Shown here piece after piece: positions 1-64,000 of a DNA stretch of 64,000 bases; within the stretch, counting starts at the first letter, position 1, and the number at the start of each line of letters is the position of its first letter. Location: the NCBI GenBank assembly GCA_011525385.1, contig WTGF01000059.1:62001-126000 (forward strand), given 5' to 3'. Origin of the DNA: Chloroflexota bacterium. Lineage in GTDB: Bacteria > Chloroflexota > Anaerolineae > Aggregatilineales > Phototrophicaceae. The position numbers and the translations under genes were made by a program. Under the pieces are notes generated by a model that was not told where the DNA came from, made no database searches, and saw only the letters and a list, made by a program, of their open reading frames with translations.

Positions 1-4
1 GGTC

Positions 5-2008
5 ATGGGCAGGCAGCCCGCCCTCGCGTTTTTTACGCTTATGATTGTCACATCTGTTGTGGTCTTCATCGGGTTGAAGCGACGACATATTGTTGCTTTT
101 CTGGGAAACCTAAGCCAACAGTTAACCGACTATAGCCAGGATTCTGGGCGGGCGCTTGACCAATACGGTGTTGGTTTGTATCGGCGTTTGGCGACAACAC
201 CAGGTTATCGAACCCGGATCATGCGGATACGCCCAGACCCAGAAAACATTCCTGAAGAGTTGAGAGAACGTCTGGCCCCCCCTGAGAAGCCTGGACTGAT
301 GCCGGTTCAGGCTACCTCCGCGGCGACGGCAGAGGCAACTGAAACAGATTCCGCATTTGACGAAACGATTGACAAACCGGGTCAACTGGTAGGAGACGCC
401 GTCGCGTCGGAATCTGCGGCAGTAGACGATGTCGATGAAGAAGAACTTCAAGCTGTTGCAGACGATAAGCAAGTTGAGATTGGGGGCCTGGTCGCCAGCG
501 ACTACGATGAGGGCGCGCTGCCCGCGCTTGAATTGCTTTCTGCAATCGAACTGCTATTGCCCGAAGAGGAAGAAATCGACAAAAATGTCTCGCTAATCGA
601 AAACACGCTCCTGGAATTTGACATTGAGATCCATGTCCTAGATGTTCAAGTGGGACCAACGGTCACCCGCTACGCACTGCAGCCCCACAAGGCTGACGGC
701 AGCGAACGAATTCGATTAAGCAAGATTGCCTCATATTCGCGTGATTTGTCTCTGGCTCTCGCGGCCAAGCGACTCCGTATGGAAACGCCGGTTCCAGGCA
801 CCAATTACATGGGGATCGAAGTACCAAACAAGCAACCAAGTATTGTAGCGCTGCGCAACGTAATGAAAAGTGATAGCTATCGAAAGGCGCGCGCTCATTC
901 GGCTTCTGCCCTGATGATTCCATTGGGCCGCGACGTTATGGGCGAGCCCGTGCCAATTGACCTTACCTCAATGCCACATCTTCTGATCGCGGGGACAACC
1001 GGTTCCGGAAAGTCCGTATGCATGGCAGCTATTGCCACTTCATTGTTAATGCAAAACGCGCCCGACCGGCTGCAAATGGTCATGCTCGATCCCAAGATGG
1101 TCGAGTTGGCGCGATTCAACGGGATTCCTCACTTGTTAGGACCAGTAGAAACGGACAACGAACGGATCATTGGGGTCTTGCGCTGGTGTACGCGGGAAAT
1201 GGATCGCAGGTACAAACTGCTGGAAAAGCACTCAGCGCGTAATATTGACATCTTCAACGATCGCCAAGAAGAAAGCGCTAATCCCGACAGCAAGCTGCCG
1301 TACTTGGCGATCATGATCGACGAAATTGGCGATCTAATGATGCGCGACCCGGTCGAAACGGAAGCGTGCATCACACGGCTCGCGCAGATGGCGCGCGCGG
1401 TGGGCATGCATATGGTCGTGGCGACGCAACGTCCAAGTGTAGACGTGATCACCGGTCTCATCAAAGCCAACTTCCCATCGCGTATTGCCTTTTCTGTCGC
1501 GTCGGGCGCGGATTCACGCGTTATCCTGGACAAAACCGGCGCCGAGGATCTGCTAGGCAAGGGAGACATGCTATTTCTTTCATCCGACGCGGCCGGACCG
1601 CAGCGCGTCCAGGGTTGCTTTGTTTCGGAAGACGATGTACGTGCGGTCGTGCAACATTGGCAGGGGTGGCAAGCCGCGCGATTTGACACGGACAGTGGCG
1701 CAACCGCGAAGAGGGCGCCTTGGGAGCGTACCTTGAAGCGGCGTCAATTCTTGACCGATACGGACCCCATGCTGGAAGAAGTCATCAAACTGGTGGTAGA
1801 GTCGCAAGAGGCCTCCGCCTCTCTCATCCAGCGGCGCCTGGGATTGGGTTATCCCCGCGCGGCTCGTATCATGGACCTGCTGGAAGAACTGGACGTCGTC
1901 GGCGATGTTGTTGCCAGCGGACGCGCCCGCGAGGTGATCATCCCCCCAGTGCCTGACCCTTTCAGGTTTGTCCTCGAGCGCCATCTCAAGAAACAGCAAG
2001 ACAATTGA
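5..2008 (+). CDS. ftsK: FtsK/SpoIIIE-family DNA translocase, probably 5'-truncated by the window edge
   Basis: DNA-pumping ATPase of the FtsK/SpoIIIE family, which moves chromosomal DNA through the closing septum or into a daughter compartment. The visible 667 residues begin with one hydrophobic segment (about 8-26). An acidic low-complexity linker follows (about 100-165), then the motor. Walker A is GTTGSGKS at 330-337 and Walker B is IMIDEIGDLM near 436-445. A winged-helix gamma domain, which reads the orientation sequences in DNA, lies at about 590-645. Family members usually carry several N-terminal membrane helices. Only one is seen here and the reading frame is still open at base 2, so the true start is probably upstream of the window. 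The family call is very secure; the start is not. Confidence 0.93.
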   Translation: MGRQPALAFFTLMIVTSVVVFIGLKRRHIVAFLGNLSQQLTDYSQDSGRALDQYGVGLYRRLATTPGYRTRIMRIRPDPENIPEELRERLAPPEKPGLMPVQATSAATAEATETDSAFDETIDKPGQLVGDAVASESAAVDDVDEEELQAVADDKQVEIGGLVASDYDEGALPALELLSAIELLLPEEEEIDKNVSLIENTLLEFDIEIHVLDVQVGPTVTRYALQPHKADGSERIRLSKIASYSRDLSLALAAKRLRMETPVPGTNYMGIEVPNKQPSIVALRNVMKSDSYRKARAHSASALMIPLGRDVMGEPVPIDLTSMPHLLIAGTTGSGKSVCMAAIATSLLMQNAPDRLQMVMLDPKMVELARFNGIPHLLGPVETDNERIIGVLRWCTREMDRRYKLLEKHSARNIDIFNDRQEESANPDSKLPYLAIMIDEIGDLMMRDPVETEACITRLAQMARAVGMHMVVATQRPSVDVITGLIKANFPSRIAFSVASGADSRVILDKTGAEDLLGKGDMLFLSSDAAGPQRVQGCFVSEDDVRAVVQHWQGWQAARFDTDSGATAKRAPWERTLKRRQFLTDTDPMLEEVIKLVVESQEASASLIQRRLGLGYPRAARIMDLLEELDVVGDVVASGRAREVIIPPVPDPFRFVLERHLKKQQDN

Positions 2009-2106
2009 AATCGTTCTGTCTGAGCGACTGCAGCAACTTCACCCCCACGACTATTTCACCAAATCGACAGATGCTACAGGGTGGTTGAGGAGAGTCGGTT
2101 CCGTCC

Positions 2107-2796
2107 TTATAGCAGCTTCAACTGGTTGCCCGTATTGACCGGGGAAATGACAGTGGGGTTATCGTTAATTGGACGATTCACCTGCGTAGAGACCTCGAAG
2201 GCGGTCAATTGCTCGCTATCGCAGCCAGCCATGAGAGGTAGCCATTGATTCGGGCTTAGTTCCTCATCGGACAACCAGGTATCATAATCCTCGGGCTCAA
2301 TCATGACGGTCATTCGATGATGTATCGGGCGAATGAAATCATTGGCTGCGGTGGTCAATATTGCGCAAGTGCCAAGCCAACTCCCGTCCGGCTTTTTCCA
2401 ATTTTCCCATAATCCGGCGAATGCGAAGATCTCCCGGTCCCTCCGCTTGATATACATCGGCACTTTTTTGCCGTCTTGCTTTGCCCACTCAAAATAGCCG
2501 TCGGACGGGATCAAACAGCGACGTCTCTTGAAAGCCGTCCTGAACGAGGGTTTTTCCGCCGCTGTTTCCGAACGGGCGTTAATCATGCGGCTGCCGATGG
2601 CGGGATCCTTGGCCCAAGTCGGCACAAGCCCCCACTTCAACAGCGTCAGTTCCTTCGGTTTTCGATTTGTGATCACGGGCGCCATTTGAGAAGGCGCGAT
2701 ATTGTAACGCGGACCCTCCCAAACCGATACATCATCCAAATCGAAGGCAAGCTGGATGGACTCGGCATCAGCCGTCAAAGTATATCTTCCGCACAT
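2107..2796 (-). CDS. SOS response-associated peptidase (SRAP; YedK/HMCES family)
   Basis: SRAP proteins shield abasic sites in single-stranded DNA by forming a covalent DNA-protein crosslink through Cys2. The start was placed at the ATG directly before Cys (MCGRY) because the family needs Cys2 exposed after Met removal; an upstream in-frame ATG would add 15 residues and bury it. The conserved active-site elements are visible: MCGRYTL at the N-terminus, YNIAPSQ (Asn), GYFEW (Glu) and IHHRMTV (His). The length of 229 residues is normal. It is the last gene of a minus-strand run with two small membrane-protein genes; the neighbour's stop lies 4 bases upstream of its start. Confidence 0.95.
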   Translation of the reverse strand: MCGRYTLTADAESIQLAFDLDDVSVWEGPRYNIAPSQMAPVITNRKPKELTLLKWGLVPTWAKDPAIGSRMINARSETAAEKPSFRTAFKRRRCLIPSDGYFEWAKQDGKKVPMYIKRRDREIFAFAGLWENWKKPDGSWLGTCAILTTAANDFIRPIHHRMTVMIEPEDYDTWLSDEELSPNQWLPLMAGCDSEQLTAFEVSTQVNRPINDNPTVISPVNTGNQLKLL

Positions 2797-2800
2797 TGGA

Positions 2801-3067
2801 CTATTTCTTGCCGGGTTTCTTCGGTTTCCCAAGCTCGGCAACTTGACGTACCACGCCTAGTATTGCCAGCAGGATAGCGAGTAGTTGTCCGGTGGATACA
2901 GTACGCGGCGCCGCTGAATCCGAACCGTCGTATTCTTCTGCGGCGCGCGTGTACAAATAGCTCGAGACCAAACCAACAATCGCGCCAAAACCGAGGCCGA
3001 GAATGAGAACGCGTGTTTTGCGCTCCAGACGATCTTGTTCGTTCATCGGGCGTCTTAGGTCTGTCAT
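2801..3067 (-). CDS. small membrane protein, function unknown
   Basis: I do not recognise this 88-residue protein. It has a charged N-terminus (residues 1-18), a glycine-rich hydrophobic helix at about 20-40, a short acidic loop, a second hydrophobic segment at about 60-75 and a lysine-rich tail. That suggests a two-helix inner-membrane protein. Its ATG overlaps the stop of the upstream gene by 4 bases and it ends just before the SRAP gene, so the three are almost surely co-transcribed. The tight packing argues for a real gene. No function can be assigned. Confidence 0.6.
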   Translation of the reverse strand: MTDLRRPMNEQDRLERKTRVLILGLGFGAIVGLVSSYLYTRAAEEYDGSDSAAPRTVSTGQLLAILLAILGVVRQVAELGKPKKPGKK

Positions 3068-3567
3068 AGCTCTTCCTCAGCAACCGTTTCATCTGACAGT
3101 GTATCAAAGCTCCTCAGCAGTTGTCGAATCGGGGCAAAAGCAACCGCCCAATTCAAGATGCGCTGGTCAATGCTACCCAACCACCTGTCCGCGTTGCTTT
3201 CCAACGCCGCCGCCCATCGCTCCAGGCGGCGCAGCGGGGACATCGTCCCGCGTTGCCAGCGATGCGTCAGGGCAACTAAGGCAAGAATAGCTATGGCGAA
3301 CGGAAACAAGCAGAAGGCCGCCGGACAAAGAACCAACAATGAAAATGCCGCGTTCGAAAGCACCGCCACTTGAGTCGGAGCGGGAAGCGCTACTGCGCTA
3401 CCGATATACGCCAACACCAAGAGTAAGACGAATCCAAATGGCAGGATCACGCTTTTGCGGTAACGGCTACGACGCAGTCTATCTAGCTCAGCGTGATATC
3501 TGTCCTGCTCCGCGCTATCGACCCTGTTGACCCGCGCCATCATCCTTCCATTGTCTAATCGAGACAC
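3064..3567 (-). CDS. hypothetical membrane protein
   Basis: Unrecognised protein of up to 167 residues. It has a basic, heptad-like N-terminal region (about 18-38) followed by hydrophobic helices at about 40-62 and 68-100, and an amphipathic C-terminal half ending in acidic residues. It is the first gene of the minus-strand run that continues into a second small membrane protein and SRAP. The start is uncertain: the longest frame begins with GTG at 3567, while two consecutive ATG codons lie at 3543 and 3540 with a purine-rich stretch just upstream. No known family can be named with confidence. Confidence 0.55.
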   Translation of the reverse strand: MSRLDNGRMMARVNRVDSAEQDRYHAELDRLRRSRYRKSVILPFGFVLLLVLAYIGSAVALPAPTQVAVLSNAAFSLLVLCPAAFCLFPFAIAILALVALTHRWQRGTMSPLRRLERWAAALESNADRWLGSIDQRILNWAVAFAPIRQLLRSFDTLSDETVAEEEL

Positions 3568-3620
3568 GACGAGTATTGTACCCTAGACACTGCATTCCAT
3601 TCAATCAAGCTTATACACCC

Positions 3621-4283
3621 ATGACACATATTTCGCCGGTTGCGCAAAGACTTCGCATCACCTTTGGCAAATCAGGTCCGCTTAAATACACCAGCAGTCT
3701 TGATGTCGCCAAAATCTGGGAACGTGTGCTTCGCCGCGCCGGGCTGCCAATCCTATATACACAAGGATTCAATACCAGGCCGCGCCTCCAGTTGGCGATG
3801 CCCCTTCCCCTTGGGATCACAAGCGAATGCGAAATTCTCGATATCGCTTTGCGCGAGACGATTGACCTGCAAACGGAAGACTTGGCTCAATGCCTTTTAC
3901 AGGTAGCACCCGCTGGATTGTCCATCCACCACATCCAGGATATCGATTTACGTGAATCGACAATGCAATCGCGGATGCTTAGCGCTGAATACCGTGTCAG
4001 TTTTCTTGATGCCCTGGACCCCGACCTTCTCGATCAAAGGATTGACGACATTCTTGAACGAGAGACCATCGTAGTCGAGCGAATCAGAAAACGACGACGC
4101 AGCGTAATGGATCTTCGCCCTCTGATCATTGATCTACGTGTGGACCGAAAGGGTGACCTGATTGCGCATCTTTCGGTCGGCGATCGCGGCAATTTGCGGC
4201 CCGATCAGCTTATCGAGCAAATGGGCCTCGCGGACTACCACCATACTGTGCATCGCTTTAAACTGCACGTGCTGCCTGATTGA
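3621..4283 (+). CDS. DUF2344 / TIGR03936 radical SAM-linked protein
   Basis: This 220-residue protein matches the DUF2344 family (TIGR03936, 'radical SAM-linked protein'). Family hallmarks are the N-terminal RLRITFGKSGPLKYTS segment, the RAGLPILYTQGFNTRP block and the following PLPLGITSECE stretch. Family members usually occur beside, or fused to, the TIGR03960 radical SAM protein, and the biochemical role is unknown. Here that partner lies about 2.8 kb downstream (7122-9047), separated by psuG and two minus-strand genes. The start at 3621 (MTHISP) was preferred over an ATG 45 bases upstream because the conserved domain begins a few residues after it. Confidence 0.85.
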   Translation: MTHISPVAQRLRITFGKSGPLKYTSSLDVAKIWERVLRRAGLPILYTQGFNTRPRLQLAMPLPLGITSECEILDIALRETIDLQTEDLAQCLLQVAPAGLSIHHIQDIDLRESTMQSRMLSAEYRVSFLDALDPDLLDQRIDDILERETIVVERIRKRRRSVMDLRPLIIDLRVDRKGDLIAHLSVGDRGNLRPDQLIEQMGLADYHHTVHRFKLHVLPD

Positions 4284-4315
4284 TGGTCTCGCTTGAAGCT
4301 GCCTGGCTCGACAAA

Positions 4316-4342
4316 TTGGTCGACATGACAACGTGCTAAAAT
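4316..4342 (+). promoter_or_regulatory. possible promoter of psuG
   Basis: A TTGGTC-like -35 (4316-4321) and a TAAAAT -10 (4337-4342) sit 36 bases before the psuG start. The spacer is only 15 bases, so the -35 assignment is weak; the -10 is the better half. Confidence 0.3.
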
Positions 4343-4377
4343 CGCGTCTGATTACCTAATCAAAGAAAGCGAGCTTC

Positions 4378-5289
4378 ATGTCCGAGTCTTTGCATGTCAG
4401 TCCAGATGTAAAAGCGGCGCTTGGCAGGGGCCAGCCAGTCGTCGCGTTGGAGTCGACCTTAATCACGCATGGATTGCCCTTTCCGCTCAACGTGGAAACT
4501 GCCCTGGAGATGGAAGCGGCGGTTCGCGAGGGTGGCGCAATGCCCGCCACGATCGCTGTCCTGGACGGTGTCATCGTCGTAGGCATCTCTGACGAGCAGA
4601 TTAATCACCTGGCGCACCTGCCTGAAGGCGGCGTCCGCAAATGCAGCCGGCGCGATTTGCCGATCGCGCTCGCGCTGCGTCAAACCGGCGCCACCACCGT
4701 AGCGGGAACTATGATCGTCGCCGACCTGGTCGGCATTAAGGTCTTCGCCACCGGTGGTATCGGTGGCGTTCATCGCGGTCAGCCGCAAGATGTCTCGGCC
4801 GATTTGATTGAATTCGGGCGCACACATGTCTCGGTCGTGTCATCCGGCGCGAAGTCCATCCTCGATTTGCCGCTCACGCTCGAGGTTTTGGAGACGCAAG
4901 GGGTACCGATTCTCGGCTTTCAGACCGACAGCTTGCCAGCCTTTTACGCGCTGAGCAGCGGATTGCCAATTGATCAGCGTGTGGATTCCGCGCTTCAAGC
5001 GGCGCATATTATCGGGGCAGCCCAGGAACTGGGAGCCCGGCACGGCATACTTGTGACCGTGCCGGTCCCGGCGGACAAGGCTCTGGAGGCCACCGCTGCC
5101 GAGAAAGCCATTGAGCAGGCAACGCGCGAGGCGGAAAACGCCGGAATCACCGGCAATGCCATTACGCCCTTCGTCCTGAATCGCGTCAGCCAGCTGACAG
5201 ACGGGGCTTCCCTGGAGGCGAATATTGCCTTGCTCGTCAACAATGCCAGGGTCGCTGGACAGATCGCGCGGGAATTGAGCCGCTTGTAG
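4378..5289 (+). CDS. psuG: pseudouridine-5'-phosphate glycosidase
   Basis: PsuG reversibly cleaves the C-glycosidic bond of pseudouridine 5'-phosphate to uracil and ribose 5-phosphate in the cytoplasm, the second step of pseudouridine salvage. The 303 residues cover the whole family. Characteristic blocks are ALESTLITHGLPFP near 22-35, GAMPATIAVLDG, KCSRRDLP, GATTVAGTM and the FATGGIGGVHRG loop near 125-136. No pseudouridine kinase (psuK) is adjacent, so phosphorylation must be encoded elsewhere or the enzyme works on imported phosphate ester. It appears to be transcribed alone; a repeat element begins 10 bases after its stop. Confidence 0.97.
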   Translation: MSESLHVSPDVKAALGRGQPVVALESTLITHGLPFPLNVETALEMEAAVREGGAMPATIAVLDGVIVVGISDEQINHLAHLPEGGVRKCSRRDLPIALALRQTGATTVAGTMIVADLVGIKVFATGGIGGVHRGQPQDVSADLIEFGRTHVSVVSSGAKSILDLPLTLEVLETQGVPILGFQTDSLPAFYALSSGLPIDQRVDSALQAAHIIGAAQELGARHGILVTVPVPADKALEATAAEKAIEQATREAENAGITGNAITPFVLNRVSQLTDGASLEANIALLVNNARVAGQIARELSRL

Positions 5290-5299
5290 CTCAACTCTG

Positions 5300-5390
5300 T
5301 TTACGTGAACCGCGTCGCTCATGCGACGAGACGGCAACCTATTTTGTGTGAGCGCGGCTGGCCTATTCGCCGGTTACGCGCCGAGCGGCT
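5300..5390 (+). repeat. dispersed palindromic repeat, copy A
   Basis: Copy A of a repeat family found at least seven times in this window. It carries the perfect hairpin CGTCGC-TCAT-GCGACG (5312-5327), the block ATTTTGTGTGAGCGCG, and the shared right end GGTTACGCGCCGAGCGGCT (5372-5390). Its right end runs into the 3' end of the minus-strand DinB gene and provides that gene's stop codon and last residues. Confidence 0.85.
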
Positions 5391-5886
5391 CTTCCTGGGA
5401 CCACAAATGTAGAATGAGATCTTGCTCAAAGGTTTGACCGCCCAGGTCATGCAGCAGGGCCAGAATCTGCGCGCGATGGTCAGTCCCGTGATTGACCATG
5501 TGCATCAAGATCTGCAATCGTGTGTTGCTGTGGCTGCCTCCGCGTCCGGGAAAATGAAGTTCCACAGACTCTTCCAACTGTTCACGGCTCAGTCCCAGCA
5601 CATAATCCTGGACGCTCCCGCGAATCAATGCCCACTTTTGCCGCAGCGATTGCTGGTCCGGGAAATCCGTGAAGGCGAGACTCTCCGTAGGTTGCTGATG
5701 CTGAAGCCGAGACAGCCAGCGGTCATCTACATTCATCACGTGCGCCAGTTGATTGCGAATTGAGCCCAAAGAGTAATCGTACTCTTGTACGAATTGTTCC
5801 CTGCTCAATTCCATGACAGAGGACCAAACCCGGTCGTACGCTGTGTAGTGGTAATCCAACAAACTGCGAACCGCTGTCAACATCAT
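5374..5886 (-). CDS. DinB-family putative metal-dependent protein
   Basis: Four-helix-bundle protein of the DinB/YfiT superfamily. Members often bind a metal through three histidines, and many act in thiol-dependent transferase or hydrolase reactions; the specific substrate is unknown. The likely metal-binding positions are His in QLAHVMNVDDRW and two in the NHGTDHRAQIL helix. I chose ATG 5886 (MMLTAV, 170 residues) because an AGGGGAG ribosome-binding site lies six bases before it; a longer frame starting at 5910 would place this site inside the coding region. The last few codons and the TAA stop lie inside repeat copy A, so the natural C-terminus may have been altered by that element. Confidence 0.85.
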   Translation of the reverse strand: MMLTAVRSLLDYHYTAYDRVWSSVMELSREQFVQEYDYSLGSIRNQLAHVMNVDDRWLSRLQHQQPTESLAFTDFPDQQSLRQKWALIRGSVQDYVLGLSREQLEESVELHFPGRGGSHSNTRLQILMHMVNHGTDHRAQILALLHDLGGQTFEQDLILHLWSQEEPLGA

Positions 5887-5907
5887 GAGAGTCTCCCCTT
5901 TTTTTGA

Positions 5908-5991
5908 CAAACCCCATGCTCGCGCTAGGAGAAGGCTTGTTATTTTATGTCAGCGCGACAGATCCTTTCGCCGGTTACGCGCCGAGCGGCT
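5908..5991 (+). repeat. dispersed palindromic repeat, copy B
   Basis: Copy B lies between the DinB-like gene and the next minus-strand gene. Its left hairpin is degenerate (CCATGCTCGCGCTAGG). AGAAGGCTTGTTATTTTATG and the right end CGGTTACGCGCCGAGCGGCT (5971-5990) are well conserved. The TAA stop of the neighbouring gene begins directly at its end (5993). Confidence 0.8.
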
Positions 5992-5992
5992 G

Positions 5993-7045
5993 TTATTCAA
6001 ATACTCGCCATATATCCAGACCCGTATCGCAGCCAATAATCAGCGCCCTTCCGTCCCGGCTGAGCTCAACGTTGTCCGGAATCCTGCCACATTCTCGATA
6101 GGGTCCGAGGTCGTAGCGCTGGCCGCTTTCGACGTTCCAGGCGACTACCGCAGGTTGGAAATCCAGATTCACTGCCAGAATCGCGCTCCCATCCTTGGAT
6201 AGCAAGAGGTACTGCGGATACGCTCCATCAAGCGCCGCCACAATTCGATTTTCACCTGTCCCCAGATCCAAGAGGTTGAGTTCCTCTCTTGACGGGTTCG
6301 TCCATGCGAGATGGCTGGCTGCCGGGGCGTTGACCACGCCGAAAACGGCCGGACCGTTGACGAGTTGGAATTCCTTGACCCCAAATTCGCCGAAGGAATC
6401 GGGATAAATGTCGAAATACAACATGCTTTCCGCCAATGCCGACACCATTACCACAGGAAAGTTTATTCTGCCTAGCCGCATGGCAGGCGCATCACCGGCC
6501 CTGTCCGGAAAAGGGATCGCATCCCGCAGGCTGAGATCACCAGTTTTGCGATCCAGCCAGTAGTGCAGGAATTGCGTCTGACCGTCATCATCAGTCGCTT
6601 CAACAAACAGATCATCTTCTGAAATGCCGTGAAAGAGCGCTATAGGAACATGGCCGTTCCTCAGCATGTTTTCATTGATAAGGTACTGGCCATCCAACTG
6701 ATGCAGGATTACAGGCTCGCCCTGTAACTGTATGCCATCAATTAGGGCGAATGGTTGAGCGCTCTGCTCCAGTCGGTTAAGCCCTGGTTGCGAATCACCC
6801 GAATACGAAATGCCATAAATCTCGCCTGATTGGTCAAACAATACGAACTCGGTTGCGTCGTCATTGGCTGCGAACCAGCCAATCTTAAGCTTAATGTCAA
6901 AACCTGCGAAGTCAATTCGATCGTGCGAACGCAGTCGCTGCAAGTTTTCTGCGGAAATCGCCTCTCCGTATTCTTGCGCGATGTTCGCCGCCGGCGCCAG
7001 CAACAGCGAAACCAGTAGACAGACGAGCGCGCATAGATGTCTCAT
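5993..7045 (-). CDS. secreted protein with propeller-like repeats, function unknown
   Basis: A 350-residue protein with a typical Sec signal peptide (residues 1-23, hydrophobic core LVCLLVSLLLAP). The rest is rich in beta strands with recurrent blocks such as FVLFDQSGEIYGI, LLLSKDGSAILAV and VELSRDGRALIIGCDTG. These resemble WD40/TolB-like propeller blades (strand, turn with D-G, strand). It is probably exported. No enzyme motif is visible, so a substrate or partner cannot be named. It seems to be monocistronic, with a repeat element immediately after its stop. The family call is a structural inference. Confidence 0.6.
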   Translation of the reverse strand: MRHLCALVCLLVSLLLAPAANIAQEYGEAISAENLQRLRSHDRIDFAGFDIKLKIGWFAANDDATEFVLFDQSGEIYGISYSGDSQPGLNRLEQSAQPFALIDGIQLQGEPVILHQLDGQYLINENMLRNGHVPIALFHGISEDDLFVEATDDDGQTQFLHYWLDRKTGDLSLRDAIPFPDRAGDAPAMRLGRINFPVVMVSALAESMLYFDIYPDSFGEFGVKEFQLVNGPAVFGVVNAPAASHLAWTNPSREELNLLDLGTGENRIVAALDGAYPQYLLLSKDGSAILAVNLDFQPAVVAWNVESGQRYDLGPYRECGRIPDNVELSRDGRALIIGCDTGLDIWRVFE

Positions 7046-7048
7046 CGC

Positions 7049-7077
7049 TACACAAGCCCGCTGGCATAGGATATAAT
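7049..7077 (+). promoter_or_regulatory. likely promoter of the TIGR03960 radical SAM gene
   Basis: TACACA (7049-7054) and a perfect TATAAT (7072-7077) are separated by 17 bases, 45 bases before the chosen start at 7122. It lies between the divergent minus-strand gene and the radical SAM gene. Confidence 0.5.
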
Positions 7078-7121
7078 CTCAGTATGATGATTCCAAAACA
7101 TAGGTGTGGTTCGGCAATCTG

Positions 7122-9047
7122 ATGACGCTTTCCACTTTAATCGAGCCTAAATTGGATCGCTTCCTGTTACAAGTGGAAAAACCGGGACGCTATGTCGGCG
7201 GTGAATATAACAGCGTCCTCAAGGACTGGGACAGCACAGAAATCAAGGTCGCCCTGGCATTCCCGGACATTTATGATTTAGGCATGTCCAACCTGGGCAT
7301 CATGAACCTCTACCACCAAGTAAACTTGGGGGAAAACATGCTGGCCGAGCGTGTCTTCTCGCCCTGGCTGGACATGGAAGCGATCATGCGCGAGCAGGAG
7401 ATCCCGTTATATTCGCTTGAAAGCAAACATCCGGTTAGTGAATTTGATCTCCTCGGCATCAGCTTGCCCTACGAGCAACTCTATACCAACGCCTTAAATC
7501 TGATCGACCTGGCTGGCATGCCCATTTTGAGCCGAGAGCGCGATGAGAGCCATCCCTTGGTGATCGCGGGTGGCCACGCCTGTTTCAATCCGGAACCAAT
7601 GGCGGACTTCATTGACGCCTTTGTTATTGGCGAAGGCGAAGAGATCATTGTTGAGATCGCGTCCTTGATGGCTCAACTGAAGAACAGAACCCGGAATGAG
7701 CAACTCAAGGAACTTGCCAAGGTTCAGGGCATGTACGTGCCGAGGTTTTACGACGTCGAATACCATAGAGATGGCACCGTGTATGCCGTTGCGCCCAATC
7801 GGCCGGGCATTCCGGAGCGCGTGCTCAAACGGATCGTGCTTTCATTGCCCAAGCCCTTTACCAAGTTCATCGTTCCCAACATCGACACCGTGCATAACCG
7901 AGCCCCGATCGAGATCATGCGCGGCTGCACGCGAGGTTGTCGTTTCTGTCATGCCGGCATGGTGACGCGTCCGGTACGGGAGCGCCCGGTTGACGAGATC
8001 ATGTCGGCAATCGAAGAAATCGTGCAAAACACAGGTTTCGAGGAGATCAGCTTATTGAGCTTGTCCTCTTCGGACTACGTTTGGGTTGAAGAACTTGCGG
8101 AAGAAGTCAACCGCGTCTATAAGGACGCGGGCTTGAGCTTGAGCTTGCCCAGCCTGCGCATCGAGAGCGCTAGCGCCGACCTTCTGGAAAAGCTCGGCGA
8201 TACGCGCCGCAGCGGCTTCACCTTCGCCCCGGAGGCTGCTACCGAGAAAATGCGCGATATGATCAACAAATACGTGCCCGACGACCGTGTCATTCAAACC
8301 GCCAAAGACGTATATTCACGTGGATGGCGCACGATCAAGTTCTATTTCATGATCGGACATCCGGACGAGTCCCTGGAGGACGTTCAGGCAATTGTCGATC
8401 TCTGCCTGCGAACACTCAACGAGGGCACCAAGATTCTTGGTAAGAAAGCCACACTCAACGTCGGCGTCAGCACCTTTATTCCCAAACCGCATACGCCCTT
8501 CCAGTGGGTGCCCCAAGACAGACGCGACCAGGTCGAACAGAAGCAGTCGCTGTTGAAACAGCAGATGCGCCGGGGGGGCATGCACCTGCGCTGGAATGAC
8601 TATGACGGCAGCGAGTTTGAAGGCTGGCTAAGCCGTGGCGATCGCCGAGTGGCCAGGGTGATTCGCCGCGCTTGGGAACTGGGTTGCAAATTTGATGCCT
8701 GGCAAGATCAACACCGGCATCACAAGTGGTTGCAGGCTTTTGAAGACTGCGGCCTCGATCCAGACTTCTACAATTACCGCGAGCGCGATTTGGACGAGGT
8801 TTTCCCTTGGGATCATATCGACGTTGGTATACACAAGAAGTTCCTCAAAGAAGATTACCTCATGAGCATCCGGCGCGAGACACGCGTCGATTGCCGCGAC
8901 AAATGCTTCGCCTGCGGCATCTTGCCGAAATTCGCCAAGGAGCGTTCAACCACAGAAGAACAAGCCTGGGAATGCCCGCCGGTCACGCCGATCAGCGAAC
9001 GACGTGCCGCGCGGCAAGTCTCGATTCCGCTCAGTTCCATCGGTTGA
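7122..9047 (+). CDS. TIGR03960-family B12-binding-like/radical SAM protein
   Basis: Large radical SAM protein of the uncharacterised TIGR03960 family. The N-terminal part (about 1-250) has the GGEYNSVLKDW entry and an AFPDIYDLGMSNLG block that resembles a cobalamin-binding-like fold. The radical SAM core carries the cluster-binding C-x3-C-x2-C in RGCTRGCRFCHAG (Cys269, 273, 276). A C-terminal cysteine-rich segment (CRDKCFACG, about 591-599) may bind a further metal. Family members are normally paired with or fused to DUF2344, which is found at 3621-4283. I start at ATG 7122; an in-frame GTG at 7104 would add six residues. Reaction unknown. Confidence 0.9.
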   Translation: MTLSTLIEPKLDRFLLQVEKPGRYVGGEYNSVLKDWDSTEIKVALAFPDIYDLGMSNLGIMNLYHQVNLGENMLAERVFSPWLDMEAIMREQEIPLYSLESKHPVSEFDLLGISLPYEQLYTNALNLIDLAGMPILSRERDESHPLVIAGGHACFNPEPMADFIDAFVIGEGEEIIVEIASLMAQLKNRTRNEQLKELAKVQGMYVPRFYDVEYHRDGTVYAVAPNRPGIPERVLKRIVLSLPKPFTKFIVPNIDTVHNRAPIEIMRGCTRGCRFCHAGMVTRPVRERPVDEIMSAIEEIVQNTGFEEISLLSLSSSDYVWVEELAEEVNRVYKDAGLSLSLPSLRIESASADLLEKLGDTRRSGFTFAPEAATEKMRDMINKYVPDDRVIQTAKDVYSRGWRTIKFYFMIGHPDESLEDVQAIVDLCLRTLNEGTKILGKKATLNVGVSTFIPKPHTPFQWVPQDRRDQVEQKQSLLKQQMRRGGMHLRWNDYDGSEFEGWLSRGDRRVARVIRRAWELGCKFDAWQDQHRHHKWLQAFEDCGLDPDFYNYRERDLDEVFPWDHIDVGIHKKFLKEDYLMSIRRETRVDCRDKCFACGILPKFAKERSTTEEQAWECPPVTPISERRAARQVSIPLSSIG

Positions 9048-9053
9048 CCAGCC

Positions 9054-9848
9054 TTGGACAACACCCGGCGCATAGTCGTCAATGGTCTGGAGATTCGCGA
9101 ATGCGTCGTCGGCAAGGGCGACCCGGTACTGATGATTCATGGCTGGGGCGCCAATCTTGAGTTGTTGGGACCCCTGGCGCAAATCCTTGAGGGTTTTGAC
9201 TATCGGCTCTACATGCTGGATTTGCCCGGTTTCGGTGAAAGCGCCGAACCGCCCGCTCCTTATACAATCTTCGACTACGCTGCATTCTGCCTCGCCTATC
9301 TGGATTTACACCGCCTCGAGCGAGTTCACTACTTCGGTCATTCGCTGGGCGGGCGCATCGGTTTGATTCTTGGGTCTGACCACAGTCACCGCCTCAAGAG
9401 CATGGTCTTGTCAAACAGCGCCGGCATCAAAGCGAGGCAACCCATGTCCAGCCAATTGCGCCTGCGGATGTATCAGTCTCTCCGCAAGGGCTTGAACCGT
9501 CTTGGCGCTGCTGCAATCGCCGAGGACCTTCGGCAGCGCTACAACAGGAGATACGCTTCACCGGATTTTCAATCCGCATCTGGGGTCATGCGGGCAACCC
9601 TGGTCAATGTAGTCAATCAAGACTTGCTCCCCTACGCATACAGAGTGAACGTTCCAACAGTATTGATATGGGGCGATGCCGATACGGAAACGCCCCTATG
9701 GATGGGCGAGAAACTGGAAAAGGCCATCCCCGACGCTGCCTTGATCGTGCATGAAGGCGCGGGCCACTATGCCTATCTTGACTATGCGCGCAGGACCGCG
9801 TCAATCATGAACGCGCTATACTCAAATGACGAATCCCAAATCACCTGA
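9054..9848 (+). CDS. alpha/beta-fold hydrolase
   Basis: A 264-residue alpha/beta hydrolase without a signal peptide. It shows the oxyanion motif MIHGWGAN, the strand MLDLPGFGES, the nucleophile elbow GHSLGG, the acid-bearing strand VLIWGDADTETP and the late catalytic His in HEGAGHY. The start is a TTG just after the radical SAM gene. It precedes a MurF-like ligase and Ddl, a combination also found in other bacteria, so a role in cell-envelope or peptidoglycan precursor metabolism is possible. That is inference, and two repeat copies lie between it and murF. The substrate cannot be read from the sequence. Confidence 0.85.
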   Translation: MDNTRRIVVNGLEIRECVVGKGDPVLMIHGWGANLELLGPLAQILEGFDYRLYMLDLPGFGESAEPPAPYTIFDYAAFCLAYLDLHRLERVHYFGHSLGGRIGLILGSDHSHRLKSMVLSNSAGIKARQPMSSQLRLRMYQSLRKGLNRLGAAAIAEDLRQRYNRRYASPDFQSASGVMRATLVNVVNQDLLPYAYRVNVPTVLIWGDADTETPLWMGEKLEKAIPDAALIVHEGAGHYAYLDYARRTASIMNALYSNDESQIT

Positions 9849-9923
9849 TAGAGCAAAGCGACCGTTTCGCCCTCCTGTTGTCTAATCGCGGAAAGACCTT
9901 CTAATGCGCTTGCACACTTATCT

Positions 9924-10012
9924 AATAAACCGCGTCACTCATGCGACGAGAAGGCTTATTATTTTCTGTGGACGCGGCATACCTTTTCGCTGCCGCCGAG
10001 CGGCTTTTTTGG
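9924..10012 (+). repeat. dispersed palindromic repeat, copy C
   Basis: A well-conserved copy: AAACCGCGTCACTCATGCGA at the left, AGAAGGCTTATTATTTT in the middle, and TTTTCGCTGCCGCCGAGCGG at the right, followed by a run of T. It lies after the hydrolase gene and stands in tandem with copy D. Confidence 0.85.
9992..10010 (+). terminator. rho-independent terminator formed by the end of repeat copy C
   Basis: Perfect 5-bp stem GCCGC/GCGGC with a CGA loop, followed directly by six T. It lies 144 bases after the hydrolase stop and would end transcription before the MurF-like gene. The stem is short, so efficiency is uncertain. Confidence 0.55.
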
Positions 10013-10016
10013 TAAA

Positions 10017-10098
10017 CTGCGATTTGCGGTAGCCGAACTGGTTTATTATTTTGTGTGAGCACGGTAGCCCAAACTCGCGGATTACGCGCCGAGCGGCT
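10017..10098 (+). repeat. dispersed palindromic repeat, copy D (variant left half)
   Basis: The left half is a different version (ACTGCGATTTGCGGTAGCCG) shared with copy E at 54.0 kb. The right half is standard: TTATTATTTTGTGTGAGC and GATTACGCGCCGAGCGGCTA. It ends 14 bases before the GTG start of the MurF-like gene, so it forms part of that gene's leader. Confidence 0.75.
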
Positions 10099-10112
10099 AT
10101 GGGGACTGAAAA

Positions 10113-11762
10113 GTGCCAAGTCTCTTGCTAATAGCATTGGCGGCAGTTTGGTTGGTTGGAACCTGGCTTCGCATTTACCAACTGGCTCGTTTCTATCAGA
10201 TCGAAGAATACATGAGCCGGCGCTTTTTCCTTTGGCTTCGACGCGCGCCGCGCCACCTCTTGCCCAAACGCGCGCTGGTTGCCTGGTTCCTCGGCACGGC
10301 AATTGCTGTCGTCCTGGGCGAAGCGCCGAACGGCGCTCTCCCGCTCTTGATCGTGTTTGTCGCAACTCTCTTCGCTGTCTCGCCGCGGCAAGAACAGGAA
10401 ATTAAAAGGCCGCTCGTCCGCACGGGGCGCGTCAATCGCATGATGGCCGCCGCTGCCATATGCGCTGCGCTCGCGCAGGGGGTATCCTCTGTGGTGGCGA
10501 TAAATACCTTTGAAGAATTGGAGTCGCTCCAGATGTCGCCGATAGCAATCGCTACGTCAGGGTTTATCCTTTTCTTATTGGCTCCAATATGGTTGACATT
10601 GGGCAACTTGATTCTGCAGCCCTTCGAGCGCTACCGGCAGTGGCGCTATCTGTCGGGGGCGCGCTCGGTCCTGAACGCGACCAAGCCTAAAATCATAGGA
10701 ATCACCGGCAGCTACGGCAAAACAACGACAAAAGACTTCTTGCGCGACATCCTGAGCCTGCGATATCGGGCATATGCGACGCCAAAGAGCTACAACACGC
10801 TTATGGGAATTTCTTTGGCGATCAATCGAGATCTCGTCGACGACTATCGAACCGAGTACTTCATCAGCGAAATGGGCGCCTATGTACCTGGCGAGATTGA
10901 TCGCATCTGCCAGTTGACGCCACCCGACGTTGCGATTGTCACAGAAATAGGTCCGCAACATCTTGAACGTTTTGGCTCGCTGGAGAATGTCATGCGCGCC
11001 AAATACGAAATCATTAAGAATCTCAAGGAAGACGGCGTCGGCGTTTTCAACTGGGACAATACCTTTATTCGCGAGATGATCGCTAAGGGTCACCCCAAAA
11101 CTCGATTGTCAGTGAGCCGAGAACTGAACCTTGATGAGGCGCGTCACGAAAACCTGACCTGGATCGCAACTGACACTGAAGAGAATTTGGACGGCCTCCG
11201 ATTCACAGTCACCAATGTAGCCTCTGGCGAGCAAGCACGATTAAGCACGCCCGTCATTGGCGAGCACAATATTACCAATCTCCTGCTATGCGTCGCGGTT
11301 GCATTTCATGAAGGCATCCCTTTGCGTGATATTGCCATGAGAATCGGCACGCTCAAACCCGCGGAGAGTCGACTGGTGCGGCAAAGGACCGCTTCCGGGA
11401 TCACTATCATCAATGACGCCTACAGCGCTAATCCAAAAGGTATCGTCAGCGCCTTAAAGGTGCTGGGCATGCACAAAGACGGCAAAAGGCTGTTGATCAC
11501 GCCGGGCATGATAGAACTCGGCGATTTGCAGGACCGGGAAAACCGAAAACTGGGCGTCCTGGCCTGCGAACACGCGACCGATATCATCCTTATTGGCAGA
11601 GAGCAGACCAAGCCAGTATTTGAAGGTATTCACTCGACGGGATTTGACATGGCGCGCGTACAAGTGTATGAAACTTTGGCAGAATCGGTGGCATGGTATC
11701 AGCAGAACCTGAGCGCGAACGATACCGTGCTATTCCTGAATGACTTGCCAGATACCTATTAG
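10113..11762 (+). CDS. membrane-anchored MurF-like Mur ligase
   Basis: Mur ligase that resembles MurF, which adds D-Ala-D-Ala to the UDP-MurNAc-peptide. The ATP loop GSYGKTTT lies at 199-206. Later family blocks are present: SEMGAY, VTEIGPQHLERFGSLENV, NWDN, GEHNITNLLLCVA and INDAYSANPKG. Unlike canonical soluble MurF (about 450 residues), this 549-residue protein has an N-terminal membrane region of about 190 residues with hydrophobic segments near 1-16, 58-75, 78-95, 112-135 and 150-172. This places the catalytic domain on the cytoplasmic face of the membrane. It precedes ddl, which makes the D-Ala-D-Ala substrate. The start is GTG. Whether this is the essential MurF or a MurT/MurF-like paralogue is not settled. 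Confidence 0.85.
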   Translation: MPSLLLIALAAVWLVGTWLRIYQLARFYQIEEYMSRRFFLWLRRAPRHLLPKRALVAWFLGTAIAVVLGEAPNGALPLLIVFVATLFAVSPRQEQEIKRPLVRTGRVNRMMAAAAICAALAQGVSSVVAINTFEELESLQMSPIAIATSGFILFLLAPIWLTLGNLILQPFERYRQWRYLSGARSVLNATKPKIIGITGSYGKTTTKDFLRDILSLRYRAYATPKSYNTLMGISLAINRDLVDDYRTEYFISEMGAYVPGEIDRICQLTPPDVAIVTEIGPQHLERFGSLENVMRAKYEIIKNLKEDGVGVFNWDNTFIREMIAKGHPKTRLSVSRELNLDEARHENLTWIATDTEENLDGLRFTVTNVASGEQARLSTPVIGEHNITNLLLCVAVAFHEGIPLRDIAMRIGTLKPAESRLVRQRTASGITIINDAYSANPKGIVSALKVLGMHKDGKRLLITPGMIELGDLQDRENRKLGVLACEHATDIILIGREQTKPVFEGIHSTGFDMARVQVYETLAESVAWYQQNLSANDTVLFLNDLPDTY

Positions 11763-11792
11763 GCGCGCCGCTTGCTATCTCATGAAACCTTA

Positions 11793-11821
11793 TTGACATC
11801 ATTGGTCATAACTTGCATAGT
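11793..11821 (+). promoter_or_regulatory. possible promoter of ddl
   Basis: A perfect TTGACA (11793-11798) is followed after 17 bases by CATAGT (11816-11821); an overlapping TAGTAT with a 19-base spacer is the alternative -10. The start of ddl is about 35 bases further on. The -35 is strong and the -10 weak. Confidence 0.45.
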
Positions 11822-11856
11822 ATTGCACTGATTCAGCAAGGACCCGGGAAGGGGTC

Positions 11857-13053
11857 ATGAGCAAGCGCCGGCGAACATGCGTGGCAGTCATCTTTGGCGG
11901 CCGCAGCGTCGAACATGATGTGTCCATCGTGACCGGACACCAAATAATGGGAGCGTTTCCCGCCGATCTGTACGAGGTTGTTCCGGTCTACATCTCCCGC
12001 GACGGCGCCTGGTTTACCGGCGACCCGCTGCTTGATTTGGACAATTTTGCAAACAAGGGCTTGCTGCGATTGGAAGGAGTCGCATCCTGCCTGCTATCGC
12101 CGGATACGCGCCACCATGGTCTCATCGTGAATCCCCTGGCAGGCAGATTCAGCAAGAGCGATGTCAAGCGCATTGATGTCGCTTTTCCCGCGCTGCACGG
12201 CACACACGGCGAAGACGGTAGCCTCCAGGGTTTGCTGGAATTGGCAGACATACCTTATGTAGGATACGCCACTCTGGGCTCGGCGCTGACCAATGACAAG
12301 ACTATGACCAAGATGGTGCTGCGCCAAGCCGATGTTCCCGTTCTGGATGATTTTGTATTCTCACGGGAAAGCTGGCTAAATCATCCCGATCAAGTGCTCG
12401 AAGAGATCCAGCAAAGGCTGGCATTCCCTCTTTTCATCAAGCCCGCGACGCTGGGATCCAGCATCGGAATCAGCCGAGCGGAGTCCTTACCCTTGCTGCG
12501 CGCTGGTATCGACATCGCCGCCAATTTCGACCGGCGTATCATGGTTGAGCCGGCGATCGCCGACGGCATCGAGATCAATTGTTCTGTCATTGGCTTCGGC
12601 GGCGAATATCAAGCCTCCACATTGGAACAGCCCCTTTCTTGGGACGATTTCCTGTCTTACGAGGACAAGTACCTGCGCGGAGACGAAGGCATGAAGAGCG
12701 CCGAGCGGATAATCCCGGCGCCAATCAATGACGAGCTGACCCAACGCTTGCAGCAACTGAGCCTGCGCGCCTTCCAGGCGGTCGACGGTCGCGGCATCGC
12801 GCGCATTGATTTTCTCGTAAGACCTGAGCAGGGCGAGATCTATCTCAACGAAATAAACACCATGCCCGGTTCGCTCGCGCTTTATCTCTGGCGGGAAGAA
12901 GGGCTGTCGCCCAGCCAATTGGTCCAGAGGTTGGTGGACCTGGCGCGCGAAGCGCACGCGGAAAAACGCCGCAACATGTATGACTATCAAACTAATCTGG
13001 TATCAGTCGCCAGCCAGCGAGGCATAAAGGGCAGCAAGGGCGCCAAGTCTTGA
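11857..13053 (+). CDS. ddl: D-alanine--D-alanine ligase
   Basis: ATP-grasp ligase that makes D-alanyl-D-alanine for peptidoglycan. The N-terminal motif VIFGGRSVEHDVSI near 11-24, LHGTHGEDGSLQGLLE, KPATLGSSIGISR for ATP binding, and the metal-binding end YLNEINTMPGS are all visible. At 398 residues it is longer than the usual 310-370 because of an extra segment around 45-95 and a C-terminal tail. It follows the MurF-like ligase whose substrate it supplies, with a possible promoter of its own in the 94-base gap. The start is an ATG after a GGAAGGGGTC purine-rich stretch. Confidence 0.96.
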   Translation: MSKRRRTCVAVIFGGRSVEHDVSIVTGHQIMGAFPADLYEVVPVYISRDGAWFTGDPLLDLDNFANKGLLRLEGVASCLLSPDTRHHGLIVNPLAGRFSKSDVKRIDVAFPALHGTHGEDGSLQGLLELADIPYVGYATLGSALTNDKTMTKMVLRQADVPVLDDFVFSRESWLNHPDQVLEEIQQRLAFPLFIKPATLGSSIGISRAESLPLLRAGIDIAANFDRRIMVEPAIADGIEINCSVIGFGGEYQASTLEQPLSWDDFLSYEDKYLRGDEGMKSAERIIPAPINDELTQRLQQLSLRAFQAVDGRGIARIDFLVRPEQGEIYLNEINTMPGSLALYLWREEGLSPSQLVQRLVDLAREAHAEKRRNMYDYQTNLVSVASQRGIKGSKGAKS

Positions 13054-13184
13054 CCGGCTTGGCTGGATCGCGTTAAGCGCCACAGCTCGCCAGACATCCT
13101 CCAGCGCTGATTTTGGCTTGTTGGCAATATGCTGTATGCTATGATTTAGGCGTTCGGGACAGCTAATACGTCGACAAGATAATT

Positions 13185-14807
13185 GTGCCCTACACATCCG
13201 ACGATCAACGACAGCCCTATCCGTCCGAAGTAGGCCGTTCAATTTGGGGCGGCGCTCCGCTGCCGCCGATTCCCGAACGCGTTCTCGACGGAATCCCGGG
13301 GTTTATCGCCTGGCTGGCCTTGTTGCTCTCAATCGCAAGCGCAGTCGCCTTTCCGCTAACCCTGATGCTGACAGCTGCATTTGTAGCCCTCTATTCTGCG
13401 CTCAGGTTCTTGTTCGCTGGCATCGCCAACGGCATGGGCAATCGCAAGGTCAATACTTGGGAAGCGATCGACTGGTATCAAAAGTACCTGGAAATTGAGG
13501 ACGAGGTTGGCGTCGCCTGGGACGAAGTGCATCACCTCGTAATTATCCCCAATTACAAAGAATCACTGGAGGTTCTCGGTAGAACGCTGAACCAACTCCG
13601 GCAGCAACACAATGCGAAAACGCAAATCTCGATCATCCTGGCAATGGAAGGCGGAGAACCGAATAGCTATCGCAAAGCGCGTTTTCTGCAGCGCCATTAC
13701 GCCGCTCACTTCGCCAATGTCTATTACACGGTCCATCCTCGCGGCTTGATCGGCGAAATGCAATGCAAGTCCGCCAATCTATCTTGGGCGGTTAAATGGT
13801 ACTTCGACAAGGTAATCGAGCCGGAAAACCTGGATATCGACAACATCGTCGTGACGACTATGGACGCCGATACGCGCTGGCACCCAAAGCACTTTGCCGC
13901 CCTCACTTATTTTTTCTCCGCAAGCAAGGACAGGCATCGCACCTTTTGGCAGGCGCCGATTCGTTATCATGGCAATATATGGCAAGTCAACCCCTTGATG
14001 CGCATTATCAACACCTATGCCACAGCCTTTGAGATGGCGTACCTGGCAGCGCCCTGGTGGATGGCGATGCCGATGTCCTCCTATTCGCTCAGCCTGAAAC
14101 TGCTCGAACAAAGCGGCAACTGGGATACTGACGTCATCGCCGATGAATGGCACATGCTGATCAAGGCCTATTTCGCGACCGGCGGCAAAGTTTCTCTGCA
14201 GCATATTTTCCTACCCTTCCTCGCGGATTCGACTACAGGTTCCAACATCTTTCGTTCTGTCAAAAACCGTTACACACAGACACTGCGCCATGCCTGGGGG
14301 AGCAAAGAGGTCGGTTACATGCTGGCCAAGTTAATCGAGAATCCGCATGTTGTATCGTTCAACTCGTTGAAGCTACTGCTCAGGATCGCTCATGATATCT
14401 TGCTGGCCGGCGCTGGCTGGATAATCCTGACGGTTGGATCGCAATTGCCTGTACTGTTTCATCCCGAGATCGCGCCAGTACAGTTGGATACGTTGATCGC
14501 CGCTTCGGACAAGCTGTCGTATGTCATTGATGGATTGTCCGGAAGCCATCCGGCCTGGATCCTTTTGGCGATTTCTGGCATCACCATGATCATCCTTGTC
14601 ATCATTTTTCAAATCCAGGACTATCGCATCCGGCCGCCGCGAGACGGTCCCTATACCTTCGTGGAGAGCTTGCAAGAGTTGTTGAGCATCCCTTTTATGC
14701 TGGTGTTGACACTGCTTGTTGTCGCGTTGCCTACCCTGGTGGCTCAAACACGTCTGCTATTGGGGATTCCACTGCAATTCATTGTGACTGACAAGTCGAC
14801 CGAATGA
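13185..14807 (+). CDS. membrane glycosyltransferase, family-2-like
   Basis: A 540-residue membrane protein with two N-terminal helices (about 38-80), a cytosolic GT-A-like catalytic domain and C-terminal helices (about 405-425, 455-480, 500-525). The catalytic region has VIIPNYKES, a TTMDADTRW stretch carrying the D-x-D sugar-nucleotide and metal site (near 224-232), and an ADEWHM block where the catalytic acidic residues of processive-like family-2 enzymes lie. The sugar and acceptor are unknown; an envelope polysaccharide or glycolipid is plausible. The frame starts with a GTG (13185). Confidence 0.75.
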   Translation: MPYTSDDQRQPYPSEVGRSIWGGAPLPPIPERVLDGIPGFIAWLALLLSIASAVAFPLTLMLTAAFVALYSALRFLFAGIANGMGNRKVNTWEAIDWYQKYLEIEDEVGVAWDEVHHLVIIPNYKESLEVLGRTLNQLRQQHNAKTQISIILAMEGGEPNSYRKARFLQRHYAAHFANVYYTVHPRGLIGEMQCKSANLSWAVKWYFDKVIEPENLDIDNIVVTTMDADTRWHPKHFAALTYFFSASKDRHRTFWQAPIRYHGNIWQVNPLMRIINTYATAFEMAYLAAPWWMAMPMSSYSLSLKLLEQSGNWDTDVIADEWHMLIKAYFATGGKVSLQHIFLPFLADSTTGSNIFRSVKNRYTQTLRHAWGSKEVGYMLAKLIENPHVVSFNSLKLLLRIAHDILLAGAGWIILTVGSQLPVLFHPEIAPVQLDTLIAASDKLSYVIDGLSGSHPAWILLAISGITMIILVIIFQIQDYRIRPPRDGPYTFVESLQELLSIPFMLVLTLLVVALPTLVAQTRLLLGIPLQFIVTDKSTE

Positions 14808-14965
14808 CAGTTCAGCACGATTTCCCTTGGCATGTTCTTCTATGCTTTTCCGCCTACATCGGCATATGTGTCTAATATCGTCGATTAACCCTAGTCGGTA
14901 GCGCGCGAGTTTCTTATCATCCCTTCATCAGCGCGTCTCCATAACACAAGCGAAGATAATCCGGC

Positions 14966-15742
14966 ATGACATTTGAACGTGTGCAGAAAATCATGGCCCA
15001 AGCCGATATCGGATCGCGACGCAAATGCGAAGAAATTATCCGAGCAGGCCGTGTGCGCGTTAACGGCAAGGTCATTGAACTCGGGGCGAAAGCGGATCCA
15101 CAGAAGGATATCATCCTGGTGGATGGTGAAGTCATCGGAGGCGCATTTGATCCACTGTATATCGTCGTAAACAAGCCAAAAGGCGTGCTTTCGACAAACG
15201 AATCGCCACCTGACGATAGCCGTCCCACTATACGCGAACTTATAGATTTGCCTGGGCATCTCTTCACCATCGGACGTCTTGACGCCGACAGCGAGGGACT
15301 GATGATCTTGACCAACGACGGGAAACTGGCCAACAGAGTGACGCATCCGCGATTTGAACACACCAAGACTTACAAGGTCACGGTCAAGGGCAGAGTCCGG
15401 CGAGAAACGACGGAAAAATGGGAATCTGGTATCTGGCTGGACAACAGCCGTACTGCCGCCTGCTCCGCCAAGGTATTGGAATCCAACAGACGATCCAGCA
15501 CCTTGCGAATTGTCATGGTCGAAGGACGCAAGCGCCAGATCCGCCGGGTAGCTTCTGTCCTGGGTCATCCGGTGATTCGTTTGGTTCGCACGCATATCGG
15601 GCAACTCGGATTGGGCACCTTGCGCAAGGGCGCCTGGTATCAACTGGATCAAACCGAGGTCGACGCGATGATGACCCCAGCCAGCGAACTGGCAGAAATC
15701 CGTCGAAAACGGCGCGAGCGCAAGCAGCGCAAGAATAGCTAA
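14966..15742 (+). CDS. RsuA/RluB/RluE-family 23S/16S rRNA pseudouridine synthase
   Basis: Pseudouridine synthase that isomerises a uridine in ribosomal RNA. An S4 RNA-binding domain occupies about 1-60 (RVQKIMAQADIGSRRKCEEI). The catalytic domain carries the Asp in GRLDADSEGLMILTNDG (near 113-129) and the RKRQIRRV block. The 258-residue length and S4 domain fit RluB best, but the target position cannot be derived from sequence alone. It starts about 160 bases after the glycosyltransferase in a stretch where I see nothing else, and is followed within 20 bases by plsC. Confidence 0.93.
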   Translation: MTFERVQKIMAQADIGSRRKCEEIIRAGRVRVNGKVIELGAKADPQKDIILVDGEVIGGAFDPLYIVVNKPKGVLSTNESPPDDSRPTIRELIDLPGHLFTIGRLDADSEGLMILTNDGKLANRVTHPRFEHTKTYKVTVKGRVRRETTEKWESGIWLDNSRTAACSAKVLESNRRSSTLRIVMVEGRKRQIRRVASVLGHPVIRLVRTHIGQLGLGTLRKGAWYQLDQTEVDAMMTPASELAEIRRKRRERKQRKNS

Positions 15743-15759
15743 TTCCCAATATATTGCGC

Positions 15760-16488
15760 ATGCCCACCGAATTGAGCATTGAGGAGTACATAGCCCGCCA
15801 GCCAGAATATGACAAGCGCCGGCGAATTCTCCTTCCCATGTTGAGGGCGGCGGTTCCCAGCTTTTGCAAGGTCGAGGTCGAAGGGCTGGAAAATGTGCCC
15901 CGTCACGGCAGCGCGTCGCTCATGATAAACCACATATCCTACCTGGATCCAATCGTCGTGACGGCTAGCATTCCCTTTCGCTACACGATCTCGCTCTCAA
16001 AAATCGAAAACTTCCGGATTCCTGTTGCGGGTTGGTTCCTGCGGCAATGGGGACACTTCCCGATCCACCGTGGCGATTATGACCGCAAAGCGCTCATGCA
16101 AACGATCGCCCTGCTACAAAGCGGACAACTGGTGTTGATGGCGCCGGAAGGCACTCGTCACGCCGGGGGCTTGCAGCCGGGTAAGGATGGACTGGCCTAC
16201 GTCGCGACCAAATCCGATGCCCTTATCGTTCCCACAGCCATTTGCGGCGCCGAAAACTGGAAATCGCGCATGAAGCGCCTTCGCCGCGCTTACGCAAAAG
16301 TGGTATTTGGAAAAGGATTCCGATTTCGAACCGAAGGGCGGAAACGTATACCGCGCCAAGTTCTTTCGCAAATGATTCACGAAGCGATGTATCAACTCGC
16401 CGCTACCATTCCCGACGAATATGCTCAGTTGCGCGGAGTTTACGCCGATATCGAAAACGCCACGGCCGATACTATCGAATTCCTTTGA
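15760..16488 (+). CDS. plsC: 1-acyl-sn-glycerol-3-phosphate acyltransferase (PlsC-like)
   Basis: Membrane-associated acyltransferase of phospholipid synthesis, which transfers an acyl group to lysophosphatidate. The catalytic H-x4-D motif is NHISYLD (near 52-58) and the substrate-binding block is MAPEGTRH (near 127-134). The 242-residue protein lacks long transmembrane helices, as in many PlsC-like proteins. ATG 15760 was preferred over a TTG two codons earlier. It is probably co-transcribed with the pseudouridine synthase gene (17-base gap). Exact acceptor specificity is not certain. Confidence 0.87.
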   Translation: MPTELSIEEYIARQPEYDKRRRILLPMLRAAVPSFCKVEVEGLENVPRHGSASLMINHISYLDPIVVTASIPFRYTISLSKIENFRIPVAGWFLRQWGHFPIHRGDYDRKALMQTIALLQSGQLVLMAPEGTRHAGGLQPGKDGLAYVATKSDALIVPTAICGAENWKSRMKRLRRAYAKVVFGKGFRFRTEGRKRIPRQVLSQMIHEAMYQLAATIPDEYAQLRGVYADIENATADTIEFL

Positions 16489-16497
16489 CGCTTCGTC

Positions 16498-17556
16498 CTA
16501 GGCGAACTCGCCACGCGAAGCTTGCAGGGCGCTTACTGCCAACAGCGCAGCTGTTTCATCCAAGCGCTTGAAGCGATGGTCCTTGGTCATTCCCCCGACA
16601 TAGCGGAAATACATTTGCTGCATGAAGACCATCCACCTGAAGTGCGCCAAAGCCTGGTAAAACCGAATATCTCCCACGTCACGGCCGCTGCGTTCGGCAT
16701 ATCTGGCGATGATCTGCTTCCTTGTGAGAAAACCGTAGTCCCCGGTCGGCATCGGCGTCAACAGCAACAAATGTTCCGGATCGTCAGGCTCGCTCCAGTA
16801 TGTCAATAATGTCGCCAAATCAAGTAAGGGATCGCCAAGCGTGCACATATCCCAATCCAATAGCGCCCTCATCATGGATGGATCATCAGGAGCGAAGATT
16901 GTGTTGTCCAGCTTGTAATCATTGTGTACCAAGGTAGGGGAAGGCGATTCCGGCATGTTTTCGACCAGCCAGGAATAGAGCTCCTCGACGACGGAACTGT
17001 CTTCAAGTTTTGCCGCGTTCCAGCGCCGATACCAGCCTTCTACTTGACGGCCGACAAAACCGGCCGGTTTACCAAGTCCCGAAAGACCGATTGAGTCGTA
17101 ATCGACAGAATGGAACTCGACCAATACATCCACCAGCGCTTCGCTAAGCAGTTGTGCCGCATTTGGCATAGCGGCGAAGCCCGGTGGCATGGCACGACGC
17201 ACGACGACTCCCTTTCGTCGCTCCATGATAAGAAAAGGAGCGCCTATGACGCTTGCGTCTTCAACATATAGGTAGATTCGCGGCGCAAAGCGGAATACGG
17301 GATACAGCGCCGAAAGCACCCGGTATTCGCGCGACATATCATGAGCTGTCGGCGCATAATGACCTATCGGCGGCCGCCGGAGAACGTATTCCTGTGTATC
17401 GCCGAAACTTAGCAAATAGGTCAGGTTTGCCATGCCACCCGTGAACTGCCGCACAGTCATCGGCTGATCCGCGCCTTCCAGTTCGTCGGCTAGAAACCCG
17501 GCGAGATTCGCTTTGTCAAAACCTTCGTCCGGCCGCGGATCCTGCAAATCGTTCAT
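16498..17556 (-). CDS. aminoglycoside-phosphotransferase-like kinase (ACAD10-type)
   Basis: Protein-kinase-like phosphotransferase of the APH family. The catalytic loop HNDYKLDN (near 233-240) and the metal-binding LLDWDMCTLGDPLLDLA are clear, as are QFTGGMANLTYLL (nucleotide-binding loop) and YVLRRPP with the ATP-binding Lys/Arg position. This subgroup resembles the kinase domain of ACAD10-like proteins, which act on hydroxyacyl substrates rather than antibiotics. No acyl-CoA dehydrogenase is next to it, so the substrate is open. ATG 17556 begins the family-like N-terminus; an in-frame ATG at 17571 would add five residues. Confidence 0.85.
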   Translation of the reverse strand: MNDLQDPRPDEGFDKANLAGFLADELEGADQPMTVRQFTGGMANLTYLLSFGDTQEYVLRRPPIGHYAPTAHDMSREYRVLSALYPVFRFAPRIYLYVEDASVIGAPFLIMERRKGVVVRRAMPPGFAAMPNAAQLLSEALVDVLVEFHSVDYDSIGLSGLGKPAGFVGRQVEGWYRRWNAAKLEDSSVVEELYSWLVENMPESPSPTLVHNDYKLDNTIFAPDDPSMMRALLDWDMCTLGDPLLDLATLLTYWSEPDDPEHLLLLTPMPTGDYGFLTRKQIIARYAERSGRDVGDIRFYQALAHFRWMVFMQQMYFRYVGGMTKDHRFKRLDETAALLAVSALQASRGEFA

Positions 17557-17735
17557 CTGTTGCCTACACATGGCTTGAACTCTTGGCTATCTAGCTCCGG
17601 AATCTAATGATGCTTATTCACTGCCTGCCCTTAAGTTTCGTTCTCAGGTTGAGTTTAGCATATGACGTCTTCGTCAGCGAAACTGGCTGTGTATCGAATT
17701 CGGTTGAAATAAAGCTCAACCACCACCTAACAGTC

Positions 17736-17812
17736 GGTAGGGGCGATCCGCTGGATCGCCCGACGCGCAGGAACTGAATGAGTATCGGGCGACTCACCGA
17801 GTCGCCCCTACC
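17736..17812. repeat. double-hairpin REP-like element with 11-bp inverted ends
   Basis: The ends GGTAGGGGCGA (17736-17746) and TCGCCCCTACC (17802-17812) are perfect inverted copies. Inside are two perfect 9-bp hairpins with 3-base loops: GGGCGATCC/GGATCGCCC (17741-17761) and GGGCGACTC/GAGTCGCCC (17787-17807). The arrangement resembles paired REP/BIME elements. The rest of the 17572-17977 intergenic region holds nothing else I can support. Confidence 0.75.
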
Positions 17813-17977
17813 AAGTCGTTAGTATTTTGGGTTTAGGATCTCATGTTTAGAATTGAAAAAGTATTTCAATCGAAAAGGATACACTACCGCGAAACTGACC
17901 GCTTCGAGGATTCTTGACCAGTGATGTACAATCTGGGACGATGCCGGCTTTAGGGAACGCCAACAGACTTGGCTCGT

Positions 17978-18586
17978 ATGGAAAAAATCGGAACCATTGA
18001 ACAATTACAGATTCAGCAGAACCCGTTGAAAACACAGATCAACGATAAGAAGATCGTATATGATCCTTCCAGTATCATGGTGTTGCAGGAGATCCGACTG
18101 ACGACCTTCGGCATTGTCGGCATCCTTGATTTTCTCAACAAAGAAATGGCGTATTTAGACGTCCATCACTTGCGCCACCCACTGTCGAGATTCCGCGGCG
18201 ACAACAAGATTAGCATCGGTTTTACCAGTCACTATCAGCGGATGCGAAAGGAGTTCGGGGCGCATCTGCGGGACGGAAGCGCTGGCGAGAATATCATCAT
18301 CAAGTCCGATCACCTGGTTTCGCCGGATGAGCTTGGGCAGAGGTTGGCTATACGGTCGCGAATACATGATTCCCTGATCTACTTGAGCGACATCAAGCCG
18401 ATCCCGCCCTGCGAACCCTTCGTCCGCTACGCGCGCGATCGTCCCGCTTTATCGCCGACAGAGACTCAGTCCGATCTTAAGCTTTTGAGCGGCGGCTTGC
18501 GCGGCTATTACACGGAAGTTGAATCCGCCGTGGAAGAAGCCATTGTCCGCATAGGCGACACGGTTTACCGAGTGGACTCATCGTAG
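17978..18586 (+). CDS. MOSC-domain-like protein
   Basis: Protein of 202 residues whose middle resembles the MOSC (molybdenum cofactor sulfurase C-terminal) fold: FGAHLRDGSAGENIII near 88-103, then LGQRLAI, and a SDIKPIPPCEPF segment with the usually conserved Cys near 143. MOSC proteins bind persulfide or molybdenum-cofactor sulfur on that Cys and often act in detoxification or cofactor transfer. There are no molybdenum genes nearby. The similarity is partial, so this is a family-level proposal. ATG 17978 was preferred over TTG three codons upstream. Confidence 0.6.
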   Translation: MEKIGTIEQLQIQQNPLKTQINDKKIVYDPSSIMVLQEIRLTTFGIVGILDFLNKEMAYLDVHHLRHPLSRFRGDNKISIGFTSHYQRMRKEFGAHLRDGSAGENIIIKSDHLVSPDELGQRLAIRSRIHDSLIYLSDIKPIPPCEPFVRYARDRPALSPTETQSDLKLLSGGLRGYYTEVESAVEEAIVRIGDTVYRVDSS

Positions 18587-18635
18587 CATCCAGCTCATCC
18601 AGGTATGGCAATCCGGCGAAAGCAATTGCGATGCG

Positions 18636-19913
18636 ATGCCGGATTCCAGGCATCGCACCATGGCGCGCAATCTGCTACAAGGTATGATATCCCCATCACA
18701 TCAAGAGAATCGAGCCAGATTGAAGATCGAAAAGTCACTTCCCATTCTAATCGCCTATGTGGTTTTCATCGCCATCGGCTTGGCCAACGGATTGCTGAAT
18801 ATTGCCTGGACTTTTATACAGCCCACGTTTGCTGTCTCGCTGGATTCATTGGGTACTCTGTTAAGCGCCGCAATGCTTGGCGGGCTGATAGCGGCATTTT
18901 TCTGTGGTTCCTTGATCAACAGATTCACCATCGCCTCCGTCTTGCTTGGCGGCCTGGTGATCGCTGGTTTGGGCATGCTGGGCTATGCCATTGCGCCCAT
19001 CTGGATCGCCTTGCTGCTGGCCGCATTTGTCGCCAGCATTGGCAAAGGAACGATAGACGCGGGAATGAATATTTTCGTGGCGTCGAATTACGGCGCCAGC
19101 CAAATGAATTGGCTGCACGCCTGCTGGGGCATCGGGCTGACATTCGCGCCCGGGCTCGTGACTTTCCTCGTGCTCGACCTAGAAGCAGGGTGGCAGTTTG
19201 GCTACGTAATCATGGGCGGCGTCATCTTGCTACTCGGTCTCTCCATACTGATCACCCTGCCGCTATGGAAACTAAAGAAAACGAAGCGCAGCAGAAGCAA
19301 GGAGGTCGATACAAAAGCGCCGCTGCAGGAAACACTACGGCGTCCGATCGTTTGGATCAGCCTGCTTTATTTCTTCCTGTACGGGGGCATCGAGATCGGC
19401 ACCGGACAACTGGCGAATACACTTTTCGTCGAAGCGAGAGGCATTCCACAAGAAACGTCGAGCGCATGGGTAAGCGCGTATTGGGGCAGCTTTACCATTG
19501 GCCGCATGCTTATGGGCCTTTTGGCCTTGCGCTTGGGTGACAGGACCCTGCTGAACATCAGCTTTGCGCTGACGGTCATCGGCGCCCTTTTGCTATTTGC
19601 CAATGTTGCCGAGTTTTCCAGCTTGGTTGGACTACTGGCTTTGGGTTTCGGCCTGGCGGCTCAGTTTCCGATTTTGATTCTGCAAACGCCAGGTCGCGTC
19701 GGCGCTGAACACGCCTCAAACGCTATAGGATTTCAGGTCGGTTGCGCCGGCTTAGGTGGGGCGGCGCTTTCTGGCGTCGCGGGGGTATTCGCGGAGAACT
19801 TCGCTATCGAGTTGATCAGCGTATTCATTTTCCTGGGCGCGCTTCTTTCGCTGGTGATATATCAATTGATGGTCTGGTGGGAAAAGCGAAATGCCTCCAC
19901 GAGTTTGGATTAA
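18636..19913 (+). CDS. MFS transporter, probably importing peptidoglycan sugars
   Basis: Major facilitator with about 12 hydrophobic helices in 425 residues and a basic central loop (KLKKTKRSRSKE, near 212-223) between two six-helix halves, the usual MFS layout. It resembles the fucose-permease-like branch. The substrate is inferred only from its position: it is the first gene of an operon for N-acetylglucosamine and N-acetylmuramic acid use that has no PTS. The start is uncertain; in-frame ATGs at 18660 and 18684 would shorten the hydrophilic N-terminus before the first helix (about residue 35). Confidence 0.85.
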   Translation: MPDSRHRTMARNLLQGMISPSHQENRARLKIEKSLPILIAYVVFIAIGLANGLLNIAWTFIQPTFAVSLDSLGTLLSAAMLGGLIAAFFCGSLINRFTIASVLLGGLVIAGLGMLGYAIAPIWIALLLAAFVASIGKGTIDAGMNIFVASNYGASQMNWLHACWGIGLTFAPGLVTFLVLDLEAGWQFGYVIMGGVILLLGLSILITLPLWKLKKTKRSRSKEVDTKAPLQETLRRPIVWISLLYFFLYGGIEIGTGQLANTLFVEARGIPQETSSAWVSAYWGSFTIGRMLMGLLALRLGDRTLLNISFALTVIGALLLFANVAEFSSLVGLLALGFGLAAQFPILILQTPGRVGAEHASNAIGFQVGCAGLGGAALSGVAGVFAENFAIELISVFIFLGALLSLVIYQLMVWWEKRNASTSLD

Positions 19914-19917
19914 GCCC

Positions 19918-21465
19918 ATGACGCTGAAAGAAAAAATCGGGCAGATGCTGATGGTGGGATTCGATGGCGCCGTCGCGCCTTCCTATCTTTTGGACTGGTT
20001 GGGATCCGGTCGGATCGGCGGCGTATATCTTTTCGCGCGCAATGTGGAGTCGCCGGCACAGGTCAAGCAACTTGTGGACTCATGCCATAATGCGGCCAAG
20101 TATCCCATCCTCGTGGGTATCGATCAAGAAGGCGGTACTGTTGCGCGTCTGCGGGCTGGCTTCAGCGAGAGCCCCGGGGCCATGGCGCTGGGCGCTTCCC
20201 GCGATACCCAACTCGCGGAAGACATCGCTTTCATGATAGGACGCGAATTGGCAGCTCTGGGCATCAATTGGAACTTCGCGCCGGTCGCTGATGTGGCTCA
20301 TAACAGCGCGAATCCGTCCGTCGGCACGCGATCGGCAGGCGTGGACAAAGATCTGGTCAAGGACTTCGTTATCGCGCAGATCAAGGGTTTCGAGCGCGCG
20401 GGCGTCGCCTCGACTGCCAAGCATTTTCCGGGGCTGGGCAATACCGAGATTGATACGCACGAAGCGCTTGCAAGAGTATCCGGATCGCTGCGCTACTTGT
20501 ACGAAGAAGATCTGATACCCTTCCGCGGCGCTATCAGCGCAAACGTGCCCTGCATCATGACAAGTCATGTCATGTTCGAGGAATTGGACGATCGCTACCC
20601 GGCAAGTTTATCGCCGCGGGTGATAGATGGATTGCTCCGTGGCCGATTGGGATATGATCGCGCAGTCTGCACAGACTGCATGGAGATGAAAGCGATCACT
20701 GACGGCTGGGGGGCCGGCGAGTCCGCCGTGCTTGCTGTGCTGGCGGGTGTTGATATTCTACTATTTTCGCATAGCCGCGCGGGGCAAGAAGCCGCCTACG
20801 ATACCCTTTTGGGGGCGGCGGAATCTGGCCGCATATCGACTGAGCGCATTGACAAATCCATTGCGCGCATAGGGGCGATCAAGCGTCGGTACCAACTGGA
20901 TGACCGGCCCCCTTTAGAGATCGTCGCCTGTGAGGCCCACCGTTCCCTGGCTCGCAAAGCCGCCCGAGCGGGCACGGTTCTTATGCGGCCGCCCGAGCGC
21001 TGGCCCATTACTCGCCAGCAATCTCGTGTATTATGTATCGAGTTCGCCACACAATTGTTTTCAAGCGAGGAAGATCAGGATTGCGGCACTGCCCTCTCGC
21101 GATATCTCCGCAAGCGCCTGCCTCATGCTGAAAGCCTGATTGTCCGCTCAAAATCCGAGCTTGACTCGATGCTCGCTCAAGCCGAATCGCTGGACGCGGC
21201 CTGGGAAATCTTGATCATAGCGACCAGAAACGCTCATTTGATGCCTTGGCAAGCACAAGCGGCTCAGGCAGCTATTGACCGTCATCCCGGCGCCGTATTG
21301 CTTTGCCTGCGGGACCCCTATGATGCCAAGGTGATATCCGATGCCAGCGTCATTCTTTGCAGCAACGGCGATAGCGCGCCATCGCTTGAAGCCGCGGTCG
21401 ACGCCATCTGCGGCGATTATACGCCTGGTGGGATGCCCACAGTAAATCTGGAGCTGGCCGAATGA
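19918..21465 (+). CDS. nagZ: beta-N-acetylhexosaminidase (GH3)
   Basis: Glycoside hydrolase family 3 enzyme that removes N-acetylglucosamine from muropeptide fragments. The GH3 barrel shows VGIDQEGGTVARL, NFAPVADV, the KHFPGLGNTEIDTHEA loop with the catalytic Asp-His pair, and CTDCMEMKAI with the nucleophile Asp. At 515 residues it is longer than the roughly 340-residue proteobacterial NagZ. A C-terminal domain of about 170 residues is present, as in some Gram-positive NagZ. No signal peptide is seen, so it probably acts in the cytoplasm on imported fragments. It starts 4 bases after the transporter stop; an upstream ATG (19891) overlapping that gene is less likely. Its stop overlaps the next start. 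Confidence 0.93.
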   Translation: MTLKEKIGQMLMVGFDGAVAPSYLLDWLGSGRIGGVYLFARNVESPAQVKQLVDSCHNAAKYPILVGIDQEGGTVARLRAGFSESPGAMALGASRDTQLAEDIAFMIGRELAALGINWNFAPVADVAHNSANPSVGTRSAGVDKDLVKDFVIAQIKGFERAGVASTAKHFPGLGNTEIDTHEALARVSGSLRYLYEEDLIPFRGAISANVPCIMTSHVMFEELDDRYPASLSPRVIDGLLRGRLGYDRAVCTDCMEMKAITDGWGAGESAVLAVLAGVDILLFSHSRAGQEAAYDTLLGAAESGRISTERIDKSIARIGAIKRRYQLDDRPPLEIVACEAHRSLARKAARAGTVLMRPPERWPITRQQSRVLCIEFATQLFSSEEDQDCGTALSRYLRKRLPHAESLIVRSKSELDSMLAQAESLDAAWEILIIATRNAHLMPWQAQAAQAAIDRHPGAVLLCLRDPYDAKVISDASVILCSNGDSAPSLEAAVDAICGDYTPGGMPTVNLELAE

Positions 21466-22685
21466 CCGCGGCAAAGGGAATATTACTCGCGAATAAACGA
21501 TTTAAGGCCGGGCTGGAAGCGTTGCTTGAGCGGCACTTGCCCGGTACCTTTCCCGCTCTTAGCCTGTGTGTGATCCATCGCGGCGACATAGTTGTGGACG
21601 GCGCCTGGGGCTGGATTGACCCGGAGACTCGGGGGTTGCGGGTCGGCGCTGATACTTTGTTCGACTTGGCATCTGTTACCAAGATCTTCGTCGAAACCAG
21701 CTTCTTGACGCTCGTTGAAGCCGGAAAAGTAGAACTGCAAGACAGACTGGTCGATGTCATTCCGGAGTTCGGGCAATCGAATCCGCGCGAAATCTCCGGT
21801 GGTCAAGACCCGCACACGAGACGATTCCTGCCAATTGATGGCGAATACGACGAACTCAGCGTCGACGTAACAGAGGTCGCGTTCAAGCATCTTTTGACAC
21901 ATACCTCGGGTCTGCCGCCCTGGCGTTCAGTCTATCTGCTGGCCAGCGAAGGGGCTCCCGCGCCCCCGGCATATGGAAGCGCCTATGAAGAGACGCGCTG
22001 GCAAAGGGGCTTGGCGAGCATGCTGCGCTTTCCCTTCGCCGGGCCCATCGGCGAAGCCGTTCGTTACACCGATATCGGTATTATGTTGCTGGGTGAGGCT
22101 GTGGCCAGATTGCATGGCGGCCGGCTCGACAAGGCCCTGGCGGACCTCGTTCTTGATCCGCTAAATCTGCGCTCGCCCACTTATAATCCGGTTCAGAATG
22201 GCGTGCCCAGAGAACAAACTGTGCCCACTGAATACGATGATGCTTGGCGTCGCCGCCGCGCCTGGGGAGAAGTCCACGACGAAAACGCCTGTGGTCTAGG
22301 GGGCATTGCCGGCCACGCCGGTTTGTTCGCCAGCGCCCGTGACGTTGCCGCCTTTGGGAACGCCTGGGTTTCCGGCGACAGTCGATTGCGCCTGTCAGCG
22401 CAACTGAGGAAGGACGCGACCAGACAGCAGGCGTCGGGACAGTTCCGTATGGGATTGGGCTGGATGCTCAAAGCCGCAGAAGACTCATCCGCCGGTGAAC
22501 TTTATAGCAATTCTTCTTATGGACACACCGGCTTCACGGGAACCTCGCTCTGGGTCGATCCGATACGGCGCCTGGTCACTGCTGTGTTGACCAACCGGGT
22601 TTATCATGGCCGGGATGCGGAAAACATTCACTCATTTCGGCGCTCAATTCACGAGCTTGTTGTTCGCGGGATCGAGGGAAAATGA
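21462..22685 (+). CDS. beta-lactamase-family serine hydrolase, AmiE-like
   Basis: Serine hydrolase of the class C beta-lactamase/esterase family, 407 residues. The catalytic S-x-x-K is SVTK at 71-74, the Tyr motif is RYTDIG near 201-206, and the third motif is YGHTGFTG near 352-359. No signal peptide is visible. In Bacillus subtilis a protein of this family, AmiE (YbbE), sits beside nagZ and murQ and removes the peptide from MurNAc. The identical context here suggests the same activity: cleaving MurNAc-L-Ala after NagZ. This is inferred from context, not proven by motifs. It overlaps nagZ and the following kinase gene by 4 bases each. Confidence 0.85.
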   Translation: MTAAKGILLANKRFKAGLEALLERHLPGTFPALSLCVIHRGDIVVDGAWGWIDPETRGLRVGADTLFDLASVTKIFVETSFLTLVEAGKVELQDRLVDVIPEFGQSNPREISGGQDPHTRRFLPIDGEYDELSVDVTEVAFKHLLTHTSGLPPWRSVYLLASEGAPAPPAYGSAYEETRWQRGLASMLRFPFAGPIGEAVRYTDIGIMLLGEAVARLHGGRLDKALADLVLDPLNLRSPTYNPVQNGVPREQTVPTEYDDAWRRRRAWGEVHDENACGLGGIAGHAGLFASARDVAAFGNAWVSGDSRLRLSAQLRKDATRQQASGQFRMGLGWMLKAAEDSSAGELYSNSSYGHTGFTGTSLWVDPIRRLVTAVLTNRVYHGRDAENIHSFRRSIHELVVRGIEGK

Positions 22686-23626
22686 ACGATCAGCTTTTCA
22701 TGGGCATTGATGGCGGCGGTACGAGCCTGCGCATCGCCATTACCGACGGCGATACCCAAGTCATCAACAGCCTTAAGACCACCGCGTCGAATCCCAACCT
22801 TGTTGGCCATGATCAGGCGCAAAAGCATATTCGGGCCGCGATCGAAGACTGCATGCGCGGCGCGGAAGTTTCTCCCCATTCCATTCAATCAGCCGGCATC
22901 GGCATCGCCGGCGCATCAGCCAAGCACAGCCGCGATTGGCTGATAGCCACGGTAGAACCGGTCTTGCCAGACAGCCTGCTCGTAGCCGCTTCCGACCTTG
23001 AAATCGCGCTCGTTGGCGCTCTGGCAAAGCGCTACGGTGTTTTACTGCTGGCAGGTACGGGAAGCGCGGCCTTTGGCATCTCACCGGCAGGTCGGCGGCT
23101 GCAGATCGGCGGATGGGGTTACCTCCTGGGCGATCCGGGCAGCAGCTACTGGATTGGCAGGCAAGTGCTGAAGCAAATGATCGATTGTCACGATAGAGTT
23201 GGCCAAGGCGTTGAAACAAGTACCAATGACGCGCTATTCAAACACGTATTGCAGACGCTTGGAATTTCAAGGCCCCGGCTGATAGTAGACTGGCTGTATC
23301 GAGGTCAGTCTCCACCGGCCACACGTATTGCCGAATTAGCAAGAATTATCCTGAATCTCGCCGAAGACGGCAATTGGCGAGCGATCAACATCTTGCAAGG
23401 GGCGGCGATTCAGCTCGTTCGACAGACGAGATTGCTGATCCAGCGTCTCGACTACCCCGGAGCTGAAATCGCCTTTGCGGGCGGACTGCTCGACGACGAC
23501 AACCTGCTTTCGGAGGACGTGGCGCGTCGACTGGGACTGGCCGAGCGACCAGTCGCCAAGCATCCGCCGGTGATCGGCGCGGCCCTCTTGGCTAAAATGG
23601 AATGGAAACGAGTAACCGCGGCGTGA
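22682..23626 (+). CDS. BadF/BcrA-family sugar kinase (GlcNAc/MurNAc kinase)
   Basis: ASKHA-fold kinase of 314 residues related to N-acetylglucosamine kinases. The phosphate-1 loop is GIDGGGTSLRIAI (near 8-20), phosphate-2 is LLAGTGSAAFG (near 122-132), and a GGWGYLLGDPGSSYWIG block follows. Lying directly before murQ with no PTS in the operon, it probably phosphorylates free MurNAc and GlcNAc, as Clostridium MurK does, to feed MurQ and NagA. Substrate choice between the two sugars is inferred. It overlaps the upstream gene by 4 bases and murQ by 25 bases. Confidence 0.88.
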   Translation: MNDQLFMGIDGGGTSLRIAITDGDTQVINSLKTTASNPNLVGHDQAQKHIRAAIEDCMRGAEVSPHSIQSAGIGIAGASAKHSRDWLIATVEPVLPDSLLVAASDLEIALVGALAKRYGVLLLAGTGSAAFGISPAGRRLQIGGWGYLLGDPGSSYWIGRQVLKQMIDCHDRVGQGVETSTNDALFKHVLQTLGISRPRLIVDWLYRGQSPPATRIAELARIILNLAEDGNWRAINILQGAAIQLVRQTRLLIQRLDYPGAEIAFAGGLLDDDNLLSEDVARRLGLAERPVAKHPPVIGAALLAKMEWKRVTAA

Positions 23627-24516
23627 GACCATCCACCGAGAAACCGAACCCTGCCACCGCGAGTATCGACAAAATGTCTACGCTGGACATGCTCGCGGCG
23701 ATCAATGAAGAAGATGTCGGCGTGGCCCTGGCTGTGAGGTCAGCGCTGCCACAGATCGCCCGCGCAGTAGATGCGGTCGCGGGGTCCTTGCGGGACGGCG
23801 GTCGGCTCTTCTATGTCGGCGCGGGTACCAGCGGACGGCTTGGCATACTTGATGCGGTGGAATGCGTGCCAACCTTTGGCACTTCCCCCGAGCAGGTGCA
23901 AGGCCTGCTCGCAGGTGGTCAAGAGGCTGTCTTCCACGCAGTTGAAGGCGCGGAAGACAGTGAGGAAATGGGGCGGCATGACCTGCGGCAACGCGGCCTT
24001 TGCCGCGACGATGTCGTCTGCGGGATCGCGGCCAGCGGTCATACACCTTACGTCATTGGCGCCTTGACTTACGCGAAGTCGATACGCGCGCGGTCCATCG
24101 CTATCTGCTGCAACGAGGAGGCGCCCATCCTGGAACTCGCGGATATCGGCATAGCAGTCGACGTCGGTCCAGAAGTCATTGCCGGTTCGACGCGCATGAA
24201 AGCGGGCACTGCCCAGAAGCTGATTCTCAATATGCTCAGCACGGCTACCATGATCACTTTGGGAAAAGTCTACCGCAACCTGATGGTCGACTTAAGAGTC
24301 ACCAACCAGAAGCTGGCGGAAAGAGCGCTGCGTTTGGTGATGCAATTGGCTGAAACCGATGAGGCGCGAGCGGCGGCATTGCTGTCCGCGACCGACAACG
24401 ACGTCAAAACCGCTGTGGTGATGGCCAGGCTTGGAATCACTCTCTCGGAGGCGCGAGAACGGCTGCAGCGAGCGGATGGCTATCTGTACCGGGTAATAGA
24501 CGATTTGGACCCTTAG
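23602..24516 (+). CDS. murQ: N-acetylmuramic acid 6-phosphate etherase
   Basis: SIS-fold lyase that cleaves the D-lactyl ether of MurNAc 6-phosphate, giving GlcNAc 6-phosphate and lactate. The 304 residues match the family: TEKPNPATASID, the SIS motif VGAGTSGRLGILDAVECVPTFG with the catalytic Glu near 88, AVEGAEDS with the second Glu, and GSTRMKAGTAQKLILNM. It starts inside the kinase gene and is followed without a gap by nagA, so the product passes straight to the next enzyme. Very secure. Confidence 0.97.
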   Translation: METSNRGVRPSTEKPNPATASIDKMSTLDMLAAINEEDVGVALAVRSALPQIARAVDAVAGSLRDGGRLFYVGAGTSGRLGILDAVECVPTFGTSPEQVQGLLAGGQEAVFHAVEGAEDSEEMGRHDLRQRGLCRDDVVCGIAASGHTPYVIGALTYAKSIRARSIAICCNEEAPILELADIGIAVDVGPEVIAGSTRMKAGTAQKLILNMLSTATMITLGKVYRNLMVDLRVTNQKLAERALRLVMQLAETDEARAAALLSATDNDVKTAVVMARLGITLSEARERLQRADGYLYRVIDDLDP

Positions 24517-25695
24517 ATGACAACAGTGACGCCGATAATCATCAAAAACGCGCGGATCGTCGCTGAGACAGACTGTTACGACCGGGCCTGGCTGCGCGTT
24601 GAGAACGGCAAGATCTCCGCCATTGCGCCTGGTGATTCCCCCCAATTGCCAGAAGCCAACATAGTGGAGGCAAACGGAGCGACGCTCTTGCCCGGCTTCA
24701 TCGATATCCATGCGCATGGCGGGGACGGTTTCGATGTTATGGACGGCGACGTGGATTCCTTGGCGGGCATGGCGCGTTTTTTTGCCCGCGGCGGCGTGAC
24801 TTCGTTCCTGGCGACGACCTGGACGGACAGTGGCGAACGGATCCAACAGGCTCTGCAAGCGGTGGCGAGCGCGCAGGACATGCGCGCGGGTGGCGCCAAA
24901 CTGCTTGGCGCCCACCTGGAAGGTCCTTACTTGAACGCGGAGAAATGCGGCGCTCAACACAGCGCCTATATTCGTCGAGCCGATCCCAGGGAAGTCCTGC
25001 CCTGGCTGGACCTAAACGTAATCCGACTATTGTCCCTGGCGCCGGAATTCCCCCAAAACCACTGGCTGATCAAAGAGGCGGTCCGCCGCGGTGTGACGGT
25101 CTCGGTCGCGCATTCCAACGCCAGCTTCGAACAGATCAGGTCGGCGCGGGATCTCGGCATATCTCACGCGACGCATGCCTTCAACGCCATGTCGCCGCTC
25201 CATCATCGCGAGCCCGGCGTCGTGGGCGCGGTACTCAGCCTTGACGACATCAACTGTGAGTTGATCTGTGACCTCGAGCACGTGCATCCAGCCGCCATTG
25301 AAATCCTCTGGTGCTGCAAGGGCGTCGAGCGACTGATCCTGATCACCGACTCGGTCAAGATTGCCGGAATGCCAGATGGTCGTTATCAGTTCTCGCATCA
25401 AGAAGTTGAGAAGAAGGACGGCAGCGTGCGTATCTGCGCTGACGGCACATTGGCCGGCACGACCCTGACCATGAATGCCGCTTTGCGAAACTTGATGTCA
25501 GTCAAGAAACTGCCGGTAGAAACCGTTTGGCGAACGGCCAGCCTCAATGCCGCACGGGCGATAGGCGTGGATGATCACAAGGGCTCCATCGCCCTTGGAA
25601 AGGACGCCGATCTGGTATTGGTCGACGACAAATTAAATGTCCACATGACCATCGTTGAGGGCCGGATCGTATATTCGCGGGATGAAGCGGAATAG
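24517..25695 (+). CDS. nagA: N-acetylglucosamine-6-phosphate deacetylase
   Basis: Amidohydrolase-fold enzyme converting GlcNAc 6-phosphate to glucosamine 6-phosphate and acetate. Visible are DIHAHGGDGFDVMDG (near 63-77), LGAHLEGPYLN with the metal-binding Glu, VSVAHSNAS and ATHAFNAMSPLHHREPG with metal-binding His residues, and the catalytic Asp in LITDSVKIAGMPDG. The length of 392 is normal. The ATG follows the murQ stop directly. It is the last gene of the salvage operon; glucosamine-6-phosphate deaminase (NagB) is not in the window. Confidence 0.96.
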   Translation: MTTVTPIIIKNARIVAETDCYDRAWLRVENGKISAIAPGDSPQLPEANIVEANGATLLPGFIDIHAHGGDGFDVMDGDVDSLAGMARFFARGGVTSFLATTWTDSGERIQQALQAVASAQDMRAGGAKLLGAHLEGPYLNAEKCGAQHSAYIRRADPREVLPWLDLNVIRLLSLAPEFPQNHWLIKEAVRRGVTVSVAHSNASFEQIRSARDLGISHATHAFNAMSPLHHREPGVVGAVLSLDDINCELICDLEHVHPAAIEILWCCKGVERLILITDSVKIAGMPDGRYQFSHQEVEKKDGSVRICADGTLAGTTLTMNAALRNLMSVKKLPVETVWRTASLNAARAIGVDDHKGSIALGKDADLVLVDDKLNVHMTIVEGRIVYSRDEAE

Positions 25696-25702
25696 TCCGG
25701 TT

Positions 25703-26491
25703 TCACTTGCCTTCCCAATCAATGGGATAGGTCTTGTCGATCATGGCTCCCACGGCGTTGCGGAAGTCTTCAGTACGAAATAGCTGCGCCTGCGCCCAAG
25801 CCTCGATTTGCAAGCCACGAGCGTGATCGCACATGTCGTTGATCACGCGCTTGGCGTAACTCACGGCAAGGGGCGCGGAGGCACACAAGTTCGCGACCAG
25901 TTCGGCCAGGCCCGCGTCCAGTTCGTCCCTGCCATAAACTGCGTCCAGCATCCCCCACTCCAGCGCCTGCTGAGCATCGATGTTCCTGCCAGTCATTACC
26001 AGATCTTTTGCGCGCGCAGGTCCGACGAGCGTCACCAAGCGAACGGTACCGCCGACATCCGGTATGATCCCCAGACGCGCTTCCGGCAAGCCCAGTTTGG
26101 CGCGCGCCGTCGCTATGCGAAAGTCGCATGCCAGCGCCAGTTCCAGCGCCATGCCCAAGCAGTAGCCATGCAAAACACAGATCACCGGCAGAGAACTTCG
26201 CTCAATCTTATTGAGGACGGCTTGGTATCTTGCGGTAAAGGGGAAGAGATTGCCGCGGACGCCTTCGTCAAGCGTTTGAAACTGACCCAGATCAATACCT
26301 GATGAAAAAACTCGACCTTCGGCACGGACAATGGCCACGCGAGCGCCGGCGTTGAATTCGGACTCAGCGTGATCGAAGGCGTCGGAAATGGCATCCATCA
26401 TCGCGTCGTTGATCGCGTTGCGCTCGTCCGGACGATTCAGCACAACTTCGAATACGGCGCTCTTTCTTTGGGTTTTGATCAGGCCTTCCAT
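25703..26491 (-). CDS. enoyl-CoA hydratase/isomerase family protein
   Basis: Crotonase-fold protein of 262 residues. The oxyanion-hole block FSSGIDLGQF (near 63-72) is present, and both catalytic glutamates of true hydratases are retained: one in ALELALACD and one in GLPEARLGIIPDVGG. Hydration of a 2-enoyl-CoA is therefore likely, though crotonase members also do isomerisation and other reactions and the acyl chain is unknown. It lies 26 bases downstream of fabD on the same strand, so they may share a transcript, and converges with nagA (7-base gap). Confidence 0.88.
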   Translation of the reverse strand: MEGLIKTQRKSAVFEVVLNRPDERNAINDAMMDAISDAFDHAESEFNAGARVAIVRAEGRVFSSGIDLGQFQTLDEGVRGNLFPFTARYQAVLNKIERSSLPVICVLHGYCLGMALELALACDFRIATARAKLGLPEARLGIIPDVGGTVRLVTLVGPARAKDLVMTGRNIDAQQALEWGMLDAVYGRDELDAGLAELVANLCASAPLAVSYAKRVINDMCDHARGLQIEAWAQAQLFRTEDFRNAVGAMIDKTYPIDWEGK

Positions 26492-26517
26492 CTCGCCCCC
26501 TGCCTACCGCTCCGCCC

Positions 26518-27471
26518 CTACGTAAGTGATTCCAGAAACTTATCCATTGCTTCGACGGTATTGAGGCTGAAGCGAATTCTCTTGCGGTCAATGCGGCGCA
26601 TCAAGCCGCTGAGCACCGTCCCGGCGCCGATTTCGACAAAGGTCTCGGCCCCGCTCGCGACAATCGCCCGCATTGATTCCGTCCAGCGAACCGCCTGTGT
26701 CAACTGTTGATTCAACTCTTTTCTGATGTCGTCGACCGAATCCAATGCATCCGCGCTGACATTGCCCAATAACTGCGCTTGCGGCACCTCCAGGTCTGTC
26801 GCCTCAATCGCTCTGTTAAATTCTCCCGAAGCTGATGTCATCAATGGCGAGTGAGCCGCGACGCTCACGGCCAACTTGACCGCTCGCCTGGCGCCGGATT
26901 CAGTTGCCAGCGCTACAGTTCGATCAACAGCTGACTCATCGCCGGAAATGACAGCTTGGCCCGGACAATTATCGTTGGCCAGGACAACCGTTTTTTGGGT
27001 CTCTTGGGATACAGTTGCGCACAAGACTTCGACAGTCTCGACATCCAAGCCGAGCAAGGCGGCCATGGCGCCCGGGTTTTCCTGTCCCGCCTTCTGCATC
27101 AGTTCTCCACGCCTCCGAACCAGAGTCAAGCCGTCTTCAAAAGATAGAGCGCCCGCTGCCGTCAAGGCCGAGAATTCGCCCAGGCTATGCCCGGCCATCC
27201 AGTTCGGCTCGCATTCGGGCACGAGTTCTTGCATGACTCGCCAAATCGCCAAGCTGCAAACGTAGAGCGCCGGCTGGGTATTGACGGTCTGGTTTAGCAG
27301 ATCTTCCGGTCCGTTCCAGCAGATATCTGATAAAGAGAAACCGAGCAACTCGTCGGCCTGCGCAAAACTGTGGCGCGCGATCTCGTATTGTTCGGCGAAG
27401 TCTTTGCCCATCCCCAAGACCTGAGAACCCTGCCCGGGGAAAACCGCCGCCGTCTTGCGCCAATTAATCAT
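26518..27471 (-). CDS. fabD: malonyl CoA-acyl carrier protein transacylase
   Basis: Transfers malonyl from CoA to ACP to start fatty acid elongation. The 317 residues contain FPGQGSQVLGMG near 11-22, the catalytic Ser in GHSLGEFSAL near 94-103, and the catalytic His in VAAHSPLM near 204-211. ACP, FabH and FabF genes are not adjacent. It lies downstream of rpmF, but a terminator separates the two, so fabD may depend on read-through or on a promoter in the 70-base interval after that terminator. Confidence 0.96.
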   Translation of the reverse strand: MINWRKTAAVFPGQGSQVLGMGKDFAEQYEIARHSFAQADELLGFSLSDICWNGPEDLLNQTVNTQPALYVCSLAIWRVMQELVPECEPNWMAGHSLGEFSALTAAGALSFEDGLTLVRRRGELMQKAGQENPGAMAALLGLDVETVEVLCATVSQETQKTVVLANDNCPGQAVISGDESAVDRTVALATESGARRAVKLAVSVAAHSPLMTSASGEFNRAIEATDLEVPQAQLLGNVSADALDSVDDIRKELNQQLTQAVRWTESMRAIVASGAETFVEIGAGTVLSGLMRRIDRKRIRFSLNTVEAMDKFLESLT

Positions 27472-27555
27472 CTATGTCGCGCCTCAAGCAAACGCTGCAC
27501 AAAAAAACGAAGAATAACAGAGCAAGCCCGCCAAGCCGCGCGGGACCGACGCGCG

Positions 27556-27583
27556 CAAAAAAACCGTGCGAAGTGGGCACGGT
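27556..27583 (-). terminator. rho-independent terminator after rpmF
   Basis: On the minus strand a perfect 7-bp stem, ACCGTGC/GCACGGT, with a CCACTTC loop is followed by a run of T (A run on the plus strand at 27557-27563). It lies about 32 bases after the rpmF stop and before fabD. Confidence 0.85.
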
Positions 27584-27614
27584 CTCTTGTCCAGTAGAAT
27601 CAGCCAAGTCGCGA

Positions 27615-27800
27615 CTAGTCATCCTTGACTTCCATGACCTTCTCGCCACCGTAGGCGCCGCATTTTGGGCATACGCGATGCGAAATACGGTACTCTCCAC
27701 AGTCTTCGCACTCTACCAGATGGTTCAAGGTCAAGGCATGGTGGGCGCGCCGACGATCGCGGCGCGATTTGGACACCTTTCTTTTGGGTAAGGGACCCAT
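27615..27800 (-). CDS. rpmF: 50S ribosomal protein L32
   Basis: A 61-residue basic protein with the L32 N-terminus (MGPLPKRKVSKSRRDRRRAH) and a four-cysteine zinc ribbon: CEDCG near 32-36 and CPKCG near 45-49. The zinc-binding form of L32 is complete. A strong terminator follows. Nothing but structural repeats lies in the 417 bases between its start and the divergent kinase gene. Confidence 0.96.
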   Translation of the reverse strand: MGPLPKRKVSKSRRDRRRAHHALTLNHLVECEDCGEYRISHRVCPKCGAYGGEKVMEVKDD

Positions 27801-27954
27801 TCCAGCGCTCCTGCAATCCGTTCAAGACAAACAAGGCATTTTATAAGTGTCCCAGCGACATTGTCAAGTGACAGCTGTCGCGGCAATGCATCCACTTCGG
27901 TTGAAACAGAAAACCTAATCGATCGAAGTCACCGAGGAGATGAAGCCGGTTATG

Positions 27955-27998
27955 TGTCCGACGAAAACATTTTTTCGGACATAAGTTTGTCCGTACGG
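27955..27998. promoter_or_regulatory. cluster of TGTCCG/CGGACA half-sites, possible operator
   Basis: TGTCCGA (27955-27961), TCGGACA (27975-27981) and TGTCCG (27988-27993) are alternating inverted half-sites, followed by the palindrome CGTACG. They can form two overlapping stem-loops or a multimeric protein-binding site. They lie in the 27801-28217 gap between the divergent rpmF and kinase genes; the rest of that gap has only a TATAAT box near its end. Confidence 0.4.
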
Positions 27999-28185
27999 CG
28001 CGGTGTATGCAGTCATTTGGGCAAAAGTTGAGGTCATTGTTGCATGGATTGCGGTGGAAAGGGCGACTGAATGGTCGCGTGTTTCGGTCACCACAAAGAT
28101 ACGAAGCGTGGTGGGATTGCGGACGGCAACGCTCAAGTTGCCTTACTGCCGGATTCACAACTCCGCCTTTTCCGCAGTGCCACGC

Positions 28186-28191
28186 TATAAT
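28186..28191 (+). promoter_or_regulatory. possible -10 box of the fructosamine-kinase-like gene
   Basis: A perfect TATAAT lies 27 bases before the ATG at 28218. No good -35 hexamer is seen at the right distance. Confidence 0.35.
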
Positions 28192-28217
28192 GACAGCATC
28201 AATGCGAGAACTCGCCC

Positions 28218-29072
28218 ATGAATCAACGTCAGCAATCCAGAATCGAAAGTATCCTCAACCAGCGAATCGCGCGGGTTACCGCCTTGGCAGGCGGCATGAT
28301 CAGCGAAGTGATCAAAATCGAATTCCGTAACGATGACGCGCTCGTGGCGAAAATCGGCGACGGCGCTCACGATTTGCGTACTGAGGGTTACATGCTCAGG
28401 TATCTCCGAGAGAAAAGCAACTTGCCCGTGCCGGAGGTGTACCATGAGGAAGCTGATCTCTTGCTCATGGCGTTCGTAGACGGCGCGACCGAGTGGGATT
28501 CAGCCAGCCTCGCTCAATTGGGACGTCTGCTGGCAAACTGCCATCAGATCAACGCGGGTTCCTATGGATTGGAGCGAGATACGCTAATCGGTCCTTTGCA
28601 TCAACCAAACGAGCAATCGGAATCCTGGATCGAGTTCTTTCGGGAGTATAGACTTCGGTACATGATTGGCGTAGCGCGCGAATCAGGACATTTGCCGTCT
28701 CGGTTGCAGGGACGACTTGCCGAATTCGCCGATCAAATCGAGCGATACTTGATCGAACCGCAGAATCCCGTCCTCATTCACGGCGACATGTGGAGAACGA
28801 ATGTCATCGTGCGCGACGGCAGTATCCGAGGCATCATTGATCCGGCGCTCTATTACGCCCATAACGAAATGGAGCTGGCCTACATGACGCTCTTTGATGG
28901 CGTCGGAAGGGAATTCTTCGCCGCGTATCGCGAGATACAGCCGGTTGAGAATGACTTCTTTGATACCCGCCGACATGTGTATAATCTGTATCCACTGCTG
29001 GTTCATCTGACGATTTTTGGCGCTATGTATCTGCAGCCCCTCGATGCCACACTAAGGCGCTTCTCGATATAG
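28218..29072 (+). CDS. fructosamine/ketosamine-3-kinase family protein
   Basis: APH-like kinase of 284 residues in the fructosamine kinase family, whose bacterial members phosphorylate sugar adducts of proteins or amino acids (often ribulosamines) so that they fall off. Visible are LAGGMISEVIKIEF (nucleotide loop), ALVAKIGD with the ATP-binding Lys, the catalytic LIHGDMWRTNVIV (near 187-199), and the family-specific IDPALYYAHNEMELAY (near 206-221). The next gene set makes lysine, but nothing shows a functional link. Substrate is inferred from the family only. Confidence 0.87.
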   Translation: MNQRQQSRIESILNQRIARVTALAGGMISEVIKIEFRNDDALVAKIGDGAHDLRTEGYMLRYLREKSNLPVPEVYHEEADLLLMAFVDGATEWDSASLAQLGRLLANCHQINAGSYGLERDTLIGPLHQPNEQSESWIEFFREYRLRYMIGVARESGHLPSRLQGRLAEFADQIERYLIEPQNPVLIHGDMWRTNVIVRDGSIRGIIDPALYYAHNEMELAYMTLFDGVGREFFAAYREIQPVENDFFDTRRHVYNLYPLLVHLTIFGAMYLQPLDATLRRFSI

Positions 29073-29189
29073 TATGTCTTGGGTATTATGCATAGGAAAG
29101 TTCATACATACTGCATATAGAGTGTCGCGCTCTTAGCCGCTAAAGTTCAGGGGCTGCACGAGTCTTTGAAGCAATGGGACGATCTCAAG

Positions 29190-29249
29190 ATGATTCGAAC
29201 CAGCGCTGTACGCACAAGCAAAAAGGCCAAGAAGAACCCTACCCGTTAG
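29190..29249 (+). CDS. putative lysine-codon-rich leader peptide of the lysW operon
   Basis: A 19-codon frame (MIRTSAVRTSKKAKKNPTR, then TAG) carries four Lys codons as two pairs (29220-29225 and 29229-29234), 5 to 9 codons before the stop. It is followed by an alternative pairing segment and a terminator before lysW. The layout is that of amino-acid attenuators, in which slow decoding of the scarce amino acid lets the operon be transcribed. The start codon has only a weak GGGA-like ribosome site, and another frame starting at 29173 overlaps, so translation is a hypothesis. It is too short to be judged by coding statistics. Confidence 0.5.
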   Translation: MIRTSAVRTSKKAKKNPTR

Positions 29250-29250
29250 A

Positions 29251-29310
29251 TTGGGCTTGTTTGTGTTGATCGGAAATTGAACGCATACCCGCCCAGATGG
29301 CGGGTTTTTT
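29251..29310 (+). promoter_or_regulatory. attenuator: terminator hairpin with competing antiterminator pairing
   Basis: The terminator is a 7-bp stem, ACCCGCC (29287-29293) with GGCGGGT (29299-29305), loop CAGAT, then T to 29310. TTGGGC (29251-29256), directly after the leader-peptide stop, can instead pair with GCCCAG (29291-29296), which overlaps the terminator's left arm, so only one structure can form. A ribosome waiting at the Lys codons leaves TTGGGC free, and a ribosome at the stop codon covers it. The terminator itself is clear; the regulatory reading is inference. Confidence 0.6.
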
Positions 29311-29367
29311 AATTCGAGCAACCTTACTATAGTTAGCCGCTGGCAACAATTGCAGGAGATACTCAAA

Positions 29368-29544
29368 ATGACAAATGAAGCGCCCCTCTGTCCAGAATGC
29401 GATGCCGAAGTTGACATTCCCGGCGATGCCATGGAAAACGAATTGCTGTCATGCCCGGATTGTGGTATCGAGCTGGAAATCATGAACCTGGATCCCATTG
29501 AACTGGAACTCGCGCCGGAGGTTGAGGAAGACTGGGGAGAATAG
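29368..29544 (+). CDS. lysW: LysW, amino-group carrier protein for lysine biosynthesis
   Basis: Small acidic carrier protein whose C-terminal glutamate is joined to the amino group of alpha-aminoadipate, protecting it and serving as a handle for the later enzymes. The 58 residues contain two CPEC/CPDC zinc knuckles (near 8-11 and 29-32) and end in the diagnostic EDWGE. The start is the ATG at 29368 with AGGAGA at the right distance; a TTG at 29350 would place that site inside the coding sequence. It is the first gene of the lysine operon, 58 bases after the attenuator. Confidence 0.97.
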   Translation: MTNEAPLCPECDAEVDIPGDAMENELLSCPDCGIELEIMNLDPIELELAPEVEEDWGE

Positions 29545-29549
29545 CAATC

Positions 29550-30428
29550 ATGCGTGTTGCCCTGCTTGTCACCCATATACGTGCCGAAGAGAAGCTGATA
29601 CTCGCGGCATTCAACAAGCGCGATATCAGCCCGGATATCATTCTCGACCGCGAACTCAACTTCAACATTTCGGAAGGACCGCAGCAATTGGCGCCAAGCG
29701 GAATCGCCTGGCGCGAATACGATATGATATTCGAACGCTGCGTCAGCACGTCGCGAGGGATGTATGCCCTGGCGATACTCAATAGTTGGGGCCTGCGCAG
29801 CTTCAATACTTACGAGACTGCCGCCATATGCGGGGACAAGCTACGGACCAGTATTGCGCTTACTCTGCACGGTATTCCTCAGCCGCATACGCGGGTCGCG
29901 TTCACGCCGGAAAGCGCGATGCAAGCCATCGAGATCGTTGAATACCCAGCCGTTTTGAAGCCGGTAACCGGTTCCTGGGGCCGTCTGTTAGCGCGCGTAC
30001 ACAACAGAGACAGCGCCGAGGCCATCCTGGAACATCGACAGACCTTGGGCGACTACAATCACCACATTTATTATGTGCAGGAATACGTCGACAAACCGGG
30101 TCGCGATATACGCGCTTTTGTGGTGGGCAATCGCACTATTGCCGCCATCTACCGCGAGTCCAACCACTGGATCACCAATACCGCTCGCGGCGGCCTAGCG
30201 AGCAACTGCCCGGTGACGGAGAGCTTAAACGAGATCTGCGTTCGCGCGGCCGACGCGGTTGGGGGCGGCATCCTGGCTATTGACTTGCTGGAAGACGCGG
30301 GGGGCAAATTCGTCGTCAACGAAATCAACCATACGATGGAATTCCGCAATAGCAGCAAACCGACAGGCGTCGACATCGCCCAGGAAGTCATCGACTTTGT
30401 TATCGGGGAAGTAGGAGTGGTCGCGTGA
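29550..30428 (+). CDS. lysX: alpha-aminoadipate--LysW ligase
   Basis: RimK-like ATP-grasp enzyme that ligates alpha-aminoadipate to the C-terminal Glu of LysW. The 292 residues show AVLKPVTGSWGRLLARV (near 134-150), QEYVDKPGRDIRAFVVG, NTARGGLASNC and the metal-binding end VVNEINHTMEFRNSS, all typical of LysX. It follows lysW after 5 bases, and its TGA overlaps the GTG of lysY. Only one such ligase is present, so there is no sign here of the ArgX-type second ligase for arginine. Confidence 0.95.
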   Translation: MRVALLVTHIRAEEKLILAAFNKRDISPDIILDRELNFNISEGPQQLAPSGIAWREYDMIFERCVSTSRGMYALAILNSWGLRSFNTYETAAICGDKLRTSIALTLHGIPQPHTRVAFTPESAMQAIEIVEYPAVLKPVTGSWGRLLARVHNRDSAEAILEHRQTLGDYNHHIYYVQEYVDKPGRDIRAFVVGNRTIAAIYRESNHWITNTARGGLASNCPVTESLNEICVRAADAVGGGILAIDLLEDAGGKFVVNEINHTMEFRNSSKPTGVDIAQEVIDFVIGEVGVVA

Positions 30429-31450
30429 TTCAAGCGGGGATCGTGGGCGGCAGCGGCTATACCGGCGGGGAGTTGTTGCGTCTGTTGCATTTTCATCCCG
30501 AAGTCGAGCTGGGGCAGATTACCAGTCGTGAGCAGGCGGGCCGCTACATTCACACCGTGCATCCCAATCTTCGTGATGTATCCAGGTTGAAGTTTAGCCA
30601 TCCCGACGGTCTGGAAGCTTGCGATATGCTTTTTTTGGCGATGCCGCACGGTACTGCCGGGCGTAAAATCGATCATTTCGCCGCGCTTGCGCCAAAGCTG
30701 ATCGATCTCTCGGCGGATTTCCGCCTTGACTGTTCGGCCAGTTATCAACGTTGGTATGGCGAAGATCATCCTGCGCCAAGCTGGCTGGATCGATTCGTAT
30801 ATGGATTGCCGGAGGTGTATCGCGAAAGCTTGATCGGCGCGAATTTCGTCAGCGGCGTGGGTTGCAACGCGACTGTTATTAACCTGGCTCTCTTGCCGCT
30901 TGTCAGTGCCGGCTTGCTGGAACGCGCGGCGATCGAGATCAAAGTAGGATCCTCTGAAGGCGGAAACAAAGCCAACGCCGGGTCCCATCATCCGATCCGA
31001 AGCGGCGCCGTGCGTACTTACAAAGCGACGGGTCATCGACACAAGGCGGAAGTTGAACTGGTACTGGGCAGGGACCACCCAATTGACTTCGCCGTTACCG
31101 CCATCGAGATGGTGCGCGGCGTTCACCTCTTAGCGCATTGTTATCTGAGCGAGCCGCAGGTCGAGCGCGACATATGGAAGCTGTATCGCGCTCACTATCG
31201 CGACGAGCCTTTCCTGCGATTGGTCAGCGGCAAAACAGGATTGCATCGCTTGCCGGAACCGCGCGTGGTTGCCGGCAGCAATTTCTGCGATATCGGCTTT
31301 GAGCTGGACGGGGACGGCCGGCGCCTGGTGGTGGTTGCGGCTTTGGACAATTTGGGCAAGGGCGCCGCCGGCAGTGCCGTCCAGTGCATGAATCTTATGT
31401 TCGAACTCGACGAGACTGCGGGATTGGCATTCCCGGGGGTGTATCCCTAG
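30425..31450 (+). CDS. lysY: LysW-aminoadipate semialdehyde reductase (ArgC-like)
   Basis: NADPH-dependent reductase of the ArgC family that converts LysW-aminoadipyl phosphate to the semialdehyde. The dinucleotide-binding GIVGGSGYTGGELLRLL lies at the N-terminus (5-21), and the catalytic Cys is in SGVGCNATVINLAL (near 141-154). The GCNAT form, as opposed to GCYPT in classical ArgC, supports LysY. Length is 341. It starts with GTG overlapping the lysX stop and is followed after two bases by lysZ. Its position among the LysW genes makes the lysine role secure, but a side role in arginine synthesis cannot be excluded. Confidence 0.93.
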   Translation: MIQAGIVGGSGYTGGELLRLLHFHPEVELGQITSREQAGRYIHTVHPNLRDVSRLKFSHPDGLEACDMLFLAMPHGTAGRKIDHFAALAPKLIDLSADFRLDCSASYQRWYGEDHPAPSWLDRFVYGLPEVYRESLIGANFVSGVGCNATVINLALLPLVSAGLLERAAIEIKVGSSEGGNKANAGSHHPIRSGAVRTYKATGHRHKAEVELVLGRDHPIDFAVTAIEMVRGVHLLAHCYLSEPQVERDIWKLYRAHYRDEPFLRLVSGKTGLHRLPEPRVVAGSNFCDIGFELDGDGRRLVVVAALDNLGKGAAGSAVQCMNLMFELDETAGLAFPGVYP

Positions 31451-31452
31451 TT

Positions 31453-32274
31453 ATGCGCGCAAAGATGACTCCTGATAAATTGCTGGTAGTCAAAATCGGC
31501 GGCGGCGCGGGCTTGGACCTGCCCGCGACTTGCGACGATCTGGCCTTGATTGCCGGCCAGCGCGCCCTGGTTGTGGTTCATGGCGTCAGCGCGATTATGG
31601 ATCAAATGTGCCGGGACCTGGGTATCGAAGTGCAATCGCTGACATCGCCGTCCGGCCATAGTTCTCGCTACACGCCGCCCGCCGTGCGCGACATCTATGT
31701 ACGCGCTTCGGAAGCGGCGAATCAAGGCGTGATATCCGCCCTGCGCCAACGAGGGGTGAATGCGCTGGGAATGTCGGGAAACGATGTTGTGATCAGCGGC
31801 AGGCGAAAAAAAGCGATTCGCGCTGTCATGAATGGGCGTGTTCGTATCGTGCGTGATGATTGCAGCGGCTCAATACAATCCGTGCATAGCGACGTCCTGC
31901 AAAGCGCGCTTGACGAGGGTCAAGTACCCGTGTTGCCGCCAATGGCGAGGGGCGATGATGGTTTGCTCAATGTCGACGGCGACCGCGCCGGCGCAGCCGC
32001 CGCGGCGGCGCTGGCTGCCGGTACGCTTGTTATCCTCAGCAATGTCAGAGGTTTGTATCGCGAGTTTCCAGACGAATCATCGTTCGTCTCGGAGGTGGCG
32101 CGTTCGCAGATAGACAGCGCGGAATCATGGGCACGGGGACGCATGAAACGCAAAATAATAGCGGCTCGCGAGGCGCTAGACGGCGGCGTAAGTCAGGTTA
32201 TCATCGCCGACGGCCGCGTCCCGCAGCCGGTATCAAGAGCGCTAGTGGGCGCAGGGACAAGGTTTGGAGCATGA
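31453..32274 (+). CDS. lysZ: LysW-aminoadipate kinase
   Basis: Amino acid kinase-fold enzyme that phosphorylates LysW-bound aminoadipate. The 273 residues include LLVVKIGGGAGL near 9-20, VVHGVSAIMDQMCRDLG, a GNDVVISG block and INVDGDR-like LLNVDGDRAGAAAA near 174-187. It is related to ArgB kinases but lies between lysY and lysJ. ATG 31453, two bases after the lysY stop, was chosen; a second ATG follows four codons later. Its TGA overlaps the lysJ ATG. Confidence 0.93.
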   Translation: MRAKMTPDKLLVVKIGGGAGLDLPATCDDLALIAGQRALVVVHGVSAIMDQMCRDLGIEVQSLTSPSGHSSRYTPPAVRDIYVRASEAANQGVISALRQRGVNALGMSGNDVVISGRRKKAIRAVMNGRVRIVRDDCSGSIQSVHSDVLQSALDEGQVPVLPPMARGDDGLLNVDGDRAGAAAAAALAAGTLVILSNVRGLYREFPDESSFVSEVARSQIDSAESWARGRMKRKIIAAREALDGGVSQVIIADGRVPQPVSRALVGAGTRFGA

Positions 32275-33437
32275 TTGACGCGGGCAGGCTATTCGACTTG
32301 GAAGACGGTCACGGCTCGGGCGCATACGGCAAAAGGCCAACTGCCCTCGTGCGCGGCGAGGGTGTCTATGTCTACGACGAGGACGGCGCTCGGTATCTGG
32401 ATGCCACAAGCGGCCAGGGCGTGGCGGCACTGGGTCACAGCCATCCAGCGGTAGTAGGAGCAATCACCGAGCAAGCGGGACGACTGATTACTTGCCACGA
32501 ATCTTTTTACAACGATCGTCGCGCCGAGTTCTACGATCTGTTGTCGGGTATCATGCCAGCCGATTTGCAGCGCTTTTTTCTCTGCAATAGCGGCGCCGAA
32601 GCTATTGAAGGCTCGCTGAAAGTGGCGAAGTTGCTGACGGGACGTGACGGCATCGTTGCGGCCAAACGCGCCTTCCACGGGCGGACCACCGGCGCCCTCT
32701 CGATGACCTGGACCCCAAAATATCGCAAACCGTTTCAAGCCTGGCTGCCATCTGTGACTCACATTCCCTATAACGACATAGAGGCCGCGCAGGGAGCAAT
32801 CACGGAAGATACGGCGGCGGTTGTGGCCGAGGCGGTGCAAGGCGAAGGCGGCGTGCATCCGGCCCAGGACGAATACCTGCAAGCTTTGCGCGATACCTGC
32901 GACCGCAGGGGCGCCATGCTCGTCTTTGATGAGATTCAAACCGGATTGGGACGGACCGGCCGTTGGTTCGGCTTTCAACATGCCGATGTCACGCCCGATA
33001 TCGTTGCTATAGCCAAGGCGATTGGCGGCGGCTTGCCCATGGGCGTCGTCAGTTGGCGCGCCACGCACGGTCCCATTGATCGCGCTACGCACGGCAGCAC
33101 CTTTGGCGGGAATCCGTTGGCATGCGCGGCGGCCATCGCTACTTTGACGACGCTGCGAGATCAGGGACTGGTAGAGCAGGCGGCGGGCAACGGCAGTTGG
33201 ATGGCCGAGCGCTTGCGCGCGCTCGAGCTCAACTCGGTCCGTGAGGTCCGCGGACGCGGTCTGATGCTTGGTTTGGAATTGCGCGGTCGCGTCACGCCGG
33301 CGCTTAAAGCGCTGCAGGAAACTGGCATTCTCGCCTTACCTGCCGGCCTGAACACGCTGCGTCTCTTGCCGCCGCTGATCATCACCCGCGAGCAGTTGCA
33401 AGTCATTGTGGACGCAATCGCCGAGGTTTTGGACTGA
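32271..33437 (+). CDS. lysJ: LysW-gamma-L-lysine aminotransferase
   Basis: Class III PLP-dependent aminotransferase that converts LysW-bound semialdehyde to LysW-lysine. Family blocks: DATSGQGVAALGHSHPAV near 43-60, SGAEAIEGSLKVAK, KRAFHGRTTGALS, VFDEIQTGLGRTGRWFGF near 219-236 (PLP-binding Asp), and IAKAIGGGLPMG with the Schiff-base Lys near 248. Length is 388. The start at 32271 overlaps the lysZ stop by four bases; the open frame upstream runs in another frame of lysZ and is not used. Related to ArgD, but context fixes it as LysJ. Confidence 0.94.
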   Translation: MIDAGRLFDLEDGHGSGAYGKRPTALVRGEGVYVYDEDGARYLDATSGQGVAALGHSHPAVVGAITEQAGRLITCHESFYNDRRAEFYDLLSGIMPADLQRFFLCNSGAEAIEGSLKVAKLLTGRDGIVAAKRAFHGRTTGALSMTWTPKYRKPFQAWLPSVTHIPYNDIEAAQGAITEDTAAVVAEAVQGEGGVHPAQDEYLQALRDTCDRRGAMLVFDEIQTGLGRTGRWFGFQHADVTPDIVAIAKAIGGGLPMGVVSWRATHGPIDRATHGSTFGGNPLACAAAIATLTTLRDQGLVEQAAGNGSWMAERLRALELNSVREVRGRGLMLGLELRGRVTPALKALQETGILALPAGLNTLRLLPPLIITREQLQVIVDAIAEVLD

Positions 33438-33440
33438 GCC

Positions 33441-34493
33441 ATGTCCGCGATTTCCCCAGCCGCAGCGGAAGAATTGCTGCACGATCTGGTCGCTATCGCC
33501 AGCCCCTCGCGCCAAGAGTCAGAGGCAGCCGCGTTTCTGGTTCAGTGGATGCGCGCGGCCGGCTATGACGAAGCCTTTGTCGATGAAGCCGGCAATGCGG
33601 TGGGCATCGTCGGCACGGGTGAATCAGACGTTATTCTGCTCGGCCATATCGACACCTTTGGGGGTTTCCCGCCCGTCCAGATCAAGGATCGGATACTCTA
33701 CGGACGGGGATCGGTCGACGCCAAAGGACCGCTGTCTACCTTTGCAGTTGCCGCGGGGCGCGCCAAGGTCCCTGACGACAACCGCGTCATCGTGGTGGGC
33801 GCTGTGGAAGAAGAAGCGGCGACCAGCAAAGGCGCGCGTCATATAGTAGCGAATTATCGGCCGGCCTATTGCGTCATCGGCGAGCCGTCGCACTGGGATC
33901 GCATAACGTTGGGTTACAAGGGGCGGCTGCTGGTAGACTGGCGCTGGGAAGGCGGACTGGCGCACAGCGCGGGCGAAGCGCCAAGCCCGGCTGAACGCGC
34001 CGTCGACTATTGGTTGCGGATCCAAAGGCGCGCGGCAGAACACAATCGGGGTATCGACTCGATCTTCGCCCGCCTGGATGCGTCGCTACGTGATCTTCGC
34101 ACTTATCAAGATGGCATTAACGGCGTTGCCGAAATGACGATCGGGTTCCGTCTGCCGCCGGATGTCGATCCCGGCGAAGTAGCCGCGGATTTGGAGCCTG
34201 CTGACGGCGCGACTATCGCCACGCACGGCGCGGAGAATGCCTACACCGCGGACAAAAACAGCGCGCTAAGTCGGGTTTTTCGCCGAGCGATACGCGCTAG
34301 CGGCGGTACGCCGCGCTTTTTGTACAAGACCGGCACATCGGACATGAACATCGCGGGTCCGGGCTGGGACTGTCCCATTGTCGCCTACGGCCCCGGTGAT
34401 TCCGCGCTTGATCATACGCCGAATGAACATATCAACCTGGATGAGTACCTGCTTGCGATTGATGTGCTCACCGCGGTCCTGGAATCCCTGTAG
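33441..34493 (+). CDS. lysK: LysW-lysine hydrolase
   Basis: M20-family metallopeptidase that frees lysine from LysW, the last step of the carrier route. The 350 residues contain the metal-binding His-x-Asp in LLGHIDTFGG near 70-79, GRGSVDAKGPL with the bridging Asp, and VVGAVEEEAATSKGARH with the catalytic and metal-binding Glu pair. A C-terminal dimerisation-like domain and the late DHTPNEHI His block are present. It starts 3 bases after the lysJ stop. Confidence 0.94.
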   Translation: MSAISPAAAEELLHDLVAIASPSRQESEAAAFLVQWMRAAGYDEAFVDEAGNAVGIVGTGESDVILLGHIDTFGGFPPVQIKDRILYGRGSVDAKGPLSTFAVAAGRAKVPDDNRVIVVGAVEEEAATSKGARHIVANYRPAYCVIGEPSHWDRITLGYKGRLLVDWRWEGGLAHSAGEAPSPAERAVDYWLRIQRRAAEHNRGIDSIFARLDASLRDLRTYQDGINGVAEMTIGFRLPPDVDPGEVAADLEPADGATIATHGAENAYTADKNSALSRVFRRAIRASGGTPRFLYKTGTSDMNIAGPGWDCPIVAYGPGDSALDHTPNEHINLDEYLLAIDVLTAVLESL

Positions 34494-34511
34494 ATCGAGA
34501 CTAGGAGTCTT

Positions 34512-35663
34512 ATGCACAACAGAAACGCGCCCGTTCAAGATTTTCATTTCATCGATTCGACCCTGCGAGAGGGCGAGCAATTCCGTGGAACGCACTTCAC
34601 CATCGACGACAAGAAGGAAATCGCCCGGTTGCTGGATCGTTTCGGTGTCGAGTACATGGAACTGTCCACGCCCGTCGCCAGCCCGCAGAGCGCTGACGCG
34701 ATACGGGCATTGGCCGACATGCGCCGGGATTTCAAGCTGCTGACCCATATTCGCGCTGATATGGACGATGCCAAACTGGCGGTCGACTGTGGCGTTGACG
34801 GGGCCGATGTTTATATCGGCACCTCCAATTACATGCGTGAATACAGCCATGGCAAGAGCCTCGATCAAGTCATTGAGATTGGTCAGCGAGTCATCCAGTA
34901 CCTTAACGAGCAAAACATCGAGACGCGTTTCAGCACGGAAGATACGTTCCGCAGCAATTTCGCCGACGTGATGACCGTTTATCGCGCCATGGATCTGGCA
35001 GGCGTCGATCGCGTTGGCGTCGCCGATACTGTGGGCATTGCCGATCCACTCAGCACCTACAACCTCATATCGAATCTGCGCGATGTGGTCAGCTGCGACA
35101 TTGAGTTTCATGGCCACAACGACAGCGGCTGCGCGGTGGCCAACGCCTTTTGCGCCTTGCAAGCCGGGGCGACGCATATCGATACCACCGTGCTGGGGAT
35201 CGGTGAAAGGAACGGCATCACGCCCATGGGGACCCTGATCGCGCGTCTCTACACCTGTGACAAGTCACTGGTCGAGAAATACGACTTGCCGCTGTTGGGG
35301 GAGATTGAGGAACTGGTCGCGCGGAAACTGGGAATCGCGATTCCCTTCAACATGCCGATTACCGGCGAAGTAGCCTTTCATCACAAAGCCGGCGTACATA
35401 CCAAGGCCGTACTGCAGAATCCAACCACATATGAAGCCATAGATCCTGATGACTTTGGCATGAGCCGATTCATCGATGTCGCGCACCGTCTGGTCGGGCG
35501 CAACGCCATCCGCGACCGCGCTTTGACACTCGGTCTCGATCTTCCAGAAGACATGCTGCGGCTGGTGACGGCGCAAGTGAAAGCGCTCGCCGACCTGGGT
35601 CCGATCACGATTCAAGATGTTGATGACATGATCTTCCAAATCATGCATCCGGTGGAAGACTAG
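34512..35663 (+). CDS. lysS: homocitrate synthase
   Basis: DRE-TIM metallolyase that condenses 2-oxoglutarate with acetyl-CoA, the first step of the alpha-aminoadipate route. The N-terminal FIDSTLREGEQF signature (near 14-25) is that of homocitrate synthases. ELSTPVASPQS, RFSTEDTFRS, VADTVGIADP, EFHGHNDSGCAVANA and GERNGITPMG closely follow the Thermus enzyme as I remember it. At 383 residues it lacks the allosteric C-terminal LeuA dimer domain of isopropylmalate synthase. That fits homocitrate rather than leucine synthesis and leaves lysine feedback, if any, to the active site. An 18-base gap separates it from lysK. Its stop overlaps the stop of the convergent MFS gene. Confidence 0.94.
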   Translation: MHNRNAPVQDFHFIDSTLREGEQFRGTHFTIDDKKEIARLLDRFGVEYMELSTPVASPQSADAIRALADMRRDFKLLTHIRADMDDAKLAVDCGVDGADVYIGTSNYMREYSHGKSLDQVIEIGQRVIQYLNEQNIETRFSTEDTFRSNFADVMTVYRAMDLAGVDRVGVADTVGIADPLSTYNLISNLRDVVSCDIEFHGHNDSGCAVANAFCALQAGATHIDTTVLGIGERNGITPMGTLIARLYTCDKSLVEKYDLPLLGEIEELVARKLGIAIPFNMPITGEVAFHHKAGVHTKAVLQNPTTYEAIDPDDFGMSRFIDVAHRLVGRNAIRDRALTLGLDLPEDMLRLVTAQVKALADLGPITIQDVDDMIFQIMHPVED

Positions 35664-36949
35664 TCCCCAGGGACCAGGTTGCCGCGCTTTGATCGACTGG
35701 CGAATTCACTCGGATCTCGCATCGGGATGAGGTAGACCAGCAGCGATAACAGGCCTGCCAATGCGAAAAGCATAAAGACCGGCTCGAAGCCGGCTGCATC
35801 CACCAGCCAGCCGCCTATGATGGGGGCAAATACCGTAACCGGCGCGATTAGCGTATTCGCCATGCCGATGTAAAAGGGCCTATCCGCCGCCGAGCTAAAC
35901 TGCACAGTGATCGTCAATATCGTCGACCACTGCGTCGTATTGACGATGCCGGTCAAGGCAAATACCAGGTAAAACCAGGTGACATCCGGAGCCAGCACGG
36001 CGATCGTGATCGTCAAAACGGTCGCTATATTGCCCAGCATCAAAATGCGCCTGTGACCCCAGCGGTCCCCGGCCCAGCCCACCAACGTGCTGCTCAATGT
36101 ATGCGAGACCAGCAGAACGCTGGTCATGGCGCTGGCAAACTCCGGCGTCATTTGATAGCGCCGGATACCATATATCGTGAAAAATGAGACCACGGTCAGA
36201 CTAAGGGAGGTCAAGGCGCGCGCAATCAAAAACCAGCGGAAATTGTCATCGGCGCGCAGAATCGCGCTCAAACGCCCGCCGAAATCGCGCCAGGGTACGC
36301 GTGCGCCGATGTCCGTCGGCTCGCTGACCGGTTCGTAAGTAAGCGCCAAAAAAACGAAGGACACCACTAGACTGATAGCGGCAATGAAGAACAGCATCGA
36401 GAAGTTCTGCGGAAAATCGTGATGCGCGAGAATATAGCTGGCGAGCAAGGCGCCGCCGGCGCCAAACAGATTGACACAGGACGATTGAACCCCAAAAAAC
36501 GTGCCCAGCCGATGCGGGGGCATGATTTTGCTCATCATGCTTTGCCAGGGCGTGCCGGTGAATCCGCCGCCCAAGGATTGCCAGCCGAGCAGCAGCACCG
36601 CCAACAGCAGCGCAAGGTCAGTGCCAATGGTTGGGATCAAAAAGGCGACAAGCGCCAATCCGAAATAAGGAACCCTTTCCAGCAGGGTCATGGCTAGCAC
36701 CATGGGTTTGAAACGGCGCAAGCCGGCGACGTAGTTCGATGTCAGCAACTGCGGTATTTGCCAGCCGATGTGAAAAAGTGCCGCTACAAAACCGATCAGC
36801 GCGGTTGATTCTGTGAGATAGGACAAGAACAAAGGCACTATGGTAACATAGGAAGCCAAACCGACGACGCTCAGACCGAAGAAGCTGCCGTCGAGAATAT
36901 TGACCAGGGCATTGTGACGGAGCTTGTCCTGAAGATCTTGTGAAAGCAT
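35660..36949 (-). CDS. MFS transporter within the lysine gene block
   Basis: Twelve-helix major facilitator of 429 residues. Conserved MFS loop features include the GWAGDRWGHRRILML segment in the second half and GLRRFKPMVLAMTL after helix 2. It lies inverted between homocitrate synthase and the homoaconitase genes, sharing four bases with the former's stop. An amino-acid or lysine exporter role is tempting but not shown by any motif; the substrate is unknown. I start at ATG 36949 with an AGG-type site upstream; a longer frame begins at 36988. Confidence 0.85.
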   Translation of the reverse strand: MLSQDLQDKLRHNALVNILDGSFFGLSVVGLASYVTIVPLFLSYLTESTALIGFVAALFHIGWQIPQLLTSNYVAGLRRFKPMVLAMTLLERVPYFGLALVAFLIPTIGTDLALLLAVLLLGWQSLGGGFTGTPWQSMMSKIMPPHRLGTFFGVQSSCVNLFGAGGALLASYILAHHDFPQNFSMLFFIAAISLVVSFVFLALTYEPVSEPTDIGARVPWRDFGGRLSAILRADDNFRWFLIARALTSLSLTVVSFFTIYGIRRYQMTPEFASAMTSVLLVSHTLSSTLVGWAGDRWGHRRILMLGNIATVLTITIAVLAPDVTWFYLVFALTGIVNTTQWSTILTITVQFSSAADRPFYIGMANTLIAPVTVFAPIIGGWLVDAAGFEPVFMLFALAGLLSLLVYLIPMRDPSEFASRSKRGNLVPGD

Positions 36950-37024
36950 GTGACCTGCTTGAACGGGAGAAGTCGCTAAACGCCGCAATTGTAGCAGACA
37001 TTTGTTCTAGGCAAAAGCGACAAT

Positions 37025-37125
37025 GTAGCCGTTTGGCGTGTAAACGGCGAATTGATCACAGAAATGTCGCGCTCACGCAAAATTGTAGCCCGTTTTGTCA
37101 CATGACCGATGCGTTTCGCAAAAAC
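37025..37125 (-). repeat. dispersed palindromic repeat, degenerate copy G
   Basis: Read on the minus strand: GCGAAACGCATCGGTCATGT, then ACAATTTTGCGTGAGCGCGA, then a TTCGCCGTTTACACGCCAAA end. This aligns along the whole length with copies A-F but with many changes and a lost hairpin. It lies 75 bases upstream of the homoaconitase genes, inside the 36950-37199 gap that has no other clear feature. Confidence 0.65.
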
Positions 37126-37199
37126 GTAGCGATTTCCCAAGATTCGCCACAGCCGATCGGGGTTGAAAGAGAGATGAAGCAGCGAATGGAACCAGATCT

Positions 37200-38489
37200 A
37201 TGGCGATGACAGCGACGGAAAAGCACCTGGCGCGCGCCAGCGGCAAAAGCGTCGTAAAGCCCGGGGACGTCGTTGTTATCGAACCGGATGTAATCCTGAG
37301 CCACGACAACACAGCCGCAATCGCGCAGCTGTTCGAGCGGCTCCCGCACGGGCGCATAATGTACCCGGAACGTCTGGCGATCACGCTTGACCATGCGGTA
37401 CCCCCGCCCAGCCCCAGCCATGCCCGGAATCATCAGGCGGTTCGACGCTTTGTTCGCGAGCACGGCATTCGCAACTTCTTTGAAGTCGGGCGGGGGATTT
37501 GTCACCAGGTGCTGTGCGAAGAAGGACTTGTGGGTCCCGGTATGACCCTGCTGGGCGCAGACAGTCACAGCACACACTTCGGATGGCTGGGCGCATTCAG
37601 CGCTGGCATCGGACGCAGCGAGGTCGCTGCGCTATGGGCGACCGGGGAGCTTTGGCTGCGTGTTCCAGAGACCATTCGCATCACGCTCTCGGGCGAATTC
37701 AAAACGGGGGTAACGAGCAAGGACTTGACCATCCACCTTATAGGACAACTGTCGTCGGAAGGCGCCAACTACAAGGCTGTCGAATTCGCTGGCGACGGCC
37801 TGAACTCCCTGACTCCCGATTCACGGGCCGTACTCACGAATATGATGGCGGAGATGGGCGCCAAGAACGCCTGGATCGCGCCTGACGACATCACCTGGGC
37901 TTGGCTTGAGAACATGATGCGGCGGACACGACCGGGAGACTATCGAGAACGTCTGGCGCATTTTGAGGAAAACGCCCTGTACGCGGATGCCGACGCGGAC
38001 TATGCCGAAGAACATCACATCAGTCTCGGTTGCATTGAACCCGTGATCTCTTGCCCGCACGCTGTAGACAATGTCCTGCCGCTTTCAGAAGTCCGCGAAA
38101 CGCCGGTAGATCTGGGGTTTATAGGCACCTGTACCAATGGCAGGCTCGAGGATATTGCCGCCGCTGCGGAAGTGCTGCGCGGCCAGAAACTCCGCGCGCG
38201 GCTGCTGGTCATCCCAGCCTCGTCGATGGTTCTGCGCGATGCCAGCGAAGCCGGCCATATCGCTACCCTGATTGATGCCGGCGCAACCGTCGGCACGCCC
38301 GGCTGCGGACCCTGCATGGGGGTTCACATGGGCGTTCTAGCGCCGGGCGAGGTCTGCATCAGCAGCGCCAACCGCAACTTCCGCGGGAGGATGGGCGAAC
38401 GCGATGCGCAGATCTATCTCGCCAATCCAGCAGTTGTCGCCGCAAGTTGCGTCGCCGGTTACATCATCCATCCAGCCGATCTGTTATAG
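37200..38489 (+). CDS. lysT: homoaconitase large subunit
   Basis: Iron-sulfur hydro-lyase subunit that, with the small subunit, isomerises homocitrate to homoisocitrate. The 429 residues match the prokaryotic isopropylmalate/homoaconitate isomerase large subunit. Cluster ligands are Cys in [11 protein letters not shown] (near 311) and the C-x2-C in [12 protein letters not shown] (near 369-372). [16 protein letters not shown] near 120-135 is the family substrate loop. It resembles LeuC, so leucine synthesis is the alternative; location with homocitrate synthase and LysW genes favours lysine. A degenerate repeat lies in the leader, and the gap to lysU is 7 bases. Confidence 0.88.
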
Positions 38490-38496
38490 GGAAGCC

Positions 38497-38991
38497 ATGT
38501 CTACAAGCTCGCACCGCGTCTGGAAATACGGCGACAATATCAATACCGACGTCATCTTCCCCGGCAAGTACACCTATACAGTTAGCCACAATCCAGCAGA
38601 GCTGGCGCGTCACGCCTTGGAAGATCTGGATCCCGAATTTGCGGTGAATGTCCGGCCGGGCGATGTTATCGTTGCCGGCCGCAATTGGGGCAACGGCAGC
38701 AGTCGCGAGCAAGCGGTCACCTGCCTGGCGCATGCCGGCGTCCGAGCGGTGATAGCCAGCAGTTTCGCGCGCATTTACTATCGCAACGCCATTAACAATG
38801 GTTTGCTCGCGATTCCCTGTCCGGAGATTGTATCTGTCGTGAGCGCTGGCGATGTCCTTGAGATCGACATGGAAAACGCGACATTGATATGGCATGGGCG
38901 GGTGTTCGACTTTCCTCCTCTGCCGGCGCAGGTGCGGGATATTCTGGACGCAAACGGTATTATCCCCTATTTACAAGCAAAGCATCTCTAG
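38497..38991 (+). CDS. lysU: homoaconitase small subunit
   Basis: Swivel-domain subunit of 164 residues. It contains [19 protein letters not shown] near 9-27 and the [13 protein letters not shown] block near 65-77 that carries the catalytic Ser, then [21 protein letters not shown]. The YTYT region in the loop that determines substrate in this family differs from typical LeuD, but I cannot call specificity from it alone. I start at the ATG after GGGAAGCC, 7 bases beyond the lysT stop. The next 155 bases, up to the ComM gene, hold only a TAGAAT box. Confidence 0.88.
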
Positions 38992-39146
38992 TATTGCTAA
39001 GAATTCCGAACTATTAGAAGCACAACTTATCAATCTGTGAGGTCGAGTTAGGGACAAGCATCTCGGTCGATCAGACACTGTGTGTAGCAATAGCTACAGC
39101 TTGTGTTAGAATAGGCAAGCAAGCACGCGCCGAACTCGGAGTTTTC

Positions 39147-40682
39147 ATGCTGGCAATCGTCAACACCTGTGCAGTCATCGGCTTGGACGGTCAAATTGTC
39201 GAGGTGCAAACCGATTTTAACCCCCGCGCCTCGTTGCCAAGTTTCCATTTGGTAGGTTTGGCGGGTATCGCTGTCAAAGAAAGCAAAGAGCGCGCCCGTT
39301 CCGCGATTCGCAACAGCGGTCTGCGCTTCCCGAACAAGTCCTATGTCGTCAATCTGTCACCCGCCGATATCCACAAGCACGGTCCCGCCTACGATTTAGC
39401 GATCGCAATCGGCGTGCTGGCGGCGACCGATCAAATCCCTTTGCATACGCTGGAAAATGCCTTGTTCATCGGCGAGCTGTCCCTGGACGGCAGCATCCGG
39501 CACGTCAAAGGCGTGATGCCGATGGTCTACACCGCCCGGCAGCATGATATCGAGACTGTTTACGTACCGGAAGAAGACGCTGCCGAAGCCGGCTTGATTG
39601 AAGATGTCAAAATCATACCGGTGCGTTCCATCGGACAATTGGTTGAACACCTGTACCAATTGAATCCGGTCCAGCCCTACCGCACCGATCCCTCAGCAAT
39701 GAATGGGCCTGATTTGCTGACCGATGGGCTGGTCGACTTCGCCGACATCCGCGGACAGGAACATGTCAAGCGCGCTCTTGAGGTCTCCGCGGCCGGCAAT
39801 CACAATATCATGCTTTCGGGTCCGCCAGGCGCCGGAAAGAGCCTGCAAGCCCGTTCCATGCCCGGTATTCTGCCGTCATTGACCTTGCAAGAAGCATTGG
39901 AAGTGACGCGAATCTATTCCATCGTGGACATGCTGTCGCAGGACAATCCTTTGATACGGCAGAGGCCCTTCCGCGCGCCTCACCATACGATTTCGCAGGT
40001 TGGGCTGGTCGGCGGGGGCAGCATTCCCAAGCCCGGCGAAATCAGTCTGGCGCACCGCGGTGTGCTCTTCCTGGACGAAATCAATGAATTGCCGGTCAAA
40101 GTGTTGGAGGTGCTGCGACAACCAATTGAGGACAAAGTTGTCACTATCAGCCGCGCCCAGGGCAGCATCACCTTCCCCGCCAATTTCCTGCTGGTTGGCG
40201 CGCGCAATCCTTGTCCTTGCGGCTTCTATGGCGACCCGACGCAAGCCTGCAACTGTACGCCCAATCAGATCAAGCGTTACCAGACCAGGCTCTCCGGTCC
40301 CTTATTGGATCGTATCGATATGCATGTGGATGTGCCGCGGGTGGATTTCGACAAGCTGATGGGTCGAGGCGAAGGTGAAAGCTCAGTAGAGATCCGACGG
40401 CGGGTCGAAGCCGCGCGAGCAATTCAGATCGACCGTTTTGAAGCGTACCCAGGTCTATATGCCAATGCCGATATGTCCGTCAGCGAAATTGACCAGTTCT
40501 GCGCGATGACGGCGGAAGCGCGGCAGGTGTTGACGCTTTCCGTGCGCAAACTGCAGTTGAGCGCGCGCAGCTATCACCGTGTGCTCAAGCTGAGCCGCAC
40601 GATCGCCGATCTGGATGCTTCAGCTGACATTCATGTGCATCACATTGCCGAAGCGCTGCAATATCGGCCGCATAGCGACTGA
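39147..40682 (+). CDS. comM: YifB/ComM-family AAA+ ATPase (Mg-chelatase-like)
   Basis: ComM is a hexameric helicase that promotes branch migration when incoming DNA is integrated during natural transformation; many non-competent bacteria also carry it. The N-terminal Lon-like domain (1-170) shows LVGLAGIAVKESKERARSAIRNSG. The AAA+ motor has Walker A GPPGAGKS near 228-235 and Walker B VLFLDEINEL near 307-316. A cysteine cluster, NPCPCGFYGD...CNCTP, lies near 353-371. The C-terminal helical domain (about 400-505) is complete. Length of 511 is typical. No competence genes are nearby. Confidence 0.94.
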   Translation: MLAIVNTCAVIGLDGQIVEVQTDFNPRASLPSFHLVGLAGIAVKESKERARSAIRNSGLRFPNKSYVVNLSPADIHKHGPAYDLAIAIGVLAATDQIPLHTLENALFIGELSLDGSIRHVKGVMPMVYTARQHDIETVYVPEEDAAEAGLIEDVKIIPVRSIGQLVEHLYQLNPVQPYRTDPSAMNGPDLLTDGLVDFADIRGQEHVKRALEVSAAGNHNIMLSGPPGAGKSLQARSMPGILPSLTLQEALEVTRIYSIVDMLSQDNPLIRQRPFRAPHHTISQVGLVGGGSIPKPGEISLAHRGVLFLDEINELPVKVLEVLRQPIEDKVVTISRAQGSITFPANFLLVGARNPCPCGFYGDPTQACNCTPNQIKRYQTRLSGPLLDRIDMHVDVPRVDFDKLMGRGEGESSVEIRRRVEAARAIQIDRFEAYPGLYANADMSVSEIDQFCAMTAEARQVLTLSVRKLQLSARSYHRVLKLSRTIADLDASADIHVHHIAEALQYRPHSD

Positions 40683-40728
40683 CAGTTTTCTAAGGTCGTT
40701 AGAGGCGGACATAGTGTTTGGGCGAGCT

Positions 40729-41640
40729 CTATTCAACGTCGAGCCCGAAGCGATGCGCGAGTTGAATCTCCAGGACACGATCCAGACTGAAATTGTCTAT
40801 CTGAACATAGGATGCCGCCGTCGCGGCCAGCGCAGCCTTTGGCGCCAGACCGATCAATTCCGTAGCTTGCACCGCCACCCCCAGTGCATGCGCCTCTTGG
40901 CGCACGGCTTCTAGCGCGCGATGGATTGACGTGATTCTGTAATTCGTCAGATTCATCGATACCTGCGCCGATCCCTTAACCAAGAGTCCCAGCGCCATGA
41001 GATGAGGCAGGCCGCCGGAAGACTCGCGTACAGCCCTAGCGATGCGACGAGCGACTGCGACATCGTCTGTCGACAGGTAGACATTGAAAGCGATCAAGAT
41101 ATCGCGCGCGCCGATCGCGCAGGCGCCCGCGCTGCTCAAAAAGCGCGGGCCATAATCCGGACGGCGATCATCACGCGATCTGATACATTCGCGAAGTCGC
41201 TCATAACCACCACGACGGATGTACGCCAGCCTCTTATACCTGTCCCGAAGCGCCGCCTCTCCGTACAGGAAAACAGGTATCCGCAGTTCCTTGCCGACGC
41301 GCGCGCCAAGCTCGCGGGCCAGCCGCACACAGTCATCCATGCTCACGTTATACAGCGGCACGAATGGCACGACATCGGCGGCGCCAATACGCGGGTGCTG
41401 CCCGGAATGACGATCCATATCGATTAACGCTGCTGCAACCTGTATCCCCGTGAACCCCGCCTCGACCACCGCTGCCGGTTCGCCAGCGAAGGTGACAACC
41501 GACCGGTTGTGATCGACGTCGCTTTCCCAACCGAGCACCGCCACGCCGTCGGTCGCCGATATAGCTGCGACGATTTCGCCAACAACCTCGGTCCTCCGTC
41601 CCTCGGAGAAATTCGCCACACATTCAACGATCCGTTGCAT
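40729..41640 (-). CDS. glutamate formimidoyltransferase
   Basis: Transfers the formimino group from formiminoglutamate to tetrahydrofolate in histidine breakdown, or in related folate reactions. The 303 residues cover only the transferase: VECVANFSEGR near 5-15, DVDHNRSVVTFAG, DMDRHSGQHPRIGAADVVPFVP with active-site His, FLYGEAA and VSMNLTNY. The cyclodeaminase domain of the fused vertebrate FTCD is missing. No hut genes are in the window, so it may serve general one-carbon metabolism, for example 5-formyltetrahydrofolate use by some family members. Confidence 0.93.
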   Translation of the reverse strand: MQRIVECVANFSEGRRTEVVGEIVAAISATDGVAVLGWESDVDHNRSVVTFAGEPAAVVEAGFTGIQVAAALIDMDRHSGQHPRIGAADVVPFVPLYNVSMDDCVRLARELGARVGKELRIPVFLYGEAALRDRYKRLAYIRRGGYERLRECIRSRDDRRPDYGPRFLSSAGACAIGARDILIAFNVYLSTDDVAVARRIARAVRESSGGLPHLMALGLLVKGSAQVSMNLTNYRITSIHRALEAVRQEAHALGVAVQATELIGLAPKAALAATAASYVQIDNFSLDRVLEIQLAHRFGLDVE

Positions 41641-41814
41641 ACCCTTTGCCAGTGTTCAATCAAATGAGAATCCATGTCGGTCAAGATCTTCATCATACCA
41701 GATCGAAATCTCTACAGCAGCCATCTCAAATTGCTCTGGATAAGGCTCCCAATTTGAACTATAGTGCGGCGAGCGGGCAAAGCTACGACCTGCCCGGTCA
41801 ACGGAGAGACAGCT

Positions 41815-44511
41815 ATGAGCGACGGGCAAAAGACCGGGGGTTCTTCACTGAGCAAGGATATCCGGACTTTGGGAAACCTCCTCGGTGTCATTATCCAGGA
41901 GCAGGAAGGTATCGAGGCATTTGACCTGGTGGAGGAGATACGGGCTGTTTCCAAGGCGCGGCGTAGCGGCGATGCGGAGGCGGCATTCAAGCTCGCCCAT
42001 CGTTTGGAGTCCCTGCCGCTAGAATCCAAAAGTGTGCTCATTAAGGCCTTCTCCAACTATTTCCAATTGATAAATATTGCCGAGGACTTGCAGCGCATTC
42101 GCGTGATTCGCCAGCGAGAGGCCAAGGACACCCTCAAAGAATCGATCCGAAACGCGGTGCGCGCGCTGAAGGAGAACGGAAAAAGCGCCGACCAGGTTCG
42201 GGGCCTTCTCAACCAGACGCGTCTTCGGCTCGTGCTCACGGCGCATCCATCCGAAGCCAAGCGCCAGGAGATTCTCATCAAGCTGCGCCAGATCGCTTCC
42301 ATGATGGAAGTACGCGACCGGCATAATCTACTCCCGCGCGAACTGCGCAAACTGGAAGGCGATCTGGCGGAAGAAGTCGAAGAACTCTGGCAGACCCGCC
42401 CTATTCGAGCGACCAAGAAACAAGTTGCCGACGAAGTTGCCTTTGGCATTTATTTCATACGTTCGGTTGTCGTCGATGTCGTGATCGACATTTACGAAGA
42501 TCTCCAGGGTGCGCTGGAAGCATATTACCCGGACGACGATTGGTCGGAGTTGCCGCCGGTATTGCGTTACGCATCCTGGATTGGCGGCGACCGCGATGGC
42601 AACCCAAACGTGACAACTGATGTTACGCTGCAAACCCTGGCGACTTTGCGCCGGACCGCGCGCCAGATTTACCTTGAGGAAGTCGAGAATCTGACACAGA
42701 ACTTGACCCAAGATACCGAGAGCGCCGGCGTCTCCCCCGACCTTCGCTCGGCGCTGAGCAACGACAGCGAGGCGCGCGAGTTGTATCCGGGCGAGGTTTA
42801 TCGCCAGCAGATGTCCAGGATTCATGCTCGGCTGACAGATGACAGCTACCGTTCCAGCCGCGAACTACTGGACGATCTGTTAGTGGTACAGCGCAGCCTG
42901 AAAGGGCATCGAGGTACGCGCTCTGCCATGGGCGCCGTGCAACGCCTGGTGCGGAAGGTCCGCTTGTTCGGTTTGCACCTGGTTCCGCTTGAAGTGCGTG
43001 AAGACGCGGGCTTGCACGCGGCAGCCCTGGACGAGATGTTCCGATTCTTTGATATCAATGACGGATATCTCTCGCTGCCTGAAGAAGAAAAGCAGGACTT
43101 GCTAAGTTTTGAGATACGCAATCGCCGCCCTCTATTCCCGATGGACATCAGCGTGTTCACTGAAACGACGCAAAGTATCATTCGAACATGGCAGATGATC
43201 AGCACTGCGCATCGGCAAAATGACCCTATCGTGATAGATACCGTAATCGCCAGTATGTCGAAGCAGCCCAGCGATGTTTTGACAATGTTGCTATTCGCCC
43301 GAGAAGTCGGCATCGACAGCGATGTCTACATCGTGCCTTTGTTCGAGACCATAGACGACTTGTATCGAGCGCCGGAGATCATGACACAGCTGTTCAATAA
43401 CATCGAATACCGCAAGTACCTGAATTCGCGTTCAGGCAAGCGCGGCTTGCGTCAACAAGTCATGATCGGTTACTCCGACAGCGGCAAGGACGGGGGCTAT
43501 CTGGCGTCGAACTGGAATCTCTACAACGCCCAGCGAATTCTGACCAGCACCTGCGTTGATCGAGGACTGTCCCTGGAATTGTTCCATGGTCGCGGCGGCA
43601 GTATCGGGAGAGGCGGCGGGCCAACCAACCGCGCAATCTTGTCGCAACCGCCGGAGTCTTTGCGCGGAGGCGTCAAGATCACCGAGCAGGGCGAGGTCAT
43701 CGCCTATCGTTATAGCAACAAGGGCATTGCTCATCGCCACCTCAATCAAGTCATGAATGCAGTCTTGATTGGCATGGGCCTGCAAGAGGAACGGCACGTG
43801 CCGCCGGATTATCTGCTGGCCATGGCTGAATTGTCGCGGATGAGCAGCGAGGCATACCGGCATTTTGTCTACGAGAGCGACGGCTTTATCGAATACTGGC
43901 AACAAGCGACGCCAATCAACGAATTGAGCATGATGCAGATCAGTTCCCGCCCGGCAAAGCGTACAAAAAAAGGTGGTTTCGCCGCGATGCGCGCCATTCC
44001 CTGGATGTTCAGTTGGATGCAGAGCCGCGCCATCGTGCCCAGTTGGTACGGGATCGGCAGCGCCTTCCAGAGCTATTGCGAAAGTTATAGCGACGGCATT
44101 GACCGCCTGCGCGAGATGTATCAAAAATGGGCCTTCTTCAACGCCATCATCGACAATGCGCAGTTGGACGTTGCCAAAGCGGATATGGGCATTGCCGAGC
44201 TATATGCCTCGTTAGTAGATCCGCCGGAGCTGCGCGGCCACTTCTTTCAACGTATCAAGAATGAGCATGCCCTCAGCAGCGCGATGATTATGAAAGTCAC
44301 TCAGCAGGATGGTTTGCTCTCCAATATGGCGGCGATAAAGACCTCGATTGAACGGCGGAATCCGTATGTCGATCCCCTCAACTTCATGCAGGTTGCGTTG
44401 CTGCGGGAACTGCGACAACTTGACTCGGACGCCAACGACCGCGATGCGGTATTAGGAGCTACATTGGCTACGATCAACGGGATTGCCGCGGGAATGAAAA
44501 CGACCGGCTAA
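41815..44511 (+). CDS. ppc: phosphoenolpyruvate carboxylase
   Basis: Carboxylates PEP to oxaloacetate, refilling the TCA cycle. It could thus feed 2-oxoglutarate to the nearby lysine route. The 898 residues contain the catalytic blocks LTAHPSEAKRQEI (His near 142), GGDRDGNPNVT, GYSDSGKDGGYLAS near 549-562 and FHGRGGSIGRGGGPTNRAI near 584-602. The usual TAHPTE reads TAHPSE here. The start at ATG 41815 has GGAGAG upstream; an in-frame GTG at 41764 would add 17 residues. The 174 bases upstream hold no other clear feature. Confidence 0.95.
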   Translation: MSDGQKTGGSSLSKDIRTLGNLLGVIIQEQEGIEAFDLVEEIRAVSKARRSGDAEAAFKLAHRLESLPLESKSVLIKAFSNYFQLINIAEDLQRIRVIRQREAKDTLKESIRNAVRALKENGKSADQVRGLLNQTRLRLVLTAHPSEAKRQEILIKLRQIASMMEVRDRHNLLPRELRKLEGDLAEEVEELWQTRPIRATKKQVADEVAFGIYFIRSVVVDVVIDIYEDLQGALEAYYPDDDWSELPPVLRYASWIGGDRDGNPNVTTDVTLQTLATLRRTARQIYLEEVENLTQNLTQDTESAGVSPDLRSALSNDSEARELYPGEVYRQQMSRIHARLTDDSYRSSRELLDDLLVVQRSLKGHRGTRSAMGAVQRLVRKVRLFGLHLVPLEVREDAGLHAAALDEMFRFFDINDGYLSLPEEEKQDLLSFEIRNRRPLFPMDISVFTETTQSIIRTWQMISTAHRQNDPIVIDTVIASMSKQPSDVLTMLLFAREVGIDSDVYIVPLFETIDDLYRAPEIMTQLFNNIEYRKYLNSRSGKRGLRQQVMIGYSDSGKDGGYLASNWNLYNAQRILTSTCVDRGLSLELFHGRGGSIGRGGGPTNRAILSQPPESLRGGVKITEQGEVIAYRYSNKGIAHRHLNQVMNAVLIGMGLQEERHVPPDYLLAMAELSRMSSEAYRHFVYESDGFIEYWQQATPINELSMMQISSRPAKRTKKGGFAAMRAIPWMFSWMQSRAIVPSWYGIGSAFQSYCESYSDGIDRLREMYQKWAFFNAIIDNAQLDVAKADMGIAELYASLVDPPELRGHFFQRIKNEHALSSAMIMKVTQQDGLLSNMAAIKTSIERRNPYVDPLNFMQVALLRELRQLDSDANDRDAVLGATLATINGIAAGMKTTG

Positions 44512-44512
44512 G

Positions 44513-44905
44513 TCATGTCCCGGGCGAGGGCCAGTCCGGCGTCGTGAAGCGCTGTATTTCCAATAGATAACCGTCGGGATCCCGGACAAAGAAATGATAA
44601 ATCCCGTATCGTTCGTTGGCGCGCGGCGCGTGCTCGCAGGTCCAGCCCCGCGATGTGATACGCTGGTACCAACCGTCTACATCCGCCGTGACCAGGGTGA
44701 AAATGAGACCGTCTTGGCTTGTCGCGCCGGTTTCGCGCTCGCAAATGCCCAGGAAGGCCGAGCCGCCTGTCACGCGATATATGCGGCAACTGCCTTGGTC
44801 GAGAACGAGCGGAAAGCCAAGTATGTCTTGGTAGAACTGTCCAGAACGCCCGAGGTCGCGGACATAGAGAAAGGTAATCTGTGCATCTATAGGCGGGGTC
44901 TGCAT
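44513..44905 (-). CDS. VOC-superfamily (glyoxalase-like) protein
   Basis: Protein of 130 residues with two beta-alpha-beta-beta-beta modules typical of the VOC fold: ITFLYVRDLGRSGQFYQDILGFPLVLDQ in the first and VRDPDGYLLEIQRF in the second, the latter with a probable metal-binding Glu. It could be a dioxygenase, glyoxalase or resistance protein; nothing in the sequence decides. It converges with ppc (1-base gap) and is followed by an unrelated lipoprotein gene on the same strand. Confidence 0.82.
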   Translation of the reverse strand: MQTPPIDAQITFLYVRDLGRSGQFYQDILGFPLVLDQGSCRIYRVTGGSAFLGICERETGATSQDGLIFTLVTADVDGWYQRITSRGWTCEHAPRANERYGIYHFFVRDPDGYLLEIQRFTTPDWPSPGT

Positions 44906-44947
44906 TGGGAAACTGGCCTCGCGCTTACCCGTCGAAACTTTGAAGAT

Positions 44948-46585
44948 TTAACCTGAAGACGATCCAACTTGTGTATCGTCGACGCTCTCGGCAAAAGCAA
45001 ATAGCGAATCCACGCCGGGATCGCGCAGGAATTCATTCCGCGTCTCAATAGTTAATGGCGCTTGTTCCGCGGGCAGCAAACCCCAGAACAATTTTGGATC
45101 CACAACTTGTCCGGTTCCAATCTCGGCATAGCTTCGCAGCAGTTGGAAGAATTGCTCGTCCCCCATATCTTGGCGCAAATTATGCAGCATCTGCGCGCCG
45201 CGAAGATAAATCGCGTTGATGTATTCACGGAAGGTATTGAACTCGTAGACCTTGCTATCAACATCGCCCTGCGGGAAATAACCTGCCACGCGAAAGGTCC
45301 ACCACCAATTCTTGTCTGCCGGATAATGCGATTCGATGAACAGGTACTCGCTGTAGGTCGCCAAGGCTTCGTCAAGCCAGGGATGGAGCGCCGCATCGCT
45401 TCCAATAAGCGCATACCACCACTGATGAGCGATTTCGTGAACGGATACCAGCGTCAGATAGTTATAGACTGTCCCGTCAAACTGGGCGAACCAGGCCGAG
45501 CCCACATAGACCAGGCCGGTAAACTCCATACCATCGGGGAAGTCGCCCTGTACGACAACCAGTCGATCACGGGGGTATTTGCCAAAGAGCCTTTCAAACA
45601 ATTCCAGCGCCTGAATCGTTATTGTTAAAACATGGGATGCGCTATTCTTTCCGTTGATATTGACGCCCGCTTGTGAATCGCGCAGCGTGTAAACGGCGAC
45701 GTCAACTCCGCTAGCGGTAAGGCCTTCGAGAAGTTGAAACTTCTCGCTGAGGCTGAGGGCAAAGTCGCGCGATCCCCGCAATTCGACTTGCCACAGGCCC
45801 GGCTCCAATTCCTTGATTTCGCCCGGCGCAGCCAGTTTCAGGTCCTCCGTCGCGTCTTGCACATGCACTTCCACCCGCCAATCCGCAACATCGTAGACGA
45901 TCTGTTCTCCGAAGTATGCGGGGCTGTGGATGCGCCATTCCTTGTTTATGCGCGCGGCGACGTTCGGCAGAAAATGCGCCAAATTCAGCTGACGCGGACT
46001 GTAACCGAAAAAACCGCGAAAGGCGCGCATGCCATCTCGTATTACATCGGGCAGCAAGCGAAACCGAATCTCGATTTCTATCGCGCAGCCCGGGGGCAAG
46101 GCGATGGCCAGCGGGATCTTCAGCCTATTGGAGTCAAGTTCGTGATACGCGGGAGACTCGTCGACCAATAGCTCGTTGAGCACAAAGCTGCCATCCCATT
46201 GGTTGGCCTGAACGTCCAGGACAATGGACTCCAAAGAAACGTCTTCACGATTCGTGAAAGAAAGGAGTTGATCAACGCTGGCAGCCTTCTGCGCATAGTC
46301 AATATCAACCCGGGCAGCAACTTGACGGGCGGAGCTTGCGCCATCATCAATTCCACAGGCATATGGATACGAGGGCGTGGATTCGACGGGCGCGACCGGC
46401 GCTGCTGTATTCTCCGAGGCTGGGCTTGGGGTCGGTGAAGCGGGCTCGCTGGTGGCGTCGAGACGCAGATTCGGCGCATTCGACGGCGCCGAATTTGCGT
46501 CTGGCGGGATACTGCCGAGATTGCATGCGCATAGCAACGCGCAGGCCAACGCTGTCAAGCCGAGTAATCTGAGCATGATCTGCAT
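44948..46585 (-). CDS. M1-like gluzincin metallopeptidase, probable lipoprotein
   Basis: Surface zinc peptidase of about 545 residues. A signal peptide with a lipobox-like LLCAC-N end (Cys near residue 21) is followed by a Ser/Pro/Thr/Ala-rich linker (about 22-70), suggesting a lipid-anchored enzyme outside the membrane. The catalytic site is HEIAHQWW (near 375-382) with the third zinc ligand in WLDEALATYSEYL about 22 residues later, as in M1 aminopeptidases. The M1 N-terminal beta domain is only loosely recognisable and a GxMEN-like motif is not obvious (GMEFTGLVY is at that place), so true aminopeptidase activity is uncertain. The start could also be 46576. Confidence 0.8.
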   Translation of the reverse strand: MQIMLRLLGLTALACALLCACNLGSIPPDANSAPSNAPNLRLDATSEPASPTPSPASENTAAPVAPVESTPSYPYACGIDDGASSARQVAARVDIDYAQKAASVDQLLSFTNREDVSLESIVLDVQANQWDGSFVLNELLVDESPAYHELDSNRLKIPLAIALPPGCAIEIEIRFRLLPDVIRDGMRAFRGFFGYSPRQLNLAHFLPNVAARINKEWRIHSPAYFGEQIVYDVADWRVEVHVQDATEDLKLAAPGEIKELEPGLWQVELRGSRDFALSLSEKFQLLEGLTASGVDVAVYTLRDSQAGVNINGKNSASHVLTITIQALELFERLFGKYPRDRLVVVQGDFPDGMEFTGLVYVGSAWFAQFDGTVYNYLTLVSVHEIAHQWWYALIGSDAALHPWLDEALATYSEYLFIESHYPADKNWWWTFRVAGYFPQGDVDSKVYEFNTFREYINAIYLRGAQMLHNLRQDMGDEQFFQLLRSYAEIGTGQVVDPKLFWGLLPAEQAPLTIETRNEFLRDPGVDSLFAFAESVDDTQVGSSSG

Positions 46586-46727
46586 CTTACAGCCGCTGGC
46601 CGCCCTGCACAATGTGCGGTTCCAGAGCGGCTTTCAATGACAATATGACCTTGTCGAAAAGATGTGTTATCCTTCCCGGCAAGTTTTACTTGCCCTTCCG
46701 CCGCCCGGCAGATGTCCGAGGTCGTCG

Positions 46728-47645
46728 ATGGACGCGACCGCAAATGTAAGTTTTCAGCAAAAGATCGTCGCGGCGACACGCCTGTCTCGCTGGCGTGAAC
46801 ATGTTCCATTTACGATTCCGCTTAGCCTCGTTGGAAGCCTGCTCGCGATACAAGCCACAGGAGCGGAGGTTGATTGGCGAGCCTTTGCAGTGATCGCCGC
46901 AAACATTTTCTCAATGTCATTCGCATTTGTGATCAACAATATCGCCGACGCGCCGGATGACGCCTTGGATCCCCAGAAAATGCGCCGTAACGTGATAAGC
47001 AATGGCGTAATGTCGTCTCGCGAAGGATGGTTCCTGGCGGCGTTGACTGCGGCCTGCGCGCTGTTGCTCTATGCCCTAAGCGGCGTCTGGGCTCTGGCGA
47101 TTGGCGGGGTAACGCTTGTTCTTTGTTTTTTGTACTCGGCGCACCCATTTCGGCTGAAGGCGCGTCCGGTCACAGATGTTTTGTCCCATGCCTTGATGCT
47201 CAGCGGTCTTTTGATGATGACGGGCTATTTCGCCTACGATACCGATCCCCAGGTCGCCTGGCTGGTGATACTCGCGGCGATACTCTTTTCGGCATACGGC
47301 CAATTTTACAATCAGATTGACGACTACGAGCTGGACAAATCAGCCGGACTCCAAAATACTGTCGTATTGCTGGGCAAGCCTTTGACGCGTCTGCTGAGTT
47401 TCGCGTCGTTGCTAGGCGCGCTTGCGTGCATGGCAGTCTCTATTCAATATGGCTTGTTCCCGCCCTGGCTGGGAACCTTCCTGATCATTGGTTTCCTCAT
47501 CGTCCTGATGTTTCCCTGGGAATTCGATATGCGGGGCAACCTGGCAACGGACGGTGGCAACGTGCAGCGTCCGGGACTGATCGTCGCGAACCTGGTCGCG
47601 ATGGTGTGGCTAGCGTCCGCGATGGGTGTGTTATCCATCGGATAA
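46728..47645 (+). CDS. UbiA-superfamily membrane prenyltransferase-like protein
   Basis: Polytopic protein of 305 residues with about eight helices and the two aspartate-rich loops of UbiA prenyltransferases: NNIADAPDDALD near 80-91 and YNQIDDYELDKSAG near 200-213. Such enzymes attach an isoprenoid chain to quinone, haem or chlorin precursors. The neighbours do not indicate the acceptor. The ATG at 46728 begins just before the first amphipathic segment; the longer frame from 46662 has a hydrophilic, proline-rich extension unlike the family. Confidence 0.8.
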   Translation: MDATANVSFQQKIVAATRLSRWREHVPFTIPLSLVGSLLAIQATGAEVDWRAFAVIAANIFSMSFAFVINNIADAPDDALDPQKMRRNVISNGVMSSREGWFLAALTAACALLLYALSGVWALAIGGVTLVLCFLYSAHPFRLKARPVTDVLSHALMLSGLLMMTGYFAYDTDPQVAWLVILAAILFSAYGQFYNQIDDYELDKSAGLQNTVVLLGKPLTRLLSFASLLGALACMAVSIQYGLFPPWLGTFLIIGFLIVLMFPWEFDMRGNLATDGGNVQRPGLIVANLVAMVWLASAMGVLSIG

Positions 47646-47694
47646 GCGCGTTGTGCTAGAATGGCGCTAAGGACAGCCACGATCGGGACAGACC

Positions 47695-48087
47695 ATGGAA
47701 ACGCTACATCAGATTTTATTCAACACACATATCTTGTATTCTTTGGCGCTGGGACTGTGGGCAACCATCATCGCCGCGCGTAAAGACCCCATCGGCGGGA
47801 ATTATTGGGGCGCCATGTTGACCTATGCGCTGCTGGCCGGCGTGACATTGCTGGTAGGCATTGCACTCTTGGCGACCGGATATCAGCCGCGCTCCGGCCG
47901 AGTGATTGTCTACGTACTTTACATGTTCTGGCTGGTGATCATCATGCCGGGCGCCTTCACCATGTTAAGAGGCCGTGACGATCGTTCCGCCGCCATCGCT
48001 TTTGCCCTGCTCGCATTCTTCAACTTCTCCACGTCAATCAGCATGATCGAACGTGAACTGGTAGGACCCTGGATCGAATTGACCTGA
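47695..48087 (+). CDS. small four-helix membrane protein, function unknown
   Basis: A 130-residue protein with hydrophobic helices near 10-27, 40-62, 74-92 and 100-116, separated by short charged loops. I do not recognise a defined family. It follows the UbiA-like gene after 49 bases that contain a TAGAAT box, so it may have its own promoter, and precedes the CCA-adding enzyme. Real-gene status is supported by its membrane-protein-like composition and a clear ATG. Confidence 0.6.
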   Translation: METLHQILFNTHILYSLALGLWATIIAARKDPIGGNYWGAMLTYALLAGVTLLVGIALLATGYQPRSGRVIVYVLYMFWLVIIMPGAFTMLRGRDDRSAAIAFALLAFFNFSTSISMIERELVGPWIELT

Positions 48088-48173
48088 TACGGCCTGGCGT
48101 CAAGCACGGGGACGCACATGCGTAGTCGGGCCATGTTACAGCCGCGTTCGCGGGGGATTTGCGCGCGAAAGCA

Positions 48174-49526
48174 ATGGAACAGCATATGGGTAGTTCTGGC
48201 AAATTGGAGCAAAGACCAGCCTGGACCCGGGAACGGATATCGAAAGCGCTGGGTGAATCTGCAGTCCGGTTGATCGCGGCCATCGCAAAACATGCGCATG
48301 CGGAAAATGTCGCCATTTACCTGGCGGGCGGCGTCGTAAGAGACTTGGTACTGGAGCGCGAGAATACAGACTTGGATTTCGTGCTGGAGGGCGATGCGAT
48401 AGCCTTCGCTTATAATCTGGCGCGTATCTACGGGGGCGAAACTGAAAGACACATTCCCTTCGGGACCGCCAAGTGGAAACTCGATAGCGTAGCAATCAAC
48501 AATTTGTCCCTGGGAAGCGGGGTGACTCCCGTACAAGTCGATTTTGCGACCGCGAGAACGGAGGAGTATCACGCGCCGGCTGCCTTGCCCGTGGTGGAGC
48601 CGGGCTTGATCGCGCAGGATTTGCGACGCCGCGACTTCACAGTTAACGCGCTGGCGCTGCGAATTGAAGCCGGAGCGTACCCCTGGCAGATGCTCGATCC
48701 CACTAACGGTTACAGCGATATCCTTGGCAAGAAGATCCGTGTTCTGCACGACCGGAGCTTTATCGACGATCCGACGCGGATTTTCCGGACCTTCCGCTTT
48801 GCCAGCCGCTTTGGTTTCACACTTGAATCAGGCACAGAAGAGATCTTGCGCAAGGCGATTCCTGTCATTCAGCGCCTCAGCGGAGAGCGGATTCGCCATG
48901 AATTAGACTTGATTTTGCGCGAAGAATATCCAGAGCGAATTATCGCCAATCTGTCCGCGTTGAACATATTCGCGCAGATTCACGACTCTTTTCGCATCAG
49001 CGTGCGATCGTCCGAGCTATTCAAGCGTTTGCGCGAACACATGCCACAGATCCCCGGGAACGCCGACGACATAGCCCATCTGGGATGGCATCTGCTCTTC
49101 TCAAACATAGCCGAAGATGATGCGCTTTTGATTTGCGCTCGCCTGGACTTGACGGCTGATTTATCCAGTTCTATCGCGGGATTCGCGCGCCTGATGGCAA
49201 AGGTCGACTGGCTGGGCGCGCCCGCGAGCAAAGCCAGCGCAATCACGCGCTTCCTCGACGGCATTTCTGCGACCGCTTTGCGCGCCGGCCTGATTTGCGC
49301 CATTGATGACCGCTCGGTCAAAGAGCGCATGGAGTTATATACCGTGGACTGGCGCCATCGCCGGACCACCATCGACGGAAACGAGCTGATCCGTACCGGA
49401 CTGACGCCGGGACCAATCTATCGCGAAATCCTGGACAAGCTGCGGGGCGCCTGGATCGATGGCGAGATCGAGTCGCAGGATCAAGAGCGTGAACTATTTT
49501 TGAAGATGGTCAAAGAAGCGCAATAG
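48174..49526 (+). CDS. cca: CCA tRNA nucleotidyltransferase / poly(A) polymerase family
   Basis: Class II nucleotidyltransferase that adds or repairs the 3' CCA of tRNAs. The head domain carries YLAGGVVRDLVL (near 42-53) and the catalytic D-x-D in NTDLDFVLEGD (near 57-67), RRRDFTVNALALRI, and FIDDPTRIFRTFRFASRFGF of the RNA-binding body. Length is about 450. Poly(A) polymerase activity is possible in this family but CCA addition is the default. Start uncertain: ATG 48174 was chosen, TTG 48159 would add five residues. Confidence 0.92.
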   Translation: MEQHMGSSGKLEQRPAWTRERISKALGESAVRLIAAIAKHAHAENVAIYLAGGVVRDLVLERENTDLDFVLEGDAIAFAYNLARIYGGETERHIPFGTAKWKLDSVAINNLSLGSGVTPVQVDFATARTEEYHAPAALPVVEPGLIAQDLRRRDFTVNALALRIEAGAYPWQMLDPTNGYSDILGKKIRVLHDRSFIDDPTRIFRTFRFASRFGFTLESGTEEILRKAIPVIQRLSGERIRHELDLILREEYPERIIANLSALNIFAQIHDSFRISVRSSELFKRLREHMPQIPGNADDIAHLGWHLLFSNIAEDDALLICARLDLTADLSSSIAGFARLMAKVDWLGAPASKASAITRFLDGISATALRAGLICAIDDRSVKERMELYTVDWRHRRTTIDGNELIRTGLTPGPIYREILDKLRGAWIDGEIESQDQERELFLKMVKEAQ

Positions 49527-49717
49527 CGTGGTTTTGCGGCTGATCGCTTCATGGAGACGCTGTGCCTGAACTAGCCGAGTTGCTTCGCGCAACTGTCGCA
49601 ATTGTCTTCAGCAGTTTCAGCGGCTTTGTATGCAACCATTTACTTTTAGGCAAGTTTCTCGTAAGCAATTATCGCTAGTCTAGGAATGCGTCAGTTATCC
49701 AAGAGGGTTATGCAACA

Positions 49718-51685
49718 ATGGAAAACGTCAGTTTTGGATTAGCCTTGGTGGCGGGATTTCTCTCGTTTATCTCGCCCTGTGTGCTGCCGCTGGTTCCGGC
49801 CTATATCGGCTATATGGGCGGAAGATTGACCCATAACGTGGCGCGGCAGACATCGGCGGGCGGCACGTCCGCAGTTGGGGTCACAGTCCGCCTGCAGATG
49901 CTGCTGCATGGCATCGCCTTTGTGCTGGGCTTTACCCTGATTTTCGTCCTGATCGGATTCCTTACGACGGCGCTCGCCAGCATCGCGGGGCAATTCGTCA
50001 GCACGTTCACGGAAAGCATCGGCCGCATTGGCGGACTTGTCATCATATTCTTTGGTTTGCAATTTATGGGTTTGCTGCCAAGGTTCTTCCGCTGGCTGCG
50101 CGCCAAGAGCAATGCCGGTTTGCTCGATAATGTGCTGCTGAGCATCGTATTCGCCCTCCTTGCCAGCGCCGTCATTTACTGGGGATTCGTCGAGCAGATC
50201 GTCATCGCCTTGCCATTGGTGGGGGCGCTTGTCCTTGCCATGTTCGTTAATGGCGCATTTGCCCAACCCGCAGTCTTTTGGAATCGTATTCTCGACCGAC
50301 TGGATCTGATGATTTACTCCGACACGCGTGGCGATGTCGCGGGATCGAGCCGTGAGGGACTGCTCGGCTCGGCCTTCATGGGTATGGTTTTCTCCGCCGG
50401 CTGGACGCCCTGCATTGGTCCGCTCCTCGGTACCATACTCACTGTGGCTGCGGCAACAGGCGCTACCACCGGCGACATCATACAGGGCATGCTTCTGCTT
50501 ACGGCTTATTCGATCGGCCTTGGCATACCCTTTGTGATTACGGCGCTGCTGATGAATAGCGCCCAGGGCATACTCCGGCGGTTGCAGCGGCATATGCGCA
50601 AGATCGAGCTATTCAGCGGTACGCTGCTGATCCTTATCGGTTTGCTGGTTGCGAGCGGGCAATTGCAAAGCTTGAGCCAGACTTTCTCGCAGGGAGACTT
50701 TGCCGATTTCACTTTTCGCGTGGAAGAATGTGGCGTGGGATATTTCGAGGGGCGCGTCGGGTTTAGTCATGTCGGCGCCTGCTTGAGCGGGACGCTAAGT
50801 CCTGTAGCGGTCAATCAGAGCGCTAGCGGAGTTTTCACGGACGACATTTCCCGCTTGGAATACCTCTTCCATGCCGACGAAGCTACAGTCATCGACGTCG
50901 AGGTACGAGGACTGGGAAACGAAGTACCGGATTTCACAGTGACGCTGTATTCACCGGCTGATGAGTCAATCGCGACATCGGACAAGGCTAACAGCTTGAT
51001 GGCCGATGACATGTTCTATCCTTTGACACAGGTGGCACTGGAACAGGACGGCCTGTATCGTCTTGTCTTGGAAAAGGGCTCACCGGGCGCGCACGGGCGA
51101 TTCCGCGTTAAAGCGCGAGAATCTCAGCCGCTCGCCATGCCGGGAGACGATGGCGCCTCTGACGATGAAGGGGGCGCTTTGGGTTCGATCACTGCGCTAG
51201 CGGAGAACGCTTTGAGCAGTCTTACCGACATCGCAGGTGAATTGGGTCCTGCGGTCGGTTTGGCAGAAGGCAACCTTGCGCCCGATTTCACGATTACTAC
51301 CGTTGACGGCCAAGAACTGGCCTTGTCCGATCTGCGCGACAAGGTGGTCCTGCTCAATTTCTGGGGCACTTGGTGCGGTCCCTGCCGGAGGGAAATGCCG
51401 GAATTCCAGAAAGCCTACGAGGAATGGGAGGAAGAGGGATTCCTGATCCTGGCTATCGCCTACAATGATACTGAAACCGCGATCAGGGACTTCCGCGATG
51501 AATTCGGCCTTACGTTTCCGTTGGCGCTGGATGATAGCGGCGAGATCAACGACAGCTACGCCGTGCAGACGCGGCCCAGCACATACATCATCGGGCGCGA
51601 TGGACTTGTCAGGACCAAGCACTTCGGCATCATGACCGAGCCACAGCTACGGGAGCTATTCGATGACATGTTTCCGGAACACTAA
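49718..51685 (+). CDS. CcdA-like membrane protein fused to a thioredoxin domain
   Basis: Fusion of 655 residues that brings electrons across the membrane to an outside thiol-redox domain. The N-terminal 310 residues are CcdA/DsbD-like helices with the redox cysteines in FISPCVLPLVPAYIGYMGG (Cys21) and GWTPCIGPLLGTI (near 232). The middle (about 340-465) is a beta-rich extracytoplasmic module resembling pre-peptidase C-terminal domains (LYRLVLEKG). After an acidic linker, a TlpA/ResA-like thioredoxin (about 510-655) carries WGTWCGPC (CGPC near 552-555). It thus resembles DsbD in layout but with an added module. The next gene encodes another thioredoxin-like protein. Use in cytochrome c maturation or disulfide reduction is inferred. 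Confidence 0.88.
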   Translation: MENVSFGLALVAGFLSFISPCVLPLVPAYIGYMGGRLTHNVARQTSAGGTSAVGVTVRLQMLLHGIAFVLGFTLIFVLIGFLTTALASIAGQFVSTFTESIGRIGGLVIIFFGLQFMGLLPRFFRWLRAKSNAGLLDNVLLSIVFALLASAVIYWGFVEQIVIALPLVGALVLAMFVNGAFAQPAVFWNRILDRLDLMIYSDTRGDVAGSSREGLLGSAFMGMVFSAGWTPCIGPLLGTILTVAAATGATTGDIIQGMLLLTAYSIGLGIPFVITALLMNSAQGILRRLQRHMRKIELFSGTLLILIGLLVASGQLQSLSQTFSQGDFADFTFRVEECGVGYFEGRVGFSHVGACLSGTLSPVAVNQSASGVFTDDISRLEYLFHADEATVIDVEVRGLGNEVPDFTVTLYSPADESIATSDKANSLMADDMFYPLTQVALEQDGLYRLVLEKGSPGAHGRFRVKARESQPLAMPGDDGASDDEGGALGSITALAENALSSLTDIAGELGPAVGLAEGNLAPDFTITTVDGQELALSDLRDKVVLLNFWGTWCGPCRREMPEFQKAYEEWEEEGFLILAIAYNDTETAIRDFRDEFGLTFPLALDDSGEINDSYAVQTRPSTYIIGRDGLVRTKHFGIMTEPQLRELFDDMFPEH

Positions 51686-51756
51686 CCGACGGATAGAAGC
51701 AAGTGCAAGTAAGTAATGAGAATAGGAAAACGCCTTTATTCAACCCCACCCCCCGG

Positions 51757-51784
51757 CCCCCTCCCCAAAGCATTGGAGAGGGGG
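51757..51784. repeat. C-rich/G-rich palindromic element
   Basis: CCCCCTCCCC (51757-51766) and GGAGAGGGGG (51775-51784) form a near-perfect stem with an 8-base loop, preceded by a CCCCACCCCCCGG stretch. No T run follows, so it is not a standard terminator. It sits between two thioredoxin-related genes. Confidence 0.65.
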
Positions 51785-51872
51785 AGCGCATTCAGCGGGA
51801 CTAAGATTACATCCAGAACTTTCGCTACAAATGATATTGTTTCGCATTGTTTTATGGTATTACTTATGTCCG

Positions 51873-52424
51873 ATGTCAGTGATTAGCAAGCTGATTCAAG
51901 TCGCGGTCGCGCTGCTTTGTTTGGGCGCGGCTGCTGCTGTTCTGCGCGACAATGGCTTGCCGACAAGCGCTTCAAGAGTACGTGAGTCGGGTCAGAGCCG
52001 CACAGCGACGATCGGGACGGCGGCGCCCTCGTTCACACTACAAACGCACAGGTCAGAAGACTTCACACTGCGTCCAGCAAGGGGCGCGACTGTGCTCAAC
52101 TTCTGGGCGACCTGGTGCCAACCCTGCCGCGCCGAAATGAAGGAACTGCAAGCGCTGTTCGAGTCCAAATCCGAATCGCCCCGCATAATCGCGGTCAATC
52201 TCGGCGAGTCAATTACATCTGTGAGAAAATGGGTCGGAGACTTGGGGCTCACTTATACCGTGCTGCTTGATCCGCAGTTCAGTGTAGCATCGCTTTATGG
52301 CGTGCGTGGGCTACCGACGACCTTTCTGCTTGATTCGCAGATGATAGTAAGACAAGTTTATTTTGGACCGGTGAGTGCTGTTGGACTGCTCCGGAGCATA
52401 GATGGTTTTGCCAAAGAATCGTGA
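51873..52424 (+). CDS. TlpA/ResA-like thioredoxin-family protein
   Basis: Membrane-anchored or exported thiol-disulfide protein of 183 residues. An N-terminal hydrophobic segment (near 7-22) is followed by a linker and a TlpA fold with the active site FWATWCQPCRAEM (CQPC near 82-85) and the cis-Pro block RGLPTTFLLD. It lies downstream of the CcdA-thioredoxin fusion, which could keep it reduced. An in-frame ATG at 51831 would add 14 residues; I prefer 51873, which puts the basic-hydrophobic signal at the start. The DUF2085 gene follows after 12 bases. Confidence 0.85.
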   Translation: MSVISKLIQVAVALLCLGAAAAVLRDNGLPTSASRVRESGQSRTATIGTAAPSFTLQTHRSEDFTLRPARGATVLNFWATWCQPCRAEMKELQALFESKSESPRIIAVNLGESITSVRKWVGDLGLTYTVLLDPQFSVASLYGVRGLPTTFLLDSQMIVRQVYFGPVSAVGLLRSIDGFAKES

Positions 52425-52436
52425 CCGAATAGTCGG

Positions 52437-53210
52437 ATGAATACCATCATTTCCTGGTTGCGAAGGATAGGTCACTTTGGCGCGCGCAAGTGGCTGTGGA
52501 TTGTGATGAGCGCCCTCGGCATATACATCAGCTTGCCCTGGTTGGCGCCGACCCTGGCCAAGGTCGGTTTGTATGGTCCCGCCGATTTTATCTACACGAT
52601 TTATAGTCCCTTTTGCCACCAGTTCGCTTTTCGATCGCCCTTCTTGTACGGCGAGCAGCTCTTCTATCCGCGGGGCGCGGCCGGCACCAACTACAAGCCC
52701 TTTGAAGAATTCGCGATCGAGTCTCCTCGATTCCTCGAGCAGTATCGATATTGGCAGTCTGCCTATTACGGCGGCGCAGCGACATCGACGCCGACACTTG
52801 ACGATTTGGGGGTCTACAGCGTGGCGCAGCAATTCGCCGCCAGGCATTTCATCGGCGACGAGATACTTGGCTACAAAACGAGCCTCTGCGCCCGTGACCT
52901 GGCGATCTACACGATGATGTTCCTTGGCGGGCTGGTCTACTGGCGTTATCGCTGGCGCATTCGCCCCTTGCCAATCCTCGTTTACCTTTTCGTCGGTTTG
53001 GGACCGATCGCGCTGGATGGATTCAGCCAGTTACTCAGCTATCCGCCATTTGAGTTTTGGCAAGTCAGAGAAACGGAGCCGCTCTATCGGCTGGTCACCG
53101 GAGGGATCTTCGGACTGATGAGCGCCTGGCTGGCCTTCCCGCATATCGAACGGTCGCTGGACGACATCGCCACACGGCTCGAAGCGGCTGACCATAGCGC
53201 GCTTGAATAA
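52437..53210 (+). CDS. DUF2085-family membrane protein
   Basis: Protein of 257 residues with helices near 20-40, 160-178, 185-203 and 220-238. It holds the DUF2085 signature: a YSPFCHQFAFRS block (near 59-70) and a later CARDLAIYTMMFLGG (near 152-166), whose Cys, His and Arg residues are conserved in the family. The function is unknown. It follows the thioredoxin-like gene after 12 bases and converges with the PspA gene, so it may belong to the redox-protein transcript. Confidence 0.8.
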   Translation: MNTIISWLRRIGHFGARKWLWIVMSALGIYISLPWLAPTLAKVGLYGPADFIYTIYSPFCHQFAFRSPFLYGEQLFYPRGAAGTNYKPFEEFAIESPRFLEQYRYWQSAYYGGAATSTPTLDDLGVYSVAQQFAARHFIGDEILGYKTSLCARDLAIYTMMFLGGLVYWRYRWRIRPLPILVYLFVGLGPIALDGFSQLLSYPPFEFWQVRETEPLYRLVTGGIFGLMSAWLAFPHIERSLDDIATRLEAADHSALE

Positions 53211-53222
53211 GCACTCAAGAAC

Positions 53223-53984
53223 CTAAGTCGAATCAGAATCGTCTTCCGGTTTGCTGAGGCGCGACAGCCTCGCATCCATATTCGGCTTGTCGCTTTTGCG
53301 CGGCTTTGGCGTTCGCGGATCGGGCTCTTCGTCAACGACTACGTCGAATCGCTCGTAATGACCTGTGATCTGAGACGGCTTGGGAACCGGCGAATTGTTT
53401 AACAGGTTCTCCAAACCGGAGCGCGCTTCGTCCAGTTTGTCAGTGACTGCGCCAATGATCGAACTACCTTGATTATTGGACTCGGCGCCGTCCCGCGCAT
53501 CCTCCACCGGGATACGTTTGCGCGCCGAACCACGGCCGGCTACAGTTGTACGCGACTGCTCCCTTCGTTCCCGGCCATCCAATGCCATCTCGACCGTCGT
53601 CATCTCCTGCATCAGATGCTGGGTTAGCAGACGATGATCGCGCAATTCGGATTCGGCGATTGTCAACTGCTGCCCCTTCAAATTCAGTTGATTCTGAAGG
53701 CGCCGCGCGCTGAATTCGTCCCCCGCCTGCAGAACCCGATCAACCTGTTGATCCAGGTCTGCCACTTCACGCATGAGGGATTCAATCTTCGCTTGCAGAT
53801 CGTCCTCGTAGTCTATCGCCTCTTCCAGGCGTTGGCGCAAGGACTGTACCGATCGACGCGGGTTCTTTTCCGCGTCTTCGGCGTTCAGCTTGATGCGCGC
53901 CAAGGGGGACCTGGGATTCCTGCCCAGCAGGTCATTGACTTGTGCATTGACAAGGGTATTGATCTTGTCGAATAAGCTTGACAT
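53223..53984 (-). CDS. PspA/IM30-family membrane-stress protein
   Basis: Coiled-coil protein of 253 residues of the PspA/Vipp1 (ESCRT-III-like) family, which binds the inner face of the membrane and stabilises it under stress. The N-terminal amphipathic helix is SSLFDKINTLVNAQVNDLL, and long heptad helices run from about 40 to 150. The C-terminal 100 residues are a charged, disordered tail not found in short PspA. The start has a strong AGGAGA site. A repeat element lies directly upstream, between it and a membrane glycosyltransferase gene on the same strand. Confidence 0.88.
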   Translation of the reverse strand: MSSLFDKINTLVNAQVNDLLGRNPRSPLARIKLNAEDAEKNPRRSVQSLRQRLEEAIDYEDDLQAKIESLMREVADLDQQVDRVLQAGDEFSARRLQNQLNLKGQQLTIAESELRDHRLLTQHLMQEMTTVEMALDGRERREQSRTTVAGRGSARKRIPVEDARDGAESNNQGSSIIGAVTDKLDEARSGLENLLNNSPVPKPSQITGHYERFDVVVDEEPDPRTPKPRKSDKPNMDARLSRLSKPEDDSDST

Positions 53985-53999
53985 CTTTCTCCTTTTTTT

Positions 54000-54092
54000 G
54001 ATAACCGTAATCTGCGATAGCCGAGCGGGTTTATTATTATGTGTGAGCGCGACATTCCTGGGACCTTTTCGCCGATTACGCGCCGAGCGGCC
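54000..54092 (+). repeat. dispersed palindromic repeat, copy E
   Basis: Same variant left half as copy D (ATAACCGTAATCTGCGATAG), then GTTTATTATTATGTGTGAGC, CCTTTTCGCCGATTACGCGC and GAGCGGC. It occupies most of the 176-base gap between the membrane glycosyltransferase gene and the PspA gene, and its left end touches the PspA ribosome-binding region. Confidence 0.8.
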
Positions 54093-54160
54093 ATTTCCTG
54101 GCGCAAATGCGTTCTGCTACGCCTATTATAACGCAAGTGAAAGGCATCGCGTTTTAAGTG

Positions 54161-55861
54161 TCACTCGTCTTCAGGGCAATCGCCCTGCCAGTTCAATCGA
54201 TATACAGACATATTTTGGCCACCTGCGGCTCGCGCTGCCCGCCCTTCAGTTGTGAACATGAGACAGAGTCGCTCGTCAACGCCAGTCCCGCCCGGAATCT
54301 GGTCCGGAAAAGCAAAGAGGACCTTGACGCCTTGCGACTCAAGCAGCGCCCATACGGCCCCTGCGTCGCGCAAAATGGGAATCACTTCGGGACTGAGCAA
54401 TCCAGCCAGATCCAGGATGCTGCGCCCTGCAAAGTATCCGAAGGCCCCGATGTCATGACCCGCTACCAAATCAGCTTCCGCGACATTGGCGCTGATCCAC
54501 TTCGCGGTCCGCACCATCTCCTCATTCACAATCGCAACATCCTCGCGGAACACCACCGGTCCGACTGCCAGCGTGAAGACAGCGCCACATGACAATGTCG
54601 CGCCCAGCCAGACTCGCGACAGAATACGACTGAACCGTCGCGAACGTAGATTGTTCATCGCATAGGCTAAACCGATGCCGCCGCATAAAACGATCGGGGG
54701 CAAGATCGGGATCAAATACCTGCCATGCTGGTAGGCTGCCGGCAGCCGAGCCGCGTAGAGCAGGACCAGCGCGACAACCCAAAACAAGGGCAGAATCGCG
54801 ATCAATGTCGGAAGGCGAAATCGTCCGCGGGCCGCAAGCCACATGTATACCGCCAGTCCCGGGAGAACAAGAAACTGCGCGCCGGCGCATACCGGAACCA
54901 CGATACTGAGGATACGCGACAGGATTGGCGCCCCCAACAGGATTTGCTGTTGTTGAATTTTCGCGGTAACGCTCGAAGGCAGCAAGGAGCCTGTCAATGT
55001 CCAGTTGAAATAGACATAGGGCACGACGATAACAGCGAAGGTCAATAGTGCAATCGAAGCATAAACTGCAAGTCGCGCGAGGGTTGTCTCTAGCAACTTG
55101 ACAACCCTCGCTCCCCCCAGGTCTGCCTGTGATTGCATGCCGGTAGCGAAAAGTTTTGCTTTGAGTGTAGCCGCTCGGCGGCAGCGAAAAGGTCTGCCCC
55201 GCTCACGCAAAATCGTAAGCGTTCTCGTCGCATGAGCGACGCGGTTTACGGAAACAGGAGTGGCTTCGCTTGAGATTACGGAGACCAAGACCAGCGCGCT
55301 GAGCAGCATACCTTCCGGCCGCGTCAAGGTCACAAGGCCGGACAGTAGACCCAAGGTGATGGCATGCCCTGAACTTGGCGCGGACGAGCGGCCCAAGAAT
55401 GGTCGCCAGGCCCAGTAAACCAGCGCCGTCGTCAGCAAGCAAAAGACGATCGTCTCCATACCCGCAACTGCCGACCAAACCAGATGCCATGTTCCCAAAG
55501 TCAAGGCTGGCGGCAGCCAGGACCATCCCGCATTCCATGAAGGAAGCCAAGCCGACATGCGCGCCAGCAACATGCCCAGTAATGCCAGAGTTGTCGCGCC
55601 AAGGGCAAGGGACCAAAGCGGATAGGCAATGCCTAGCTTATAGCCGATTGCCAACAACATGACATACAGCGGAGATGTTGTTGCGGCGCTCGGGTTGCCC
55701 GGCACGAGCGACCACTCCCCGTGTGCCGCCAGGTTGCGGGCGTATCCTTGATGTATCCAACTGTCGTCCAAAGGGAAACCGCCGCCGCTCGCCTCGTAGA
55801 GCCCGGCCAAGGCAAAAGAAACGATGAGAATCGCGATATCAAGATGCTTTTGGCGAGTCAT
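54161..55861 (-). CDS. polytopic membrane glycosyltransferase-like protein (GT-C type) with an embedded repeat copy
   Basis: Membrane protein of 566 residues with about ten helices and a GT-C-like first periplasmic loop (GGFPLDDSWIHQGYARNL near 27-44) whose Asp pair is the usual catalytic acid. Such enzymes use lipid-linked sugars. A loop after the helix TRPEGMLLSALVLVSVI contains about 27 residues (about 205-231, basic, Arg-rich) encoded by repeat copy F read in frame. The rest of the fold continues normally, with a C-terminal soluble domain (about 440-560). Start ATG 55861 overlaps the upstream gene by 23 bases; the frame open from 55981 lies inside that gene. Specific sugar unknown. Confidence 0.78.
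   Translation of the reverse strand: MTRQKHLDIAILIVSFALAGLYEASGGGFPLDDSWIHQGYARNLAAHGEWSLVPGNPSAATTSPLYVMLLAIGYKLGIAYPLWSLALGATTLALLGMLLARMSAWLPSWNAGWSWLPPALTLGTWHLVWSAVAGMETIVFCLLTTALVYWAWRPFLGRSSAPSSGHAITLGLLSGLVTLTRPEGMLLSALVLVSVISSEATPVSVNRVAHATRTLTILRERGRPFRCRRAATLKAKLFATGMQSQADLGGARVVKLLETTLARLAVYASIALLTFAVIVVPYVYFNWTLTGSLLPSSVTAKIQQQQILLGAPILSRILSIVVPVCAGAQFLVLPGLAVYMWLAARGRFRLPTLIAILPLFWVVALVLLYAARLPAAYQHGRYLIPILPPIVLCGGIGLAYAMNNLRSRRFSRILSRVWLGATLSCGAVFTLAVGPVVFREDVAIVNEEMVRTAKWISANVAEADLVAGHDIGAFGYFAGRSILDLAGLLSPEVIPILRDAGAVWALLESQGVKVLFAFPDQIPGGTGVDERLCLMFTTEGRAARAAGGQNMSVYRLNWQGDCPEDE
55169..55249 (-). repeat. dispersed palindromic repeat, copy F, inside a coding region
   Basis: Read on the minus strand it runs GTAAACCGCGTCGCTCATGC, GACGAGAACGCTTACGATTT, TGCGTGAGCGGGGCAGACCT and TTTCGCTGCCGCCGAGCGGC, nearly the same as copies A and C. 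It has no stop codon in the frame used by the surrounding glycosyltransferase gene. The hairpin CGTCGC-TCAT-GCGACG is perfect. Confidence 0.85.
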
Positions 55862-57434
55862 GCAGGAACTCATAGAGACGGGCATCTGGCAGGTTTTCCA
55901 AGGGAATCTGACGCAGGAATCCCGGTGGATCGTCAAGGTCGAATTGGAGCTTGCGCGGCGCGGCGCGCGCGAATCCGTCATCGGTCACGTTTTCCATCAG
56001 GATGTAACCGACGTCGTATTTGGCAGCTATCTCGAAGGCAAGATCAATGGATTCGTTAGGCAAAGAAACGCCAGTCATGCCCAACTGGTAATAGAGCCGC
56101 GCCGGATCATTGATCATGACACGAGCAGCGTCTGGCAGAACTGAATGGATGGCGGCGTAGGCGGCGGGAAGCGACGGTTCTTGATCTATGCCGGCGCGGT
56201 CCGCGATCAAAAGAGAAAGGGAAGCGCCGACGATCAGCACCGTCATTGAATACAAGGGCTTGGTATAGCCGCGATTCCACGATTCCCTTCGTTTGGCGAT
56301 GCAGTTGATGACGTCGTCCAAGCCCAAAACCCCCAAGACCATCCAAAAGGGAAACAAGGCGGAGACGGCATGGAATAGGCCACCTCGGTAGCCCGGCAAC
56401 GGGAAGACCAGACACATCAACAGGTGGATAGCGATAGCGCAGAACCAGAAGCCGCCAAGGAGAGGATCTCGCCGTCTGCGCCAGAGGCCAATCAACATGA
56501 AGGGCGCCAACGCGATCATGCCCTCAACCGCGACAAATGTTCCGATACCGTTTGCTATCCCGATAGCGCGCGTTCTCGCTAAAGTTTCGAGACCGTCAGC
56601 AAAAAAACTCCTCGGCGACGCATCGTTGGGATAGTTGAACAAGTCGTCATATTCTCGGAACCAGATGGCTCGCAAGCCCCCTTCCGGCAATACAGCGCCT
56701 GTCGCGTTCAGATTGCGCAGGAACCAGGGAAACATGGTGAGCAAGTAGCACATCAAAATCACGGCCATGCAAACGCCGCGATTCCAACCCATTCGCGAGG
56801 GCATTGCCGGCCTACAAAAGCTGACCAGAAGCGCAGTGAACAGCATCAACACGCCGTCGGGACGCGTCAGGTGACAAAGCCCGGCGAAAAGGCCGGACAA
56901 GGCGGCATAGAGGAAGCGATTCCCTTTCGATTTTGCCGACATCCCGATCAACAGCAGACAGAGCGACCCAATAAGAGCGTAGGGAGCGAAGGTGTCAATC
57001 GCGCCCCAACGCGGCGCAAAGAAGCCTCCCATTACTGTCAGCAGACCCGCGACCCAGGCCTGCCGACGCTCGCCGCCCAGCATAAGCGCGAGAAAATACG
57101 CGACTACTCCGGCGCCCCCCGCCGCCAGTACAAACAAGAGCTGCGCTGCCCCAAAGCTATCCGGCGCCGCAAGCAGCGCCATGCCGATCGCCGCCAACAC
57201 TGATGTCAGCGGCATCCAGTAGCGATGCGAGGGCGCGGGCAAGCTTTCGGGAGCGTCGACATAAGTCCACAGATAGTGGTCGGCGAACCCGTCGCCAGCA
57301 TGCAAGCTCTTTGCCGCATTCAAATGATAGAAGCTATCCGTGTAACCCGGCCCATTTGCGAAGAGCCCCGCCATCGCCCAGGCCATCAGAAGCGCAACGA
57401 TCCCAAAGATTACAACACCGCAATGCCTGCCCAT
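55839..57434 (-). CDS. polytopic membrane glycosyltransferase-like protein (GT-C type)
   Basis: Membrane protein of 531 residues, about eleven helices. The first loop GPGYTDSFYHLNAAKSLHAG (near 28-47) has the acidic residues where GT-C enzymes (ArnT/PMT-like, GT39/83) carry the catalytic Asp. LTRPDGVLMLFTALL is shared in form with the next gene in the same cluster (LTRPEGMLLSALVLV), so the two are probably paralogues. The C-terminal 110 residues are soluble. It follows a helical-repeat protein gene after 4 bases and overlaps the next gene by 23 bases. Sugar and acceptor are unknown. Confidence 0.8.
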   Translation of the reverse strand: MGRHCGVVIFGIVALLMAWAMAGLFANGPGYTDSFYHLNAAKSLHAGDGFADHYLWTYVDAPESLPAPSHRYWMPLTSVLAAIGMALLAAPDSFGAAQLLFVLAAGGAGVVAYFLALMLGGERRQAWVAGLLTVMGGFFAPRWGAIDTFAPYALIGSLCLLLIGMSAKSKGNRFLYAALSGLFAGLCHLTRPDGVLMLFTALLVSFCRPAMPSRMGWNRGVCMAVILMCYLLTMFPWFLRNLNATGAVLPEGGLRAIWFREYDDLFNYPNDASPRSFFADGLETLARTRAIGIANGIGTFVAVEGMIALAPFMLIGLWRRRRDPLLGGFWFCAIAIHLLMCLVFPLPGYRGGLFHAVSALFPFWMVLGVLGLDDVINCIAKRRESWNRGYTKPLYSMTVLIVGASLSLLIADRAGIDQEPSLPAAYAAIHSVLPDAARVMINDPARLYYQLGMTGVSLPNESIDLAFEIAAKYDVGYILMENVTDDGFARAAPRKLQFDLDDPPGFLRQIPLENLPDARLYEFLHDSPKAS

Positions 57435-57438
57435 GTGT

Positions 57439-57969
57439 TTAATCGTCCAACTGCTTGATCATTGCGATCGCTCTGCTAGCGGTCATTTGCAGGCGCTTGT
57501 CGCCGCTGTGACGCCAGCGATCCAAAATGGTCTTGAGCTTGGCGTCGCGCAGATTCACGCGAATAGGCGGGCTTTTCTCCAGGCATTTGCTAAGCGCGTG
57601 ACAGGCTTGATACGCGGCCTCATCGGATAGCTGCTCGCCTATCGACTTGATCAATGCCAAGAGCGGCCCCAACAGCACGGCGCCCTCAACTTTGCCCAAG
57701 GTCCAGATGGCGCTTGCCCGGCTTTCTTTCAAGCGGAGCGCGAGTTGCGATAGATGCTCGGCGACCATTTCCTGTTCGTCGCTGGAAAGCCGCAGTCGCA
57801 ATTGCTCTCGCGACAAGGTGCGCGCCGCCAACTCGTCGTCCGCTTCCAGGTTGCTCCGATCAAGAACGAGCCCGAGTTGAAACATGGCATACTCGCGCTG
57901 ATCGAAATCATTTGAAGCGGATAGCGTAAGCAAGTCTTCCAGCGCTCGCATGCGGCGTCGCCTTTTCAT
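57439..57969 (-). CDS. small helical-repeat (HEAT-like) protein in the glycosyltransferase cluster
   Basis: A 176-residue, almost wholly alpha-helical protein with recurring patterns such as ASAIWTLGKVEGAVLLGPLLALIKSI and AYQACHALSKCLE that resemble HEAT-like repeats. There is no signal peptide or membrane helix. The ATG at 57969 overlaps the stop of the upstream glycosyltransferase gene (ATGA), and the next glycosyltransferase starts 4 bases after its stop, so it is firmly embedded in the operon. It may be a scaffold for the membrane enzymes; that is a guess. A longer frame from 58095 would overlap the neighbour by 130 bases and is unlikely. Confidence 0.65.
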   Translation of the reverse strand: MKRRRRMRALEDLLTLSASNDFDQREYAMFQLGLVLDRSNLEADDELAARTLSREQLRLRLSSDEQEMVAEHLSQLALRLKESRASAIWTLGKVEGAVLLGPLLALIKSIGEQLSDEAAYQACHALSKCLEKSPPIRVNLRDAKLKTILDRWRHSGDKRLQMTASRAIAMIKQLDD

Positions 57970-59237
57970 TGCGTCTGCCGCTTGCTCATCTTTGGAGCCG
58001 CTGGATGTTCTCGCAAAACCTTGTAGAAGGCCAACGCCAGCCCCGCAAGCAATCCGGTGCGCAAGAGTAAGATCAGCGCCCAGGGCAAGAACCACTCGCC
58101 TCCCATCTGTCCCGGCGGATCCAGATCACCGGTGCGGCTCCACAGAACCGGATACTCCGCGAAAGCCAGGGAGCTCAGCGCGATGGTTGCCAGTACGCCG
58201 CGGACGCTGGGAAACGCGAGCAAGGTCAACGGTATGATTAAGGTCACCCACTGTGGGCTCCAGGCTTGCGCTTGTAGATAGAAGATCAGAACGGTAATCC
58301 CTGCGAAGGCGACCAGGCCGCGATCGTCATAGCGTTTTGTCGTGACGAAAACCACGATCCCCAGGCCGGCCGCGATCGCCAGCCGTAACCCGTTGGCGAT
58401 CCTCGCCCCATTCCTGCCTTCATTACCGACCTTGCTCGGCAGCTTAAGCCGGTCTTCAACCGTGCCGAAGTTTCCAGTCGAGTAATTGCCGTCTAGCAGG
58501 GCCCAAATGGTCTGCGAACTGGACTTTTCAGCTTGCGCTCGTAAGGAGATGGACGCCAATTCCTGATTGATGGCAAACGGAGGGAGATAAACCAGAATCA
58601 CCAGGATCGCGCTGAGCGTTGCGAAGCGAATGACAGTCGTCGGTCGACGATAGCGTATGACCGCCCCGAATACCAGCGCGGGCACGAACTTCACCAAAAT
58701 GCCGGCAGCTACCGCCAAGGCAGCTTGTGAATCACGCCCTTTGATCAAGTAGTAAATGCCGATCAGGAAAAAGAAATTCATCATGCTATCGAAATTCCAC
58801 CACATGAAAATGGCGGGGGCAATCGAGATCGCATAAACCCATGCCAGGTTTGTGCCGCTGGATTCGCCATAGAGCAGGCGGCCGATGCCCCGAACCAAGA
58901 GCAAGTTCCCGGTCTCGAAAACGAGCATCAGCATGCCTAATACGAAAGACCAGTTGCTGTAATTGACTTTATCGCCCAAAAGCAGATAGACGCCGGTGGA
59001 AATCGCCGGCCAAATTGGCGGGAATTCACTCCACCAATCTCGGAAGGGCAACTTGCCTTCACCGGCAAGCGCGGCCAGGCGGAAGTGAAATAGCCTATCG
59101 CCGCCGGCGCCAATACCAACTTCGCCATGTTCCGTCAGGACTGGCTGGTAAGCCAGAAGCATCAAGAGACGAAAGCTCAGGTAGAGCATCACCAGCACGC
59201 GCATGTCGCCAAGTGAGCCTGCAATGCCCTTATTCAT
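57966..59237 (-). CDS. polytopic membrane glycosyltransferase-like protein
   Basis: Membrane protein of 423 residues with about eleven helices. The first large loop contains GIGAGGDRLFHFRLAALAGEGKLPFRDWWSEFPP (about 41-74), the acidic, aromatic-rich pattern of GT-C enzymes such as the GT87 mannosyltransferases. A later block, FDSMMNFFFLIGIYYLIKGR, is also typical. It lacks the soluble C-terminal domain of the two downstream paralogue-like proteins. It lies 6 bases after the preceding gene. Function as a lipid-sugar-dependent transferase is a family-level inference. Confidence 0.75.
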   Translation of the reverse strand: MNKGIAGSLGDMRVLVMLYLSFRLLMLLAYQPVLTEHGEVGIGAGGDRLFHFRLAALAGEGKLPFRDWWSEFPPIWPAISTGVYLLLGDKVNYSNWSFVLGMLMLVFETGNLLLVRGIGRLLYGESSGTNLAWVYAISIAPAIFMWWNFDSMMNFFFLIGIYYLIKGRDSQAALAVAAGILVKFVPALVFGAVIRYRRPTTVIRFATLSAILVILVYLPPFAINQELASISLRAQAEKSSSQTIWALLDGNYSTGNFGTVEDRLKLPSKVGNEGRNGARIANGLRLAIAAGLGIVVFVTTKRYDDRGLVAFAGITVLIFYLQAQAWSPQWVTLIIPLTLLAFPSVRGVLATIALSSLAFAEYPVLWSRTGDLDPPGQMGGEWFLPWALILLLRTGLLAGLALAFYKVLREHPAAPKMSKRQTQ

Positions 59238-59243
59238 GACAAA

Positions 59244-60716
59244 TTATCCATTGCTCAAGGGGCTGCGACGCAAGAATATGCTGGCGAGCGGATCCTGAAA
59301 GGCAGTTTTCCAATCTTGATCCGATGCCAAGGCCTCGGCCAGTCCGCTATTGCTTTCAATCACGGCAAAGCCGATCCGCCAGCGGTCAAGCGCCTGCTGC
59401 CAGCCGCCCCCGGCTGTAGCGATACGATAGTATTCATCGAGGAATGACCGGTAGAGGTCGCTGCGCCCGTCGATGAACACAGGATGCTGAGGAGCATGAA
59501 ACATCAGGTATCCGCCCCAATTGTAGCTGTTGAACATATTTCCCGGTAATTCCAGGGAATCCAACTGTTCAACAGCGTCAACCGGCAAGGCGGACTTTAG
59601 ACCCGCGCTAATGGTTTCGGAGGACAGCAGGTGACCTAAGCGCGCTGCCAGACCAACTGATACGGAGATCACCAGGCAGAGGTTTACCACACCGCGGACT
59701 GGTGATTCGAAGTCTCGAAATGGGATCACCCACCCTAGGCCTTGCAAAATGTCGTCCAAGTGATCCGAGGCAACCGGTACCGCTACGATAGCGAACAGAG
59801 CAAGATTCCTCGCCGCCAGCAGACTCATCGCGGCGCTGCCGCACACCAGGAACCACTCAGTGAAGTCGAGTTTGCGCTTGCTCCAAAAAATAGTTGTGAG
59901 AACCAGCCCCAGCAAAAGGAAGAAGCCCCAGGCGCGCGTCTGACTGAAATCAGGCGATTGCCATTCCTGGATGTACCGATTCAATTCGGGCATAAAAATC
60001 GTGCTAAAGGGCACGCCATAAGCGTGAATGCCGAGCGGATTAAGAGCGAGCAACGGAATTGATGCGACGGACAGCAGCAAGAGCTTGCGAATGTACTGGA
60101 ATGGCAGAGGGCTATCGCTCGTTCCCAATTTTGAATTGAGGACTTCGCCAAGGACAAATGCGCCAATCAGAAGATAACCGATGATGAATCCGCCGTGCGC
60201 ATTGCACCAGATCATTTGCAGAGGGGGGATCCACAGCAAACGATCACGCCGGTTGTATTTCAGGTCGCGCAGGATCCAGAGCAGAACCGACGCCAACAGA
60301 AACGACAGCATCTGCGGACGCGGCGACCAGAAAACAGCCGCAGTCGCAGCGCCTAGCACAATAAGAAATGCCCGTGGATAGGCCGAACCGCGACAAGTGA
60401 CGAATAGAAAGAACATGCCAGCTACCGCCACGATCGCCGAGGCAACTGTAATCCCAGCGAAACCGGAATGTCTCCAGATCGCGTAAAGCAGGGCATCGGA
60501 AAGGGCGCTATGGTTCCAGTGGACGACGCCGGTGAGGGTATGCGAAAAGGGATCCGGGTAAATGAGTTGTCCGGTTTCGGCGATGGTTTGCCCGCTACGC
60601 AGATGCCACCACAGGTCAGTATCGACGCTGATTCGCGAAGCCATCGCGAATACCAGCAAGAAGAGAATAATTGTCGCGCTGCGTTCGGTTGTCAGTCGGT
60701 TTAGTCGACTCACCAT
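59244..60716 (-). CDS. polytopic membrane protein, glycosyltransferase-like
   Basis: Protein of 490 residues with about ten helices. The first loop, SVDTDLWWHLRSGQTIAETG (near 30-49), holds the D-x-D-x-W-W pattern found in a large group of uncharacterised membrane proteins related to GT-C enzymes. The C-terminal soluble part (about 385-490) contains NMFNSYNWGGYLMF and PVFIDGRSDLYRS, which also recur in that group. No activity has been assigned to them as far as I know. It lies between an O-antigen-ligase-like gene and another membrane glycosyltransferase gene, all on the minus strand. Confidence 0.7.
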   Translation of the reverse strand: MVSRLNRLTTERSATIILFLLVFAMASRISVDTDLWWHLRSGQTIAETGQLIYPDPFSHTLTGVVHWNHSALSDALLYAIWRHSGFAGITVASAIVAVAGMFFLFVTCRGSAYPRAFLIVLGAATAAVFWSPRPQMLSFLLASVLLWILRDLKYNRRDRLLWIPPLQMIWCNAHGGFIIGYLLIGAFVLGEVLNSKLGTSDSPLPFQYIRKLLLLSVASIPLLALNPLGIHAYGVPFSTIFMPELNRYIQEWQSPDFSQTRAWGFFLLLGLVLTTIFWSKRKLDFTEWFLVCGSAAMSLLAARNLALFAIVAVPVASDHLDDILQGLGWVIPFRDFESPVRGVVNLCLVISVSVGLAARLGHLLSSETISAGLKSALPVDAVEQLDSLELPGNMFNSYNWGGYLMFHAPQHPVFIDGRSDLYRSFLDEYYRIATAGGGWQQALDRWRIGFAVIESNSGLAEALASDQDWKTAFQDPLASIFLRRSPLSNG

Positions 60717-60783
60717 ATTCCTTCCCGCTGCCGACTTGAAAAGAGTGCGAGTTTCGCATGCCTGAATTGATTGCGGAACAGAC

Positions 60784-62652
60784 TCATGGCCGCTGGAAGC
60801 TCCAAGTGATCTGTGGCAAGAACGTTACTGGCAGCAACTCGGCTAGGAATTGGTAACGTGTAAAATCCTGATTGTAACGACTGTGCGGTAGCGAAATCGG
60901 CGCGAGACGATCGTCGTTCCGATATTGGTAAAGTTTTACCGCGAACAGCGGTAATTTCGGCGCTAACCTGCGCGCTTGCTCCATTGAGCGGATCGCGGCT
61001 GATCGGTCATCCGATTGCCATTGCAGGACTGCAAGATTCGCCCAGGAGATGGCATGGTAGGGTTCCAAATCCAAAAAGCGCTCGAAGGCTTTGATCCCTT
61101 CACCTATGGCTTCCCCCTCTCCGCCCGCGGCGAGAAGACCCCATAAGATAGCGCTCTGCAGGTGATAGACGGGCATTGTCGGATCGCTCGCGATTAATTC
61201 CTCCAGGGAATCCAGCGCTCCACGATATTGAAGCGCTGGTTTGCCGAGGTTGGGATACTCGCTGCTCGCCGCCGACAGCCGCAGAATTTCAATGTAGCGA
61301 CTCTTGGATTGACTGTTCCTGAAGCCGAGGACCAAGAGGCAGATCCAGAGAAGCGTTAAGCCCAAAGCGCATAGCCTCCCGGACCTTGCTGACGAGAACC
61401 TTTGGTCATGACTTGGGTCAAATGCCAGAACCAGCGAAAGGATGCCGAGCAAAGCGACTGCGGGCATCATGGCGGTGACATCGAACAAATGATGAACAGC
61501 AAATCCCACAACCGGCGCCACAAAGAAGATCCAATCCATGCGATCTTCGCCGGTCTTAACATGCCAAACACGGTGTAAGCGCTGGACTGTCAGCACGACA
61601 GTCGCGCCCAAAGCCAATAATCCCAGGATTCCCATCTCCGCGGCGACATTCAGCGGCAGATTATGGGCATGCGCATAACTCTGCGCGGGTGGAATGGAAA
61701 GATAGCGGCCGTTGTTCCTGCCAAAGGCGAAGAGTCCCTGGCCCGTAAATGGCGCATCCGCGAACTGGATTAGCGCCGACCGCCAGATCTCCGTACGAAG
61801 CGCCGCTCTTCGTTCCTTCAACCTGAAGGAATGGACAATCAAAGCCGCAGCGCAGAGGAGACAAAGAATGACCGTGACCGCTGAAGCTAGCGCGAGGCGT
61901 CGCGTACGCCGCTTTCGGTTGTCCCACCAAGCCAGAAAACGCGCGGGCGATAATAAACCAGAGTGAGCCAGCGACAGCAGCAAGAGCACAGCGCAGGTGA
62001 CGAATAGCCCGATCCAGGCCCCGCGCGACAACGTCAATATCAGGTTGGCGATGGCGCCCCCGCTGTATATGCACCAAACTACTCTATGTGCGCCGGCTCG
62101 CGCTCGCCAGACTTTCCGAAGCGCAAACGGGACAACCACGACCAGGACCGTGCCAAGGGCATTGGAATTGCCCATGACGCTGACCGGCTGCAGCAACCTG
62201 CCTGTATGCAGGATTTGCACTGCGCTAAAGATGATCACCATTAGGCCCGCGCCAAGCAGGCCATCCACAATCAACTCTTTGCAGCTTGGTCGATTCGCGA
62301 TCCAGTCGTACAGAAAGTACCAGGTGCCGATATATATGGCGACAAACCACAGGGCAATAAGGCTGCGGCGGGTGGCCTCCGGGTTTGCCAGCATGGATGC
62401 CCCGATTGCCAGCAACCACAGCGGCATGATCGGATCCAGGACTGTCCGATGCCAGCGCCACCTGTGGCGGAGGCGCAAGACCAACCAGGCGAAAAGCGCG
62501 GCGAGTATCAGCCCGTAAGTTACGGCATGGGTATCGGGAATGACCACAGCATTGAATGTCGCGCCAAAGGGCGACAGAAGATACAAACAGACCAGTGTGA
62601 TGACAAGTCTTTCCGAGAGCCGACAGAGCGGCTTTGACTTGAGAATGGGCAT
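60784..62652 (-). CDS. O-antigen ligase/polymerase-like membrane protein with C-terminal TPR-like region
   Basis: Protein of 622 residues with 12 or more helices and the Wzy_C-type region: TLSRGAWIGLFVT (near 207-219), then a long loop with FTGQGLFAFGRNNGRYL and SYAHAHNLPLNVAAEMGILGL (near 315-340), where His and Arg residues are typical of O-antigen ligases. After the last helix (about 430) a soluble region of 180 residues has TPR-like helices (PYHAISWANLAVLQWQSDDRSAAIRSMEQA). It begins the minus-strand envelope-polysaccharide cluster. In a single-membrane organism it might ligate or polymerise a surface glycan; this is inferred. Confidence 0.8.
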   Translation of the reverse strand: MPILKSKPLCRLSERLVITLVCLYLLSPFGATFNAVVIPDTHAVTYGLILAALFAWLVLRLRHRWRWHRTVLDPIMPLWLLAIGASMLANPEATRRSLIALWFVAIYIGTWYFLYDWIANRPSCKELIVDGLLGAGLMVIIFSAVQILHTGRLLQPVSVMGNSNALGTVLVVVVPFALRKVWRARAGAHRVVWCIYSGGAIANLILTLSRGAWIGLFVTCAVLLLLSLAHSGLLSPARFLAWWDNRKRRTRRLALASAVTVILCLLCAAALIVHSFRLKERRAALRTEIWRSALIQFADAPFTGQGLFAFGRNNGRYLSIPPAQSYAHAHNLPLNVAAEMGILGLLALGATVVLTVQRLHRVWHVKTGEDRMDWIFFVAPVVGFAVHHLFDVTAMMPAVALLGILSLVLAFDPSHDQRFSSARSGRLCALGLTLLWICLLVLGFRNSQSKSRYIEILRLSAASSEYPNLGKPALQYRGALDSLEELIASDPTMPVYHLQSAILWGLLAAGGEGEAIGEGIKAFERFLDLEPYHAISWANLAVLQWQSDDRSAAIRSMEQARRLAPKLPLFAVKLYQYRNDDRLAPISLPHSRYNQDFTRYQFLAELLPVTFLPQITWSFQRP

Positions 62653-62873
62653 TCTCGCTCTTCCAAGGCGATGCTGTTATAGGCTGAATTATACTGTTTA
62701 TGGAAACAACCGGCTTTGCGACCGGGGTGGCCAGTCTATCCGCGCGCGAGTCGCGCAGTGGACGATAGAATCGCTTGCATATCGGTTACGAAACATACCG
62801 TCAATCGGTTACAATTGTGCACGGTCTCATAGGGTGCTGAACATACTCTATTAAAGAGTTGAGGGAAACAATC

Positions 62874-63575
62874 ATGACGGTAGCGCGGGCGCTGTACGAA
62901 ATTCAAACGATCGAGCTTGATATTATTGAACGCACAAAGCGTATGAAATCCGTCAACGCGCAACTGAAAGACGATGAACTGCTCCGGCAAGCCAAAGAAG
63001 GGTTTGCGGTCGCCGAAGCGGCGCTCGACGACAACAGCAAACTTACCCGGGGCGTGGAGATTCAGATTGAAGCGGTCGTCGAGAAACGGGGGGCGACCGA
63101 GACCCGACTCTACAGCGGCAGCGTGGGAAACCCAAAAGAATTACAGGACATGCAGATGGAAGTCGAATCACTCACGCGTCGGCGCGCCCAACTCGATGAT
63201 CAACTCTTGCAACTGATGATAGCGCGCGACCAAGCCAGCCAGGACATGGAAGAAAGCAAGCAACTGTTGGAAGAAATCAAGGGACAACACGACGAACAGC
63301 AGCGAGACTTGATGAAGGAAAAGACCGCGCTTTCGGGCGAGATTGAGCGCCTGATGAACAAACGCAAAAGCGCGCTTGCAAAAACGCCCGGCGCCGCGCT
63401 GCAAACCTATAACAATATGAGAAGAGCTAAAGGCAACCGTCCGGTCGCCGTTCTGAGAGAAAAGGCCTGCGCTATCTGCGGCATTGAACAAGACAACACG
63501 GTGCTGGCTGCCATCAACCGCAGCAGCGACCTTGTCAACTGTAGCAACTGCGGCAGAATCCTACTAAAGATCTGA
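62874..63575 (+). CDS. coiled-coil protein with C4 zinc ribbon (CdsZ/DUF164-like)
   Basis: Protein of 233 residues. Residues 5-165 are a long antiparallel coiled coil (heptads such as MEVESLTRRRAQLDDQLLQL), and the end is a C4 zinc ribbon: CAICG (near 202-206) and CSNCG (near 223-227). The form matches the zf-RING_7/CdsZ-like family, whose members bind nucleic acid or act as assembly factors; function is generally unknown. The ATG at 62874 follows GAGGG; a TTG five codons earlier is possible. It is transcribed towards the yggT/yggS pair. Confidence 0.85.
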   Translation: MTVARALYEIQTIELDIIERTKRMKSVNAQLKDDELLRQAKEGFAVAEAALDDNSKLTRGVEIQIEAVVEKRGATETRLYSGSVGNPKELQDMQMEVESLTRRRAQLDDQLLQLMIARDQASQDMEESKQLLEEIKGQHDEQQRDLMKEKTALSGEIERLMNKRKSALAKTPGAALQTYNNMRRAKGNRPVAVLREKACAICGIEQDNTVLAAINRSSDLVNCSNCGRILLKI

Positions 63576-63643
63576 GTATCGCCAAGACCGATCGTCGCCA
63601 AAGCACGACAACTCGGCCGGCAAGCGGAAGTGGGCTAGCCAGC

Positions 63644-63889
63644 CTAGAAGATCAGTTGCATCAGAACACTGATTCCCAGAAAGACAACTAATGGGCTGAG
63701 ATCAATACCGCCCATTTGTGGCAAAGCTTTACGAATAGGCGCGAGTACAGGTTCCGTCGCTTGATACAAGAATCGAGCGATCGGATTGTTGTAATCGAGA
63801 TTCGGTATCCAGGTCATCAACACCCTTGCCAAAAGGAGCAATTGATAGACTTGCAGCACCCAGAAAATAATCAGAAACAGTGATTCCAT
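63644..63889 (-). CDS. YggT-family membrane protein
   Basis: Short membrane protein of 81 residues with two helices (about 3-25 and 60-80) and the family motif WIPNLDYNNPIARFLYQATEPVLAPIRKALP. YggT proteins are linked to osmotic tolerance and cell division and are usually encoded beside yggS. Here the end of yggS lies just upstream on the same strand (31-base gap), which supports the call. Confidence 0.93.
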   Translation of the reverse strand: MESLFLIIFWVLQVYQLLLLARVLMTWIPNLDYNNPIARFLYQATEPVLAPIRKALPQMGGIDLSPLVVFLGISVLMQLIF

Positions 63890-63920
63890 TGCTCATCTAA
63901 CCTTTCTTGATCGTCCTAAA

Positions 63921-64000
63921 CTAACCTTTGCGTTCACCAAATATCGCGCGGCCAATTCGGACCATGGTCGCGCCCTCTTCTATGGCAATCTGATAATCAT
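63921..64000 (-). CDS. YggS-family PLP homeostasis protein (C-terminal end only)
   Basis: The last 25 codons of a gene entering from beyond the window's right edge. The residues DYQIAIEEGATMVRIGRAIF followed by GERKG and TAG are the usual C-terminus of the YggS/PLPBP family, pyridoxal-phosphate-binding proteins that buffer vitamin B6. The downstream neighbour yggT is the classic partner. Confidence 0.85.
   Translation of the reverse strand, partial: DYQIAIEEGATMVRIGRAIFGERKG

Follow-up and report, generated by a model that had tools for sequence, protein, structure and literature searches.

What controls the lysine biosynthesis operon that begins with lysW in this Chloroflexota bacterium, and to which signal would its leader respond? 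In the window, that is, the whole stretch of 64,000 nucleotides that was analyzed, a sequence-only reading had picked out a 19-residue frame with two Lys-Lys codon pairs, its TAG codon at 29247, a TTGGGC segment, a terminator, and a GCCCAG segment complementary to TTGGGC. All of these were found at the positions given; the gap between the end of the T-run and the lysW start codon (ATG 29368), given as 58 bases, measures 57. The features of the locus are as follows.

29101..29146, + strand: promoter-like stretch with a putative role only (TTCATAC 29101-29107, TATAGA 29116-29121, TAAAGT 29141-29146)
29190..29249, + strand: leader peptide frame MIRTSAVRTSKKAKKNPTR, 19 codons, read from the sequence (ATG 29190, stop TAG 29247-29249)
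29220..29234, + strand: candidate regulatory Lys codons AAA AAG GCC AAG AAG (AAA AAG 29220-29225, AAG AAG 29229-29234)
29242..29245, + strand: CCCG of the last leader codons, able to pair with TGGG 29252-29255 and sequester the antiterminator segment
29251..29256, + strand: antiterminator segment 2, TTGGGC, covarying with the left arm and loop of the terminator
29262..29285, + strand: inner hairpin TGTGTT 29262-29267 / AACGCA 29280-29285, within the antiterminator and also compatible with the terminator
29287..29310, + strand: intrinsic terminator ACCCGCC-CAGAT-GGCGGGT with a T-run (arms 29287-29293 and 29299-29305, T to 29310)
29291..29296, + strand: segment 3, GCCCAG, overlapping the left arm and loop of the terminator
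29368..29544, + strand: lysW, first gene of the operon (NF041070, E 8.8e-20; TIGR01206, E 3.3e-14)
29550..35663, + strand: lysX, lysY (argC-like), lysZ, lysJ, lysK, and homocitrate synthase, by NCBIfam profiles

The lysW product scores just below the cut-offs of both its profiles (70.5 bits against 75 for NF041070, and 52.5 bits against 53.2 for TIGR01206). In 29550-35663, the profiles TIGR02144, TIGR01850, NF010659, NF003367, and TIGR02146 are matched above cut-off; the LysJ frame is above the cut-off of the argD subfamily model TIGR00707 and matches the LysJ model NF042418 below cut-off. Because of the gene spacing and common strand, we infer a single lysW-lysX-lysY-lysZ-lysJ-lysK-hcs operon. 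By NCBIfam, its content is that of the LysW-type lysine pathway, that is, the product is the amino acid proposed to be sensed. Homoaconitase-type frames lie within 37200-38991, behind an oppositely oriented frame that is transporter-like by eye. On the other side of the leader, the frame 28218-29072 resembles APH-type small-molecule kinases, with all matches far below the curated cut-offs.

We suggest that the leader is a ribosome-mediated transcription attenuator of the his/trp type that senses lysine via the charging of tRNA-Lys. Transcription would start upstream of 29190, with a ribosome translating the leader behind RNA polymerase. Given enough lysine, the ribosome would reach the stop codon and cover TTGGGC, the terminator (29287-29305) would form, and transcription would end before lysW. 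A shortage of lysyl-tRNA would presumably halt the ribosome at K-K-A-K-K, with TTGGGC left free to pair with GCCCAG in a helix stacked on the inner one (29262-29285); with the terminator blocked, the whole operon would be read. We put the probability of this reading at about 90%, on the basis of the frame, its Lys codons and their geometry, both alternative helices with their covariation, and the operon content, all of them properties of the DNA itself.

The leader frame and its Lys codons

Of the 61 genomes searched, 33 are further members of the genus; lysX was found in every one of these, and all 34 genus leaders are readable: the motif K-K-[AV]-K-K is followed by four codons and a stop. 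The anticipated conservation of the Lys codons is borne out, as two Lys-Lys pairs are present in 33 of the 34 leaders, the sole exception (G005) having T-K-x-K-K. At the four Lys places of the 34 genomes (n = 136) the codons are AAG (124), AAA (11), and ACG (1), so that, bar the one ACG, only AAA/AAG exchanges occur. The middle codon of the motif is variable (GCN or GTN), the stop codon is TGA in 14, TAA in 13, and TAG in seven leaders, and the N-terminal part of the peptide varies in length and sequence. The spacing is fixed throughout: in 34/34 members exactly 12 nt separate the last Lys codon from the stop, and GGG starts 6-7 nt downstream of the stop codon's first base. Within the window, K-K-x-K-K is unique to the leader among 970 ATG frames 7-45 codons long, a number that takes in both strands and nested starts. 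On the whole, the genus pattern looks like the signature of a translated leader in which the Lys codons and the geometry matter.

An in-frame TTG at 29166 is a possible alternative start, and by eye no clear Shine-Dalgarno sequence precedes the frame in the alignment of the 34 leaders. Another frame, of 31 codons in a different register (29174-29269), was set aside because the conserved coding signal sits in the Lys frame. ARAGORN, run on 29000-29500 to see whether the TTCGAACC stretch within the leader belongs to a tRNA gene, found none. Upstream of the leader, the block TTC[GA]TAC..TATAG..TAAAGT is largely conserved in the genus, with TTC, TAG, and TA.AGT in at least 80% of the rows of the 34-member alignment, and is a candidate promoter or binding site.

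Could such a leader respond to something other than lysine, the ribosome being halted by the Lys-rich peptide itself or by slow translation under an antibiotic, cold, or ribosome shortage? Lys-rich nascent chains can slow ribosomes, and two features of the genus leaders fit such a signal. The peptide ends in T-[HR] in 30 of the 34 leaders (counted from the alignment), which the reading of Lys codons alone leaves unexplained; pairing of CCC[AG] with TGGG, or the peptide itself, may be the cause. In addition, AAG makes up 124/136 of the Lys codons in the leaders versus 59/106 in 14 genes of the window (AAG 59, AAA 47), a preference that may reflect something besides tRNA charging. Against this stand the product of the downstream operon, which is lysine, and the choice of residue: when the same rule was applied to every residue at 95 loci, with leaders sought only before lysW, the enriched residue was Lys at 72, Arg at 12, and any other at no more than two. 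Moreover, arrest peptides usually keep more than their stall residues, whereas the N-terminal part of the leader is free to vary. We thus regard a signal other than lysine as unlikely and retain the lysine attenuator.

Terminator, alternative pairing, and folding

The terminator is kept in 34/34 genus members with all seven pairs (100% of cells paired). The window holds five terminator-like sites on both strands, and a Lys-rich frame (at least four Lys in seven codons) lies ahead of only one, that of the leader. The fold energy of 29190-29312 is unremarkable (z -1.62, with 14/200 shuffles as good), and a generic terminator scan of 28500-30000 (1501 bases) found one site versus 1.4 expected. 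It is conservation that raises the leader above chance, not fold energy or terminator count, as judged on sequence. One genus member (G021, locus L006) has about 90 extra bases between terminator and lysW relative to its nearest relatives. Elsewhere in the genome, three near-matches to the antiterminator stretch, with one to two mismatches, were taken as chance because they lie within long open frames, membrane-protein-like by eye.

The proposed pairing of TTGGGC with GCCCAG is conserved, and it covaries both in the genus and across families. In the genus alignment, 91.2% of the antiterminator cells are paired versus 21.9-60.0% with the partner slid, cells changed on both sides number 16 (shuffles: 7.8, sd 2.0), and none of 500 shuffles attains the covariation score. 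Two of the five measures computed for the antiterminator do not clearly exceed shuffles: the number of pairs with two-sided change in the genus (three versus 2.9) is reached by 364/500, and the number of pair types by 50/500. The inner hairpin is paired in 86.9% of the genus cells, and its column pair 64-86 occurs as T-A, T-G, and C-G. The classical 1:2 protector helix is paired in 77.2% and displays no covariation above shuffles. In the genus alignment, RNAalifold instead predicts a hairpin between segment 2 (TGGG) and the end of the leader frame (CCC[AG] in its last codons), which has no two-sided changes and hence no covariation support.

For the comparison across families, 58 of 83 leaders were used, 25 lacking a GGG[CT] or GCCC-like core being dropped and one leader (L111) being counted twice. 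Pairing beyond the GGGC/GCCC core extends over 2.85 bp on average for 39 distinct flank pairs, versus 1.40 (sd 0.17) with permuted partners (0/5000 reach the real value, kinship ignored). For the 19 distinct flank pairs outside the genus, the extension is 3.47 versus 1.75 (sd 0.26) permuted (0/5000, kinship again ignored). The flank pairs include GTATGGGC/GCCCATAC, GTCCGGGC/GCCCGGAC, GTTCGGGC/GCCCGAAC, and TGTCTGGGC/GCCCAGACA. In the window's own leader the core is extended by 2 bp only, one of them G-T, and four leaders (G025, G029, L116, and L117) have no extension in the tested register. Among the aligned sequences, covariation of the alternative pairing is clearest across families, where it is stronger than within the genus.

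These comparisons bear on a simpler explanation, namely that the kinase-like gene upstream merely ends in a terminator, with a Lys-rich frame beside it by chance. A single site in 1501 bases, no more than expected by chance, and the unremarkable fold energy would suit it. However, 34 genus members retain the frame with its Lys codons, the spacing, and the terminator together, the alternative pairing covaries in the genus and in other families, and K-K-x-K-K occurs in only one of the 970 small ATG frames of the window, which makes this explanation very improbable. Least credible of the alternatives is that the leader contains a lysine riboswitch or a T-box: T-boxes do occur upstream of lysX in two other members of the phylum (L136 and L185), but no Rfam family matches the window at gathering thresholds, hence neither an L-box (RF00168) nor a T-box (RF00230), which control lysine genes in other bacteria, and what is conserved in the leader is a short part centered on the reading frame.

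For the lysine attenuator, the competing folds were computed for the 34 genus leaders on the assumption that the ribosome covers 16 nt counted from its P site. With the ribosome at the stop codon, the terminator forms in 34/34, an outcome almost built into the model, because the ribosome hides segment 2. When the first Lys codon is the stall site, 31/34 full transcripts fold mainly into the antiterminator, and 34/34 do so while the right arm of the terminator is still unmade. A stall at the last Lys codon gives the antiterminator in 14/34 and the terminator in 20/34 at equilibrium, and the antiterminator in 34/34 with the right arm still unmade. The geometry envisaged by the sequence-only reading is supported: a ribosome at the Lys codons leaves TTGGGC free, one at the stop hides it, and the spacings are kept in 34/34, but for a stall at the last Lys codon, favoring the antiterminator in only 14/34 at equilibrium, a kinetic argument is needed. 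The inner hairpin 29262-29285 is compatible with either state, which leaves the short TTGGGC/GCCCAG helix to decide between them.

In the absence of a ribosome, 25/34 genus leaders fold mainly into the terminator. In the window's own leader, the predicted fraction of antiterminator is 1.00 for a stall at the first Lys codon and 0.92 at the last, and that of terminator is 1.00 at the stop; without a ribosome, the antiterminator (0.72) is preferred over the terminator (0.28) at equilibrium. Tight shut-off without translation is therefore not predicted here, and the untranslated state is ambiguous.

Distribution and tandem leaders

The 95 loci comprise 34 from the genus and 61 from outside it, after removal of L081, a repeat of G036, and with G053 kept; L051-L080, L083, and L085, which belong to the window's own genus, were left out of the 95-locus count, the outside-genus count, and the shuffle control described below. 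A leader with at least four Lys in seven codons precedes a terminator at 39 of the 61 outside loci, and no match with at least four Lys was found at the other 22. One of the 39 (G050), 379 bases from the lysW CxxC, looks like chance, and two leaders visible by eye (G042 and G044) were missed by the script. In a shuffle control with a slightly different script, 39/61 real loci compare with 0/1220 shuffles. This control is undemanding, since 1199 of the shuffles contained no frame-plus-terminator of any kind; in it, G053 was skipped as too short and L081 was still included. The named relatives are mostly Chloroflexota or Anaerolineae, with a few others (for instance, L095 and L112).

In a sample of the phylum, lysX is present in 105 of 301 genomes. 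Among 69 further upstream regions, six have at least three Lys and two have at least four, one of these two (G300) being the same place as L082 and thus a repeat. The matches G148, L167, and L181 look real, and two others look like chance. Outside these branches, other controls may operate, or the leaders may have forms missed by the script. An Rfam search of 20 relatives, with 12 of the 69 regions among those searched, yielded two T-boxes and one tRNA; the T-box leaders upstream of lysX (L136:2571-2831, minus strand, and L185:1152-1415) represent a different control of the same pathway. In another family (L043-L046), the region upstream of lysW contains by eye a variant, MFFIDSISKKAKKTNT..., with GGCGATT, which could pair with AATCGCC in the loop and right arm of the terminator, not the left arm.

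Other amino acid genes of the genus were checked for terminators. The 500 bases ahead of ilvB (13 loci) and of trpE (12 loci) contained none, 19 of the 25 loci being sound and six (L218, L220, L223, L225, L226, and L231) being shortened by contig ends, some with a misplaced stretch; ilvB or trpE may lie inside operons, which limits this check.

Two Lys leaders in tandem were found at about 21-22 of the 95 loci: the script called 22, of which L111 is one leader called twice, leaving 21, and G033 was added by eye. The tandem units before lysW are located as follows.

L035 (G036), L048, L082, L084, L086, L088-L096, L101, L103-L105, L108, L109, L112: tandem units before lysW
L021:1151-1270: tandem units before lysW

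Usually a type A unit (for instance, KKAKK with GGGC/GCCC) comes first and a type B unit lies nearer to lysW; an example of the latter is DSKKKQSKKPDTRSG with its stop codon, accompanied in many cases by TCTGGAT/GTCCAGA. Within the window's genus, a second unit was seen by eye only in G033 (MISKTKQLKKTKQII and a stop codon), and we infer that this unit was lost or replaced in the genus. Tentatively, at somewhat less than even odds, the lysW operons of this branch of the phylum (Anaerolineae) could descend from a double lysine attenuator, of which the window's genus mostly keeps the first unit alone. In the double form, type A (SKKAKK, GGGC/GCCC) and type B (DSKKKQSKKPDTRSG, TCTGGA/TCCAGA) would each be tested by its own ribosome, and read-through would need two stalls, making the response sharper.

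Relation to known attenuators

Ribosome-mediated attenuation is textbook knowledge for the his, trp, leu, thr, and phe operons. The window leader shares with the his/trp attenuators a short frame with tandem codons for the product, a terminator just before the first structural gene, alternative antiterminator and terminator structures, and the masking of segment 2 by a ribosome at the stop. The his/trp-type logic read by lysine, as originally proposed, thus finds support in the Lys codons, the geometry, the terminator, and the covarying antiterminator. Unlike those attenuators, the window leader would read lysine, its 1:2 protector pairing is not well supported, and the choice is made by a short GGGC/GCCC helix located 6-7 nt past the stop codon's first base.

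The closest precedent is the lysine cluster of Thermus thermophilus, which Tsubouchi et al. reportedly placed under leader-peptide attenuation in 2005, so that the principle is not new, only the lineage and the form. That cluster reportedly likewise has a lysine leader before LysW-pathway genes; it differs in phylum and gene order, and many relatives of the window have tandem leaders. On a plasmid of Deinococcus sp. NW-56 (L202:556-665), MTALATASKKPTAPPG with its stop codon and a GC-rich terminator-like hairpin precede, by eye, the homocitrate synthase gene, which comes first there, whereas lysW comes first in the window.

Attenuators of the his/trp type, treated in a modelling paper (PMC1183508), are one point of reference; the mgtCBR leader of Salmonella, with tandem attenuators according to PMC3641672, is another. 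On that account, the mgtCBR leader resembles those of the window's relatives in having two short frames in one leader, and differs in that mgtCBR is not an amino acid biosynthesis operon, whereas the frames of the relatives are both Lys-rich, each with its own terminator. An actinobacterial survey (PMC1262725) reports no conserved RNA structures before lysine operons, and PMC4833913 mentions a leader that precedes the Lactococcus lactis gene lysQ, which encodes a permease with altered specificity. A survey of regulatory RNAs that includes Chloroflexi (PMC3766115) covers riboswitches and other Rfam motifs, and would miss a lysine attenuator. A lysine leader in Chloroflexota is named in no title or abstract start among the literature matches listed, which cover few subscription journals. 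What is new is the lineage, the breadth, and the tandem form; the kind of switch is already known.

The switch most likely allows the operon to be read only when lysine is scarce for the ribosomes; comparable switches, some of them double, are present in many relatives of this bacterium. The finding places a lysine version of classical amino acid attenuation in several families of a largely uncultured group. The 34 leaders in one genus and the tens outside it provide comparative material on how the geometry from stop codon to antiterminator is kept, and the tandem leaders are a natural setting in which to ask whether a response becomes sharper with two attenuators in series.
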